Assembly: GCA_033220425.1 (NCBI GenBank)
Contig: CM065653.1
Coordinates: forward strand, 3,162,001 to 3,226,000
Source: Lepraria neglecta
Lineage: Eukaryota > Ascomycota > Lecanoromycetes > Lecanorales > Stereocaulaceae
Length of the DNA stretch: 64,000 nucleotides
Direction of reading: 5' to 3'
In this document: one piece after another, positions 1 to 64,000 of the stretch
How positions within the stretch are numbered: the stretch's first letter is position 1
How the letters are laid out: every line of letters starts with the position of its first letter
Notes under the pieces: generated by a model
Seen by the model: only the letters and a program-made list of their open reading frames with translations
Databases searched by the model: none
Told to the model about the DNA's origin: nothing
Translations under genes and position numbers: made by a program

Positions 1-719
1 AAGGAAAATGGGAAGGGCTAGAACGCAGCTTCAGCAGGCGAGCGCATGGTTCGCAGCTCTTGCCTTAGATCTAGCCCCTCGCCATCTCGGGTGCAGTAGG
101 GTACTCTTAAGTGTACAGATAGGTGCAACGCCGGGTAGATAGTCGCATATTTTCGGTCACTAGCAAGGGTGCGGTGTATGCCAATAGAAATCCTCAGAAT
201 AGTGAACAGAACAATATGATTGGAATATGGATGCCCTGCTAGCATAGCCGTGTATATGCAACTATCCACCCGGCGTTGCAGCTACCTGTAAGGTAAGCGT
301 GGATCGAATGCAAGATGGCATGGGTAGGAAGGACTAGAGTACAGACTAGAGCAAACATGGCCAAACCAAACATGGGGCTGGACCTAGCGATAATATGAAT
401 GCAATTTTAATACTACTTGAGAGGTTTTGCAGTTTTATTTCTTAGTACCATGATCTTAACTGCAGGCTTCTAATTCAGGATCTTGGCGGCGCTAAGCCTA
501 ATAGAGTAATATATCCGAGGATTAACCGAATATCAAAGCCGAAATTCTACTCTACTATAAAAACAATGTTTTCCCCTCTATAGTCGCAATAGCCAATAAT
601 ATCGCCGTTCTATATAATAGATACGTGGAATAATAGTTCAGATAGTATTCTTTTGCTACTAGCGGCGGTAGTAGTCGGTATCGTCTATAGTGCTACCGAT
701 ATCCCTCACGTGTATCTAT
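1..719. other. Intergenic, no gene recognised
   Basis: No reading frame here shows a recognisable domain or a plausible exon chain. From about 540 to 710 the sequence is rich in TA dinucleotides, as in decayed transposon DNA elsewhere in the window, but I could not assign it to a family. Confidence 0.4.
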
Positions 720-1170
720 TGTTACAAGCCACAATCATGCTGTGTTGAACGCATGGTTGTCGAACGTTATCGAACGGGCTTGGCACAAGGCACGAGTCGA
801 ACGAATTAGTGTCCGACTCGGGTAGACCCTGAAGGCTTGGCATGCTAAGCGATGAGCGCAACGAGCGCAGTGCGATCAAAGCGATCATGGAAGATGAGCG
901 CAACGAGCGCAGTGCGATTAGTGCGATCAGAAATGCTTGGCAGGGATTTCATATGTCTATATATGCGGAGCACTGCTCACCACTTGGAGCATCGTGCTCA
1001 ATCTCGTATCTTACTTGCTACATGCGATAGATCTCTTAGGCTAGGCACTGAACATATACATCATCTGATTATATACCAGACCCGCTTAGCATCACTTGAA
1101 GCCTGCTTCACCTCTTGTGTACTTGCACCTCCATCCCCATTGAGAACAATCCATATACGATACTAATAAG
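720..1170 (+). repeat. Degraded LTR-like relic, related to the solo LTR at 6119
   Basis: This stretch starts with TGTTACAAGCC, against TGTTACGAGCC at the start of the 6119 solo LTR. Most of its second half matches that element: the same run 'gtctatatatg-gagcactgctcaccacttggagca', then 'gatagatctctta', 'aggcactgaacatata', 'cctgcttc' and 'attgagaa'. The 3' end lacks the clean TCGTAACA terminus, so it is decayed or truncated and I see no target-site duplication. A 42-bp tandem duplication sits inside it. Inference: an older insertion of the same retroelement family. Confidence 0.6.
851..934. repeat. Two-copy 42-bp tandem repeat
   Basis: Two adjacent 42-base units begin with GATGAGCGCAACGAGCGCAG at 851 and 893. 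They are nearly identical for the first 26 bases and then diverge. The repeat is absent from the related solo LTR at 6119, so it arose or was inserted in this copy only. Confidence 0.75.
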
Positions 1171-2532
1171 CTAGTGCTAGTTTTTCCCACTCAAAATTCC
1201 AAATTTGAGTTTTGGGTTTTAAGGGTATGTCAGGAAGGGGCCGACGGCGGCCTCCCCCGGTCCCTCAAATCTCACTCCACCCACAACGACATTCAGTAAT
1301 AATGATACGTGCGACAGACGCATTTCGAGGGAAAGATCCATCTGCAAGGTCGCGTACTCAAGGTAGCCTTTTCATCTTGGAGCGTTTGCAGAACAATTAC
1401 TTTACCGTAGGAGTAGGGAGCTGAATAACTCTGTTCCGCCTACGTCCACGGGTCTCTAATCCGAACTAAACACTAAACCCTCCCGCGCTCAGTCCAGACC
1501 ATTAAAGTAGCGTGGGAGCCCGCCCTAGCTTCACCCCCAAGTCCACGGAACCGGTCCCCGCTTCGCTGGTGACCGGGGCAGTGGGTTGTGGGTTTTCAAG
1601 CCACTACATGGAGGAAAGGTCCACCCCCTTCGAAATTTGATAGGTCGATAGCTCCAAAAAGACTGCCAATCACACCCGCTCCCCGAATCAGAGCGCAGAA
1701 CAGCGCCTTTACTTTCGCCCTAAAGCACGCCAACAAAAGCCATGAATACAAGGGCCAACCATCTAAGAAAGTACAGCACTGTCCCCCGAGGTACTCCGTA
1801 TGCTATTGCTAATCAGGCTATCAGCGCCTTTTTGTTGGCCGGGCGAATGACGATCAAGGATCAAATGATGAATACGGAGTAAAGTCTTCGACATGCCGCC
1901 AGGCTAAAGGTAAGTAGACATGACAGTGATTTGTGTTACGAGAAAAACACTTCACAGCTTAGTGGGACATTTGTAGCAAGCAGTAGCTCTCACAATATGA
2001 GCTAAGCCGCCCAGAACAAGATGTTCTTGGGCACCGGCTCCAAAACGCCCCTGCATCAAAGTGCTTTGCTTCGAAGTTCCGTAGTAGAGAGTACTGACTA
2101 CCCACCTTTTACACGTCGGGTCGGTAGCGTGCCTTGTTTAGTTACTACCTTATGCAAAGGATGCCTGTCAAAAAAACGCCACCGATCCCGACAAGCAAAG
2201 AGCCTGCACAAACCAAGGCCTAGAACCCCCAATCTTGGTGATTTCCCGCTGAGATGCTCCGGTTGAGTCTCTCCCCTGCTATCACCACACATGATAACGT
2301 ACCTGGACTAGCGTGCCAAATACTGATGGACAACATTCCAATCACTACTACTGGAGGTGATTCGAAGACGTAGAGTCCCTTTCTCAACATGCTTTCATCC
2401 CTTGCTCTTGATCATCAAAAAATATCAAACTTCTCCTTCGGTGGTAGCTAGCATGCAGATACTCTGAGACGAACCAAGCCTCTGTGTTGGTAATAGAGCC
2501 GCAAAAGCTTTTTGGAACAGGTACTCGACATC
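1171..2532. other. Intergenic, no gene recognised
   Basis: Several short open frames are present but none has a recognisable domain, a plausible splice pattern or a neighbour that completes it. The last few hundred bases are presumably the promoter and leader of the membrane-protein gene that starts at 2533. Confidence 0.4.
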
Positions 2533-3900
2533 ATGAGCACCGTCTCCAATCTGACAACAACGGATGCACCCCTGTGGAACACGTCGACGGACCATGGTCC
2601 GCTTGTCAGCGTTATCACCTGGTTTCTCGTCATCACCGCTTTCCTTTCCGTGCTCGCACGTGTCTCAACTAGATACTCCGCTGTTCGACAAGTGCGCCTA
2701 GATGATGTGTCGATGGTGCTTGCCATGGTTAGACACACACTTTTGGACGCGTCAAGAGAGCTTTTACTGACTGCAGTCGCTCAGTTACTGGCCATAGGAC
2801 AGTCCATCACCACTTCTCTGCAGGCGTCCAATGGTTTGGGTGAGCACATTGACTCGGTCTCGCCTGACAGATTGACGCGCTTTCAAAAGGTCTGAGCAGA
2901 ACTCCTCGCCATCTCATTCGCATGTCTGGACGGGGCTCACCTAGTGCAGAGTACCTATGCCTCCGGGTTCTTGTACATCGGAGCCTTATTCGCGATCAAA
3001 ATCTCCATCTGCCTTCACCTGGATAGCCTTACCCCTGTAGGATTGCACAAGACCATGATATTATGCGTCGGCGCATTTACCTGCCTCTGGATGGTCTCAT
3101 GCTTCTTTGTTATTGGATTCCAATGCCGATTACCGCATCCTTGGCAGTTTGTTGAAGGCCATTGCATTGACATAACTGGGTTTTGGACGTATGCCAATAT
3201 CATGAATATCCTCACAGACTTGGCCTTGGTCGTTATACCTTGGTTGATTCTCTCGAAGCTTCAGGTGAAAATGGGGAGGAAAGTAATCATCATTGGCTGT
3301 TTTACCGCTCGTCTATTGTAAGTATACTTCAACGATCAATCTAGCCGTACCAGTCCTGCACATCTTGCTCATTCATATCCCAGCGTTATAGCCGTCACCG
3401 TCGTGCAAATCTATTTCCTCCAGACCAAAGCCGCCAATTCACAAGACCAGACGTTTGATTTCTGGACCGTCGTCCTTGTCACCTCGATTGTCCAAACCCT
3501 GTCTCTAGTCGCTGCCTGTATACCCTACCTGAAGCCCTTCATGGGATCCCTCGAAACAGGCATGCTTCGCGCAGACGGAGGCGCGCCATCTCGCGGCCAT
3601 GGCTTCGGATACAGAATTCGATCAACCAACCCTTACAATAAATATGGAGTCTCCTCCAAGCTTTCGTCGAAGCAGAGTCGTTCTCAACTTGGCGACGTTC
3701 GCATGGACAGCTTTGGGTTCTCGAAGCTGGGAGATGCGATTCCTAATAGACAGAGTGCTGGTGCCACGGCCAAGGGCCCAAGCCCGGACTCGGATAATGA
3801 TAGCCAGTCGAGCCAATCGAAGATAATCAGGAAGACTGTGGGCTGGAGCGTGACGGAGGAAACACAGGAACCGCAGATACCGCCGCACGCTCATAGTTAA
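2533..3900 (+). CDS. SAT4-type (fungal rhodopsin-like) integral membrane protein
   Basis: Four exons (2533-2727, 2785-2889, 2950-3317, 3384-3900) give 394 residues. The three introns are 57, 60 and 66 nt with good GT...AG ends, and the frame is continuous only with these joins. I chose the ATG at 2533; the open frame reaches back to a TTG at 2512. The protein has the layout of the fungal SAT4/rhodopsin-domain family (PF20684 type): about seven hydrophobic segments across roughly the first 270 residues and a 'RLDDVSM' loop after the first one. Conserved pieces include 'SNGLGEH', 'SGFLYIGALFAIKISI' and 'VAACIPYLKPFM'. A polar serine-rich cytosolic tail follows. Family members have no settled biochemical function, although many lie near secondary-metabolite genes. 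A second member lies 3.2 kb downstream on the other strand. Confidence 0.87.
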
Positions 3901-4339
3901 TAACTGTCGCATAAAGAGTATCCACGTGCAGTTTGAATGATATCTACTACTTCGTATAACGTCTTTAACCTTGGGTGGACCCAGGACAGATGAGCGTTGC
4001 GAAATTTTGGGGTAGAAGGGCGAAGAGTCCTTATATTCTTATGGGATCGTCTTGTACTTATAGCGATGGACGGATATTGTGTCAACCAAAGTTGGACAGA
4101 GAGGCTTTTGGTCTATGCGACCCTGTATCTTCTAAGATGTACCAATCAAGCTAGTATATATGAGTAGACTAGATCGTATAACTGACAGTATGTGCCTTAA
4201 CTTTAGCGACGTCATTACGTCAGTGAACACATCTGTACTACAAACCGAATTGATGTTTTCTGCCTTATCTACAGGCAGCTGTTGCTACTGCTGCTCCTGA
4301 CCCAGTGATTTTCTTGTACGTATCAAGGCTGCCTGTCCT
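3901..4339. other. Intergenic, no gene recognised
   Basis: This is the 3' flank of the membrane-protein gene and the approach to the decayed transposon. It contains TA-rich runs and no supportable gene. Confidence 0.4.
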
Positions 4340-5427
4340 GACTGATCACCGGCCACACCCTAGACCTGACTGGCTATCCTTCAATGCATCGAAATCTATC
4401 AATTGTTCATCGCAAGCACAGGCTGTCAGACTTTTCACTGCCCCCACTAGTGGGTGGCATAAATCACGGAAGTTTTCTGCGTAGGCCTCAAAAAACATCA
4501 TTTTCGGATATTTATACCGTTTAGCTGCTATAGGGGCTACCATAGGGCACTTCTAACGCTTTTACCTCCATCATTAACGAGCCAGGTACAGCGCTCGGGC
4601 ATCTCTAGTATCCTAGCCCTGATATCTTCCAGGCCAATACGCTCCTATTCCTCCAAAAGCAGCGCCTTGGGCTCCTTAAGAGTCTCCTATCCTCAGCGCC
4701 TAATACGCTATTTTAGGATATTCTATATACCCTCGATAGCGTTCAAGTCTAGGGACTGTCCCGGGTAAGTTAGGGTCTTAATTTGGTGCTTTTCCTTGAA
4801 TCTTCGGGCGTAGTTAACAGCTGAACGAGTGCCGTAGCTAGGGTCGTTATCCTCCTATAGGATAGCGCGTCTCCCGAGGGCCTTTTAGGCCTTAATCTCC
4901 TTAAGATATACTGGAAGAAGACGCTCCGTATAGTACGCCTGCGTTATAGAATTGCCTTTAGGGCGGACCTTAACCCTATACGGCTAAGCGGCCTTCTACG
5001 CCAAAAATCGATCTGAGGCCTTAAATTACTCTTTAGTCTCGGATTTTCGCTGCTTAGGCTTCTGTTTTCTAGACGCTAGAGGGTCGAAATTTACAAACGC
5101 TTCGACGAACTCGCTAGGGTCGTTATAGAACTATAATAGGCTCTTATAGTACCAGGATATAGAGGCCGCCATATTGTAGCAGGCATTACTAGCAGTTCTG
5201 GGTGCAAGACCGCTAAGGTCCATTGGTGTTCTTCCCCGCCGCAGAGGTGTAGTGTTAGGGCGTTGATTGACCAGCTCCTCGAGAGCTGCAATACGAGCTT
5301 GTAGCCGTCGGGTATTGGACTCTGAGGACTCCTGTGAGTGTCCGTGACCTCCATCGCGAATTGGGGATGATGAAAGGCTATCGAAGTCTATACCTGGCAT
5401 ATATAGTCTAGGATTCTCCTGAGCCAT
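4340..5427 (-). pseudogene. Tc1/mariner-like DDE transposase, decayed by many stops
   Basis: Read on the minus strand from an ATG at 5427, the frame carries a DDE-type catalytic core broken by at least eight stop codons. Visible landmarks are 'EDNDPSYGTRSA' (second-Asp region, plus about 4812-4860), 'TYPGQSLDLNAIEGI' (about 4725-4775, equivalent to the HP-x-SPDLNPIE block) and 'MPERCTWLVNDGG' near the C terminus (about 4560-4600). The N-terminal part (5131-5427) is open and polar. The first catalytic Asp region is not evident, so the copy may also be internally deleted. The stops are mostly TAG/TAA where the family has Gln or Trp, which is what repeat-induced point mutation (CpA to TpA) would leave. 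I did not find terminal inverted repeats. Confidence 0.75.
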
Positions 5428-6113
5428 TGTTGTATGCTATTTGCCATTTTCCTTTGTCACCATTTCTTTATCAACATTCTAGCGTCTTCTACTGTTTGAC
5501 ACTCCATCATGTATATTAGGAGCCTCATTCCATAGATCCTGGCTCCTCAGGCTGTTCACATTCATAGATCTCATTGATACATTGCAACGCTTACACCATA
5601 GCGACAGCCATCTAGGCTGTTGACGCTGTTGGGTGTGAAGGGTGCGGTGAATTTGGTATAAGCCACAACGGATACTCGAGGATACGAGTGTCTCTGAGGC
5701 CGTATTCTGAGCAGTCTGACAATGGGCCGAGCTTCTGTAATAGGAAGAATCAATGTAACACAGTGCTTCTGGACTCTGTAACAGTGCTTCTGGACTCGCT
5801 CAGGGCATTTAGGTCAGATCATGAATGTATTGATTCTTATAGATCTACAAGATGGAGCGAGGCCCATAAGGGGCACTGCGCTTAGCGTGCCTGCCACCCA
5901 CCGTGCCTGCTACAATTACAGGCACTTGTATAATATAATATATTATTTCGTAAACTCACTTATTATAAAACTTTAAAAATATTAAAATATATAATTTATA
6001 TTGGGATTCTTTATCCAAAAAGGAGGTCGGGATCGGCGCGCTCTACTCTTTTCTATCGAAAGGGACACCGAGTGTGAGAAGTATTGATGTTATTGGGATA
6101 TAGCAACCTGCGC
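5428..6113. other. Intergenic with AT-rich patch
   Basis: No gene is recognised. About 5925-6005 is strongly AT-rich. The rest is moderate in composition and holds only a short direct repeat at 5760-5797. Confidence 0.4.
5760..5797. repeat. Two-copy 17-bp direct repeat
   Basis: The 17-mer ACAGTGCTTCTGGACTC occurs at 5760-5776 and again at 5781-5797. It is probably a local duplication, and no function is evident. Confidence 0.8.
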
Positions 6114-6118
6114 CTAGT

Positions 6119-6503
6119 TGTTACGAGCCAAAGCCATGACTGGAACTACGCGAGGAGAAGCGTATGGCCCGTCATGAGGCTTGGCGTGGTGGTTCATGGT
6201 TTTCGAACGTTGGACAACATAAACATGGTGGTTCATGGTTTTCGAACCACGAACCACATGAACATCGCGGCTTGGCGTGAAGTTTCCTATGTCTATATAT
6301 GTAGAGCACTGCTCACCACTTGGAGCACCGTGCTCAACTTGGTCTCGCTTATACTTGCAATAGATCTCTTACTAGGCACTGAACATATATTATCATATAC
6401 CAGACCAGTCTAGTACCTTACTAAAGCCTGCTTCCTCTTGCTAAGACACTCTTCTCCTTATTGAGAAAGATCCCTAGGACACCGGTACGCACGGTTCGTA
6501 ACA
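6119..6503. mobile_element. Solo LTR (385 bp) with 5-bp target-site duplications
   Basis: The element begins TGTTACGA and ends TCGTAACA, a perfect 8-bp terminal inverted pair with canonical TG...CA ends. It is flanked on both sides by the 5-bp direct repeat CTAGT (6114-6118 and 6504-6508), as expected for an LTR-retrotransposon insertion. No polyprotein lies next to it, so this is a solo LTR left by recombination between the two LTRs of a full element. Copia versus Gypsy cannot be told from the LTR. A decayed relative lies at 720-1170. Confidence 0.88.
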
Positions 6504-6508
6504 CTAGT

Positions 6509-7133
6509 CCCGTGTCAGGCTTAGAATCTGCTGGTGGCGTGGCATTTCTCGAACAAATACCAAGTCCAAAATCCGGCGGTAGGGTGGTGATTATCGATAT
6601 GGATCAGCGGGTATTCTTTGTCAAGCCGTTAGGCGTCACGGTTGTATGAATTCAGGTGAGGTAGCTGATCTTAAGTCGCAAGATGTCATCTTTTATACTC
6701 CTTGGGGTTTGATTGATAACAGCTAACCATCAACCCTAAAACTTCAACAGATATCAAGACTATATAGGTATACTCTCGATCGGAGCACGCAGAATCTCTA
6801 TTTTAAGTTCTCACCTTGAAAGTCCAACGTGGAGAAGGCTAATTGACAGGTCATGTGGAGATTTAGGAGTCACCGTTAAGAAAAGACTACGCGGTATTCA
6901 ATTGCATGCCGGAGCCGCTAGTGTGTGCGAGGCGCTTAAAAATGCTCTAGCAATTGCTTTTCTATCTAGTTTGTCCAATTTACTATCCCCCCCCGTGCTT
7001 GGTGTCAAAAGTTATCAACTTTCTCTAATGTCCCATTAATAGCCATTTTCGCTATAATTCGCACCGTGGCAAGCGCTTGGTTTTTGGGTATCAGGTCCAA
7101 ATCCGGACGAAAATCTTCCTGTTCTCGACTCAA
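6509..7133. other. Intergenic, no gene recognised
   Basis: This is the 3' flank of the minus-strand membrane-protein gene. It contains a run of eight Cs near 6987-6994 and no supportable coding region. Confidence 0.4.
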
Positions 7134-8592
7134 TTACAAGACCTTATCCGATCTTACCTCCCAGTCTTGCTTCACCTTGATTGTTGAGGTTGATGGAGAA
7201 AACGTTTGATTTTCTACATCTCGAACATCCTCGTCGTTGTTCACGGAACTCGGCTTACTCCCCAGTCCAGTAATATGGTTCTGTGTCCTCAACCCTTCAA
7301 TGTCGGTAAGAGGGTAACTATTTAATTTTGGAGTCAGCATCAGTACGTACTGAAGGTTACGAGTTGTGAGACATTCCTAATTGGCAGGGTCCTAGCGAGG
7401 TGTATAGCAGACCTCGTACAGCAGTATGGATGAGGAGGAGATAAGAGGCCAGCAGAAAAACTCACGAGTCATCGAATTTTCCGAACGCAGAGTTTTTCAT
7501 TCTTCTTGATCGTAGCCGTGCTAAGCTACTTGAAAGCACATTCCTCGAATCAGGCTGCTTCTTCAAGCCGAACAGTCTGTTGAATGTGGGTGGGAACAGA
7601 GGCAGGCACGCGATCGTAATGCCTAGCAAGGGTTCCAGGTCAGTGACGATAGCAAGCTTTGCTAGGTCATATGTGAAATCGTCGATCTGGATCTGAGCGC
7701 CTAGGACGATACGCAGGATCTTAATAATGCAAACGCTATCGATGTGAGACGTGTTTGATTCGTTACAATACGGAGTACCTACATGAAGCCAAGGCCGAAA
7801 GTGACTGTAAGCGCGATCTTTCTCCGCACCGCCATCTGAAGCTGCCAGATCATTGGCATTGGTAGGATGATGATTATCAAGTCTACGGTCACATTGACTA
7901 TACTTGTAGCCACAACGGCGCCTATGGTTGATCCACAGACACCAGGAAGGAGGAGATCCCAGTTTTTCTCAAATGGTCGGCAAATCAGGAAAGCAACGAG
8001 GGTGTTACTGATGCCGAATGATATGACAAGGGCCATTGTTGCGTATGCAACGGAGCGGAAGGACTGGTTCGAACCAAATATGTTAATGTAGAAATGTAGA
8101 ATGGAAATCTTCACTGCAGTGTTGGCTGCAGACCACGCGACCAAAGCTGCTATATAGCCCTTAATTGATGACGTTAGCATCACACTTTCCAGAATGTTGG
8201 CCCCTCGTTAATACCTTTAGAATGCCTGGTATATTTCCCGGGTCAACGTGAACCTCGTGCTGTCCACCTCCGCCTATCACAGCTACTTTGCATTAGGCTC
8301 GTAGTGAATTCTATGGAAAGGGATCCTACCGAGGACAGCCGTTGTTACGAGTCCCGCTGTAAGAGACTTCTTATAGTCAGCCAAAGATTTTTCACTTAGA
8401 AGGAGCTGTAGACAGTACCCATGCTAATAGCGCTGTATAATCGTTCAAACACAGTCGGTGGCCTTGGATCCTCCTCGAGCTGACTCGTATAGCGAGAGCT
8501 ACTGCTGCAAGAGCCAGGAAGAAGGAATCAAGAACAAGAACTGCGATCCCTAATGGGTTCTTCTCCGTGTGAACGAGACTTCTTTGATACAT
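7134..8592 (-). CDS. SAT4-type (fungal rhodopsin-like) integral membrane protein
   Basis: Six exons on the minus strand (8419-8592, 8330-8369, 8215-8285, 7783-8159, 7466-7735, 7134-7317) give 371 residues. The introns are 49, 44, 55, 47 and 148 nt, and each join restores a family-typical run such as 'VLVAVIGGGGQHEVHVDPGN' or 'GFIVCIIKILRIVLGAQ'. The ATG at 8592 opens the frame. The protein has about seven hydrophobic segments, the 'LNDYTALLAW' loop after the second segment, 'NTAVKISILHFYINIF' in the middle and a polar tail. Function is unknown, as for the whole family. It is the second such gene in the window, convergent with the one at 2533 and separated from it by transposon relics. The longest intron (7318-7465) is the least certain join. 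Confidence 0.85.
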
Positions 8593-9829
8593 TGAAATGA
8601 AGAAGAGAAAGATTTTCCTAGAAGTGCAAGATGTGGATCCGCAGAGACAAAGCTATGGATCAGGAAAGAACAATAACCATTCTGATTTCGTGCAACAGAA
8701 AAGCAAGATTGTGGGGATAGCTTTGACCCTAGGAAAATAAAAGACCACAGCATGGCCGCGAGGAGACATACGAGGATGTAAACCCAAATTTTAACTCATT
8801 TTGCTTCCGTCCTGTTGCGCCTGGAACAGCTGCAGATCTGGGTTTCATCCAAGGCAAGACATTGTGCGTGAGCTATGATCGGCATTCAATTGTCAGCTCC
8901 GACTTGTACGTCCTCCGTCTTACTCGCATCTCCCAAGCATGCAGGATCAGACAGATATGACGTGTCATCTTACATGCCTGAGTGAAGCATCTGTGTCCAG
9001 TGATACTACCTTCCCTTATTTTATTAGCGCGTGCCGTTACATCAACCCTCCTAAATATCCTGCGCCTCAAGGCCGTTCATTCGTGAGAAATCGAAGGGAG
9101 GTGAAACCAAACGGCCTGCTGCAGCTTCTCCGCTTTTGGTCTTCGTAATTTACGCTTCGGTGTTTGCTACGCCAACTATTCGTTTGGTGTAAGGAAAGGT
9201 AGCAACGCTCATTGAACTTTTCCTGTTCCGATGTGGACTACTTTAGATGGTCAATCCGAAGTTATGCGTTATATAATGCCAGGGATATTACTAGCTCTAA
9301 ACAGCCTCACTGCAGCTGCTCGAGATAACCTTATTGGATTACAAGCCCACATGCAGCAATGCTAATACTGTGCCGCAATTGTCCCCTCGTGTCGCTAAGC
9401 AGCTTGTATATGCCAGTACCTATGTATTCTTCGTTTTTGCTCGCTACAGTGGGACTGTGGGTTAGTGTGTCTCATGATCAGATGCGGTTTCAGCCATGCG
9501 CCATGACCATGGGCCATAGCGAGAGTCCGTGCTTCCTGAGAGCACTATTTATATGAGCATCCCACCAGCAGTGGGCTCTTCAGTCGAGTTCATCTCTTTC
9601 AGAGCCATAGCAGTTCTTTCCCGCCCACCCGCACCTTATACATAGCCTATATATAGCCTATCTACACTCCAGGTCTATGCGGCCTAGGCATGGGAGTTTT
9701 CTAGCGCTGGGGCACCTGTCGTGGCCTTTCTAGGCTTGCTAGCCCTGGCGTTGGACCGCCCAAGCATCTATTTACATATCCACTTGTGCCGGTGTGTATA
9801 GCTTCAGGAATGAGAACACTAAGAGCAGC
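8593..9829. other. Intergenic, no gene recognised
   Basis: About 1.2 kb lies between the membrane-protein gene and the FAD monooxygenase. Short frames occur on both strands, but none shows a domain or joins into an exon chain. The part near 8593 is presumably the promoter of the minus-strand gene, and the part near 9829 the terminator of the monooxygenase. Confidence 0.4.
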
Positions 9830-11228
9830 TCAGCCATGCCAGTACTTGCGTAGTCTGGACATATAGCCCGCCAAGCGGAATTTAGCCTCACTGAAGAAAA
9901 ATGCTAGGTATCCATATTGATACCAGCTTCCCCAAGTGATGCTTTGCAACCGTGTAAGATGCGCATAGTCCACGACCTGACTCTGCCATGCCGCAAGACT
10001 CATCTTTCCAGATAGCATCTTCTCGAGCAGCAAGGCGTTAAGTGCTGCTTGGTTAGTACTGCAAGCCACGTGAGGTCGGAACGGGCAAAGGGCGTCGCCA
10101 ACCACTAGTAGTTTGCCATCGAAGAAAGAAGGTTTACTGACACCAATGTCGACTATGGAGGTGATAAATGGCTGGGTAGTCTTGTGGATCAATTCCGCAA
10201 ACGGAGCAGGTAGTATTCGTGACGCCAGGGCGCGCTGTTTTTCCCAAACATGCTTCTGCATCTTACCAATCGGAACCGTATGGCGATGCTGTTTGCCCGA
10301 GCTATCGGTCATGGCTTCAGCAAGCTCGAGTGAGTCCTCGGCGATGTTCGTATACCACACATAGTTCAGCAGACGCTCCCCTGGCTCGAGTGTGCCATTT
10401 TCACCAGGGATCGTATAGCTATACTGATGTCAGCTCGAAAGTAATGGGCACGCTAGAGAGACTAACAGAGCGATGTAACTGTGAGTTGTTGCATGAAGGG
10501 TAGTCTTCAGCTGGAAAATGTTCTTCGCCTCCTCGGACACCTCGCTTTCAAGAACAGTGCCTCGCCACGCGACATAGCCGGCGTATGTGTGTTTGAGGTA
10601 AGGTTGCAACAGCTGGCGGATATGGGATGTGGAGCCATCTGCTACAATGACCAGGTCGGCACGAATAGAACCCCGACCACCCGATGTCTTGTCCAAGAGA
10701 TCTTCCAATTCGACAATAACAGACCCATCTATATATTTGATATTCTTGACGGACTTCCCTTGTTCGTAGACGGCTTTGCCGTGTTTGTTCGCTTCTACTG
10801 GTGTATACTCTGGTGGAGAGTTGCAATATGAGCTGGTGAGACCGTCGAAGTTGGCCCTGAAACGGTAGTAGAGGACGTTCCAACTGGCCATGCGCATTGG
10901 CCGATCGAAGCCTCCGACAACTTTGAGGTCTTTGTCGAGAGATTGCACACCAGGACAAGGGACGGCGTATGGCTGTTCCTTGAGGTGATCATGAGCATTC
11001 ATGAAGGCGTGAGAGTGTTCCATGGTGACGATTCCGGCTGCTTGACCCTCTCGTGTAGACGAAAGATGCTGCTCCAGAATGGTAACGTTGTGGCCAAGGC
11101 GTTTGATGACGATACCTTGCATTAATCCAGCTAGGGAACCACCAATCTAGATTTGATAGTCAGAATCTGGTCAGATTGGTGAGCTAGGGCAGAGGACGAA
11201 CAACGACGACGCTGGGCGAGCCTGACAT
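9830..11228 (-). CDS. FAD-dependent aromatic-ring-type monooxygenase
   Basis: Three exons (11202-11228, 10467-11146, 9830-10418) give 431 residues. The 27-nt first exon supplies the start and completes the dinucleotide-binding motif 'VVVIGGSLAGL' (residues 7-17), which supports the ATG at 11228. Introns are 55 and 48 nt. Other hallmarks are the 'LVIVADGSTSHIRQ' block (DG motif) in the middle and 'LLVVGDALCPFRPHVACST' (GD motif near residues 343-344), which binds FAD ribityl and pyrophosphate. The 'FRPH.A.ST' continuation resembles 2,6-dihydroxypyridine 3-monooxygenase-like proteins. The family hydroxylates or epoxidises using NAD(P)H and O2; the substrate here is unknown. It lies 1.2 kb from a UbiA-type enzyme on the same strand and 3.2 kb from a P450, so a tailoring role on a terpenoid is plausible. 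No lesion is seen. Confidence 0.88.
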
Positions 11229-11620
11229 CTTGACGCTAATGTTTGGTCAAGCTTCGATAGTGCTGGCGAGGTTGTAGTAGTAAATTCTTCAGTTCAAACT
11301 TGGTCTTTGAGACTACAGTTCTCATTGAGAAGCTGATTCTCTGAGAGGGTCAGGAGTTGAGGAATCTCTATGCTGATTTGAGTGGCTGCAGTATGACTGT
11401 GCTATGGCGGATGAAGGGGTGCTGAAAAGAGTTGTGTCGCTTTGTTGTTGGAAGCAAAGTCCGAGACGTGTGTGAGCTAAGGTATCGGTATCGGTATCGG
11501 TATCGCAGGAACAGTGATTCAAAGTCAAGTATTGTAAAACTATCTTGATGTTGCCTAACGTGACCCCCTAGGCGTTTTACGAGTACAAGTACGAGTACAT
11601 ATTCTAAATGCTTTCGCCGA
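11229..11620 (-). promoter_or_regulatory. Upstream region of the FAD monooxygenase with short direct repeats
   Basis: About 250 bp upstream of the start codon lie four head-to-tail copies of GGTATC (11481-11505; GATACC on the gene strand). A further 80 bp out is a GAGTAC/AAGTAC/GAGTAC series (11581-11599). Such direct repeats could be binding sites of a pathway regulator or simple microsatellites. No regulator gene is visible nearby to decide. Confidence 0.35.
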
Positions 11621-12384
11621 GAGTCTTTACATGTCATACAGCCTACATCGTGCCTGGGACACACCTCCGTTGATCGCCGCACAGACAATTCTTGATACAT
11701 TAGCTAAGTTCGCAGCCCGGCAGGCAACCGTCCGAGCTTATGTACACTAGGATTAAGCCGAAGCCGAGCGCTTGTTCAGGTAAAGTAAGGTACGCTAATT
11801 GCTTATGGTTACATTACTTGATGTCATACAGCCTACTTTACTTCGCATTAAATGGTCACTCACACAAAATAAGATCTTCCAGTTATTATATAGAGGATCT
11901 ATGCTCCGATCCTATAAGCAGCCGACCTATCGGGCTTTGACATTTGATGCCTAATTGCATGTATCATGCATGTCATGAAACACCCATTATGCAAGGATGC
12001 GGTCCCTCGATTGCAAGATCGTCAAAATTATCATCCTTTTGAGATACAGCTCCGAATTTGGCCATCGATGCCGCAAGGCATGCGTAGGTTTCCGTAGGGG
12101 TAGATGCGTTTGATCACTACGTTTGAATTAGCCTTCTACTATAACTCTAGTCTCTCGAGTTCTGGGGCCGTAGAGAGAGCCAGCGTTGTCCTTGGTACGG
12201 AGAATTCCAACCTCGATCCAAGCTTCAGAAGCACGCGTATTCTCAGCATCTTTGGGCAGGATTGCCCTATCTCTGAAAGCACTAATCCCGATAGGACACG
12301 ATTTTAGCGCTTAGTAGGGAATGACTTTGCACGGATTGTATACTAATAGCATGATTCTCTCGTGGTAGCCCGCTATTGATCTAA
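11621..12384. other. Intergenic, no gene recognised
   Basis: This is the flank between the FAD monooxygenase promoter and the 3' end of the UbiA-type gene. No coding region is supported. Confidence 0.4.
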
Positions 12385-13359
12385 CTATCGCTTGCTCAGA
12401 ATCGGTAGGAGATAAAAAACAACGATCCACAAGTTCCAAAGTAGAAATGTGCGCTTGTCATCGGCAACTCTCCTCAAAAGCAACGTTCTCAACATCACAG
12501 TGAGGCCTAGACCCATCGGTAGAATAGAAGATGAAACAGGCAAGCCCCAAAACCAAGGCCCGAACCAAGACCAGAAAGCCATTGGGACGGCAATGGTGAT
12601 TCTACTAGGCCAGTCCCCAATTGCGAGAGGAATTGACCGACGCCTGCGCAGTCTGTCCCCAGCTTGATCCTGCAAATCCTGCGTGTGGACAGTCGTGAGT
12701 ACTACCGCACCAATGACGGTAAACCATCGGAAAAGCGGCGAGTTTGAAAACAGAGGCAGCGAGCTTCCATACGCAACCTCCATTGCCCCTGATGCATAGC
12801 AGAGGAATCCGCAGCTATTGATCAGATTTCGTATGACTGGATTCCGATCGGCTCCTCCAAGGTCGTTATACCAAAAACCCAGGCAGATCAAGCAAAGACA
12901 TTGCCTCACCCCACCAATATGAACGCTCGACAAGAGGGCAACAGGGTAGAGTCCAAGCATCCAAATTTTTGCACATGATGGACTCATCCTCTTCGAAGGC
13001 ATGGGACGCCAAGGTTTATTGACGCCGTCTTCTTTGATAGCTGTGGATTGCCGTTGATTGTCGATTGAGAAAGGTAAAAGATTGACCCATATCCAGAGGA
13101 TGACTAGTGGTAATCGTTTCAATATCATAGGATACTCAGGGCACGGTAGGTCAAAAACCGAAGCGTGAAGTCCGTTAAAGACACCGAATACTATGTTGGG
13201 TCCAACGATGGTCTTAAGGTCGCTGTAGGTGAAAAGCCATATAGAAAGCAGATCATGTTTCATGGTATCCCAAGTAGTAGATGCCTTGTTTGAAATTCGT
13301 CTTGCTGGAGTGCGCCCTTGATTGAAAGTTGGCTGACTGACATTGGTCGAAAGAAACAT
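12385..13359 (-). CDS. UbiA-family membrane prenyltransferase / terpene cyclase
   Basis: A single uninterrupted frame of 324 residues starts at an ATG (13359). The protein is strongly hydrophobic, with about eight to nine membrane segments after a polar 40-residue N terminus. Two polar motifs face each other as in the UbiA superfamily. The first, 'DNQRQSTAIKEDGVNKPWRP' (residues 100-119), takes the place of NDxxDxxxD. The second, 'QDLQDQAGDR' (227-236), is the second Asp-rich motif that binds Mg-diphosphate. The 'EDxxNKPWRPxP' form is that of a fungal subgroup that, as I recall it, includes the fumagillin-pathway membrane cyclase Fma-TC. The protein could therefore cyclise a prenyl diphosphate or prenylate an acceptor; sequence alone does not decide. 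It diverges from a P450 over a 1-kb intergenic region and follows an FAD monooxygenase on the same strand. Confidence 0.85.
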   Translation of the reverse strand: MFLSTNVSQPTFNQGRTPARRISNKASTTWDTMKHDLLSIWLFTYSDLKTIVGPNIVFGVFNGLHASVFDLPCPEYPMILKRLPLVILWIWVNLLPFSIDNQRQSTAIKEDGVNKPWRPMPSKRMSPSCAKIWMLGLYPVALLSSVHIGGVRQCLCLICLGFWYNDLGGADRNPVIRNLINSCGFLCYASGAMEVAYGSSLPLFSNSPLFRWFTVIGAVVLTTVHTQDLQDQAGDRLRRRRSIPLAIGDWPSRITIAVPMAFWSWFGPWFWGLPVSSSILPMGLGLTVMLRTLLLRRVADDKRTFLLWNLWIVVFYLLPILSKR

Positions 13360-14384
13360 ACTTGCTCTTAATAATTCGTGGGCTTACTGTGATTCTGAGT
13401 TTTGAGGAGAGCTGTGATTGTCTTATGTTGAAACTTGAAGCTTTCTTGAGGAGTCCAGACCATCGGGGACTTGAGACAAGAATTGATACTCTTAGTCGAC
13501 AATCTGAGGGCTATGGTTATCTCCGTCTGCTAGTACCCGTTTTCAAAGGCTTCTCAATACGAGGTCAGTGTTCCCACCAATGGAATGAAGCAATCCTATT
13601 AGCACTCCACCGGGCTGCATTAATCTAAATATCATGTTTGGGACTGACGCACGAGTCCCGTGTCTCTTCATATGCAGGCGTCACTGCGGCACAGATCCAT
13701 GTAATCTTGCCGTACGGATAGTGTTTCTGTTTCGACCTTAACCGTTTGGAAATTATCTAAGGGGTCCTTCCTATCTCGCTGGTTATTGAGGATCTCTGGT
13801 ACTCTACGTCTTGTCCCCCTTAAGTCGTGGCGTGCACTATGCACAGTGAAGGGTATAGAAAAGTCCTTATGATGAAGCTCGAATTCATAAGACTGGCACG
13901 GAGTTCCCCATTACCTTATTCAACATTATGCATCACCCCGGAGCTGAAAATCTTCGAACAGATCATTGGCTACACTTGCATCCCTTTAGAGCGTTCCACT
14001 GGACGTCAGCCTTGCGCTTTCTGATATGGTGTCGTGCCTACTAAGTTCATCTTGTTCAAATCCCCCCGCATAACAGGACGTATCGCTGTAACATAGCCTC
14101 TCGAAGCTATGACTACCTGACTCAGCCTTTCCCGCACACTCATTTGCTCATTGAGACCGAGGATCTGCGCTCGGCTTTACCGTTGGCCGTCTAGAGGGCT
14201 GTCAAACTATTAGGCTTACGTCAACGCCCGAACCAATGGATCTCTAGTCCAATGTTCATTGCATACTGCGCCTTCTCAGTGGAACAACACTCGTGTCAGA
14301 TACATAATGAATTGATGCCCCATCTTTTTGTAGCACACATCCAGTTCTGTACACTACTTTACACCAATAGTCAGTGTCCACGCC
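13360..14384. promoter_or_regulatory. Shared intergenic region between divergent UbiA-type gene and P450
   Basis: These 1025 bp separate the start codons of two divergently transcribed genes and must hold both promoters. No coding frame in it is convincing. I see no clear palindromic site or TATA pair that I would defend. The arrangement itself suggests coordinated expression. Confidence 0.45.
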
Positions 14385-16412
14385 ATGCTCTTGATGCTTC
14401 AATTGTGTTTGGCAGCAGTTGCTGGGACGTCCTCTCATCTGGTCTACTTCATAAAAGGCGAGCATCACATCCAGGCACCGAAGATTTTCAGACTCTCTAT
14501 AGCCTCAACCTTCATATTGTTTTTCATTGCAGCGTCTTTGGAAGATGTACAAAATGCAGTCTTAACTACTATTTGTGTCCTGTCCAGCTACGGTATCGGT
14601 CTCTTCGGGAGCATATTGACATATCGAGTGTTTTTCCACCGGCTACATGGGTTCCCAGGCCCGCCTATGGCAAAGGTATCAAAGTTTTGGAACGTGGTCA
14701 AAGCTTCAAAGTCGACCAACTTCAGACTTATGGAAGTCATGCATAATCGCTACGGCGACTTTGTACGCACAGGTACGTGGAAATTGATTCCATAGAACCT
14801 CAATAGACTTGCTGATTTTTGTGCAAATCTCCAGGCCCAACGGAGATCTCAATCTTCAAGCCAGAGGTGGTACGCGCAATCGATGGCCCTGGTACGAAGT
14901 GTTTAAAGGCGCCGTGGTATGACATTATGCAACCTCGTGTCTCCGTTGCCACCACTAGGAGTAAGGAATTTCACAGTCAACGACGTAAGATATGGGAACG
15001 AGCTTTCCGCCCACATGGTGCCACATCCCGATTCAACCAATCAGTGCTGTGTAGCTAAAAGTGCCTAGCTCTACAAGAATATGAGCCTCGATTGTTGCTT
15101 TTTGCAAACCAGCTGCACCGACGAGTTTCCTTAACGGAAGGCAAAGCGATCAATGTCTCCAAACTCTTTTACTTGTACTCTTTCGATGTTATGAGCGATC
15201 TAGCCTTTGGAGAGCCTTTAAATATGCTCGACAGCGACGAGTACCATTTCACAGTTAGGCTGCTTCAGGATGGTATGAATCTACTCGGGCCATTATCTCC
15301 TGTTCCTTGGCTAGTCAGGATAGGCTACAGTGTGCCATACGTAGCACAGAATTTCAAGGATCTGCTTGGCTGGTCAGCGCAAAAGCTTCGCCATCGAATG
15401 AAGGTGCTGTATCATTCCCCCACACAGCATTATAGGTCTGACAATACGTTTAGAGTGAGCCTGTCAAACGCGATGTCAGTCAAAATAGTGGTTTAGACTT
15501 TGAACTTTGATCTAATCTCGGCAACAGGTCATGTCATGGCTTTTAGAAGCTAGCGAAGATGCAGGTCGCTTGAAGCAAGATGAACACTGGCTTCGAGGAG
15601 ACTCTTTTGCTCTCATTGTCGCTGGAAGGTATGTCGTGTTCAAAATGTGCTACGAAAAAACCATTACTGAAGTGTAATTGCCGATCAAGTGATACCGTCG
15701 CATCTACTCTGATATCCATCTTCTACCACCTTGCTGATGACCCCACCCAGACGATGAAGTTACGAGCAGAGCTTGACAAAGTTGACAATCTCCAAGACTC
15801 AGACGAGCTGAAGTCAATGGCGCACCTCAACGGCATGATCAATGAAGCTTTGCGTCTGCATCCTGCCCTTCCATCAGGGGGTTTACGGGAGACACCTCCA
15901 GAAGGCCTGACTATAGCCGGTCACTTCATACCCGGCAACGTCACCATTGTAGCCCCAAGATACTCCTTGGGTCGGCGTAAGTGATTGCTCCAATTCTGCC
16001 GAGAAGTTTGGCATTGATATATACAGTTGAGTCATGTTACGACAGACCAAACGATTTCATACCTGAAAGATGGTATTCTAAGCCAGATATGATCAAGAAT
16101 GACACAGGTTTCTCGCCATTCTCCATAGGTATGTCTTCGCATTATGGTAGATGCAAGGCTTTTTATTGCAGTCGCTAACATGACTCAGGGCGCTATAATT
16201 GCATTGGGAAGAATCTTGCTCTGATGCAGCTACGCAGTGTTGTGGTCAGGCTAGTGAACGATTTCGATATCAGATTCGCACCTCATGAGGATGGAGTCGC
16301 TGTCTGGCGAGATCTGAAGGATCAATTCAATTCGCACCCAGGAAAGTTGGAGCTCGTCTTTGTGCCGCAAGGGTCCACATTGGCGGATAGTACAACGAAT
16401 CCGTGGCACTAA
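14385..16412 (+). CDS. Cytochrome P450 monooxygenase
   Basis: Seven exons (14385-14772, 14835-15017, 15069-15454, 15528-15628, 15690-15976, 16027-16128, 16189-16412) give 556 residues with introns of 50-73 nt. The N terminus has two or three membrane segments, longer than the usual single anchor, followed by the hinge 'LHGFPGPPMAKVSKFW'. Diagnostic motifs are all intact: I-helix 'AGSDT' (351-355), K-helix 'EALR' (405-408), 'PNDFIPERW' and the heme loop 'FSPFSIGRYNCIG' with Cys487. It resembles fungal P450s annotated as tryprostatin B 6-hydroxylase-like, but the substrate is unknown. It diverges from the UbiA-type gene, the same pairing of membrane cyclase and P450 seen in the fumagillin pathway, so oxidation of that enzyme's product is the obvious inference. 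The exon 3/4 join (donor GTGAGC at 15455) is the only one with a credible alternative. Confidence 0.92.
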
Positions 16413-17534
16413 GCAGCTATCTACGGCGTCTTATTCTGACCACCTCCGTATATCGCTTAATATTTCAAATATAAAAAATTCAAAATCGTTGAACGCAATT
16501 TCACGTAGTTATCTCGCACCATTAGTAAGCCGCGTTAACGCCCCCCAGTCGGCAAAAAATTCTTCTTCCCGGGCCAACATCCGGAGACTCTAGACCTCCA
16601 GGGCAATTCCGGCGTCTTGACAACAGAGCCAAAAATCTTAATATTAGATTTCTACTTAAATTGACAACGAGCTTATATATAAAAATAATTTATATATTAA
16701 AATTATAGATTAGACTGTTTTCTATAAATTCCATACTGAGCGTTTTAAATCATATTTAACGATTCAAAGTTTATTCAATTGCGAAAATCGGTTGGATCTG
16801 GAAAACACTCTTTGGCGGCGTTACGCGTGATAACGCTTATAAAGAACATTCAAGATAAGGGACTATGGTAGGGTGCCACATCACTCCCCTCGTCGCTCGC
16901 TAAAAGCGGCAGCATCATTCCTCAGCATCGTCAAAGAAGGACGAGGAGTGTCTGAAGGTAGCTTTCGCTAAGTCGATGTCTGAGCTGATTCACCAACATA
17001 GAGAAGTTGGCTACCGCTCCACAAAGTTTGTGCTTCACCGAAGGCAATGCGTATCTTGACCGGCTAGGCATCAGACTTGATGTGTATTTCCAATTGATGT
17101 CAACTTTCCTTGGAAAACAACTGCTACCTGAGCGGGACTTTCACCGCTTTGGACACAAAAAGTATATTCCTCTTGGCAGTCTTTATTGCAGTAGCGAAGT
17201 CCACGCTCAACGTAGCGATACAAATCGTTGAGGCCTAAATCATGTTGCAATTCGTGTTGGCCTTCCTGGCCTGCGCTTTTGCTCGAGGAAACATTCATAA
17301 AAATTTGCGTTGTACCGTATATATTGATTTTCGAGGAAGGATGATAATATGTGCTTAGCCTGTCTAAGATCGGAGACCGGGTGTAAGGCTTCTGATGATC
17401 GCATTGTCTATTACAACCTATGCTTTCGGTTTAGGTTCGAGGCTCAGGATAGCTGCAATGCGTATGTTGCCTTGTTCACCAGGACTTCAGCGATTTTTTG
17501 AAAGTACGGACTTTTATCGCACATTCGCGATTTT
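16413..17534. other. Intergenic, AT-rich core
   Basis: About 16440-16860 is clearly AT-rich with long A/T runs and looks like a decayed repeat. The remainder to 17534 has average composition and short frames on both strands that I cannot connect into a gene. Confidence 0.4.
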
Positions 17535-17990
17535 TCATCCTATGTACAAAGTCGCAAGGCGCTTCACTGGTATGGGAGTTATACTTTCAAACAGGGTACG
17601 GTCTTGGTTCCAAATGTCTGGAAGTTCTACGTGCGACTCAGTGAGACACAGGGGGGCAGCCACCACAATTGGCCCGCTTACCAAATCATAATCGTAATAT
17701 TCTTCTTGGCAATTTTCAGCTGCGCCTACGGCGACTCTATACTCGGCCATCTCCGTGTGAGGGTGATGCTTCTCGTATGTCGGAAAGATCGCTTGGCGTG
17801 GCTTTGGTACGAGGGGTATGGCCCGTTTCGTCGAGTCCAGCGCGTATGCCTTGCTTATGACCTCTGTAAGCTCTAAAAAGCGAGAAACCAATTCATCTTC
17901 ACATCTTTCCTTTGTCCAAGCATACGTCTTCTTGGGTATTTCATTGCCTTGTGGATTTGAGATTCTGGAGCGGCGACACTTCCGCCCCAT
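17535..17990 (-). CDS. Unrecognised open reading frame, possibly a gene fragment
   Basis: An open frame of 151 residues starts at an ATG (17990). It is polar and mixed in charge ('RCEDELVSRFLELTEVISKAYALD', split here from a longer run), has no signal peptide or membrane segment, and matches no family I know. Composition looks protein-like rather than shadow-like, since the opposite strand is not coding. It could be one exon of a longer gene or a relic. I give it low confidence because neither a partner exon nor a domain is visible. Confidence 0.25.
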   Translation of the reverse strand: MGRKCRRSRISNPQGNEIPKKTYAWTKERCEDELVSRFLELTEVISKAYALDSTKRAIPLVPKPRQAIFPTYEKHHPHTEMAEYRVAVGAAENCQEEYYDYDLVSGPIVVAAPLCLTESHVELPDIWNQDRTLFESITPIPVKRLATLYIG

Positions 17991-18484
17991 CAAGTCTTCT
18001 AATTCAATAATGATTCTGAAGACTTTGAACCCTTACAGCGTCTTTGCTCAATATGTATGGTGCTCCGAAGCCAAAAGCTTCCTCAAGAGATCTCAACCTT
18101 GCCAAGAGGCGCCACATTCCTCCAAGAGATGAGAGGTTGATTTGTAGTAGCGCTGTCCAATCAAACGCGCTTTCTACTCGATATGATGTGACTCTTCGTC
18201 ACTACTTATACCGACGTGGCTTGCTGAAGGTGACATTGAGGTATTGGCACTCGTCCCTCGAGCAAAATCAACGAACTACTTTGTGAATATCCTTTGCCAA
18301 GAGTCAAACATGACTTCGGTCTTTCCGAAGGGAAGCATACAATGTGGAATGTATAAGAGCAGACGCTGGTCCTTGCATCCTTCGCTTGTCTTCAGAGCAT
18401 CCGTCCCCAGCTTTCCCCTCATCTTTGATAACATTGAAGCGGACTCAACTTACACAGACTCGGTTCCTACACTTTACCTTCAGC
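17991..18484. other. Intergenic, no gene recognised
   Basis: This is presumably the promoter and leader of the secreted-protein gene at 18485. No coding region is supported. Confidence 0.4.
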
Positions 18485-19308
18485 ATGCGATTCGCACTTT
18501 TCGGCAATGCCATCTGCATGGCATCCTATATCGCGATGGCAACCGCTTTGCCCATTGTCGGTAGGTTACCCACATGTTGTCCTCTTCTTCTCTGGCTAAA
18601 TGTTGCACCCTAGGTCCGGTTAATGTTACACCGAAACTGGTACCTGGGCCTGGACATAGGCCTGTGCCCGTCAGTTCTACCTTCCCGGGAAGAGCAACAC
18701 CCAAGCGTGCAATCGAAGTCGATACTTTGAAAGGGGTATTAGCTCGGAGCCCTACTCTCGATGATGAGGATCCAGCTTGCGAGGAATACAAACGCTCTTT
18801 AGATTCCACATCCTCTGCAGAGATCCGACGTCGCTGTGGAGGAGGCGCAGGCGGCGCAGGCGGAGGTGAAGGCCGCGGTGAAGGCCGCGATGGCGGAGGA
18901 AGTGATACCGGTGACACTGGTAGTGATGGTAGCGGCGAGGGGGAGTTCAGCGACCTCGACGGCGAGCAACTTGCTGCTTTGGACCTACCCGACAAATGGA
19001 ACGACAAATGGTTCTGTTATGCTTGGATCACCCTCTTTGGCGCCCTCCCCGATGTCGGCTGTGATATGTTCAGGATTGGGCCACTTCCTCCGCCGAATGG
19101 AGGTCCGCCTGCTCCACCTGCTCATCCTGCTCCTCCTGCCCCGCCTGCTTCGCCGCCTTCCGCGCCGGCCCCCCCTGCTTCACCACCATCTGCGCCGCAT
19201 AAGACTACTGGAGGCAATGTCGGTGGAAGAGTGCCTCGACAGAGACGCGATGGAGCTTTGGGAGCTGGCTTTGATGGATTGGAGGGGGTAAGAAGCATTG
19301 TGGAGTAA
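18485..19308 (+). CDS. Small secreted protein, Gly-rich and Pro/Ala-rich
   Basis: Two exons (18485-18560 and 18614-19308, intron 53 nt) give 256 residues. Exon 1 encodes a typical signal peptide, 'MRFALFGNAICMASYIAMAT', followed by 'ALPIVG'. After cleavage come a proline-bearing segment, dibasic KR pairs at 56-57 and 85-86 (candidate kexin sites), a Gly-rich run (about 101-125), a short acidic and Trp-containing central part (136-180) with two of the four mature cysteines, and a repetitive Pro/Ala/Ser tract (183-220). Low-complexity secreted proteins of this kind can be cell-wall-associated or processed to peptides. No known domain is visible. It is the first gene beyond the putative terpenoid group, and a link to it is not supported by anything but position. 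Confidence 0.72.
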
Positions 19309-20182
19309 TTACGGTTGGGGTTGGTGATGAGGTCGTGAAGTGCGAGTAAGAACTGGATTTGACTGAGACGGGTGATTATTTTTGTTGCACGTATTCAGAG
19401 AGCGTTGAACGCGACTCTCTCTTGCTTTTTGTTTCTCTTTTTTTTCTCAGTTCCTGGCGATTTGCTCCTAGCCGGTTACTTGACATTGTGTTGTATCAAA
19501 ACACTGTCAAATACGAACAAGGCGGTGCACGCGAACAGTTCCTTGGCAAAAGTATACTCTCGTGTAGACCTGTACATATCTCGCGCATCGTAACACAAAA
19601 CTGACACACTAGACTCTTCTGGCTTTAGCGGCAGCGTTCACTTTGCCGCCTTCCATCGCTGGCTGACTCTTGTGGGCTGTAACAAATCTCGCGTGCCAAC
19701 TCCCTACTCTCGACTGTAAATTCTCAAAGAGATATCCAGATCTTAAGGAACGCCCAGCAATAGGGAAGTGTATTGGCCGCTAAGGTGCAAGCCTCAGGGC
19801 AATCCTCCTTTAGCAGTGCTCCTCGCCATATTCTTGCACTGATCGAATTTGAAGCTCTTGATTCAAGATTTCTGCCATCTTCCTGATTCAGCTATACTAA
19901 TCATGGCTTAAATCAACTTCCAACTGGACCAGCCACTGTGACCTTTCAAGATTGTGCGGAAAATAAGTTGGGCGATTACCTGGCGCATGCATTGTCCTTG
20001 AAGAGACAACGTTGCCAACACCCAAAGCGTAAACTTGATGTAACAATCGACACTACGCCTTCAAGCATGAGTTCATAAGCGTCAAAACCTTCCCCATTTG
20101 ACTCGATCATGTGGTTCTGCCTGATGAGAGGAGCTGCACTGGTGACTAGGGCTTAATCTGGCTGAGATGTGGTGAGGAGCTG
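19309..20182. other. Intergenic, no gene recognised
   Basis: This is the 3' flank of the secreted-protein gene and of the convergent ankyrin gene. No coding region is supported. Confidence 0.4.
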
Positions 20183-21924
20183 CTATTTGAGTTCCTCTAT
20201 CATACGTGTGATACCTTCCATTATTATAGGCCCCTCATCGTTTTGGTCAAAGAATTGTTTGTGTCTCGAATCTCTCTTCACCAGCATGCGCATAATACTT
20301 GGATACTCGCTAGGCTCTTTCCCTCGGAACCTCAGATCCGCGGTTTTTGCAAGCACCGGCCCCAATTCACTGTTTTCTTCACGAGTAAACCGGCATAGTT
20401 CGGCCGCTAGTTTCAATGCGCCCAGTTTGTCTGTGACTACTCCGTGCTCGAACAAAAGCTTCAATTGAAGGGCTCTACCCCCGTAGACGGCAACCTCAAG
20501 TGGTGTTCTGTAGTCACATGAAGTGGAGTACGACTGCTTGAAGTCGCGAGAAGTCTTGGTAGCCGGAGGTAGCGCCCGTGTAAAGTTGACATCTGTACCT
20601 TTCTCGATAAGCAGGTAGGCAACATATCGTCTTCTGTTACGCAGAGTGATCATGAGGGCAGTGCCATGGGTGGAGGAGCAAGCGTCGATATTAGTGCTAT
20701 ATTCAGCCAAAGCTTGAATGATCAGCTCCTCATGTCTGGCAGCTGCTTCATATAAGACATTAACAATACCGGGCCGTGAGAAGTTCCTCCATCAACGTTC
20801 GAGGATATCTTCATCTTTGTACTCGACGCTCGTATCTGCTCCTGCAGCAAGTAAGATTCGCAGGATTGGCTCGTACTTCAGGGAGGCTCGTAAAGCAGAT
20901 CGATTTCCGAATCCACCGTGGCATTGGTCTAAATCGATGCCTTTCTGAATGAGAAACTCCACCGAAGGAATGTGGCCACCTTCAATGGCATTCGTCAACA
21001 TCGTTTTTCCCTCGCGAACCACCCGGAGGTTAGCGCCTCTCTCGAGCAATGCTTCTACCAGATTCTCATTTCCACGTGAAGCAGTAAACAGGGCAGTATC
21101 CATAGTCTCTTGGTCAAGAAGTCGACTTGAAGCCTCATCATTGAGAATTTTAGAGGCTTTGGCAAATTCTCCCATGTCGATGGCATTGAGAATTCGCCTT
21201 TTTGGACGTGGAATTCCTGCAATCAGGGCTGCATTGTGCGGTACACGCTTGTCCTTACCAGAGGTAATTGGAGCAGCTCGGGCTGGAGTGACGTGTGTGG
21301 TGCAGTAACATTTAAGCATGCAAAGTCTGCATGAGTAGCGCCAGGTCTTTGCGCAGTTGGCTAAATTTGGTCATCTCGTTCGCTCTGAGCTTGCGTATCT
21401 TGCCTGTAAGCCACATCAGAGTTGCCGCTCTGTTGTTGATGGCATTGACCTTTTTGCTCTTCGAAGGCTCCTGTTTGTACCGCCTGCACGAGCCACTCAA
21501 AGATGAAGTCACGATTGCCCTCGAAAGCAGCGACATCGACACCTATATTTTCAAGCTCCTTGCGAATCGTCCGCAAAACGACTTTGTCGTTAGCTGATAG
21601 GCTGTCGACGGTTTGTACTCGAAGTTCTTCGATAAACATGTCTAAGTTCTGCTCAACAGATCTTTGAGAGGTGCTGGACGATGACTAATTAGTGTGGCTG
21701 ACATTGAAGATTAAAGAATTATCTTACCTGATGAATGCACCTAGTAACGTGATAATCGAGACCGGTGGACCTCTGATTTCAGCTAAATCTTCATTGCCCC
21801 ATCTCATCCGATCCCATGTATACTTGGCCTGGGCTCCAAGCCTTTGATATCTTGTGACAAGGTTTTGCAAGTCCGTAAGCAAACCTTTGCAACCATCGAG
21901 TATGGTCTTAAGCCTCCAAGCCAT
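20183..21924 (-). pseudogene. Ankyrin-repeat protein gene with one in-frame TGA
   Basis: Three exons (21728-21924, 21450-21673, 20183-21360; introns 54 and 89 nt) form one continuous frame of 532 codons, except for a TGA at 20792-20794 (codon 330). Upstream of the repeats is a mostly helical region, 'LKTILDGCKGLLTDLQNLVT' and 'FIEELRVQTVDSLSANDK', resembling the N-terminal domain of fungal STAND/ankyrin proteins. At least five ankyrin repeats follow, for example 'MDTALFTASRGNENLVEALL', 'GKTMLTNAIEGGHIPSVEFL' and 'RTPLEVAVYGGRALQLKLLF'. The TGA falls inside a repeat whose sequence continues normally in the same frame, so it is a point nonsense change (probably from CGA) and not a missed exon. 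It may be a recent pseudogene, a truncating allele or a base error. A further upstream exon could exist. Confidence 0.7.
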
Positions 21925-22079
21925 CTAGACCTTGGGGAGCCACGCACATCGATAGCCTGCAGGTCTTAACGCACCAATAAAAGTTGAGATCTAGCTAGAC
22001 ATGGACATTTTGCTGCAGCTGAAACGATCTGGCTGCCCGGTGAATGTCAGTGCAACCTCCCAAACTCACTGGCTAGTGC

Positions 22080-22533
22080 TATGTACAACAGTGGTACCCG
22101 AACACCTCATAAGTAACGTAACCCTCTAGAATTTGAGCAGGGTGCTGTTTAGTAAAGAGCTGTTGCTGAATCGCTGCGAAGATCAGACATGTTGCGCTCT
22201 CAAGGGACGTAGAAGCGATGGTGTCCCGAAGCACTTGAAAGATCTCAAAGCCTTTCAATTCGTCCCTGATGCCTAATTCCTCTCAAATGACATTTTATCA
22301 TCTCAATGCACGCTCGCAATGCGTATAAGAGCAGCCCTAGCTTTAATCTCCATACCAGTCATATCGAATTTACGAACAAGCTCACGTACCCTCTTCATGA
22401 AGCAAGCAGTTACGATGCACACGAATCTCATTTCTCGGCCTTTATCTAGTACTGGGGCTGTTTCGGCTTGCCATTGATGTCCATGCGTCTCTAGCCAAGA
22501 TCGCTCTATCTTTTCTTCAAGTATTGCGTCATT
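22080..22533 (-). pseudogene. Unrecognised gene remnant
   Basis: On the minus strand, 22303-22533 is an open 77-codon stretch with protein-like content ('ETHGHQWQAETAPVLDKG', 'RFVCIVTACFMKRVRELV'), ended by a TGA. About 30 bases on, a second stretch in another frame continues to about 22080 ('DELKGFEIFQVLRDTIAS', 'TCLIFAAIQQQLFTKQ'). There is no ATG at its head. The two pieces look like one decayed gene with a frameshift. I do not recognise the family. It lies just upstream of the ankyrin gene and could be a lost upstream part of that locus or an unrelated relic. Confidence 0.35.
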
Positions 22534-23481
22534 TTAATCTTTTAGTAATGCCTCGACAACTCTTTCGTCCGAGTAGAGTTGTAATGGCGCTTCGCTTCCT
22601 ATGTGTGCAAACAGCTGATGGGGGCGTTGGTAATTTAGTCGTTGGATTAGATCGTACATTCGAGGAGCTTATTTGGCACTCGAGCTCCACGGTACACATT
22701 CTGTTGTGTACAATTAGCGTTGCTGGAAAGGTTTTAGCACCTGTGAGACGCCGTTGGTGAACTTCTTTTAATCATTGGATCCATGATCTTCTAGTAGCTG
22801 TCACTTGATACTATAAGAATGGCGAATAACCAATATAAAAGTCCAGAAAGCTTGGACGGCTTCGATTGGTCTGACTGTGAAAGGAGAGGACGGACAAGGT
22901 TTTCCATACATGTCTGAAATATGACGTCTTATGGCGGAAGACTTCATGTTAGTGCTCGACTTACGGTTTTCGTTTCCATGACAAGGCAAAGGCAAATTCC
23001 GCAAACAGTACAAGAATCTTCCGCCGCAATTTGCCATAGCAGATTGCTTTCATCCTGCTCCGGCGTCCTCGAGCGTGAAACCTTGACTACTACCCCGAAC
23101 GGATTGAAGGTGAGTTAGCAGAAGTGCTATGACCACAGTGTAAGTCTGAGTGGTCATTCATTTCTCGACACAATTTTTTTGCATAGGCCGAGAAACAATT
23201 CACGATCGAGGTTCTAGTGTGTAAATGACAGGATATCTCTCAAGGAAATAACGGACCACCCATTCCCACTTTAAAGAACGTATACAATCTTTACACGTTA
23301 AGTTCAGCCTCAGTAGATGTACTAACGCCTGCTGTAGCCTAAGTCTCCGCCTAGCTCAACACCCCAGACGATACGCACGGCCTTGTTCAAGACTTTAGCC
23401 CAATCTATGTGAGCACCCTGACTGCAGACCATTGGTTAAATTGTCGGCGCCATTGTGTACACGCAGTCTTTTGGGACCCAT
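22534..23481. other. Intergenic, possible short spliced frame on the minus strand
   Basis: On the minus strand around 22800-23110 there is a short protein-like stretch, a GTAAGT donor with a CACTAAC branch-like site, and a hydrophobic C-terminal run. I cannot build a full gene from it. The rest is the 3' flank of the MFS permease. Confidence 0.25.
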
Positions 23482-26105
23482 TCAGTGCGCAAATCTGAAG
23501 TCGAGACTAGATCGAAACATGCACTTTAGCTAGGGAAAATCTGAGCGGGTCCCGGGAGACTTCTTACCGCTTATTTCCTTTGTCATTGGTAGTTGCAAGG
23601 TATTCCAACCTCTGGTCTTGCGACATTCTATCCCAAATATTGTCACGTTTACTGTTATTTTTGAAGTCAGCCAGCCATAAATCATTGAGATATTAGACAG
23701 GTGATCCCTACTTGTTTTTCCAGACGTAATAGAACTTCGTTGCAATGAATAAGATGGCGTTGTAGGCGGCGAGCCCTAAAAGGATCTTATTGCCTCTTCG
23801 GTAGAGTGGTTTGTCGTTTGAGCGATATATCTATTTGAAGTTGGATATTAGGGATCTGGGGAATGCAGAACAATGCGGAAGGACGAAGATTGGCTGACCT
23901 GTGATGAGATGATGTTGCTCATTTGGACCGCCATATTGTATAGTGATGATCCGACAGTCCTAGTTCTTACCGAAGCAGCGTTCCTGCTGGTGACCGCCAC
24001 TGCCAATTTGGAGGTATCGTTTAGTACGTCATGGGACCATGATCTGCACGGCTTTGGGTTGACTTACCCAGCGTTGCATGAGCGTAAGGGTAGCCGACGA
24101 TGAGCGACGAGATCGCGTATCTCACCCAGTTCGCATGTGCGAATTTGATGGGAAGTGTCTCAAGGGCCACTATCAATGGAATAGTCCAGAGTTGACTAAC
24201 AAGCCCTATGAAGAACCTTTGATTGGTTCGCTCGGAGAACCAGGTCCAGAAAAGTAGCTGAATGATCCATAGGACACTTGATGGTATCGTGAGCAGGTTG
24301 GTCTGGAACGTGTCGAATCCTAGAGACCGTAGGGTGAGGGTTAAATAGTTGGTCTCCGGCGTCTAGCGTGTGGTATCGCGTTAGGACCCCTTCAAAACCT
24401 AAGTAATACCAAAGCGCTGCAGGGCGAACATACCATGGGTATCGTCCAAGTCAAGCCAATCAAGTATATCGGCCACCTTAGCGACGTTAGAGAACGTTCT
24501 GCCGATGCGGATGCCTTAACGCTTACATATCATAGTCCGAGAGACTTTCCCATAGTAAAGCGAAGCTGATCGCTTGTCGCTGCCAAGTTAGGATCATATT
24601 AGCTCTTGGATGATTGGCTTGCGTAACTATATTGGGTGGACGTGCTTACATTATGCATAGTAGCTTTGCCAGGGTCATCTCTCAGAATGCGATTGACCAT
24701 GATAACCTCTTCTCTTTCTGTGAACCATCCGTCTTTGCTGCGCAGCAGACCTTTGAGACCTGTCCTCTTCGTCTGAGTGGGGGAAGGTGGAAGGTAGAGC
24801 CTGGGAAGTCAGTATGATATAGTGCATTTCCAGACATCTACTAACCATGAAGCTATACCTATCAGAGCGGTTACGCCGCCTTCGATAGCAAAAAGCCAAC
24901 GCCATCCTGCCATACCATTGTGCCCTCGTAGATGCAGAATTCCGTATGCAAGAAAGGAGGCGACAATGTTGGTGGTGATCAAGGACGCCCAGAAGTATGC
25001 AAGCCGAATAGGAAGTTCACTATTCTTGTAGAAATAGCTCAGATAAAGTACAACCTGTACGTATGACATCATTTAGCAAGGCGTGCGCTAAATGTAAAGT
25101 TATGGCGGAGATTGGCTCACATCCGGAATGAAGCCTCTGAACGAAGAATCATGTAAGCATTCCACTGTGTGACGGTGACTAGCGTACGAGAAGAAACATA
25201 CCCTTCGAGGAGCCCCAGAAGCGCCCGAGTGAGGAAGAAGCTGGTCCGACCTGAGATATGGCTTTGCGAGCTTGCAATGCAACTGAGATATAGCGTCAGT
25301 GGAAGAAACTCTCAGCCATACCAACATGGGCAGCGTACCTCCATACCAGCATCTGAATACTTTCGAAGGGCGGTGCATTAGCAAATGTTCAATATTGGAG
25401 TCCCATTATCACCCACGGTATCCAGTTGTCCGGCCCAATTTTCTTACTGACAAGCTGCGAGGGAAGCTCTGCAAAAAGGAAGCAGCAGTAGAATATTGTC
25501 ATTCCGTTGTTGTAATCGTTGGTATTCAGACCGAGGTCCACTTCAACGTGTTTGTCAGCGCTGCCACAAGATTTGTGCAGATGACAGACATACCAAGCAT
25601 ATTGTCCGACAGGGCTTGGCTGATGTTGCCCCTGTCGAGCTGCAAGGCGAAGAACATTATACACGCCCATAGACAGATTTTCCAATCAAGCTAAGACAAA
25701 TAACATCAGTAAAGGCCCAGTCTCCCTCAATTAAGCCAAGAATATAACGGAGCTTACCCTGCGGACAAGTCTCTTCTCTTCTTCATCTGACCAAGTTGCA
25801 TGGAGGTCGAACCTGTGGCGACCTTCGTACTTCTCGATTGGCTTGTAGATGTCGACAGCCCTAGGGTCAGAGAAGACATTCCCGTCGGCATTGTGGTCGT
25901 CATCGATCGTTCTGTCGCCTTGGAAATCTTTGAAGGTGGACCTAGACCCTTGGAGCCGACTTGGGACAAAGATGCGGTCACGACCACCAAATTTCCACCA
26001 GGAGTTGGCTTTGAGTGGCGTCTTTTGCTCCGGAGGAGCAAAAGAGCCTTGTGGTCGTTCCTCGCCGTACACAAGCGCCAACTCTTTGTCACTGGACGAA
26101 GTCAT
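23482..26105 (-). CDS. MFS permease, Dal5/allantoate-type anion:cation symporter
   Basis: Fifteen exons on the minus strand give 588 residues: 25758-26105, 25594-25690, 25417-25540, 25339-25359, 25202-25282, 25121-25136, 24846-25054, 24650-24800, 24527-24579, 24434-24476, 24068-24362, 23899-23999, 23712-23830, 23568-23651, 23482-23506. All fourteen introns (45-71 nt) keep the frame, and no stop occurs. The ATG at 26105 starts a long polar cytosolic N terminus. Twelve membrane segments follow, with family landmarks '[20 protein letters not shown]', '[20 protein letters not shown]' (assembled across a 16-nt exon) and the C-terminal 'GNKRLDFRFAH'. Relatives carry allantoate, nicotinate, pantothenate and similar organic anions across the plasma membrane by proton symport; the substrate here is unknown. 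It lies 2.3 kb from a TauD-type dioxygenase. Confidence 0.9.
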
Positions 26106-28394
26106 CCCGGTAAACTGATGCTGCTTTCTAATGTAAACGATACTGGTGTGTAGTGAACCGCGACTTCATGTACGTCTTTCATTGCTGCCTCAGAGTTTAT
26201 ATTAGACCATTTCCCGTAAATTGGGAATCGGATCGTAGAATCAATCACGACATTGCCTGGACTGGAAGATAACGTCTAGACTCATCTACGAATTTCCAAA
26301 GTTGGTAGGAGGTGGCGTGGGAACGAGCAATGGGCTAGAGAGCATGCGATCTAGATTCACTCGAAGACTGCGTTATCTGGTAGGAGACTGACAAGGCATG
26401 ACAACATCCACTTTCGTAGGTTCAAATTGCGTCAAATCCAATGAAATAGCATAATAAACGAACGGCACAACTATACGTAGAGGGGAAATTGCGCGACCAC
26501 ACGACCAACGTGTTGATCGTTAGTTCAGCCACAACACATGGTGTCACCGGTCTTTCTCGCGGTCTCTTTGTTGGCGAAGGACATGTCATGCAAGGCCACA
26601 GCTCAGCAGATCATGCTCCAAACAAACGCGTAGACGACGCCCCCACCCACATGGAGGATCTTAACAAACTGCAGCTCTAAGCGATTTTGCCCCTGTATTG
26701 AAGGCCATTGTGTGTTTCCATCCTACCTTACTGGCGCTGGTAGATTTGGGAATCTTGAATTAGAGCACCCTTTATAGACTGTTTACAACAACAAGAAATC
26801 ACATAGTGTTTCACATAACTAGGTGATATTTCAATATTGAAATCCGGTTATTAAAGATATAGCATTCGATAATATTTTAATGGCGTTCTAATGGCGTTCT
26901 AATGGCATCCCAATACTGTTTTAATAGGTAACTAATAACCCGTTAATAGCGTATTCCGTATATGTATTTGTTTTTAAAAAAGATTGAAGTCTTTAACCCT
27001 AGGATGTCTACCCTAGAGTAAAACTTGTCTGAAAATTCTAAGAATTCAGTTTAGAATTATGTGGTGTTGATATCGCTAAACGAGCTATTTTACGCTAGTA
27101 AAATATTATGATTTAATTATGCAATGGTATCTGTATAGTCAGAGAGGTGTAATGGTATACAACTGTTAGTAATTGACATTTTGCCCCAATGGCACGACCA
27201 ATGGCCAGTCAACACCACATGCCGAATTTGCTTGGCGCCCCTAAGGTATAGAAAGCGAATCCAGGGCTTGAATTGCGTGCTCGAATACCCGAGAAGGACT
27301 TGACGGATGGCATTTCCGGTGAGCTGCGGTGGGAACATAGGAGATAGTTAGAGGCGAGAGAGTTCTTGGGTATCATCGACTGACATCTTTGTGAGTATGT
27401 TGTGCAGTCAACGCGAGAAAAGTGAAGATGCTTTGTCAAGCATGCCAAGCCTTTAGGTGATCGTTTAAGTTTCGAACCAGTAGCATTTCGGTTCTCACTA
27501 AATTTGCTAATTTCACAGGATATTCATTATATTAAAAATGTTTAGTTATATGCTTACCGTTTGAAAAGCTAAAGTTTGACGTCAGGGCCCGCAGGAAGCG
27601 TACCAAATCTAATTGTGGGCTTGCAATCTCGCCTTGGTTCTGAATTACTCTCTCCATCCTCCTTCTGAAGTTCTGAGTACGAGTAGCCATGTGACACTCT
27701 GCTTCGATTTCCATCTTTCGCAATTGTATTTGCACTATTATGAGGTTGGATCAAACCCAGGAAAGATCGTGCAACAGACTTTCTTTGCTTTTTGCAACGG
27801 GGTTTGGCACGCAATTTGATCAGCGCGAGCTCTGATAGTGATGCGCCGTCCTTGCTATGTCAATCCATACATGATATGCCGTGCTTGCATTAGCCTCTCC
27901 TGCATGTCAAACGCAATACTGGCGATCTCTAAGGTAGTTCTGGCAGCTCGCTAAGTGAAGGATGCCGGAACCTATGACATATGCAACAAAACAACGATAT
28001 GACCAATGATCCATGACGGCAAAATGGTCGATAAAGTCGGCATTGTTGGGTCAATGATGTGATTATCTTAGGATGACCCTTGGAGAAAGTCGCTCCGTCC
28101 ACCACATTGTGTTGAGTGGCAGTCTAGATCTGTCCTCGACCTCCCTAGTCGGCTCACGCCATGTTGTGCAGAACGCGTGTGACGCCAAGCTCTTGCGTGA
28201 GGGGGTGTCATGTCATGGCGAAATCGGCGCTTCGATTGCGAGTGGCTGCTCTTGAACTAAGGTAGTGAGCAGTCTTATATGTGGATCAAATTCTCGGATT
28301 TGCCATCATAAGCCCACATTCATTGGCTTCGTAGCTCCTCAACTGCCTGAAGATACTAGTCTCAGACCTTAAAACCTTTCCAGACTCTGAGATC
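26106..28394. other. Long intergenic region, AT-rich in the middle
   Basis: No gene is supported in these 2.3 kb. About 26770-27120 is AT-rich and includes a tandem 11-mer GTTCTAATGGC at about 26885-26906. Around 27530-27735 the minus strand has a short charged open stretch ending at a GTAAGCATAT donor-like site, but I cannot find a partner exon. The two ends must hold the promoters of the permease (minus) and the dioxygenase (plus). Confidence 0.4.
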
Positions 28395-29815
28395 ATGGCA
28401 CCTCATGCAGATGATACGACTTTTGATCCTGAGATCCCGATATCTACCAAACCACTTCCTACGAATGGTGACGCCCAAGCCCAAACGGCTTCTAACGGCA
28501 ATGCCAAAGAGCATGCCGCAGCAGTCTCCAACGGCGAAGCGAAAGAGGTTCTTGAGTCAACACATCATGCGTCTCCCAGTCCTCCATTGCAGCTAAAGGG
28601 CGTTCTCAACGAGTTTAAATCCTTCGACGTGACTCCGGTCATTGGCAAAGAATTCCCAGAAGCCAAGCTCGCCGAATGGCTTAGAGCTCCCAATTCCGAT
28701 GAGCTGATCAAAGATCTGGCCATTACGAGTCCGTTCATCTCCCATCATAATACGGGGTCGTCAACTGACAACTGCCCCACCAGTCTCCCAACGCGGTGTC
28801 GTCTTTTTCCGCGCCCAAGACGGTCTAGATGACACCCTCCAAAAAGAACTCGCCCAACGCCTTGGCGAGCTTTCCGGGAAACCAGCATCATCCAAGCTGC
28901 ATATCCATCCCATCATCAATTCGGGCCGCGACGGAGGCGGAGGGGATGACGAGGTCAGCATCATCAGTTCTCGCCAGGTCAAGAAGCTCTACAAAGGATC
29001 TTTCTTGGTTCCGGGTGAGAAAAGGCAGAGTGGGAAAGAGGGATGGCACTCGGACATCACGTTCGAAGCTGTGAGATTCTCCACCCTCAACTCTCCTCAA
29101 TTGCAACTCGTCTATGTTGGCTAACAATATTCGAATACCCACAGGTGCCAAGTGACTATGCCATTCTGCGGCTCGTCGAACTCCCAGGTACCGGAGGAGG
29201 TATGTCTTCCCACCTTCCAGGAGCCTCTGATTTGGCAATGCTGACAATGCATCACCACCAGACACCCTCTGGGCTTCCGGCTACGAGCTCTACGACCGTC
29301 TTTCCAACCCCTACCAAAAATTCCTCGACAGCCTAACCGCCACCTACGCGCAGCCCAAATTCAATGAGACCGCCAAAAACGGCGACTTCAAACTCTACTC
29401 CGCCCCCCGCGGCTCCCCCTACAACATCGGCGAAGAGCTGTCCGCCATCCACCCCGTCATCCGCACCAACCCCGTCACAGGCTGGAAATCCGTCTTCGCA
29501 GTCGGCACCCACGTGCAGCACGTCAACGACGTCACGCCCTTGGAATCGAAAGCGCTGCTGGAATGGTTCGTGAAGTTGATTGTGGATAATCATGATTTGC
29601 AGGTTCGACATCGCTGGCAGAATCCGAATGATGTGGCAATTTGGGATAATAGGAGTGTTTATCATGCTGCGACGCCGGATTATGAGGGGTTGGGGGAGAG
29701 GTTAGGTCATAGGGCAGTTAGTATTGGGGAGAAGCCTTTTTTGGATGTGGGGAGTAAGTCGAGGCAGGAGGCGTTGCGGGAGTTGTCGAAAGAGGATAGA
29801 CTCCCGGTCTCTTGA
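28395..29815 (+). CDS. TauD/TfdA-family Fe(II)/2-oxoglutarate dioxygenase
   Basis: Four exons (28395-28728, 28784-29070, 29145-29199, 29262-29815; introns 55, 74 and 62 nt) give 409 residues. The N-terminal 70 residues are low-complexity and polar. The catalytic domain follows, with the iron-binding facial triad visible as H200 and D202 in 'GWHSDITFE' and H360 in 'DNRSVYHAATPDYEG', and R376 in 'GHRAVS' for 2-oxoglutarate. 'VPSDYAILRLVELPGTGGDT' is typical of fungal sulfonate/taurine dioxygenases and their relatives. The family hydroxylates a substrate next to a heteroatom, releasing sulfite from taurine-like sulfonates in the best-known cases. The nearby Dal5-like permease could import the substrate, but that is an inference from position. 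No lesion is seen. Confidence 0.9.
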
Positions 29816-30234
29816 TCATGGCATGAGATTGTCTTGGATAATTGACGGACTGGTTCTCTTTTTTATGAGATCTCTTATATGCTACGAGTCACCACTTGTT
29901 TTGCAGCTTGGTTCGAGTCTTGCCCTGGTCCATCCACCGCGTACAATATATCGACTTCCACAACATCTAAGATCACGGTAGACGTAGCCATCGTTGTCGA
30001 ATTGGAAACGTCAAAAGCTGAGGAGTTGATATCCGAAGGGGAATCGTTGCTCGAGTAAGTGAATGGTCTGAATCGGCCTATTAGAGGTGTATTTTTTGTC
30101 CCAGCAGTCATGTACCGAGTCATTTGTACTTGGTTCAATGCCGAGGTTGTCGTGTACTAGCGCGAATTTTCGCGTTTGCCCCGCCATCCTTCCTACAACT
30201 CCCCTATAAAATAGCCTCCCACACCCCGAATAAG
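29816..30234. other. Intergenic, no gene recognised
   Basis: This is the 3' flank of the dioxygenase gene. A TATA-like CTATAAAATAG lies near 30203, just before the transposase fragment, and may belong to it. Confidence 0.4.
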
Positions 30235-30480
30235 CACGTTACGACCCCAATTCGTCAGAATGTCATAGACTACTGTGATATAAAAGACTACTGGCCAGGA
30301 CAAATTAAAACCGAGACCGGTGTCCCTACGCCAACGATTCGTAGAATCCTGAAGTCTACCCGTGAACGCGCTAACCATGAACCCCGGGTCCAAGAATCTA
30401 CAAAGCTCGACGCCCGGGATACGAGACAACTTGTACACGCAGTCACATTATCTAAAGACGGCCGGCGGCGATTGTATGTT
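30235..30480 (+). pseudogene. Truncated Tc1/mariner-type transposase, HTH domain only
   Basis: The plus strand encodes an open stretch with a helix-turn-helix typical of the N terminus of Tc1/mariner-like transposases: 'TPIRQNVIDYCDIK', 'TGVPTPTIRRILKSTRERA' and 'EPRVQESTKLDARDTRQL'. The catalytic DDE part is missing. The open frame runs directly into a GAT microsatellite at 30497. This is a truncated relic, not obviously derived from the copy at 4340-5427, whose N terminus differs. Confidence 0.6.
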
Positions 30481-30496
30481 ATTTTAGCTAAAGAGC

Positions 30497-30526
30497 TGAT
30501 GATGATGATGATGATGATGATGATGG
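30497..30526. repeat. (GAT)n microsatellite
   Basis: About nine perfect GAT units lie directly after the truncated transposase frame, followed by an imperfect GATGATGAAGA. Replication slippage is the simple explanation. Confidence 0.9.
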
Positions 30527-31558
30527 CAAGATGATGAAGAAAGAGGGTGGAGTGGACAAGACAAGTTGGAGTGGCTTGAAGCATTTTGTTGTGAAATGGT
30601 TGAGGATGTAGAAAGGAAGAAGAAATGGGAGGAGGACGAGGTGTTTGCATTTCTTGGGGAGAGGGTCCACCTGGCTGTTTACATTAGAACTTAGGAAGGG
30701 AAGGAAGGAGCACCTTCCTCGAGCAAGGCAGCACCACAGTAGGAAACAAGAGGGGCCGTGGTAGTTCGTCACACTTCGCTGTCTTGAGAAGCTCAAGCAG
30801 CAATGTTCTATTATAGATTTCGTTGCAACGATGAGCATTTGTCATTAAGCTACGGCTATTTTCACAAGCATCGATCCATACAGAGATCGTCTCACTCAAG
30901 CTCGCAGACTGCGGTGCAAAGGCGCGCCAACTGCCTCTGGTCGTGTATTACAATTGGTATGACAGAAGCTGGGACATGCAGCGCTCGAAGGCAAGAAAGG
31001 AAGGAGCGAAAGCTGGCTTGGCAATTTAAGGTGGTTAGTTCACTCCTAGTATGCTCAGTGCCTTCCTCGCGCGAAGACAAATCTCTCAAGATGGACCGTC
31101 GTACATAGCAACGTACCCTTTTGATAATATATTGTGCCTTCTCTGACTGCTACTTTCGAATTTAAGTAGCTGAAAGTGGAAATTGGGGAATCGCTGTGGT
31201 TACTCTGCCTTCCTGAAGTTAAGTTCTTTATGCGAGTCCATTGCAGCTGCAATTCCTACACTGTCTCAGCGGACCAGGCCTGCAAGCTCCTGCCATTCAG
31301 TCTGACAGCCAAAACGGCCTTCAGAGAGAGTACCTCATCGTACCGACTCAACTTACATTGCAATGCATTACCTATTGGCCGATCTTTCCAGGCATTTCCC
31401 CCTATTTCAAAGTCTAGCTCCAGTTGTGTATCATTAACCACAAAGAAAGGCTTATTCCATGCTAAGCTCTCTTCTGATCTGAATGATTGTTCACACTTCC
31501 AAATGAACATGCTGCCTCGGAGCATCATTAGAATCTCTATGGTTGCCTACGCTTCCAT
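30527..31558. other. Intergenic, no gene recognised
   Basis: About 1 kb between the transposase relic and the 3' end of the dynein gene holds several short frames on both strands, none with a domain or credible splice pattern. Confidence 0.4.
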
Positions 31559-33339
31559 CTAAACCTTCTTACTCGGAGTATCCTTAGACCCACCACTCTT
31601 CCCCTCCCTCCCAGGCGTATTTCTCGGACTCCCGGTCCCTCTTTTCACCAGTCCCGCAAAGAAAGAGTTCAATGCCTCATTTTGCGCCTTCAGTTCATCC
31701 GGGCTCTTCGTCCCAGTCGCGCTAATTTCATCAGGCTCCGGCGTCTTGCTAACAGCGTCTCTCTCTCTATTCTTCAGCTTCTTTAGCATGTCATCTGCAT
31801 CAACTTGTATGCCACCCATGTTTACTTGCACGGGGCCAATGTGCTCGTTCACCCGCTCGTCGTGTTGTTTGTTGGTGAATGAGGATGTGCTCGGGGTTTT
31901 CGAGGAGGCGGCGGCGCGGTCTTCCTCGGCTTGCAGACGGGTTATAGTTTCGAGTTGAGAGGAGAGGAAGTCTTGGGTTGGGCGGGTGGAGACTTCGATT
32001 TTGGGTTCGGTGTCTAGAGGGTTGGTGGATTTTGATTTTCGAGGGTCGGGGATGGTAGATTCGTAGGTTGGGAGTACGGCGCCTTCTGGTGAGGACTTTT
32101 GGTCGGACATAGAGGCCCCGGTGGGCTCTGCATTGCCGTTGAGAGATGGCTGAGATTCTTGGATGTCGATGCTCCATCCAGTGCTAGTGCCTTCGACGTC
32201 GAACCCTTCTCTTAGTACTCTGATCTTGCCCCATGAATCCCAATTTGGTGGGACTAGGACTTTGTCTCTATCAATGACATTGTGCTTGAGGGCTTGCTTT
32301 TTTAAGGGTGAATGTATGCCGAGAGTCGAGTGTATGAGCGTAGGGAGGGAGTTGGGTGCAGAGTTTGTATTGTATATCAAGGATGCGCCGTCTGTTGGTG
32401 TCAGTAAGGCTCGAAAGGAGATGCCAAAGTGGACTCACGCTTCATCAAGATGGTCCGGAGAAATTGCAACACGAAGTCAAATTCTTCCTCTTTCCAACTT
32501 TGCTCGACCTCCAGGCTGTCGATCTTACCGGCCTATTACAGACCGCTGTCAGCCTCTTGCCCACCCTTTGTAACTGCCCTTCGAGGCGCGTACATTATGA
32601 CAAACCACACAAAGCGGCACCCCCAATGGCTCATCCCACTCCCCCTGACTCAACGGCAACGTAACATTCCCCTCACTCCCAGTCCCCGAGCCCCCAGTAT
32701 CATACGTCGAGACCCCTCTCTTCCGCTGCTGCCACTCCTTCATGACCTCCTCCATAGTCTCCTTCGACGCATTGTCCAGATCTGAGGTGACACTCCGCAG
32801 CAGTATGATCCAATCCCGTAGTTGCCGTACCCATAACCATGGCTCATTCCAATCTAGTAGCATTACTAAGAGGGTTTCCGGTATTGATTGTGGGGTAAAC
32901 AGTGGTTTAAGGAGGGGTGCAAAGGAGGGCGAAGGTTCGGAGAGGAGGTAGATTGATAGGCGGGCGAGTATGTCTAGACACCATTAGCTTCTCAAGCACC
33001 TACAAAGCTTCAGCCGGATATCTTACCTTCGTGATCAGCATCCAGCACATCTTGGTATGTATACCCCAGCGCGAACTCATTAGCAGTGACAGGCTTCCTC
33101 ATATGTCGATCCTGAGGTCTCTTGGGGGCATCCGATGGAAGCGTTTCGAGGAATTCCTTCTGCGTATCTGGGCTGCCACCTAAGACTACTATATTCTTCT
33201 CTGGCAACTTCTTTCCACTGGCAACGCTGTCCAGCATGGATGACCACATCCCCTTCTCTTCTTTGCCTTTGCTTTGCGGCCGGTCATTGTTAGTCTGATC
33301 GGCCGTGACGGGGCCTCTGAAATTGGATTGCCGACTCAT
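31559..33339 (-). CDS. Cytoplasmic dynein light intermediate chain
   Basis: Four exons (33027-33339, 32594-32973, 32439-32532, 31559-32391; introns 53, 61 and 47 nt) give 539 residues. The N-terminal half has the degenerate Ras-like fold of this subunit: 'NIVVLGGSPDTQKEFLETL' at residues 49-67 in place of a P-loop, then 'FALGYTYQDVLDADHEDILA'. Next come 'LLDWNEPWLWVRQLRDWI', 'CHNAGKIDSLE' and 'FDFVLQFLRTILMKHGASLI'. The C-terminal half is disordered and ends with 'LNSFFAGLVKRGTGSPRNTP', a helix of the type that binds cargo adaptors. The protein joins dynein heavy chain to adaptors and works in nuclear and vesicle transport along hyphal microtubules. The gene is intact and housekeeping in nature. 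Confidence 0.92.
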
Positions 33340-33866
33340 GTTTGCGATGTGAGGGTGTCTCTAATTGAAAAAGGAATGAGAACCTTTCATGGTGGACGTG
33401 ACGGAACGTGCCCAGCCCTATCAGTGGCCCGCGACATGGGGGCTCGTCGGCCCCTAAAACGCCGACTGGTAGCCGCTAATGCTCCCCTGCTTAAGTCTTA
33501 CCAGCAATGGAGGCATTCCTCTTCGAGCCTTCCGATCTTTCATCCCTCTAACCATCCATAACAATAACAGGACAATTAAATAGCTAACGAGCACTGGGAC
33601 TAAGACAACTTCATCAACGTCTCTTCCCTTGCCAATTTCAGCAAAAGATCTCTGATATGAGCATCTCTTTGCTAGTTCATGTGCCCGTATCGTTGGCTTG
33701 GTACCTCCCCCAAGCCAATAGGCATTCTCCTACCCGGCACAAGGAGCAAGAACCTTTAGACAACGCTTCCGCGTCTGCTTGCCTTGCCATTTGCTGTCAA
33801 CGCAGATAAGGCCTGACACCACTCCTCGATCTGCAAGCTTTCGTGAAGCCATGCAAACGATCAACT
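33340..33866. other. Intergenic, dynein gene promoter side
   Basis: This region holds the promoter of the dynein light intermediate chain gene and the 3' flank of the broken membrane-protein gene. No coding region is supported. Confidence 0.45.
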
Positions 33867-34961
33867 CTAATTCAGCGCTTTGACTGACGCCCAGGCCTGA
33901 ACAATACCTGATATGGAGCTCAACAAGCCAAAGAACACCGTAAGGACGAAGACTATGAAAGCAACCCAGAACGTCCACCATTGTACTACATTACGACGGT
34001 CATGCCACCACTGACTGAGTGTGGCGGGCTGCGATCTGTCAAAAGCCTCCGAAAGAGTCAATAAGCTTTGCCGCCAATAGTTGTAATTTTGAACGCCTCG
34101 AAGTGCAGCTGTCAATGTCTTAATATTTGGATCCAGGAGTATTTCAGAGGATTGGTCTGTCCACCACGAGTTACAACCTGGGAGAAGCATGGCAAGGGAA
34201 TCAAGAGTCTCATTGAATAGCTCAGTCGGCAGCAATGTGCTAAAGAACGAGAAGTCAATTTCGGGCGTAAATGTGACCAACTTTCGATCATCTTACTTTG
34301 CAATGGACAGTCTCATTCGCTTCAATATGGAGACGTGGTAGTAAAGGTAAATGACTTTACCTTCGAGATGGAGATGATATGAAAGAGCTTCCGTCCATTT
34401 GATCCGGAAACCTCCAATTCTCTCAACTTCGAAACAGTTGAGTTCATCCGCGAATCGTTGCGTTGAAGTAGCACCCGATGGTGCTTGCGTGCGAAGGCCC
34501 TGGACGACATCGATTAAGCTAGAAGCATCTAGCCAGGGCCAAGCCGCGTGCAGCGTCCGGTATCCGCCTGGCCTTATGTTTTGCACGTTGATCATCAGCC
34601 ACAATCGAGCTTCGAGCTCGATCGAGTTGGATAGGCGTGCTGGATCGTTAAGAAACCTAGGGCAGGCGTGATGAGGACTAGTACGTAGGTCGTTTAGAGA
34701 GCTGGCTGCATTGCTGTCAATGTGCTGGGCTATGTCCACAATGCCGACACGCGTTTCTGCCACATGGTCTGTTTGGTTTTGAGTCCGGCTATTTTCACTG
34801 TAACACACGAAATAGGCGTCAAAATCATCAACAGCATTCGTCGGGGCCTGGGTCGAGGGCCAGAGGTTGGTTATTAAGCTTTTCCGCACAGCCTTGGAAA
34901 GAGTGCTGGTGGGTGAGAACAAGGGGATGTTCAGAGTCTGTCTCCAATTGGCCACAGCCAT
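33867..34961 (-). pseudogene. Hypothetical C-terminally membrane-anchored protein with one in-frame TAA
   Basis: From the ATG at 34961 the frame runs 222 codons to a TAA at 34293-34295. It then continues in the same frame for another 141 codons with equally protein-like sequence, to a natural stop at 33867. Landmarks before the stop are 'WRQTLNIPLFSPTSTLSKAV', 'WPWLDASSLIDVVQGLR' and 'LEGKVIYLYYHVSILKRMRL'. After it come 'TELFNETLDSLAMLLPG', 'SLSQWWHDRRNVVQWWTFW' and a single hydrophobic helix near the end. The pattern (soluble domain, Arg/Trp-rich stretch, one or two membrane helices) is that of a common uncharacterised fungal family. No splice pair removes the TAA, so a CAA-to-TAA change is the simplest reading. 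It may be a pseudogene or a base error. Confidence 0.65.
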
Positions 34962-35401
34962 GCTCTCGTGGAGTCAGACTTAAGCAAACTTGACTGCGGG
35001 AAAATGGACTTTCTTCTCTAGAAGGTTGGAATGTCTTTGTTACTTGTTCAGACCATAAAATTCATCTATTCACTTCTAGAAGCTGGGCGTTGTCTAAGAC
35101 TCGCGCTAAGGCTCCAGCCTCTTAGCACACTCAAAATTCTAGCCTACAAGAAGCGAGTTCCTATTTCCCCCGCAATCTAACTTAGGTTTCGATTGAGGAT
35201 TCTCGATACGACTTGCACTCACTCTAATCGGGCTGACAGCTGTCAGCTCGAGCTTTGCAGCTTTCTCCATCCTACAGTAACGGCAAAATGGGGAAGTAAC
35301 TGATTTGAGTCAAGTCATTATAAAGGCCTATAACTATCAGCATTGCATAGCTTCATTTGCGTCTCTTTGGCCAAGGCCAGTCTGCGCACTACTCCTTCTC
35401 A
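34962..35401. other. Intergenic between two divergent broken genes
   Basis: No coding region is supported. The stretch must have held both promoters when the two flanking genes were intact. Confidence 0.4.
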
Positions 35402-38400
35402 ATGTCGACGTCGAGTACCACAACGGAGACCACAGGTCCATCGATTATGGAAATCCGGCCTCATGTTGACCGTACGAAGGAAGAGTATCGTAATTCGTTC
35501 GGCACTTTCGTTGGTGCTGTTGGTCCATTTGGGCGCTGGCAGGTGTAGAACGCTGTTGACAAAGTTAACGATATCTAGCCTGAACTCGAAACCCACGTCA
35601 TAACCCTGTTGGAAGCTAAAGCGTACGAGATACAACCACCAAGAAAATATCGAGGCCCTAAGGAGCCATCTCATGCGCTGCGTTGCTACATGGTGGGATT
35701 GAGCCATGATTGCGCTTCGCCCCATGTCGTCATCATCTGTAGGCAGAAGTGGTTTTACACACAGATCAGGGACATTGTGTTGAAGTCATGTTTGCTACAG
35801 GACGGAGGATGGGCTGCCTTCCTCAAGTACAAGGCGAAATTCGTCAGCCTGGGAGAGCCTCGCCTTGCAAACTAACACCCGGCTTGACCGTCTCTTTGTG
35901 TGCAGACAAACTACCCGAGTCACTCTAAGGCACCAGAATCACCGTGTCTGGCATAGATGGAGCAATTGTTATCGCAACTCTTGGAGGGGTCCTCGAATTG
36001 GATCGAGAATATTACGGGCTGACGGTTTCTCATACATTCCTGTCGAGCAAGCATGAATCTCACAGCTCATCCTTGTCCAGGGAGCATGATTCCGAGAGGG
36101 CGGAGTCGGAACCCGTTTCGGACATTGACAATTCTTCCTTTACATTCGACGAGGATGACTTGGACCCATTCGTTCATCCTCTGAGGCTGAGTCTTCGGAA
36201 GCCCAAACCAAACAGCCCCTGACACCGACGATGGACACATCCTCAGCTCAGTCTGCAGAACATCAGCCAGCTTCCTCTCTTAATTCCCCATCATCGCTGG
36301 AAAGATCCTTCAGTCAATTGAGGCGGGTACCCACAGAGACATGTATCAACTGCAAGCGAGCAAAGGCCAAGGTATGCAATATATTGTGTGGGCTTCTCTC
36401 GTCTGTCTTGCCAGAAACTGACCGTAAAACATAGTGCGATGCTGCTAAGCTAGTGTGCCATCGCTGCAGGCGATGGATGATTCACGATTCGTGCGACTAT
36501 GAATTATCTGCAAACCATGAGAAAACTTACATATCCGCAACTCCCAGCCAACCTTCATTACAGTCAGTTCAGGCTACTGGCGTCCGACCGTCCGAAGAGC
36601 GCCTGGACGCTTTCAACGTAGATCCGATCGAAGATTCCCCTGGCCAGACAACGTCTCCAGAATCCTTATCACTGGGTGCTCCACGTTGGACTCTAGGCTC
36701 TGTTAAGAACTTTGGAGATACCCCTGTGCTATGTTCGGAATGGGCTCTCGTGTCTATTGAGCTTGAGAAATTAGCCAAAGCGGGTAACATCAAGGCCATG
36801 GCTGCTAGCTAGATCGGCGAGAACGTACGTATGACGTCCATAGCGAATAACGCCCCCACTGGCAGCGATTTGTTCCTTGCAACTCCAACTGGCACGGCTG
36901 CAGCCATTGGCATTGGTTCGGAATCAATGGTCAAATTTTCTTCCTCGGCAGGCTACTCCCGGGTGTGGACCGTACAGTTGGAATTGGCTGAGGATGGGGA
37001 TTGTGGATCATGGGCTGTGAACAGGAAAGGCGAATTACTTGGAATGCTAATAGGTAGCTGCGACGTTGCCCGTGAAGCGTACATCTTACCCGCGCGCACC
37101 ATTTTCGCCGAGATTGAAGCGGCCAGCAATAAGTCTGTGTCGTTGCCTTCTTTGGAGCAGGCTGACAGGCCGTCGTTGTCTAAAGATACCATTCCCATGG
37201 CGGCTGAATACACATACTCGCCACTGAAAAGAGACGAGATACGCATCCTGACTCTGATGCCTGGAGATGACGAAGCTCCGATTGAGTGCTATCTAGCTAT
37301 TGGTAATATCGACGCGCATTTGGAGTACGAGGCGTTGTCGTATGGCGGGGATCGGTCGACTCCCTCCTCCCTCGTCAAACTCCAGCACCATTTTCCGGTT
37401 AGTCACCAGCTAATCTCAGCGCTGAAGGCCTTGCGATACAAGGAAAAAGCCCGTTATCTTTGGGTGGACAAGTTCTTTATTAACGGCAATGACAATGGGG
37501 AATTGAACGCACAGGTCGCTCTCATGGCGCGGCTTATGAGCCAAGAGAGCGACCATGTTCTGTGGCAAGTATAGTATGCCTTGGAACGATGTTGCGGACG
37601 CTATCTCGATTTAACGCGCCTAACGAGGACCGGTCGCAAGCGATATCTACTTGGTTTAACCGAAGGAGAAGGCCGAGCGAGCGCAATCCAGTCGCAGACC
37701 TCCTGGTTTTGGGCACCTTTGTCGATTTCGCAGAGAGCATAACACGGCGGGCTGAAGATGGTCGATTGGAGCTCACCTGCTCACTGGAATATTTGGTTTG
37801 CGCGCTAGCTTGGCTCAATGTGTCGGTTCAGCACGACCTGATGTATTCTTTTCTATCATTGACAAGGGGCACAGAATCGCCAAGTCTCCCTTCCTCGGAT
37901 GCCAAACCCTCTTCCCGGGGAAAGAAAAATCAGAAAACGCAGGAAGGCCAAAGACGGCAGCGAGTGCTTAGACTGGTGCAAGCAATGACTCGGAGACCTC
38001 ACCAGATTGTAATTGACTATAATCAGCGCTTTGTTCAAGTCTGTAAATACTTTACAACCATGGCTATCCACAGCTCCAAGTCCCTCAACATCATCTACCG
38101 TCCCTAGGCACCAGTAAATCTTGATCTTCCCTCTTAGGTGGCTAGCATATCCCGGGCACCAGTCATTATGCAGAAAAACAGACAATTTGGTCGTGTGAAC
38201 GCCGACGAATTGGTCGGCCTCGGCGACCCTAGTAGGTCAAAGGTCTACAATGCCTCAGGACATACGGAGCCCACCTTCCATTTCTCGAACCATTCGAAAA
38301 CGCCAACTCTCTACACCGAAGGTTTTGCTCTTGATACAGTGCATGCGAAGCAGCAGCCGGCGCTGATGAAAAACATACCCTCTGGATGGACCGACTTCTT

Positions 38401-38878
38401 GGGCTGGACGAACACAGACACTAATCCCCCAGACAAGTTATGGCGCCTGCTCGCCGCGGACCGCGGCCCTGATTGCAACCCACTGCCACACTTCTATCAC
38501 CTCGCATATGCAAAATCTTTCCAGCAGATCGAGCCAGGCCATGGCTTGGACATAGCGAAGGAATTGACTACTGCAGGTGTTGCTATGAAGCAGTTCCTGA
38601 AGCGTGTACAGTCAGTCGTATGGGGTCGAAGGCTTATGAGAACCAATTCCCATAGGCTTGTGGGGCTAGTGCCTGCAGAAACGAATAAGCGGGAGCTGAT
38701 TGTGATACTCTCGGGGTGTTCTGTGCCAGTCGTATCGCGGCGGGTAGAAGCGCCAGAGAGTAACGAAGAAACGTTCAAGCTTATTGGGGAGTGCTTTATT
38801 TATGGCATGATGGATGGAGAGGCAATGGATTTCAAGCTTTCTCGTGGGATTGAGACGCAGACTTTTGCTATTTTATGA
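35402..38878 (+). pseudogene. Broken composite gene: trypsin-like, Zn(II)2Cys6-like and HET regions
   Basis: From the ATG at 35402 a chain of frames encodes four recognisable parts. First is a conserved fungal N-terminal region ('HVVIICRQKWFYTQIRDIVL'). Second is a degenerate trypsin-like part ('GLTVSHTFL' near 36025, 'GDCGSWAVNRKGELLGMLI' near 37000, with Cys in the nucleophile position). Between these lies a Cys cluster C-x2-C-x6-C-x6-C-x2-C-x8-C, completed by splicing out 36372-36434. Last is a HET domain ('HLEYEALSY', 'ARYLWVDKFFINGND') with its far C terminus 'FKLIGECFIYGMMDGEAMDF'. Lesions: TAG at 35546, 35576, 36810, 38105 and 38135, all in frame with coding on both sides; a frame change near 36175-36190; and, near 37555-37605, a lost middle segment of the HET domain plus a one-base frame change. 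HET proteins normally act in allorecognition cell death; this copy cannot make a full protein. Whether it was one gene or two neighbours is uncertain. Confidence 0.78.
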
Positions 38879-38982
38879 TGTTAATCCGGCGATGCATGCT
38901 AAAGTAGAACTTGTCCAATGTGGTAACTGAGAATTCTTGTTGTGAGCTAATCACTACGATCAAGGCTGTAAGACTAAATCAA

Positions 38983-40991
38983 TTAGAGAGTGGACGCCCT
39001 CGACCATTTTCCTCTCGCGCGTATGCGGCGTCCATAGAAGTAGAAACTAGTCAGTCATTATCAGTAATGCTCCTCAGTAGCCCAAAACATGCACGCAGAT
39101 AAACTTACATAAACGGAATCGGAATCATAACAACTGTAATCAGAGCAATCAGTGTCGATGCCCAGTTAATGCCTAAGTTGTGAAACACTGGAGAATCAAT
39201 TAGCTTCAGTAACGGAAGTATTGTCGATGTAATGCAAACGTACTTGGTGCGGCGAATAGTGGAAAGACGGCGGCGAATATACTCCTAAGAGCCGTCACTG
39301 CTGCGACAGCGCTAGCAGCGTACATCTGGAACGTGTCGATTATGTAGTTGAGTGAGGCTTGGAATATCATCAAGAAGCCCGCACCGAGCAGCACAGCGCC
39401 TATGCATGGTCTACATCACCAGTCAGCATTGCGGCCAAATAGAGCACAGAGCCTTGACATACCCAATCCAATGGATATTCTTGCTCGAAGTCCAACCAAA
39501 TATGAACAGACCGGCAGCAAACAGTATCCCTCCAACCATCATCGGTGGCAATCGAGCTTCTGGAACCGGGCGCATATTGTTCGCTTCGAGCTTTTTGACG
39601 TAGAACTTCGTGTTGTAAAGATTTGCGCCTGCTCCGATTACTGTACCAATCAGGGTTGCTATAAATGGGAGAGCCCCGACGAGTTGGTTCCACCCGCGCT
39701 CTTCCTGGAACTCGATTGGGAAAGCAGCGAAGCATCTAGGCCATTGTAATGTGGTTAGTCAACCCGAAATGATATGATGGAGGGAAAGTGACTGACAAGT
39801 ATACGATGCCATAGACGAAAGCTGCATACAATGACATGAAAAACAAGATAGGCGTCACAAGAAGTTGGAACGGTCTGACGAGGTACTTGTGTGCCAGTGA
39901 ACTGATCGTAACGTTCCACTCTTCGTGTTTTGCATGAAGAGCCCAATTGCCTGTCTCGTATCTGAGTTGTTGTGCTTTGTAAACAAGCAGCGCACTTGGG
40001 AAGGTTTCGTCAAGGAAAAGAAGGTCTAGCACAAGGACGAAAAGCATCATCATGCCAGTCATCTTGAAAAAAGACTCAGCGATCCTGGAGACAGGTTTTT
40101 GGGTTTAAGTTGATACGTACATATTCAGTCCATCGCCAGCTGATATTACTCACTAACAAGGCACCAGCGACTACTGGTGACAAAAGTGGCCCTCCTGCGA
40201 CAGCCATGGAATAGCCTGCCAATGCCGCCGCTCGTTGAGCAGGAGGGAAAATATCGCCAAGCACACCACCTGTGTTTGAGACTGGAGCAGAACAAAAGAA
40301 TCCGGCAAAGAAGCGGGTGATCATGATACTTTGTAAGTCTTTCGAAGCCGCAGTCGCAAAGGTAAAGCAAGCTCCGATAAAGTAAGGTGGGAAGACGGCC
40401 ATTCTTCTCCCGTAGACTTCGCTGAGCGGCGCCCAGATCAGTGGTCCAAGACCAAATCTGGTTTGTATTAGGTGACGTGACAGCCAAAGTACGAGATTCT
40501 GACACACCCTAGTAGAAAGAGAGTGATTCCAAGTGTCGATACAGTGGTCGAGACACCATACTCCACTGCGACTGGTGTTATGTCCGCGGAGAAGCTTCTA
40601 GTTGTCAGTAATGGACATGAAATAAACGGAGTCCTGCGTACATAGAGGTATTCCATGAGCTGCACATTGTCGTAAACCCGTACAAGACTACTGTAATAAC
40701 TTTCTTCCTTTGAGGCCAGTTCATCGGTCGATAGGGGTCATCCTTTCCTTCGAAATTGACAATAGCACCAGCATCTGTCTTCTGCTGAGACAAAGCATGG
40801 GTAAAGTTTCGATTCTGGGTGCGAGAAGATGTGATCCGGCTCATAGGCGAGCGTGGGTCGAGCATCCTTGTTGGACGACGTGAAAGTATTTCTGGCCGGT
40901 CGTAACTAGGCGATGCATCGAATCCAGTTGACTTCTTCAAGTCCAAGGAGGTGAAGTCGTCATCTTCTGCCACGGTCTTTACGTTTTCCAT
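38983..40991 (-). CDS. MFS transporter, DHA1 (drug:H+ antiporter) type
   Basis: Eight exons (40642-40991, 40508-40597, 40121-40457, 39797-40062, 39463-39735, 39244-39410, 39109-39187, 38983-39046) give 541 residues; introns are 44-62 nt. A polar N-terminal region of about 95 residues ends with '[20 protein letters not shown]', typical of fungal polyamine/multidrug DHA1 carriers. Twelve membrane segments follow, with motif A '[15 protein letters not shown]' after the second, motif C-like '[19 protein letters not shown]' in the fifth, and '[20 protein letters not shown]' late in the protein. The substrate is unknown; relatives export azoles, cycloheximide or polyamines. It converges on the broken HET gene with only 104 bp between stop codons, yet shows no lesion itself. 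Confidence 0.92.
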
Positions 40992-41903
40992 TGTGAGAAT
41001 ACTTTAGGAAATTGTAGAATGATTCGTCGAAGGGAGTATGAGGAGTCAATATGGACCTTTCAGCACGCAAAGAGCCACCTTAAGTATCAAATGACCTTCT
41101 ACCTCGAGCGTGGCCAAAGTAAGTTTGTAGAACCCACCTCGCACTCCGAATGCTTCCGCGGCGCGGGACTGATACTCAAGAAGACAAGGCAAGTGAATCT
41201 TAAGGCCGCGCAATGGATCAGTAATCAGTAAATCGACTTTCTAGAGCCTTGGTGTTATGCGCGAAGGATCTAAGTAGCAGACACATGGAAAGCCTAGCAG
41301 CTTTTGTTTCAAGCAGAAGTCGATCACTGTTGAAAAAGAGACGCTGCAGAGCATGCAGGGACCACATGTCACGGTTGAGCATCATCATCGAATAACGAGA
41401 TCTTCCAATTGAGGCGTTCGCTCTGAGATGACGGCTCACTGCCGCCCTATCCGTTACCCCATGACACAGGTGTTGCTGACCCGGCCCTGGGCCGATATAT
41501 CCATACAGGCCCCTAATTCCAGGGTTCAACGACTTCGCCTAAGGTATTCTAGCAAAGGTATTTTTGCGATACAGCGCAAGCTTGACACTCTCATTGCGCC
41601 ATTATCTGGTCCCAGAAGGATCCTTTGTGGTTCTAGGATCCTAGGAGTCATTGAGAGGATGGCCGAGCTCATCCAATGAGCGCAAGCATATTCGATCTGG
41701 TTGAAGTGCATCGCAGTCTGAATAAGAATCTGATGCACGGAATTCTTAGCAGGCTTCGCGACGGGAGGAAGCCCGAAGAGCAGATTAGGCGGCAGTTCCC
41801 GGGCTGCTAAGCCCTAAAGCCGAGACCCTGCAGCCAAAAGATCTTCAGATCCAGAATACCTTTCCCACAACCTCTCTAAAATCACAAGCAGCATAACGCC
41901 GCC
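40992..41903. other. Intergenic between divergent MFS and Ist3 genes
   Basis: These 912 bp hold both promoters. No coding region is supported, and no clear regulatory motif is seen. Confidence 0.45.
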
Positions 41904-42638
41904 ATGAACACAATCCGCGAAATCCAATCCATAAACAAGCGCGAGCTCGAAACCCTCACCCCCCCAGAAGCCTCCTGGCACCGCGACTTCGCTGACACAG
42001 CATTCATCTACATAGGCGGCCTCCCCTTCGACTTCTCCGAAGGCGACATCCTAACCATCTTCTCCCAGTACGGCGAACCTACCTACATAAATCTCATTCG
42101 TGACAAGGAATCTGGGAAATCGAAGGGTTTCTGTTTTTTGAAATATGAGGATCAGAGGTCTACGGATTTGGCGGTGGATAATCTCGGGGGAGCGAGCGTG
42201 ATGGGGAGGGTGCTGAAGGTTGATCATACGCGGTATAAGCGGAAGGATGGGGAGGAGGAAGAAGAGGCTGCGAGGGAATTACGTGAGACAGCACGGGACG
42301 GAGGTGTTTCTGAAGAGGAAGATATGGAGGAGAAGAGGAGGCCGTTGATTAAGGAGGAGATTGAGTTGTTGAAGTTGGAGAGAGAGCATGATGAGGATGA
42401 TCCTATGAAGAAGTATTTGGTGCAGGAGAGAAAAGAGGAGGTTGCGAGGGCGCTGGCGAAGTTGGGGAAGGATGGGAAGGAGGAGAAGAAGAAGCAGAAG
42501 AGTCACCATCATCATCACCGTCATCACCGTGATAAGGATGGACGTAGGGAGAGAAGGAGGAGTGATGCTTCTGATAATAGGGAAGGGCGACGACATCGCC
42601 ATACGCATCAACATCTGAGAAGGTCGAGGAGTCCTTGA
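41904..42638 (+). CDS. IST3: U2 snRNP-associated splicing factor Ist3 (RRM protein)
   Basis: A single exon of 244 residues starts at the ATG at 41904. An N-terminal leader 'MNTIREIQSINKRELE' precedes one RRM with RNP2 'IYIGGL' (35-40) and RNP1 'KGFCFLKY' (74-81). 'YGEPTYINLIRDKESGKSKG' between them is the signature of the Ist3/Snu17/RBMX2 group. The tail is long, first acidic, then Lys/Arg/His-rich with RS-like dipeptides. In yeast, Ist3 with Bud13 and Pml1 forms the RES complex, which helps spliceosome activation and nuclear pre-mRNA retention. The fungal protein is longer than yeast Ist3 because of its charged tail. The codon-usage shift near 42120 (C-rich third positions before, G-rich after) reflects the basic tail. 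Confidence 0.92.
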   Translation: MNTIREIQSINKRELETLTPPEASWHRDFADTAFIYIGGLPFDFSEGDILTIFSQYGEPTYINLIRDKESGKSKGFCFLKYEDQRSTDLAVDNLGGASVMGRVLKVDHTRYKRKDGEEEEEAARELRETARDGGVSEEEDMEEKRRPLIKEEIELLKLEREHDEDDPMKKYLVQERKEEVARALAKLGKDGKEEKKKQKSHHHHHRHHRDKDGRRERRRSDASDNREGRRHRHTHQHLRRSRSP

Positions 42639-43093
42639 TGACGGAATGAGACACGTCGTGCAAAAGTCCGAACTATGACGACTTGAGCTTGATACAATGC
42701 TTTCCACCAAACAAGGACTTCCGGTTATGCTTCTACGGAGTTAGATGCCAGATGCCACACAATGCCACAAGAACAGTCCGAGAGGTCCTATCCATGTCGG
42801 CCGTGGTCAGGGCGTGGATATATTTAGCATCAGTGAAGGAGGAGAGCACTATTGGTGCTGTATTTGACCAAAATCCGATTTGAGGGGTCTTACGAGAGGC
42901 AGAGTGCACTAGGAGAAGTCCACAGAGAAATCTAATTTAGATTGCCTGTAAGAGATAGACCTTCGAAAACATGGCTGTTTTACATTGTATTGTGCAATTC
43001 GTCGCTTGCAACACTTTTTGTCTTCGACTCCGTACACCGTTCGCTGCATACATCGTGAGATCGCGGAACTCGTATTGCGGTCGTGCTATTCCA
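42639..43093. other. Intergenic between convergent genes
   Basis: This holds the 3' ends of the Ist3 and PROPPIN genes. No coding region is supported. Confidence 0.5.
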
Positions 43094-44473
43094 TTAACTT
43101 CCCAAATACCTCTTCCACCCATTCCTTACCAGATGCCTTTTGCCATCCTCCCCTTCTCCCAGTATGAACTTTTCCCAACGCCCATCTCTTCCAGCGCCAA
43201 TAACAATTAGCGTATACTCATCCTTCCACCCAATAATACCTTTCCTTGGTTTACCGCCTGGTATACCCGGAATTGGCATGATCGCCTTCTTCCCCAGATC
43301 TGTTTGTGGTTCGTCGTCGGTCTCGAAGTGCGCGGATGTGAAAGAGTAGACATCTGAGAAGACTCGAGGTAGTAGTGGTATCTTGCCCAATAAACCCCAC
43401 TTTTGATTGTTGCCTTCTTCTGCGCTACCGGTGGTAGAAAAGCTGTTCGAGTTGCGATGTGGTCTCTCAGAGGTCATAGAACCGCTGCGAGAGTGGGCTA
43501 TTATGCTAGGGAGGTCGAAGATATGTAACGTCGACTTGTCCGAAGTGACCGCTAACAACGTGCTATCTGGTGATATGGCGATCGAGTATATGATAGCAGG
43601 ATCCACGCCTCTCCTCAACTCTCCAATGCGGGCAGAGTTGGCGGTCGAAAATAATCGTATTAATGTTCCGGTTTCGCTTGCTGTTGCTAGGATTTCTCCA
43701 TCCGGACTCAACTCCATGGCTCTCAGCGGTGTCCCGTGCGCTGGTATGATGCTAACGTTGCCCTTGTCAAGTTCTACCATCTGCACCTGTCCAGGCGTCC
43801 GTCCAGGAAACGCGACCACTTTTGATCCGAGGCAGCACAGGCCATTTGGGTTGTCGGCAGTCTCGAAGACCGAGAGCTTCTCTGGAGTCGACGAGAATCG
43901 GTAAATGTGCACACTGTTTTGAAGAGCGACGACTATGCGTTCTCTAGATAGGCAAACACGGTGGACTGGGGAGCGGAACTCGAGCGTGATGACGACGTTT
44001 TGCTTTGCATTGTCCCATATCATCACCTGTCGAAGTAGTGGTTAGCCCCTCATTTCTGATCTGCGACTTTGAAATTCGGAGTCTTACCGACCTTGTTCTG
44101 CGGGAATTTTGGTTGCCTCCCCCCGCCAACCAGGGCAACAAAGTTGCTTCGCCCCAGCATTGATGCTATTGCAATACCAGCATTGAAGTCTGTAGGTATT
44201 AAGAATTAATGTTGGCCTGCAAGATGGGCAGAATTCGCAGCGATTGGCTACCAGGGTGTCGTACCTCGGGAGACTTGAAGCTTGCATGGCTCCGAATTGA
44301 AGACTGGAAGCAGATATTAGTACACGGAAGCTTTGGGAGGGTTCTCGGTAGGGCGAAGACGTACCACAAAAGCCAGTGTCTAGTCCAACCGAGAAGCAGC
44401 TACTATCCTGATTGAAGGCACAAGATAGTGACACAGGCCCAGCAGACTCGTCAATTGCTGGTCTAGTGTTCAT
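43094..44473 (-). CDS. PROPPIN (WIPI3/4-, Hsv2-like) phosphoinositide-binding beta-propeller
   Basis: Four exons (44365-44473, 44265-44303, 44092-44189, 43094-44026; introns 61, 75 and 65 nt) give 392 residues. The short second exon is needed to restore '[20 protein letters not shown]'. Seven WD-type blades are expected. The diagnostic lipid-binding motif is 'LRRG' (residues 219-222) in '[20 protein letters not shown]', preceded by '[20 protein letters not shown]'. LRRG rather than FRRG, with the rest of the sequence, points to the WIPI3/WIPI4/Hsv2 side of the family and not to Atg18 itself. Such proteins bind PI3P and PI(3,5)P2 on endosomes and vacuoles and act in selective autophagy. The third intron has an unusual donor, GTCGGT. 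The gene diverges from the septin gene with 349 bp between starts. Confidence 0.9.
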
Positions 44474-44822
44474 GACGACAGTTGCAGAATAATTATGGCG
44501 GTAGACTACTAGGGTGGCTGCAAGCAGTGAAGCGATGGTAAAGACAGTAATTCAAGGACATGAGTGGAAAAAGTATGCATATTGTTGCGCATGTGAAGAA
44601 GATGGCGCGCAAACAAACAGATGAAATGTCCGAGTGTCTGCCAAGGCGCTAAGAAAAGATCTCCAGATTTCGCCAAGACGACCCCTTTAGCCATTTTTGA
44701 CAGTTACCCGACAAACATCTGAAACCAACAGCCCATACATACCCAGAGCATTCTCGAGCATCATTGTGGTACACTCCTTGCATCAGACCACAGCCCATTG
44801 ACACCTGAACTCGACCGCCAAC
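44474..44822. promoter_or_regulatory. Shared promoter region of PROPPIN and septin genes
   Basis: A 349-bp intergenic stretch lies between two divergent start codons. A small minus-strand open frame (44509-44694) inside it has no domain and is more likely leader sequence. No specific site is recognised. Confidence 0.5.
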
Positions 44823-46306
44823 ATGTCTTCAAACCTCAACGCTGTAAGTCTTGTTTGGAACTCAGGCCGAGAGGCCCCTCTGTTTAAATTGCGTCTCACG
44901 CGACAACAGATCAAGATGCGTCGAAAGAAGAACGTCAAGAAGGGTATCCAGTTCTGCTTGATGGTCTGCGGTGCTTCAGGAACAGGTACAGCTCCGTCAA
45001 TTTACATATGCAGCTGCAGCGGGCACTGACTTGGAATTGCGTTAGGCCGTACTACCTTCGTCAATACCTTATGCGGAAAGCGAGTGCTTCAAAGCAAAGA
45101 CTCAGATGATCCAGAGAGCGCGCACATTGAGGAGGGTGTCAGGATCAAGCCGATCACCGTTGGTGAGTGAAGGCGCATTTTGAGCTCTTAAGGATCCACC
45201 AGCTAACGTTTTCCAGAGCTTGAGCTTGATGAGGAGGGCACCCGTATATCTTTGACTATCGTTGACACGCCAGGATTTGGGGACCAAATCGATAACGAAG
45301 CAAGGTTAGCAAAATAAGACTTGACCCGCAATGGTTGGGATGCTGATGCGAATGCTGTCTGTTAGCTTCTCTGAGATCGTCGGACATCTCGAACGACAAT
45401 ACGATGATATTCTCGCGGAAGAATCCCGTATCAAGCGTAATCCCAGGTTTAGGGACAACCGAGTACACGCTCTGCTCTACTTCATCACCCCCACGGGCCA
45501 TGGGTAAGCCTGCTGCCGACAATTCTCTAACGACTTTACTGACTCGCTTCACTAGTCTTCGCGAACTCGACATCGAGCTGATGAAGCGTCTCTCACCCCG
45601 TGTTAATGTCATCCCGGTCATTGGCAAGGCAGACTCCCTCACCCCAGCGGAGCTGGCTGAATCGAAGAAGTTGGTCATGGAGGACATCGAGCACTACCGC
45701 ATACCTGTCTACAACTTTCCCTACGATATCGAAGAGGACGATGAGGACACCGTTGAAGAGAATGCTGAGTTACGAGGCTTGATGCCATTCGCTATCGTTG
45801 GTTCTGAAGAGGTGGTCGAGATTGGCGGGCGACGAGTGAGGGCACGACAATATCCATGGGGCGTTGTTGAAATCGACAACCCTCGTCACTCTGACTTCCT
45901 TGCAATCCGAAGCGCACTGCTACATAGCCATCTTGCGGATCTCAAGGAAATTACTCATGACTTCCTCTACGAGAACTACCGAACGGAGAAACTGAGCAAG
46001 AGCGTGGAGGGAGGTGCTTCTGTGTATTTTTGCCCTTGCGATTTGCCTTACGAAGTCCTCGACAGCTAATGCTATTACAGTGACTCTTCAATGAACCCCG
46101 AAGACTTGGCATCCCAGTCTGTCCGTCTAAAGGAGGAGCAACTGCGCCGTGAGGAAGAGAAGCTTCGCGAAATCGAGATCAAGGTGCAGCGTGAGATCAA
46201 CGAAAAGAGACAGGAGCTGTTGGCACGTGAGAGTCAGTTGAGGGAGGCGGAGGGTCGCATGACTAGGGAGCAGAGCACGGCCATCGATGATACCAACGGG
46301 TCTTAG
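44823..46306 (+). CDS. CDC11: Septin, Cdc11/AspA type
   Basis: Seven exons (44823-44843, 44910-44985, 45046-45162, 45217-45304, 45366-45503, 45556-46023, 46081-46306; introns 52-66 nt) give 377 residues. The polybasic stretch 'KMRRKKNVKKG' precedes the GTPase domain. G1 is 'GASGTGRTTF' (28-37), with Arg where most septins have Lys, as in Cdc11. G3 is 'DTPGFG' (88-93) and G4 'GKAD' (170-173). The septin-unique element follows ('SDFLAIRSALLHSHLADLKE'). The last exon encodes a short charged coiled coil ('LKEEQLRREEEKLREIEIKV'). Cdc11-type septins cap the hetero-octamer that assembles at septa and hyphal tips. The 21-nt first exon carries the start and is joined at a standard GTAAGT donor. No lesion is seen. 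Confidence 0.93.
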
Positions 46307-46776
46307 GCGTTACTTGAGGGTCCGCTTGGGGAACGAGGACGATGGTGTAGTTTCTGGGACAGGCGCAATCGAGCGCTCTTGATAGACACTTGAGCTGTGA
46401 GGTTGAAGGCCGATAATATCTCCTTTTTGCTCCTCTTCAGCGTGTATTCAGACTTTTCTGTGAGGAATACCTTAGCTTCCCTTCAAAATCATGTGTAGTG
46501 CTAGACAACATCGGATCAATCGAAGCTACATCAGTTCATGAGTCCTAATTTACTCCGTCCATTGGATGCAATCATGCGAGCATCTCTAGATGCAAGGCTC
46601 CAAGGATTTCGGCCCTGCCGCTTAAACTTCGGCAAGCCGGATTAAGCTAGTGGGGCTAAGCCGATCTTGAATCATGAGACGCCGAGCAACTTCGCCGCCT
46701 TCCAACCACGTCCACCTTCTTCTTCCATTCTTCTTCTTCTTCTCCACCACACGCTCTCCACTACCTATTCAAAAAG
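46307..46776. other. Intergenic, pyrimidine-rich leader of the next gene
   Basis: This is the 3' flank of the septin gene, then the promoter of the Bax-inhibitor-like gene. The last 70 bases are rich in TTC repeats, which is common in fungal 5' leaders. Confidence 0.5.
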
Positions 46777-47723
46777 ATGGCCGCCAATACCAAATACCAA
46801 GCCGCTCCTCAGCGTGACTCCTTCGACGAGCCGTCGCCATCCTATACCCAAGCACCACCCTCTTACCAAGCGGAGGCGAGCGACCCCATGCTCGGTGGGC
46901 CCAGAGGCGAAGATGACAACGTTCCTGATGACTTTAAGGTGAGAATTCTACAGCAAAGGGTAGGATGTAGTCTGGTGCGAATGCTGACATCTATGTAGTT
47001 TGGTGGCTCTGTCGCTGAGGCCACTCTGCCCATTCGGATGCAGTTCATTCGCAAAGTCTATTCCATCCTGTAAGGCATCTCTAACCCCTACGAACAACTG
47101 AGCTCACACGCTAATCCAAACATCCTAGGACTGCCCAAATCCTTGCCACCGTGGCCGTTAGCTCCATCTCCTACGTCAGCGCAAGCTATAAGGCCTGGAT
47201 TCAGAGCAACATCTGGATGATGTATGTTTCACTGTTTGGGGCCATCGGATTCATGCTCCTCACCTTCTGGAAACGCAAATCCTACCCGACAAATTTATTA
47301 TTCCTCAGCGCTTTCACAGCACTGGAAGCATATTCAATCTCCGTCATCGTCACCTTCTACGAAACCAACATCGTCCTCTTGGCGCTTGTGCTCACGGCCG
47401 GCATCTTCGTTGCCTTGACGCTGTTTGCATGCCAAACGAAGTATGACTTCACTTCCTGGATGCCTTACCTCTTTGGAGGTCTATGGATATTGATCCTCTT
47501 CGGATTCGTGGGCGCGTTCTTTCCGTATAACGACAAGATGGAGATGATCTATGGATCGGTGGCCGCGCTTATCTTCAGTGGATACATACTTGTCGACACT
47601 CAGCTTGTGATGCGCCACTATCATGTTGAGGAGGAGATCGCTGCGGCGATCTCACTTTACCTAGATATCATCAACTTGTTCCTGGCTATCCTCAGGATCC
47701 TCAACAGCCAGTCAAACAACTGA
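46777..47723 (+). CDS. Bax inhibitor-1 / Lifeguard-family membrane protein
   Basis: Three exons (46777-46938, 46999-47069, 47129-47723; introns 60 and 59 nt) give 275 residues. A polar, Pro-rich N terminus of about 50 residues ('SPSYTQAPPSYQAEASDP') precedes seven membrane segments. The landmarks are 'VAEATLPIRMQFIRKVYSIL' before the first segment, 'FWKRKSYPTNLLFLSAFTAL', the pore-region acidic 'GYILVDTQLVMRHYHVEEEI' and the final 'AISLYLDIINLFLAILRILN'. These are typical of the BI-1/TMBIM family, closest in layout to fungal Bxi1. Relatives form pH-sensitive calcium leak channels of ER, Golgi or vacuole membranes and modulate stress-induced death. The gene is intact and conserved. Confidence 0.93.
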
Positions 47724-48140
47724 TTGAAACGAATGACGACAGGTGTTGGGCTCGAGGCTATGATACAAGACTGGGAAAAGGCACGGGGGCTTGGAAACGT
47801 TAGCGCAAGGATGGTTCTGATGTTTGACGGATGATAGCTTAGGTGCTCGGTGTTTCTACGTCTTTGGCGGGAGATCGTATGCTTCATGAGACATCTTGTA
47901 TAGTAGATCGATCCTATACCCACAATGTAATACTGGAAAACATGATGCTTATGTAGTACGGATTACAACGATGACTCTCGCTCATGTTGCTAGCGCGTAT
48001 CGGCCTTGGCATAATTTCCGCCGACCAAATTTTGGAGCTTCAGATGCAACCTTTGAATTGTATCAACTTCGCCAACCCGAGCTCTTCTTTCGCGCCCGAC
48101 CTCCCATAGGTAGAGTTCGCTGTACTTATGTAATCTTGCA
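47724..48140. other. Intergenic, no gene recognised
   Basis: This is the 3' flank of the Bax-inhibitor-like gene and the promoter of the mitoribosomal gene. No coding region is supported. Confidence 0.5.
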
Positions 48141-49532
48141 ATGCCACCGCGAATACGACAACCACGACTCCAATCACCCTCACCACGATTATCAATACCT
48201 TCCCACCACTGTCAATGCATTTGCCAAACGCGCTCCCAACAATTCTCATGCACACCTCACAATGCCACGCGGCAACGTGCTGACATGTTCCGGTGGCTGA
48301 ATGGCCCCGGCAACGTCTTCAGACAACCTCTTCCTGGATCCACAAACTACCTCAACGCCTACGACCGCAGTGGAAACCTTTTACGAGCTAGGGATTCGCC
48401 AAAAGGAAGAAATAGCGAAGGAGAGGCAGAGGAGAAAGACGAAGATAAAGAGAAGGACGTGGATGAAGGAGAGACAAACGACTTAGAGGTCAATGTCGAG
48501 ACAGCCACGGTCAAAAGCAAAAAGGCGCAGAGACCTAGTCCAAAAGCCATGATGGATGGTGTACCACTGCCTAAAGAGACCGCGGAGGATCTCATGCCGT
48601 TTCCCATGAATAGGCAGTTCAGGAGTCAGGCTGTACTGAGTGAGGAGCTGAAGAATGCGATTTATGAGAGGGTGGTGGTGCAGGGGAAGAGTGTGAGAAA
48701 TGTTAGTGCTGCGTTAGGAGTGGAGATGAGGAGGGTAGGTGCTGTGGTGAGGTTGAAGGCTGTGGAGAAGGGGTGGGAGACAAAGGTATATTCAATTTTA
48801 TTTGTGTCTGCGTATGTTTTGACTGCTGTTGAAATGATGAGAAAAAACAATTCGATTAGTCTTGAAGACTTCCATCATGGTTACTAAAATAATTACAACT
48901 CTCTGATACACATAACCATTCCTCTGTTCTGGCTCACTGCTCTGCGTCTCTATCCTACATATGACGCTAACATCTCTATCAATTATCAGGGCAAACCTCT
49001 AGCGACCCCTTACTCGAAAGCCGTCCTCTCTATGCTCCCCCAGACCCCCTACATCCCCAACGACCCCCAAGTCCACGAATCCATCAACGACCTCCCCGTT
49101 CACCGCGCCACAACCCTCCAACTCTTCCACCCCGTCTCCGAATCCCGCCACTTCACCCGGCGCGACGCCGGCCAGGCCTTTCAGCGCGATTTGAAACCAG
49201 CCGAAGACCGTATTCCCCATACCGAATTATATCAGATGGAGAAATGGAGGTATGAGGGTATGCAAAGGGATGAGCGGATTCAGAGGATGAGAGAGCAGAA
49301 TGAGAAGGATATCCAAGCGAAGAAGGAGAAGGAGGAGCGGAGGAGGGAGAAAGAGAAGATGGAGGTTACTAGGGTGGATCATGGCAGGAGTGTGTTTAGG
49401 TTTCAGGATGTCAGAGTCGATGAGAGGGTTGGAGAGGATGGGAGGGGGAGAGCGGGTGTCGGGGCGAGGTATGGAATTCCGCATCAGGATCGGAAGAAGG
49501 GGCAGATTAAGATTCCTACAAAAGTTGAGTAG
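48141..49532 (+). CDS. Bot1/Mrps35-like mitochondrial small-subunit ribosomal protein
   Basis: Two exons (48141-48785 and 48990-49532) give 395 residues. The 204-nt intron is by far the longest among the housekeeping genes here and contains no frame that would make it coding. The N terminus is basic and hydroxylated with no acidic residue in the first 45, as expected of a mitochondrial targeting signal. The family region then runs 'MFRWLNGPGNVFRQPLPGST', an acidic low-complexity linker, 'PFPMNRQFRSQAVLSEELKN', 'GVEMRRVGAVVRLKAVEKGW' and 'GKPLATPYSKAVLSMLPQTP'. I match this to the eukaryotic mitochondrial regulator (Bot1p) family, a fungal mitoribosome subunit. The highly charged C-terminal region 'MREQNEKDIQAKKEKEERR' is probably helical. 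The exact yeast equivalent is from memory and should be checked. Confidence 0.8.
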
Positions 49533-50154
49533 GCGGCTCTGCTCAACACTCTTACTGGAACTACGGGAAGTCGTAATCTCGATCTTCGAGCTTGCGAATA
49601 CGTGGCCTCTAAGAGGTCAAAGGGTAAATATCAAGATGTACAGTATGTACAGTATACCTCGCCTGCGGGCTTACGCTTTCGCCCTTAGGGAAGCATTTGT
49701 ATTTGGCATGTGTTTTCAGAGTTTTGGTGTCTACCGATGTGCATCTGCACCTTTCTAGTTGCAAGTTTATACTCTGTCACTTTGCTTTCTCCTGCCCAGA
49801 ACCCAGTGCTTGAATCACAAGAACCAAGCCAAATTTTGAGAGCTGGACAAGTGGAACATGTAGCATGCAACATTTGTCCAATTCTCTTTGATTCCCCTGG
49901 TGAAATAATATTTACGGTAATGTGTGTCTGCGGCAACTTACAGCGTTGTCTTGATGTACTTCAGACAAAGGCAGGATGGCCTAAGCATTGATGTCAAAAC
50001 ACTCTATCCAGAGCACTGTTAAATGATTTGCTTCTTCAATTCTTATCATCATTTCTAGTCATAATATCCCATTTCTTCCTGAGCCAATTTCATTACAGCA
50101 GCTTAAAGACATCTTAAGATTCTAGCTCGTGTATGCTGTGGCCTATAAGCAGTA
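49533..50154. other. Intergenic, no gene recognised
   Basis: Short frames on both strands have no domain and no connection. The end is presumably the promoter of the gene at 50155. Confidence 0.4.
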
Positions 50155-51450
50155 ATGGCTTCCATCAATGTGATTGACATATCATCTGATGAAGAAGACA
50201 ATGTGGTTCAAAATTCACCGCGAGTTGGGCAAAACTCCAGGCAGAAAACTCCCAATAGATCGACTTCAAGCAGCCAAGCTGCAGGCTTGAGTGATGGTGT
50301 GTGTCTCACCAGGAATGTATCACTAGCCAGACGCCAGTCCACGAGCGATTTACATACTCAAGTCAATCATGAACTCCCCCAGAAAAGAGCCTTATCTGAG
50401 CCAAGAACATCATCAACAGGAGCGGTCTTTCTAGTGAAATTCCCTCCTAGCTCGCTCCACAATCCCAACGAGGATCCATCATCTGGCTCCAGCAAATCAA
50501 AAATTGCATCAATAGCTAGACACAATCCCACACCATTGACTCTGAACCCCGGGTCACATCCACCAAACCCCGTCACCCTCAGACCGTCCGAGCATCAATC
50601 AGCTCCAAATCCCAAACGCAAGCCCACCGGTCTGGTAGAATCGGTTGCGAAAAAACGCGTGAAACCTAGCCCTGCTCCTCCAATACCTAATCGTCCACCT
50701 GGGCAGTCTTCGGCACCGACAATGAGCAACATTGACCTCTGGTCCATACCTCAGTATCAGGAACCCATTACAATTAGTGACAACGCACCCGAGGAGTCTC
50801 TTGTGGCGCCGGATGCGAAGAGTGGTATGACGCCCAAGAAGCCTTTCTCAAAAGCGACGGCAGCTTCGCCAGAGTCACGTTCTACCACCACTCCTCCATC
50901 TTTCAACTCCTCCAAACCAAGCCCCGCCCCGCTTTCGTCATCTCATCCACGTAGGACCATGTGGACATGTGCCCAACTCGCCAATTTCGCCACCGCACTG
51001 GACAATGCTTTGGATTTGGACGCCTTCGCCGCTGGCAACAACAAAACATCACAACAAGTTCAAGAAACGTTAGGCTTTCTAGTCATGAAACCCATCTTCG
51101 AGTATGCGGAGGAAGGGCAGAAGATTGCGAGGAAGTTTCATCGGGAGATGAAGGAGCATCAAAAGGAGACTGAGAAGGTGATGAGAAAGGTGCATAGGAA
51201 GGAGGCTAAGGCGAGACATTGGGCTACTGAGGGTATACCAGCGAACGATGAGAAGAAAATCAAGACCAATAACAGGGTTCAAGAGAAGGACGAGACTGAG
51301 GATAAGGGCAAGGATGAAGGGAAGGAGATGACTGGGAGTAAGAGTAAAGGGAAAAGAGGAGTATTTTGGAGAAAGCGTTGGATGGAGAAAAGTGAGCAGA
51401 AAAGTGAGAGATGCTCGGGAAAACTCCTCTCCGAAGATGCAGTGTACTGA
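50155..51450 (+). CDS. Disordered protein with N-terminal SUMO-interaction-like motif, function unknown
   Basis: A single open frame of 431 residues starts at the ATG at 50155. Residues 5-13, 'NVIDISSDEED' in context, fit a SUMO-interacting motif: a hydrophobic V-I-D-I core followed by phosphorylatable Ser and acidic residues. Most of the next 260 residues are Ser/Pro/Asn-rich and likely disordered. Around 263-300 a short ordered segment begins 'MWTCAQLANFATALDNALDL'. The C-terminal 120 residues are Lys/Glu-rich and probably helical. I do not recognise a family. A nuclear SUMO-linked role is only an inference from the motif. No intron or lesion is seen. Confidence 0.65.
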   Translation: MASINVIDISSDEEDNVVQNSPRVGQNSRQKTPNRSTSSSQAAGLSDGVCLTRNVSLARRQSTSDLHTQVNHELPQKRALSEPRTSSTGAVFLVKFPPSSLHNPNEDPSSGSSKSKIASIARHNPTPLTLNPGSHPPNPVTLRPSEHQSAPNPKRKPTGLVESVAKKRVKPSPAPPIPNRPPGQSSAPTMSNIDLWSIPQYQEPITISDNAPEESLVAPDAKSGMTPKKPFSKATAASPESRSTTTPPSFNSSKPSPAPLSSSHPRRTMWTCAQLANFATALDNALDLDAFAAGNNKTSQQVQETLGFLVMKPIFEYAEEGQKIARKFHREMKEHQKETEKVMRKVHRKEAKARHWATEGIPANDEKKIKTNNRVQEKDETEDKGKDEGKEMTGSKSKGKRGVFWRKRWMEKSEQKSERCSGKLLSEDAVY

Positions 51451-52005
51451 TCAATCTCTTATGCCAGATATGAAACCCCTTTCGGACGCATGAAGCCCAA
51501 GTTCATGCACCGGTTGATGGCATGAAGCAGTCGATGTTCAATTCCATGACCACCTCAAGAGGCCGACAACACACTTTACTGCTTTAATTGAAGCGTAATA
51601 TGAGCAAAGTCTCGCCCAACCCATACTTAAACTGCTTATTCTCGGAAGAGGATTGAGCACATGCTCGCCGCTTCCGAATCTTCCCAAATGCCGGATCGTT
51701 CTGCCCTATTCTACCGTTCAATAAAAAAAGATAATAATGTACAAGATATATTGTTCGACATGGTGCATTTATATAAATAAATTCAAATAGGGTACTTGAT
51801 ATCAGCTAAAACAAATAGATGGTGTTCTCTACAGATCTCCGGTCAAACCCTGGACTTGAATTATCGTAGCCGCCTCAACTTGAATGTCCCTAGACTTGGG
51901 CAACTTGGTTTGGTGACACGATACTGCCCCTTTCAACTGCCATGCTCTGGCCATTATAGTTTCTTCATTCAAATCGTAGTAGTGTCGGCTTTGTCCCCAC
52001 TCTTA
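51451..52005. other. Intergenic between convergent genes
   Basis: AT-rich around 51720-51790, with no supported coding region. It is the 3'-end zone of the flanking genes. Confidence 0.45.
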
Positions 52006-52815
52006 TCAGGTCATACCTTTGATATGCTTTCGTATCCTCTGCAAATCCTCATCCTTCAGCCCAGAATGATTTCTCAAATACCCCTCAGCACCCCCATACT
52101 TCTCCCCAATCATCTGAATCGTAGCAAGCATAACATCCTTCCTACTCGCAACCATCCTCTCCACACCCTCTCTATCCCTACTAATCGCCTCAATCTGCAT
52201 CAACCTCTCCACCATCTCCTCCCTCATATCCACAAGCCCAATCTCACTCAACGCATACTCCTCCGCTATCTCCTCATCCGATACCCCTGCCAACAAAAGA
52301 ATAAGCGCGCAAAGCACACCCGTCCTATCCTTCCCCGCTGAACAATGCACGAGACACTTCTCCCCTGCAGGGTGATCCCTCAGAAACTTAAAAACCTCCC
52401 CAAACGCCTGCCCCCCGGACGACAGAATATCCCCATAAGCCTTCACATAACCCTCTACCCCGTCGCTGCTGGTGTAGTTCTTGAATCTCACCGCTATTGC
52501 CTCGAGCGAGTAATCTGCTTGGGAGAAGACGGGGGCGTGGATGGTTTTGATGTTTGGGATGGAAGGGTCACTGGTTTTGGAGGCTTCAGGGTAGGAGCGG
52601 AGGTCGTAGATTGTGGTTATGTGCAGTTGGTGGAGGGTGGTTATTCCGGTGGGGGAGATTTCGTGGCGGAAGGCGGAGCGGTAGAGGATTGGGTTGGGAG
52701 GAGAGGTAGAGGTGGTGGGGGGATGGGTTTGGGATTGGGGGAGGAAGAGGCCACGGAAGTTGTGGACACCTTCGACTTTGATGAAGGGAGGGGATAGGAG
52801 GCTGGAATTAGACAT
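52006..52815 (-). CDS. Tyrosine phosphatase, Y_phosphatase3 type
   Basis: A single exon of 269 residues starts at the ATG at 52815; the open frame extends upstream only to a TTG. Conserved blocks in order are 'FIKVEGVHNFRGLF', 'LYRSAFRHEISPTG', 'IYDLRSYPEA' and the catalytic P-loop 'VHCSAGKDRTGV', with Cys158 and Arg164. After it, 'LLAGVSDEEIAEEYALSEIG' and 'IGEKYGGAEGYLRNHSGL' complete the PF13350-type fold. HCSAGKDR, with Lys in the loop, is shared with phosphoinositide-active bacterial and fungal members, so the substrate may be a phosphotyrosine or a lipid. The protein is predicted soluble. No lesion is seen. Confidence 0.9.
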   Translation of the reverse strand: MSNSSLLSPPFIKVEGVHNFRGLFLPQSQTHPPTTSTSPPNPILYRSAFRHEISPTGITTLHQLHITTIYDLRSYPEASKTSDPSIPNIKTIHAPVFSQADYSLEAIAVRFKNYTSSDGVEGYVKAYGDILSSGGQAFGEVFKFLRDHPAGEKCLVHCSAGKDRTGVLCALILLLAGVSDEEIAEEYALSEIGLVDMREEMVERLMQIEAISRDREGVERMVASRKDVMLATIQMIGEKYGGAEGYLRNHSGLKDEDLQRIRKHIKGMT

Positions 52816-53508
52816 TTTCGAGAGCAAGAGGTGGAGTTTGGTGGTTGGAAATCATATCGTGGTGATGATGAAGGAGGCTTGTTTGCGGAGGTTTCCCGCT
52901 TGTTACTAGACCCCAATCGGCAGCCCCTCTCTAACTCTACAGATATAGCATTTGAGAAAATATTTTCGCGTATATTATTATAGGTCTTACATATCTCTAT
53001 AAATTTTGAACTAAAACTTTTATCGAAACTTGTCTAGTTGGCGAGCTATAGAGTATTATAAATTTTCGCTGTTCGGGCCCTAAGAGACCCCTAGAGCTCT
53101 ACCCCGGGGTAGAAAAATCGAGAGTTCCGGGTGACAGCCCTGCAAGGCCTGCCGGGGTTTCTGCTTGAGGGGTGAACCCTTCCACCTTCCTTCTGCCAAC
53201 CCATCTCGATCTTCGAATACACGTGCCATGCGTCCGACCGATTGGAATGGTCGGAAGATCCAGTACTGCTGACTTGTCTACGCGGACAGCGCTACACGTT
53301 AGGCTGATGGATAAAAGTTTCGTGAGTCATGTCGAACAGCGACATCGGAAGTCTCTTTACTCTGCAAATATATAGACAACATATTGAGTCTCGATAGTCG
53401 GTGGGACGCTATCTTGCTTGTCGATTTCTTCAGTTTTGATTCCTATAGAATCGTGTTTTCATACGCCAGCCATAGACTTCGGTTGCCTTGCAAGTGTTCA
53501 ACACAACG
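52816..53508. other. Intergenic with AT-rich repeat-like patch
   Basis: About 52930-53090 is AT-rich and abruptly bounded by a GC-rich stretch (53075-53170), as in decayed transposon inserts. No terminal repeats or coding region could be defined. The last part is the promoter of the acetyltransferase gene. Confidence 0.4.
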
Positions 53509-54241
53509 ATGTCTCTCAAACTAAGCCACTGCGTCCCAGAAGATGCACCTGAGCTTGCAGAAGCTTACATAGCAACCTACAAACCGGTGTCTGCTCGCTA
53601 TCAAGCAACCTATGGCAAAGTACCCCGGGAGACAATGCTGAAGATATGGGAGGAGGACTTTAGAAAAGGTCTCGAGTGCGAAAGCCAGCCTAGTCCAACC
53701 CAAGAAGCACACTACCTCAAAGTCACGGACCCGAGATCCGGGGAAATCATGGCATATGCCATATGGAAATATTTGCCCCAAGGCTACAAAACCGAGGACG
53801 ATCCCCAAGTCCAGGCCGAGTCAGTACCGGGTGTCAATGAGATCTTGATGCGTGAATTCTGCCGTATGGTTGGGGAGATCAGAAACGAGCATCCTGGGAG
53901 ACGGGAAGCGCATTGGCGTAGGTAGTTTCTTCGATCCTAGAAGTTTTGCGGCTACTGACTGTCTGCCCCTATCATCAGTGCTCTTGCTGCTTGGCACAGT
54001 TCCAAAATACGAAAGACGAGGCGCAGGCGGATTACTCATTCGGTGGCCGTTTGAGCGAGCAGATAGGGACGGGAAAAGGTGCTATGTGGATGCAAGTCCT
54101 ATTGGATACCAGTTATATAAGAGATGTGAGTTCAGCGAGGATGTAGGGGAAATGTCACTGGACCTGAGCAAGTATGAGCCTGGCTCGGGTCTTGGGACTA
54201 TGAAGTGGGTTGCTATGATGAGGGAGCCTCAGAGCAAGTAA
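53509..54241 (+). CDS. GNAT-family N-acetyltransferase
   Basis: Two exons (53509-53917 and 53979-54241, intron 61 nt) give 223 residues. I use the ATG at 53509; the open frame reaches to a TTG at 53488. The N-terminal 'LSHCVPEDAPELAEAYIATY' and 'SGEIMAYAIWKYLPQGY' are typical of fungal GNAT proteins. The acetyl-CoA-binding motif A is 'LGTVPKYERRGAGGLLIRW' (about 141-159), with R-R-x-G-x-G. 'CYVDASPIGYQLYKRCEFSE' follows as motif B. The substrate is unknown. The protein is soluble and intact. Confidence 0.88.
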
Positions 54242-54594
54242 TGCTATGGCCCCAATCGAGAATTAGGGAACCGGAGTGGCTATAGCAAGGAGTTAGCTAT
54301 AGGCTCGCAAGCAGTATATGCAGGATGCTAAATGCAAAGCCTGGCAATACTGCGTCTGCTTTCAGACTTCCACAACTATCGTTACGTATATAATTTCTAC
54401 ATCCTTTCTTTACAACCCCTAGTTCACGGTTTCTGCAGGTCGCAAAGAATGACGCAAGGGGTCTTATCGGAATACTCAAATAGCGGGAATGGATAATGGC
54501 GTATCAGGCTATCATCGATTCGCCTAGAGTACACCTGTGGATGGCAGGTCAATCTTGTGTATGAACTGTGTTGGCTATCTCGCCGTAAGGTTAG
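54242..54594. other. Intergenic, no gene recognised
   Basis: This is the 3' flank of the acetyltransferase gene. No coding region is supported. Confidence 0.4.
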
Positions 54595-55071
54595 TCATTC
54601 CTGCTTATCTTCGGCACTGGCTCAGCGGAACGAGCAAATCAGCAAGCTTCACCAACGCCACCTGGAGGGGTCGCCGATCTTCTGAGGCTGAATGGACAAC
54701 ATCAAAATTCAACAAGACAACATCAGCCTCCAAAGTCACATTACAATTGGAAACAGATGTCCGAGGTGCTTACGAAATGGCATCTACTACTGGAAGTGGA
54801 TACAGTGAAAAGACTGATATTCCGAGAGATGGTTGGCATGAGGCCAAGGGAGCAAATCGGTCATTGGGAGTACACAGACGAAGAGCTCGAGAGGGACGAT
54901 GTCAGACCCATTCCTGTTCATATTACTTCCTGAAATGGCGTGGTGAGGACGCGAGAGATACGGCAGCCTCGCCTAGATGCCAACCTGTATATATCCGAGT
55001 ATCATCCGCTTTGGTCCAAATTTGGGTCTTACAAGAATCACTCTTATAAGCTAAATGATACAGCCTCATAA
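54595..55071 (+). pseudogene. Unrecognised gene remnant with one in-frame TGA
   Basis: This 159-codon plus-strand frame is open except for a TGA at 54931-54933. Sequence on both sides looks coding: 'WHLLLEVDTVKRLIFREMVG', 'GHWEYTDEELERDDVRPIPV', then after the stop 'TREIRQPRLDANLYISEYHP'. The TGA stands where TGG (Trp) would fit. The head lacks an ATG and starts just after a TTAG that could be a splice acceptor, so an upstream exon may be missing. I do not recognise the family. Another frame over the same bases (54537-55049) is open but lacks protein-like character. Confidence 0.4.
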
Positions 55072-55319
55072 TCCATTGCTTCGTAATATCTAAAATCGTT
55101 CATACGCCCGCGCGTTGCCGAGCAACGACCTGATCCCGTCCCATATTTACACTCGCTCCCTCTTCTGTACAAGATTTTCGGTCCTATTCACCACACCGGA
55201 TCCTTGAAAAAAGACGAATGACTCGCGTCCGTATCCGTCTTCTCAAACCCCGGGCTCGTCCGTACCGAATCCTTTTTCGACTTCCCCACCATAGTCCCAT
55301 AATCATTTTCCTAAACGCC
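55072..55319. other. Short intergenic gap
   Basis: No feature is recognised between the remnant and the 3' end of the PQ-loop gene. Confidence 0.4.
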
Positions 55320-56399
55320 CTATCCATCCAGACTCGCCCTTACTTCCTCTTTCCTAACCTTGACACTGCTCTTGCCGCTCTTCATCGAATCGGCCTCCTC
55401 GGTAATCGTATCCTTTGCTATCGGTATCGAAGTCCTGTGCCCGGCTTCCAGATCTTGTTCCCTCGCGAGAGCGAGACTTCCTCTTCGCTCAATTTCGACG
55501 TGCTCAATGTCGCGAGAAGCGGCTATACTTCCTTGTCTTGGCACGTCGACATGGTAGGGTTCTGATTCAGGAAGGTCGTCGAAGGCGCAGCCGGCCGCTT
55601 TGGCGGCGGCGCGGAGCTTGCGCGTGCAGAGGAGCCAGATGCCGTGGGAGACGAAAATACCGCCTTTGATGACGGTACTTTGGATTGCATTATCAGCAAC
55701 CGATGCCAAGACTTAACGAGAGTGGAAAGTACGTACCAGACGATGAAGAGGAAGTCGCCAGCGGATCAAAAGTGGTCTGCGCCACAACCCCCATCAAGGA
55801 GAAAAAAGCCCCCAACCAATCAACAGTCAGAAATCCAAAATGAATCCCCACAACACGGCCCCCACGTTTCCACAACTCTGCATATGGTGGTAGCAGTCCC
55901 GCTGCTAGCAGTATCGCCGCCACAATTCCCACGATCATAAGCGGCCACGCAACACCACGGAGGTATAATGGCCGCAGGGTCAATATTGATAAGAGCTCCA
56001 CATCTCCGAATGTCACTCCGACTGTAGTGGTAACCAGGCAGGCTTTCCACGTCGGCCATCCGTTGTTATAATGTTATAATGTAATATCTGGCCCCAGCTT
56101 ACCAGCGAGAGCATGCAGAATATTTGTGGTTGGATTTGGATTGGAATTTTGAAGTTTTGGATAATGGCATAGACGCCGAAGGGGACGGTCGCTAAATTAT
56201 ATGTGAGTATCTTGAGTTTGAGGGAAATGGTTGATGCATACATATAGCCCACAGGAACATCATTAGGCCTGGTAAGCCATCGGTCTTTTTCTGCTTCCAG
56301 TTGTACCATATTTGTGGTACCAGTTGTATACACCAGAAGACAGTGCCGATTGTGCCGAGGACGTTGGCAGCTGGGGGGGATGGAGGGTTGTGGTGCCAT
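55320..56399 (-). pseudogene. PQ-loop repeat membrane protein, disrupted by two indels
   Basis: Three exons (56242-56399, 55733-56191, 55320-55677; introns 50 and 55 nt) encode a seven-helix PQ-loop protein. The first repeat is 'GTVFWCIQLVPQIWYNWKQK'. The second half includes 'GIVAAILLAAGLLPPYAELW' and 'GGRVVGIHFGFLTVDWLGAF'. A polar tail follows. PQ-loop proteins carry amino acids or sugars across vacuolar or other membranes. The natural frame is broken twice. A G7 run on the plus strand (56373-56379) puts the ATG at 56399 out of frame by one base, and an 8-bp tandem duplication (56065-56080) shifts frame in exon 2. Discounting one G and one copy of the 8-mer makes the three exons total 322 codons in a consistent phase. 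It is a pseudogene unless these are assembly errors. Confidence 0.7.
56065..56080. repeat. 8-bp tandem duplication inside an exon
   Basis: GTTATAAT occurs twice in immediate succession (56065-56072 and 56073-56080). The second copy shifts the reading frame of the PQ-loop gene. Eight base pairs is the target-site length of hAT elements, so an excision footprint is one explanation; slippage is another. Confidence 0.85.
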
Positions 56400-57543
56400 A
56401 TTGTTTGCTGTAAGAAGAGAATTGAACAGGTACAGTTAATGCATAAAATACCTTCGTAGCAGAGCAAGAGGACTTCAATACCCAACAGTCATCGCAAAAG
56501 GAAACGGAAGCGACACATGCGTCTTGTATATGCAACGGTTTGACAATCACAGCGATCACACATGCACAAATTCTCCTAGCCGCAGCAGTTCATGCATGAA
56601 GCCCAGAAGAGTCCAAACATAACAATTGCGAGCAAAGCATGCAAAGCAGAAAGCCATTTCAACAGCGGAGACGTACGCGCGCCCAGGTATGACTTCGATC
56701 CTCAGCCAAGATCTCGTAATTCATTTCATTTCAGCAATCCACATTTCAGCCATCGCCAATCCTTGTGATGGCTTGGATCTGGAACTACGGATGTCTTGGT
56801 GAACGAAACGGTCTCTGTTGCTTGCATGAAACCGCGAGTATTAGACAGAGACCGTTCGTTGAGGAAGATGTTATCATTTGTCCGCGAAGCTGTAGCGTAG
56901 AGACGGAGAGAGTTAGTCACGGATAGCTAGTGTAACTCCAGATTTCGTTAATCAAGCTGCTTTCGTCGATTATTTAGGTTTCAAAGGTCAAAGCGGGAAT
57001 CTGAGATCTGGTCTCTGACCGGATTGAGTAGATATGGTTGCTCCAATGAAATGATCTGTTATAGATGCAAGATGCACGGAAGTGACGGAGGGGTGCCTGC
57101 GGTAGAACAGTCGCAGAGCAGCGCACTACGATCGGGCTGATGGTTGCATTCTTCTCTGTTGATGGGAATGAGTTCATCAGCTTTGAACACATTTCGTTGC
57201 GCACGCAACGGGTTGTCGGCTACCACAGATTCTTGCGGTCCTTACATTAGGATGATGAGTTGCTAAAGAAGATTACAGGGAACGATTTCCAAGCCGGGAG
57301 GAAAACCGAGTTTGCTTACTAAGCTGCCCTAGAGCCGAGTACACTGCAAAAATCGTAGATTGTCAAAGCTTCTTTCATATCTGTACTCGGAAGGCCACCG
57401 GAAAAATGGCCTAGAAGAGTTGGCTGTCAGATCATCCTTCGCTTGTTTGGAAGAAACCCCCCGAATTGTAATGAACGAACGCACAGGCCCACGTCTTAAA
57501 CCCCACAGGTTTTGTATCTTCATGCCTTCGATATGATATGAGC
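56400..57543. other. Intergenic, no gene recognised
   Basis: This is the upstream side of the PQ-loop gene. An open stretch (56440-56560, minus) could be an alternative first exon but has no in-frame ATG. The remainder shows no supported feature. Confidence 0.35.
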
Positions 57544-57955
57544 GGAGCTCTAGTCCGTCGAAAATCGGTTCCCAGTGGCTGCACCTTGAACATCCAACAG
57601 TGAAGCATGAAGCATGTGCTCGAATAGACAGCTAAAATGAGTGAAGTGTGCCGCCCATGAGCTCCGCGATGCTTCTTGCAGACAGCCCGAGAGTTCCCAG
57701 TGGATTGGAGGGCTAGAAACTGTCCATTAGATAAATTCAGGGCTCCAGTCAGTCGAAAATTGGGCGGTATGACTTAGATCGGAGCAGCTAACAGTGAGTT
57801 GTCTGCTCAGATAGACCCAAGAGGGTAGCAAAGCGCACGACCAATAAGCTCAAAGACGCATCTTTCAAATACGTGGCGAGCACCAAAGGTACAGAATGGA
57901 GGATCTGGAACCGTGCGTTAGGTTGATACGGAGCTCCAGTCAGTCGAAGATTGGT
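57544..57955. repeat. Imperfect series of a 25-bp motif spaced about 190 bp
   Basis: GGAGCTCTAGTCCGTCGAAA (57544), GGCTCCAGTCAGTCGAAAAT (57740) and GGAGCTCCAGTCAGTCGAAG (57930) are variants of one motif at intervals of 196 and 190 bp. Weaker similarity extends beyond them ('agctaa..gtgagt', 'tgctcagat..a'). This looks like an old tandem array of a unit near 190 bp. Confidence 0.5.
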
Positions 57956-58209
57956 CGATCGTAGTAGTACTTTCAGCGCGCAACGGTGGTTTATTTGCTC
58001 AGATGGATATCGGAAGTTGACTCTTGTGGCTCGGTAAAATTAGCAGGCTCGTTTGCTGAGACATTAAAACTCAAATGCTGCAATTCCCCACGAACCACTC
58101 CGAGCGGCCAACAGTGTAGTTCATCCATCTCTTTGTATCTGATACGCGCTTTGGTCTGAACCGCCCGATTACAATGGGGAAGCTAGACACCGAAGGGTCG
58201 AGAGTTATG

Positions 58210-59503
58210 CTACCACGGAAATTGATTAGTGTATACGATACCCTTTGACATCGTAAGTAGACCAGGAGTATCAATAAAAGTGCCTGGTGGGTCCCTCTGC
58301 TTCCCCATGGTCATGTATGCTCTCTGCAAGTAGGTGACATACCAGCCAACAGGTGTATTCCAATCCATTTCTAAGCCGAGCCACCCGAGGTTATTCCAGT
58401 CCGACATTTCCCCGATGACAGGCAACCTGGTATACGGAGCTGGGTGCGGTGTACCCTCAGTCCTGAGTTCGAAAGCCAAATGGACAAGGGTGCTACGTTC
58501 GATTTGCGAAAGGTTTTTCTAGTCAACTGGAAGTCGATCTTGTCGTATACTGTCTCCCTGTACCCATCACCTCTGCCCAGCATGAAGGCCTTGCTTGGCG
58601 GTTGCCTCCATTCAATTCTTCCTTGAACACTCTTCTGGACCCAAACAGGCTTCTCTTTTTGCATATAAACCGCCATTGAGCTTTCAACGTCCAGGCCATG
58701 CAATTCTAGACAACCTCCCATTTGCCAGCCGGTTTGCCCGAAAACACTGCCAGCTAGCGTCGAAAGATTATTGCTCTTAATGGCAGTTGTAACTCACTCA
58801 GACGGATTCTCCATGTTCTTGCTTATATCGATTGTTGAGCCATAGAACGTATGATCCCAGGAGTAGGAAGAATAGGTTCTCGGCCAACGGGAAGATATTT
58901 TGATAGCCGTCAGGCGATTGACTATAATGTTGCGCCGCTTGGTAGCTTTGTTAGTAATCTTATGATGTTTACGGTCCGGCACCCGCTTTGCGGTTTCGCC
59001 CCGTAGTTATTGTCTCTGGAAGCCATGTACCAGCTCGTACCAACATAGAAGCTGGCTCGCCCACCTGGAATCTCATAATAGATTCCATAAATGTCTGGAT
59101 CGCAACCCTGAGTATCCTCATCAGCATGTAGAATATCCCCGACGCTTAAGGTTCCCTGCCTGTGCTTCTCGCCGATGAGTTTCGGTATTCCATCAACGAC
59201 TGAGCGAACAGCTGCGTTGGAGCTTGTGGTGTCCTGGATGATCTTTCTGATGCCTGTGCTGACGAAGTCGAGATAGAGGTGCTCGAAAGCTACGTCCGCA
59301 TGCTATGTAGCAGGCTATGCAGAGCCGCCGAGAAAATAGACTGGCTTTGGACTGGTCCGGAGATAGCAACATTGGCAGGTTGAGGAATGAACGAGACCAC
59401 CTCAGTCCTGGATCCGCAAAGGCTTTGTGCCCTTCTGTAGGTATTTCAGAGGTATCCAACCAGTCCGTGTAGGTGTGGAGCGGTCGATGGTGATTTGAGC
59501 CAT
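58210..59503 (-). pseudogene. Decayed gene with GIY-YIG-like region
   Basis: From an ATG at 59503, minus-strand coding-like pieces continue in changing frames with several stops. Around 59010-59099 one piece reads 'IYGIYYEIPGGRASFYVGTS', which fits the GIY...Y(V/I)G core of GIY-YIG nuclease-like domains. A later piece near 58794-58982 is basic ('ITNKATKRRNIIVNRL'). From 58371-58721 and 58210-58479 two overlapping frames carry a protein-like C-terminal part ('GRGDGYRETVYDKIDFQLTR', 'WNNLGWLGLEMDWNTPVGWY') joined by a frameshift near 58490. No splice model rescues it. The family assignment rests on one short motif. Confidence 0.4.
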
Positions 59504-61229
59504 GCCGGTCTGTTCTCTCCAGATCACGCTTTCTTCATCTGTACCTTTATGAAAATGCTCAGTAACGGGCTTCGAAAACTGTCTTTTGACTGTATATAAA
59601 GGCTAGTATCCGCACGTTTGATTGTATCAACACTCTGTCAGCCGTCAGTTTTGCAAATTGTATGCTTTGATAGAGTACACAAATTGAAGGTGAAAATTTA
59701 ATCCCCAGATATTTCTGTCGAACCGAAGAGCTTGAGAGCCCACAATGACCAGATTAGGGCTCAAAGTGCTCGAAATTCGGCTGGTCTGGAATTAAGGTCA
59801 AAACGCTTTTAGATGCACGGGACAGCTTCTAGTAAATTGACAGGACTCATGTTGCTTGCGCAGCGAAGAAAACTAAATCTAAACTTCAGAAGCAGTATCA
59901 CTAACTTTCGAAAGGCTGAGAACCCAAACTTGTGAGCGTCGCAGCTCAGTGGCAGCTCTCATGTGTACAAAATGGCGGTTTTAACACCATTCCAAAGTGC
60001 ATCCAGCGCCAAAGTCTAGCTGAGAATTGCGAGAATTTGAGCAGGGAGGTAAGCTCGCTTAAACCCTAACGCTAAGCCTATAAACTCCGCTGCATGCTGA
60101 TTGGGAACCCCCCACTCGTGACACCATCTAAACACCCAACACGCTTCAGCAGTCTATCCCATTTCAAGGTTTGGGAGATTTTGAGGAAAGGAGAGGCCAA
60201 AAAGAGCAAAAAGAAGTGGATGAAGATTGTTTGCAACCTCCGTGAATCTTTGAGATTGTTAGAAGATTTTCAAAGCTGAGAAGAACTGAGGAATATGTAC
60301 CGAACACGGACCTTTCAACATATTAGCACGATATTAGAAAGCGAGCCAGTGTAAACTTACCTCCACCTTGGAAGGGTGGACTGTAAAGAACTCTATTAGA
60401 GAGTTTTGATTGGCGAAGCTTGACGTGATACGTACATCCTAACCATTCTTGACAAACTTAGTTTGAGAACTAAGAAGCCGACGATGGGATCTTTTACTTA
60501 CGGACCAAGGAAGCTTGACGAAGACTTTTCTTCTTGAATGAGAGTTGGTTTCCTATTCTAATTAATATAGTCAATTAAATAACTTTGGCTCAGAGTTGGG
60601 AAGCAGCGTCTCTTCGCCACCATGCAACACCCTCTACAACGAAAAATCTCTCAAATGCGCAAATACAATGCACGAATTAGGTTGACTATGCAATGATCAT
60701 TATGACTATCAATCGTCTAATAATGCAATCCGATGGTGTTCCCTCCCCTCGCCGCCTTTTTAGCGCCATGCATCCACGATAAAATAACATCGCCCTATGT
60801 GATCGTACCGCTGTGTATATGCACCATGAAGCCCAGCTGTAGATGCCCATCACCCAAACGAGAGTATGCTTTGACCGGAAATCCACCCCTGTAAAGAAGA
60901 AAGGCCCATGACCCTCCAAGGTAGAAAAGAAAACGTAAAAAGCAGTCGCACCAGCATAATGTATGCAAAGGGGGAATCATCGCAAACTACCATACCCTGC
61001 AAAGCCATCCAGCCCAGATAATACTAATGTGTCCTCCCATTGTTTTTCAGGTTGCTCGTACAAAGCACCGACTCGTGCCACATTGCCTGCATAGCAGCTT
61101 TTCCGTACCCCGTATAATCGCAAACGAATGTCTAGGTGGCCAATAGAAGAACGAGAGACGCCGAGGCGCCATGCGAAAGATGTCAATGATGTCGTGAGTG
61201 CTATTCGGTCGTAGGCGTCGTAGATTTCG
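59504..61229. other. Long intergenic region, no gene recognised
   Basis: About 1.7 kb contains only short frames on both strands without domains. The right end must contain the terminator of the Whi3-like gene. Confidence 0.4.
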
Positions 61230-62843
61230 TCAACGTCCGAACATGTAATCCGAGTACGGCCCTGGCGCACCCCAACCGGTGGTCATGCCGTTTTGTGGGC
61301 TGCGCATTCCAGCCATGCCCATACCAATATCCATGCCGAAACCCCCACCCATGCTTGTTGGGCTGATCATGCCGTTCATACTGTTCCCACTGCTCAAACC
61401 GGGTGGAGCTGGTAACCCAGGTGGTGGCCCGTTTGCTGTAGAATATGGTGTGATACCGAGACCATTCATTCCTGGCATTGGACCAGACGGCGACAATGGT
61501 GTAGGCGGCCCCATACCTCCCGGCTGACCAGTACGCACACCAAGTGGATTCTTAGAAAAGCTCAAACGTATCCCACCCTTGACGCTATTATGTAGTGGAT
61601 GTCCGTACAGCTCGTTAAGAGCCTTCGTCGCAAACGAGATATCCTCAAACTCCACAAAGCACATCGGCCCATTTTGCTTTGTCCTAAAACACAACCTCTT
61701 GTATCCCCTCTGCTTCGAGAACATCGCCTTCAGTTCATCCTCCGAGGTATCAATCGGCAGGTTCCCCACGTAGAGCGTATTGCATGGTGGGTTCTGATCG
61801 GCTGGATTGACGGGAGGATAATTGTGCCGTTGGTAATGTTGGTTCGCCAATTGATATGGCGGGTTTGGCCCCATACCATTGAGGCTGGTAGGCGACATAG
61901 CTGAAATAGGGCTCTGCAACTGTCCATTACTCCTCGGCGATGTGAAACCGGACATGGGAGGAGAGGTCGTGGCGGTCGTACTGAGGGACAGGCCGGAGAA
62001 TCGAGAGGGAGGTAGTTGAGGATTCGTAGGATGTCGTGAAAGCTGACACGACATGTCGTTCTTGGCGTAAGCGACAGGATCCTTCAAAAGGTCTCCCGGT
62101 TCATCGTCTATACCATCCTCCCCAATAACCGCTTTCCCCGACACTCTTTGTCTTTCATTCATCTGTGCTAGGGGTGACTGCGGAGAGAAGAAGTTCGAGA
62201 GTGGAGAGACAACATCGGCGCCCTCGGCCGAGGAAAAGGAACCTCCGTTCGTAAAGCCGGCCACACCGTTGGGAGGGGAAATACGATCCATAGCTTGGAA
62301 TGTGCCGTTGAACCGGGATGACTGACGCGCCTGCCCGCTCGACGACCCTGTAGAAGAGCTTGAGTTGGCTCTGTTCGACATATCTGTGGTATTCCGCCTT
62401 GGTCCCAGTCCACCTGGCGAGAGTCTGACTATCTCCACATGTATGGGCGGCTCGTTAGGGTTGTTTTGTTTTCCGTGCAAAAGCGACTTGGCCTCCTCAG
62501 CAGCAGCAGAAGTTCGGAAGCGCGCTATTGCGGAAAGGTATCCTTGATCCTGGGGGAAGTCCGAGGATACGAAATCTGCACCTAGAAAATCTTTCGCGAA
62601 GAGGAGCATGGTTCGTAAGGCTTCAGGCGTGGTATTTCGTGGGAGCTTGCGCAGAAGTATAACCGCCATGTTGTCCACCCCACCAGCTCTGTCAGGTCCT
62701 ATCGCAAGACTTGAAAGCCCCAAATCTGTGTCAAAAGGATTGTTGACTTGACTCAATGGCGAGATTGTCTGAGAATGGGAGGATGGTATTCGGTAAGGCA
62801 TTTGGTTCGGTCCGTTGCTCATCATGTACCCATCTGTTGCCAT
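61230..62843 (-). CDS. Whi3-like RNA-binding protein
   Basis: A single exon of 537 residues starts at the ATG at 62843; the open frame extends nine codons further up without another ATG. Near the N terminus a degenerate RRM-like region ('[20 protein letters not shown]', 59-78, to about 140) precedes a long Ser/Pro/Asn-rich disordered part. The canonical RRM is at about 355-432, with RNP2 'LYVGNL' (357-362) and RNP1-like 'MCFVEFED' (394-401). The tail is Gly/Pro/Met-rich. This order (low complexity, C-terminal RRM, Gly-rich tail) matches fungal Whi3 homologues, which bind cyclin and polarity mRNAs and form condensates. No lesion is seen. The upstream region lacks other genes for more than 1 kb, consistent with a long regulated 5' leader. 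Confidence 0.85.
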
Positions 62844-64000
62844 GGTGCAGCACCGTATTTTCACGCGCAACGAAATGTAGAAAGAGGAGCCCCTGCTCGT
62901 ATCTGGAGCTCACTGCGTGTTTTGCACCGCTGTTGTAAGCTAGCTAACATATGAAGGACGCGGCCCGTGCTCCGATTGCAGTCGGCTTCACCTCCGGAGG
63001 GTGAAATAGCTCTTGTGATAAGGTAAGTGAGCTCGCTTTTGGGGTGGTTTTTGCGCCTGTGGGACAATTGACTTCGTGTTTCGTTTAGGCCTGCTTCAAC
63101 GAGATCTGAACATCACAGTTTCCAAGTGCATTCGTAGTATGAGCGCAAAGGCTGCGTAGTTTGCGCGCAGTCAATGCTCGAGGTTAGAAAATTTGTACGC
63201 GAATTTCTCTAGCGAAAAGCAAACAGGTTAGTTGACCTCGATGAATCGTCGATTAAAAGCAGGAACAGTCGAAGAACGCAGATAAAGAACGAGCGTAGTG
63301 TAGAGGAGTTGGTTGGAGGCTGTTGGTGAGTCGTGGGAGAGGAGCGCTTGAGACAGGACAAGTAGCCGAAATGCGACCGGGCGGGGAAGAGGGTGGACTG
63401 AGAGTGTGGGCAGGAGGCACTGGCAGGGATGGTGAAAATGGTGTCGATAACGGGCGAGAGTTGATTCGCGCAGGAAAGAGTAGCCTCTTTTCTGGCGTAC
63501 GCTGTGCGCCTCGCCTGGCAAAGATTGGAAAATTAGACAAATTTTAAAGATGAAAAGCAGCGATGTACTTGCGTACCTGAAGGGTGATGATCAAGCACCA
63601 ATTGGATGTAGCCCCGGCGATTCCTCAAGGATTGGTGTCAACGGCGTGATGGGCAGGAGGTGATCCAAGTGCCTATGGGGCGTAGCTTTGGGGTGATGAC
63701 CTTTGCGCTCGGGTCGGATGATCTCAAGGGTCTAAGCTGATTAGGTCGACGATAGGTACCGATAAGTCGATACCTCGGCAATGTGATAGATCTTGGTGAT
63801 AGTGTCGCGAATGCTGAGAGATGTAGAGAGGTCAATTATGTTACTGTAGAAAATGAATTGAGGCTGAATGGTAAAGGAGAGAGAAATTCTCGAGGGAAAT
63901 GGTGGCTTCTTGGTGACAAGCGGGAGCCACCAAAAACCCCAGGAATTCCCAGTGCGAGCTAAGGAACTTGGCGGGGATTAAGACATGCAAAGAACCTTCA
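62844..64000. other. Upstream region of the Whi3-like gene
   Basis: No other gene is recognised to the window edge. The region probably holds a long 5' leader and promoter for the minus-strand Whi3-like gene. Short frames on both strands are not protein-like. Confidence 0.4.

Follow-up and report, generated by a model that had tools for sequence, protein, structure and literature searches.

In Aspergillus fumigatus, the fumagillin pathway includes Fma-TC and Fma-P450, which bear the adjacent gene numbers Afu8g00520 and Afu8g00510 (PMC7020470). In Penicillium brasilianum, Pb_BisA and Pb_BisB form a bisabolene pathway in which Pb_BisB is a P450 proposed to perform several oxidations, while the cyclase Pb_BisA has a motif I of the form N95QRHPG100SVAED105 and is reported to cluster with BibS (PMC11745945). 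The Antrodia cinnamomea enzyme Tps1A has the P450 Tps1H as its partner, and mutation of its motif II aspartates, D100 or Y155 leads to loss of product (PMC9835599). A cluster of Hypoxylon fragiforme is described as containing a prenyltransferase, a reducing PKS, a P450 and a FAD monooxygenase (PMC8403587). Here we show that a predicted UbiA-type terpene cyclase and a P450 of Lepraria neglecta belong to a gene pair that recurs within a single genome.

The window analysed is a stretch of 64,000 nucleotides (contig CM065653.1), which an initial annotation had described as holding three intact neighbouring enzyme genes with all motifs present, two of them diverging from a region of about 1 kb. This description is borne out (Table 1): the genes for a FAD monooxygenase (FMO), the UbiA-type protein and the P450 lie side by side at 9830-16412 and all are open, the cyclase and the P450 throughout and with their motifs, the FMO with GGSLAG and GD, which we take to be FAD motifs. 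FMO and UbiA genes are separated by 1.16 kb. All seven introns of the P450 model are GT-AG and 50-62 nt long, with splice sites that are modelled rather than derived from RNA; a premature stop suspected near 15058 was rejected, as this in-frame stop sits within a modelled 51-nt intron. Pfam assigns the UbiA-type protein to PF01040 (9.5e-20, above cut-off), the P450 to PF00067 (1.3e-53) and the FMO to PF22607 (2.6e-53) and PF01494 (1.5e-10), and none of five short ORFs taken from the two gaps and their surroundings matched a Pfam family at E 0.01. The window had also been said to lack a PKS, NRPS or soluble terpene synthase, and a genome-wide search with one family for each, ketoacyl-synt (PF00109), Condensation (PF00668) and Terpene_syn_C_2 (PF19086), returned no match inside it; the closest ketoacyl-synthase (KS) domain on the same contig is approximately 274 kb from the three genes.

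Table 1. Positions in the window of the three genes, their predicted introns and the features discussed in the text.
Feature	Position	Strand	Description
FMO (FAD monooxygenase) gene	9830-11228	-	431 aa, gene model
FMO introns (2)	11147-11201, 10419-10466	-	predicted
UbiA-type terpene cyclase gene (putative)	12385-13359	-	324 aa, one exon; ORF, PF01040, tree and motifs
Motif II, QDLQDQAGD, Q227-D235 (QDxxDxxxD)	12655-12681	-	published cyclase motif QDXXDXXXD (PMC9835599, PMC11745945)
Motif I, N101-QRQSTAIKE-D111 (N-X9-D)	13027-13059	-	upstream of NKPWRP; N-to-D spacing as in Pb_BisA N95..D105 (PMC11745945)
Divergent intergenic region, UbiA/P450	13360-14384	.	1,025 bp; presumed home of both promoters
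CATATGCA	13669-13676	+	sole 8-mer common to the intergenic regions of all four divergent pairs; weak evidence
Cytochrome P450 gene	14385-16412	+	546 aa; gene model, PF00067 and tree
P450 introns (7)	14773-14834, 15018-15068, 15404-15453, 15475-15527, 15629-15689, 15977-16026, 16129-16188	+	predicted

The motifs of the UbiA-type protein are shared across its relatives in the genome. [QR]DxxDxxxD is found in all seven cyclase-like loci and N-X9-D in six, the seventh being broken at the motif I position. NDxxDxxxD, which a motif scan did not detect in the window protein, occurs in none of the seven, in contrast to seven of the nine canonical UbiA loci (it is absent in two). The window protein does not match the strict motif I, NXXX(G/A)XXXD, having N-X9-D instead of N-X7-D and no G/A, and its D111-Y164-D228 spacings of 53 and 64 are near but unequal to the 55 and 60 of Tps1A. 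Because QDxxDxxxD and N-X9-D are both present and the strict motif I is not, we file the protein as Pb_BisA-like and not as a strict Fma-TC/Tps1A-type enzyme.

Phylogenetic placement agrees with the motifs. In a tree of 20 rows (seven cyclase-like and nine canonical proteins of the genome, three E. coli proteins and one from Streptomyces) the window protein and six paralogues from its own 42-Mb genome form a clade with support 97/90, and the nine canonical proteins lie with E. coli UbiA and CyoE on the opposite side of a split supported at 85/90. E. coli CyoE joins the Cox10-like gene (100/100), and long branches were flagged for E. coli MenA and the Streptomyces plasmid UbiA. Grouping with primary-metabolism enzymes such as Coq2 or Cox10, named at the outset as an outcome that would speak against a terpenoid role, was not seen: the protein falls apart from them and carries the cyclase motif II, and its identity as Coq2 or Cox10 is rejected on tree position and motifs. 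That it is a cyclase is suggested by its motifs and its distance from the canonical enzymes, the two lines on which the assignment is based because the tree contains no characterised cyclase sequence. Searches of the PDB with phmmer gave no match up to E 10, and a profile of the three intact cyclase copies had archaeal DGGGP synthase (6m31, E 0.0033) as its best match; NCBIfam matches all fell far under cut-off. Viral contigs and phages yielded no relative, plasmids two distant UbiA matches (E 1e-4 and 0.05) and prokaryote genomes one weak match (29% within residues 90-242). The single-sequence AlphaFold model was too poor for use (mean pLDDT 43.6).

The P450 places this locus in a wider series. 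Together with four relatives, the window P450 makes up one clade (97/94) in a tree with 17 other loci, taken from 92 matching pieces after leaving out those for which no locus was retrieved and an N-terminal fragment at C8:189.9 kb; eight of the 17 contain a stop or frame break in their crude models. Three of the four closest relatives are found divergently beside cyclase paralogues, accounting for three of the six other cyclase loci, and the cyclase/P450 pair is therefore a duplicated module. With the window counted, four of the five clade members show this arrangement, at distances of about 0.7-1.3 kb, and one P450 has no adjoining cyclase. Under random placement the chance that three of four relatives would lie within 3 kb of a cyclase is near 4e-9, a figure that rejects chance and not neutral inheritance, since the pairs descend from duplicated pairs and their linkages are non-independent. 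Intron sites 439 and 473 are present in all five clade members and site 191 in all four that cover it. Full congruence of the two trees was rejected: the window cyclase joins copy C6, and the window P450 joins C8b and the lone P450. The closest copies of cyclase and P450 are 51% and 48% identical, respectively. Within this genome, conserved co-location, initially suggested as a check, is supported for the cyclase-P450 linkage, present at three further loci, but a conserved three-gene unit is not supported. In a control for CATATGCA, 13 of 300 simulated sets of intergenic regions had at least one common 8-mer. Stops or frame breaks affect three of the six cyclase paralogues and two of the three partner P450s, leaving two of the four pairs, the window copy among them, without visible lesions; since only one of the three pairs elsewhere is whole, the module could be dispensable. 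RIP was rejected as the cause of decay, since two dinucleotide indices had similar values at the window and at the other loci examined, none of them RIP-like.

From the motifs and the recurring arrangement we infer a route in which the core is probably a two-gene sesquiterpene module, with a membrane cyclase followed by P450 oxidation of its product and the FMO forming no part of the conserved unit. According to this model, the UbiA-type protein would act as an intramembrane terpene cyclase on farnesyl diphosphate, with Mg2+ bound by D111 of motif I and D228, D231 and D235 of motif II as the diphosphate leaves. Closure of the resulting cation may give a bisabolyl-derived hydrocarbon or alcohol of the bisabolene, bisabolol or bergamotene type, and the predicted product class is a bisabolane- or bergamotane-type sesquiterpene. 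The membrane-anchored P450 would then oxidise this scaffold, perhaps several times, the FMO possibly adding a later oxidation, and cyclase and P450 may be co-regulated from their common intergenic region.

It had been proposed that the UbiA-type enzyme provides a scaffold tailored by both oxygenases; the tree position, the cyclase motif II and the recurring P450 linkage support part of this proposal, but the FMO does not belong to the conserved unit. Its relatives, at four loci recovered from ten scored candidates (a sampling that could miss a weak relative), occur at none of the six other cyclase loci, and because none of them lies near a cyclase we place the FMO outside the module; it looks to have joined the pair later or by chance, its membership of the pathway is doubtful and it may be an optional late tailor. 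A true three-gene cluster, in which the FMO hydroxylates or epoxidises the P450 product, is nevertheless plausible, if rather short of an even chance. All three genes are intact neighbours, and the window FMO is open, whereas crude models show three of its four relatives to be incomplete or interrupted by a stop or frame break. Moreover, two of the four have a KS domain at a distance of 8.3 and 10.3 kb, respectively, so that the family may serve secondary metabolism. Set against this, in addition to the relatives' absence from the other cyclase loci, are the gap between FMO and UbiA and a separate history of duplication, the closest FMO relative (C5) being 64-66% identical over about 148 residues, against 51% and 48% for the closest copies of cyclase and P450. 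The FMO scores 270.7 bits with its best NCBIfam model (cut-off 333), and its best PDB match is 2vou, a 2,6-dihydroxypyridine hydroxylase, in an alignment that takes in the GD stretch.

This similarity to an aromatic hydroxylase would also suit a UbiA-type protein that acts as an aromatic prenyltransferase, making a meroterpenoid for the oxygenases to tailor. UbiA enzymes are mostly prenyltransferases, the protein matches PF01040, and its motif I does not follow the strict form given for cyclases in the literature. We nonetheless consider this improbable, given that the protein has QDxxDxxxD and lacks NDxxDxxxD, that the tree parts the protein from the nine canonical UbiA proteins and that no KS domain lies within about 270 kb. 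The lesions in the other copies raise a further reading, that the pair is a disused leftover of neutral segmental duplication; the intact window cyclase and P450, together with pairing, orientation and similar spacing kept despite divergence to about 50% identity from the closest copies, make this unlikely, if slightly less so. The two-gene sesquiterpene module remains the reading we favour. It is a much more tentative suggestion that this module, a membrane cyclase with its own P450 clade sharing a divergent promoter region, has spread to several copies in the genome of a filamentous fungus and is subject to birth and death, and that the window copy has captured a PF22607 FMO to make an undescribed terpenoid skeleton or oxidation pattern.

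Because UbiA-type cyclases match a prenyltransferase family in Pfam, small terpene pathways of this type can be overlooked. The seven cyclase loci, four of them divergently paired with one P450 clade, offer a natural series for studying co-retention of cyclase and oxidase and change of product, and the two-gene target is small enough for expression in yeast.

The likeness of the window proteins to Fma-TC and Pb_BisA is drawn from motifs and gene layout. As predicted for the window protein, Fma-TC is a UbiA-type membrane sesquiterpene cyclase adjoining a P450 (PMC7020470); however, the fumagillin pathway also includes a polyketide branch and additional tailoring genes, whereas the window has a PF22607 FMO as neighbour and no KS within approximately 270 kb, and NXXX(G/A)XXXD, reported as conserved in Fma-TC too, does not fit the window protein (PMC9835599). 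Tps1A and Tps2A of A. cinnamomea and EriG of Hericium erinaceus share motif II with it, but these are basidiomycete enzymes with an N-X7-D motif I (PMC9835599). Closest in motifs are Pb_BisA/Pb_BisB, where N-X9-D and QDxxDxxxD are combined as in the window, the motif I match being limited to N, D and spacing, since G100 of Pb_BisA corresponds to T106 (PMC11745945); through the reported clustering of Pb_BisA, BibS may fall in the same sub-group. Given the cyclase-plus-P450 logic described for fumagillin and Pb_BisA/Pb_BisB (PMC7020470; PMC11745945), the initial view of the locus as a minimal pathway of an unusual type was overstated. At the level of titles, abstracts and passages of open-access papers we saw no divergent UbiA-cyclase/P450 family of such a kind, and what is new relative to the known logic is the cyclase/P450 pair as a duplicated divergent module in one genome.

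The gene models bear out three intact enzyme genes in the window, encoding an FAD monooxygenase (FMO), a UbiA-type protein that is a putative membrane terpene cyclase and, divergent from the latter over 1,025 bp, a P450 (see the table). The FMO matches PF22607 at 2.6e-53 and also PF01494, its closest PDB relative being 2,6-dihydroxypyridine hydroxylase (2vou). The P450 translation retains AGSDTVAS, EALR and FSIGRYNCIG, which we take to be P450 motifs, the last of them the heme stretch. Of the short ORFs lying within or next to the intergenic gaps, five were searched and gave no Pfam match. As the initial annotation had stated for PKS, NRPS and soluble terpene synthases, the 64-kb window holds no match to PF00109, PF00668 or PF19086, and the ketoacyl synthase (KS) nearest to the three genes lies ~274 kb away. 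The TauD-type dioxygenase, HET-domain and MFS genes to the right show no sign of membership in the cyclase/P450 pair. Two fungal rhodopsin-domain membrane proteins of PTH11-like type lie left of the three genes, and the cyclase paralogue on C4 (L003) also has a rhodopsin-domain protein in its vicinity.

Coordinates of the genes, paralogous pairs and repeats (window positions unless a contig or locus is named)
Feature	Position	Strand	Details
FMO gene	9830-11228	minus	two introns, 431 aa
UbiA gene	12385-13359	minus	one exon, 324 aa; PF01040 at 9.5e-20
P450 gene	14385-16412	plus	seven introns, 546 aa; PF00067 at 1.3e-53
Rhodopsin-domain proteins	2896-3897; 7465-8207
TauD-type dioxygenase gene	29231-29812		right of pair
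HET-domain gene	36813-37571		right of pair
MFS transporter gene	40079-40597		right of pair
C1 cyclase	2362341-2363251	plus
C1 P450	2358847-2360932	minus
C6 cyclase	4003128-4003978	plus
C6 P450	3999902-4001852	minus
C8b cyclase	1629478-1630338	plus
C8b P450	1626650-1628517	minus
382-bp repeat	9441-9822
Tandem repeat copies	C4:1295887-1296401
Repeat upstream of C5 cyclase	L007 2439-2821 (C5:4728004-4728386)
Split P450, C-terminal part	L063 919-2199 (C8:149418-150698)
Split P450, N-terminal part	L064 1058-1434 (C8:189857-190233)
Streptomyces plasmid pair	L068 3715-5711

The genome (42.0 Mb, 11 contigs, the window being C8:3162001-3226000) contains 16 UbiA-superfamily loci, nine canonical and seven of the window's kind. 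Short introns together with Fung_rhodopsin and HET domains point to a filamentous ascomycete. A tree built with three E. coli proteins (UbiA, MenA, CyoE) and a single Streptomyces plasmid protein as added rows unites the seven in one clade (support 97/90), within which the window protein is nearest to C6 (99/96) and then C8b (100/97); the Cox10-like gene groups with CyoE (100/100). This separate clade, together with the split of the canonical group from the rest (85/90), counters a Coq2- or Cox10-type identity for the window protein. The positions of MenA and the Streptomyces protein are unsure because their branches are very long. The Streptomyces protein, which has an N-X7-D motif I and aligns with 55% of the window protein at 24.7% identity, is encoded with a polyprenyl synthetase, a pair that resembles a bacterial operon for a UbiA-type cyclase.

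According to PMC9835599, UbiA-type terpene synthases are marked by QDXXDXXXD and NXXX(G/A)XXXD, prenyltransferases have NDXXDXXXD and DXXXD instead, and product is lost in mutants of Tps1A, an Antrodia cinnamomea cyclase. Motif II of the window protein is QDLQDQAGD, and its motif I (N101-X9-D111) departs from the strict published form. It shares the N-to-D spacing of Pb_BisA from Penicillium brasilianum (N95QRHPG100SVAED105; PMC11745945), but has T106 in place of glycine G100. All seven cyclase-like loci carry [QR]DxxDxxxD and six carry N-X9-D, whereas NDxxDxxxD occurs in none of them and in seven of the nine canonical loci. Single-sequence structure prediction of the window protein gave a poor model (mean pLDDT 43.6).

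The cyclase/P450 pair recurs within the genome. With the window P450 as query, 92 matching pieces were obtained; ranked by E-value, the top two loci other than the window itself are C1 and C6. Each has a cyclase paralogue as its divergent neighbour, as does the C8b P450, whose match was spread over several pieces. These, the window gene and one lone C8 relative form a clade (97/94) in a 22-row tree. Intron sites 439 and 473 are shared by all five members, site 191 by the four covering that residue, site 130 by three of four (the C1 model being ambiguous there), and sites 302-304 and 343 by three of five; site 309 is confined to the window gene. A fifth cyclase locus, C4, directly adjoins a same-strand P450 of another kind, so that five of the seven cyclase loci have a P450 neighbour, which at four loci belongs to the same clade and is arranged divergently in the same way. 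If placement were random, the chance of three of four P450 relatives falling within 3 kb of a cyclase would be ~4e-9, which rules out coincidence but not neutral inheritance, because duplication passes pairs on together. C1 is outermost among the four pairs in both trees, and the histories are not fully congruent, since the window's closest partner is C6 in the cyclase tree and C8b plus the lone P450 in the P450 tree.

The place of the FMO is different. The initial annotation had proposed a three-gene pathway in which P450 and FMO tailor a UbiA-made scaffold; the cyclase/P450 pairing is present at four of seven loci, but none of the four FMO relatives found (on C7, C5, C4 and C8) is near any cyclase locus. 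The FMO may be a recent addition to the pair, or a bystander. Two relatives lie 8.3 and 10.3 kb from KS domains (C4:338.6 kb, C5:323.8 kb), which hints that the family serves secondary metabolism; crude models show three of these four genes as incomplete or interrupted by a stop or a break in frame.

A gap of 8 bp separates the FMO stop codon from the end of a dispersed 382-bp repeat. Among 197 candidates, 39 further near-complete copies were scored (97-99%), and exact head-to-tail tandem copies occur on C4 and in L064. With TC at its start and CTAA at its end, the sequence somewhat resembles a non-autonomous Helitron; Helitrons follow a flanking A/T rule, which this repeat fails. A window-clade P450 on C8 is apparently split into same-strand parts ~39 kb apart, with repeat copies (90-92% identical, one partial) less than 100 bp from both broken ends, and the C5 cyclase, itself broken, has a 97%-identical copy immediately upstream of it.

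Among the six cyclases outside the window, three (C6, C5 and a second C4 paralogue, C4b) have stops or frame breaks, as do the C6 and C8b P450s. The C8b cyclase is open, with YNVLEGAS where the window protein has YNDLGGAD; those of C4 and C1 show no break, the C1 start codon not being located. The C1 P450 has no stop or frame break, its model being uncertain around residues 131-137. From this survey, the window and C1 are the two of four pairs without visible lesions. Dinucleotide indices gave no RIP-like values.

Each of the four divergent intergenic regions holds a single copy of the 8-mer CATATGCA, which is absent from three other cyclase upstream regions. Some common 8-mer arose in 13 of 300 simulated sets, and seven or more common 7-mers, the observed level, in 3 of 300; these motif counts are suggestive at most of a common promoter signal.

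The literature searched, whose coverage was incomplete, showed no case of divergent cyclase/P450 pairs forming a family inside one genome. The UbiA protein would cyclise FPP within the membrane, and the P450 would then oxidise the product. Such a pathway is not of the unusual type originally supposed: membrane FPP cyclisation followed by P450 oxidation is the order in fumagillin biosynthesis, where Fma-P450 and Fma-TC have adjacent gene numbers (PMC7020470), and the same cyclase-then-P450 order is found in the bisabolene pathway (PMC11745945).
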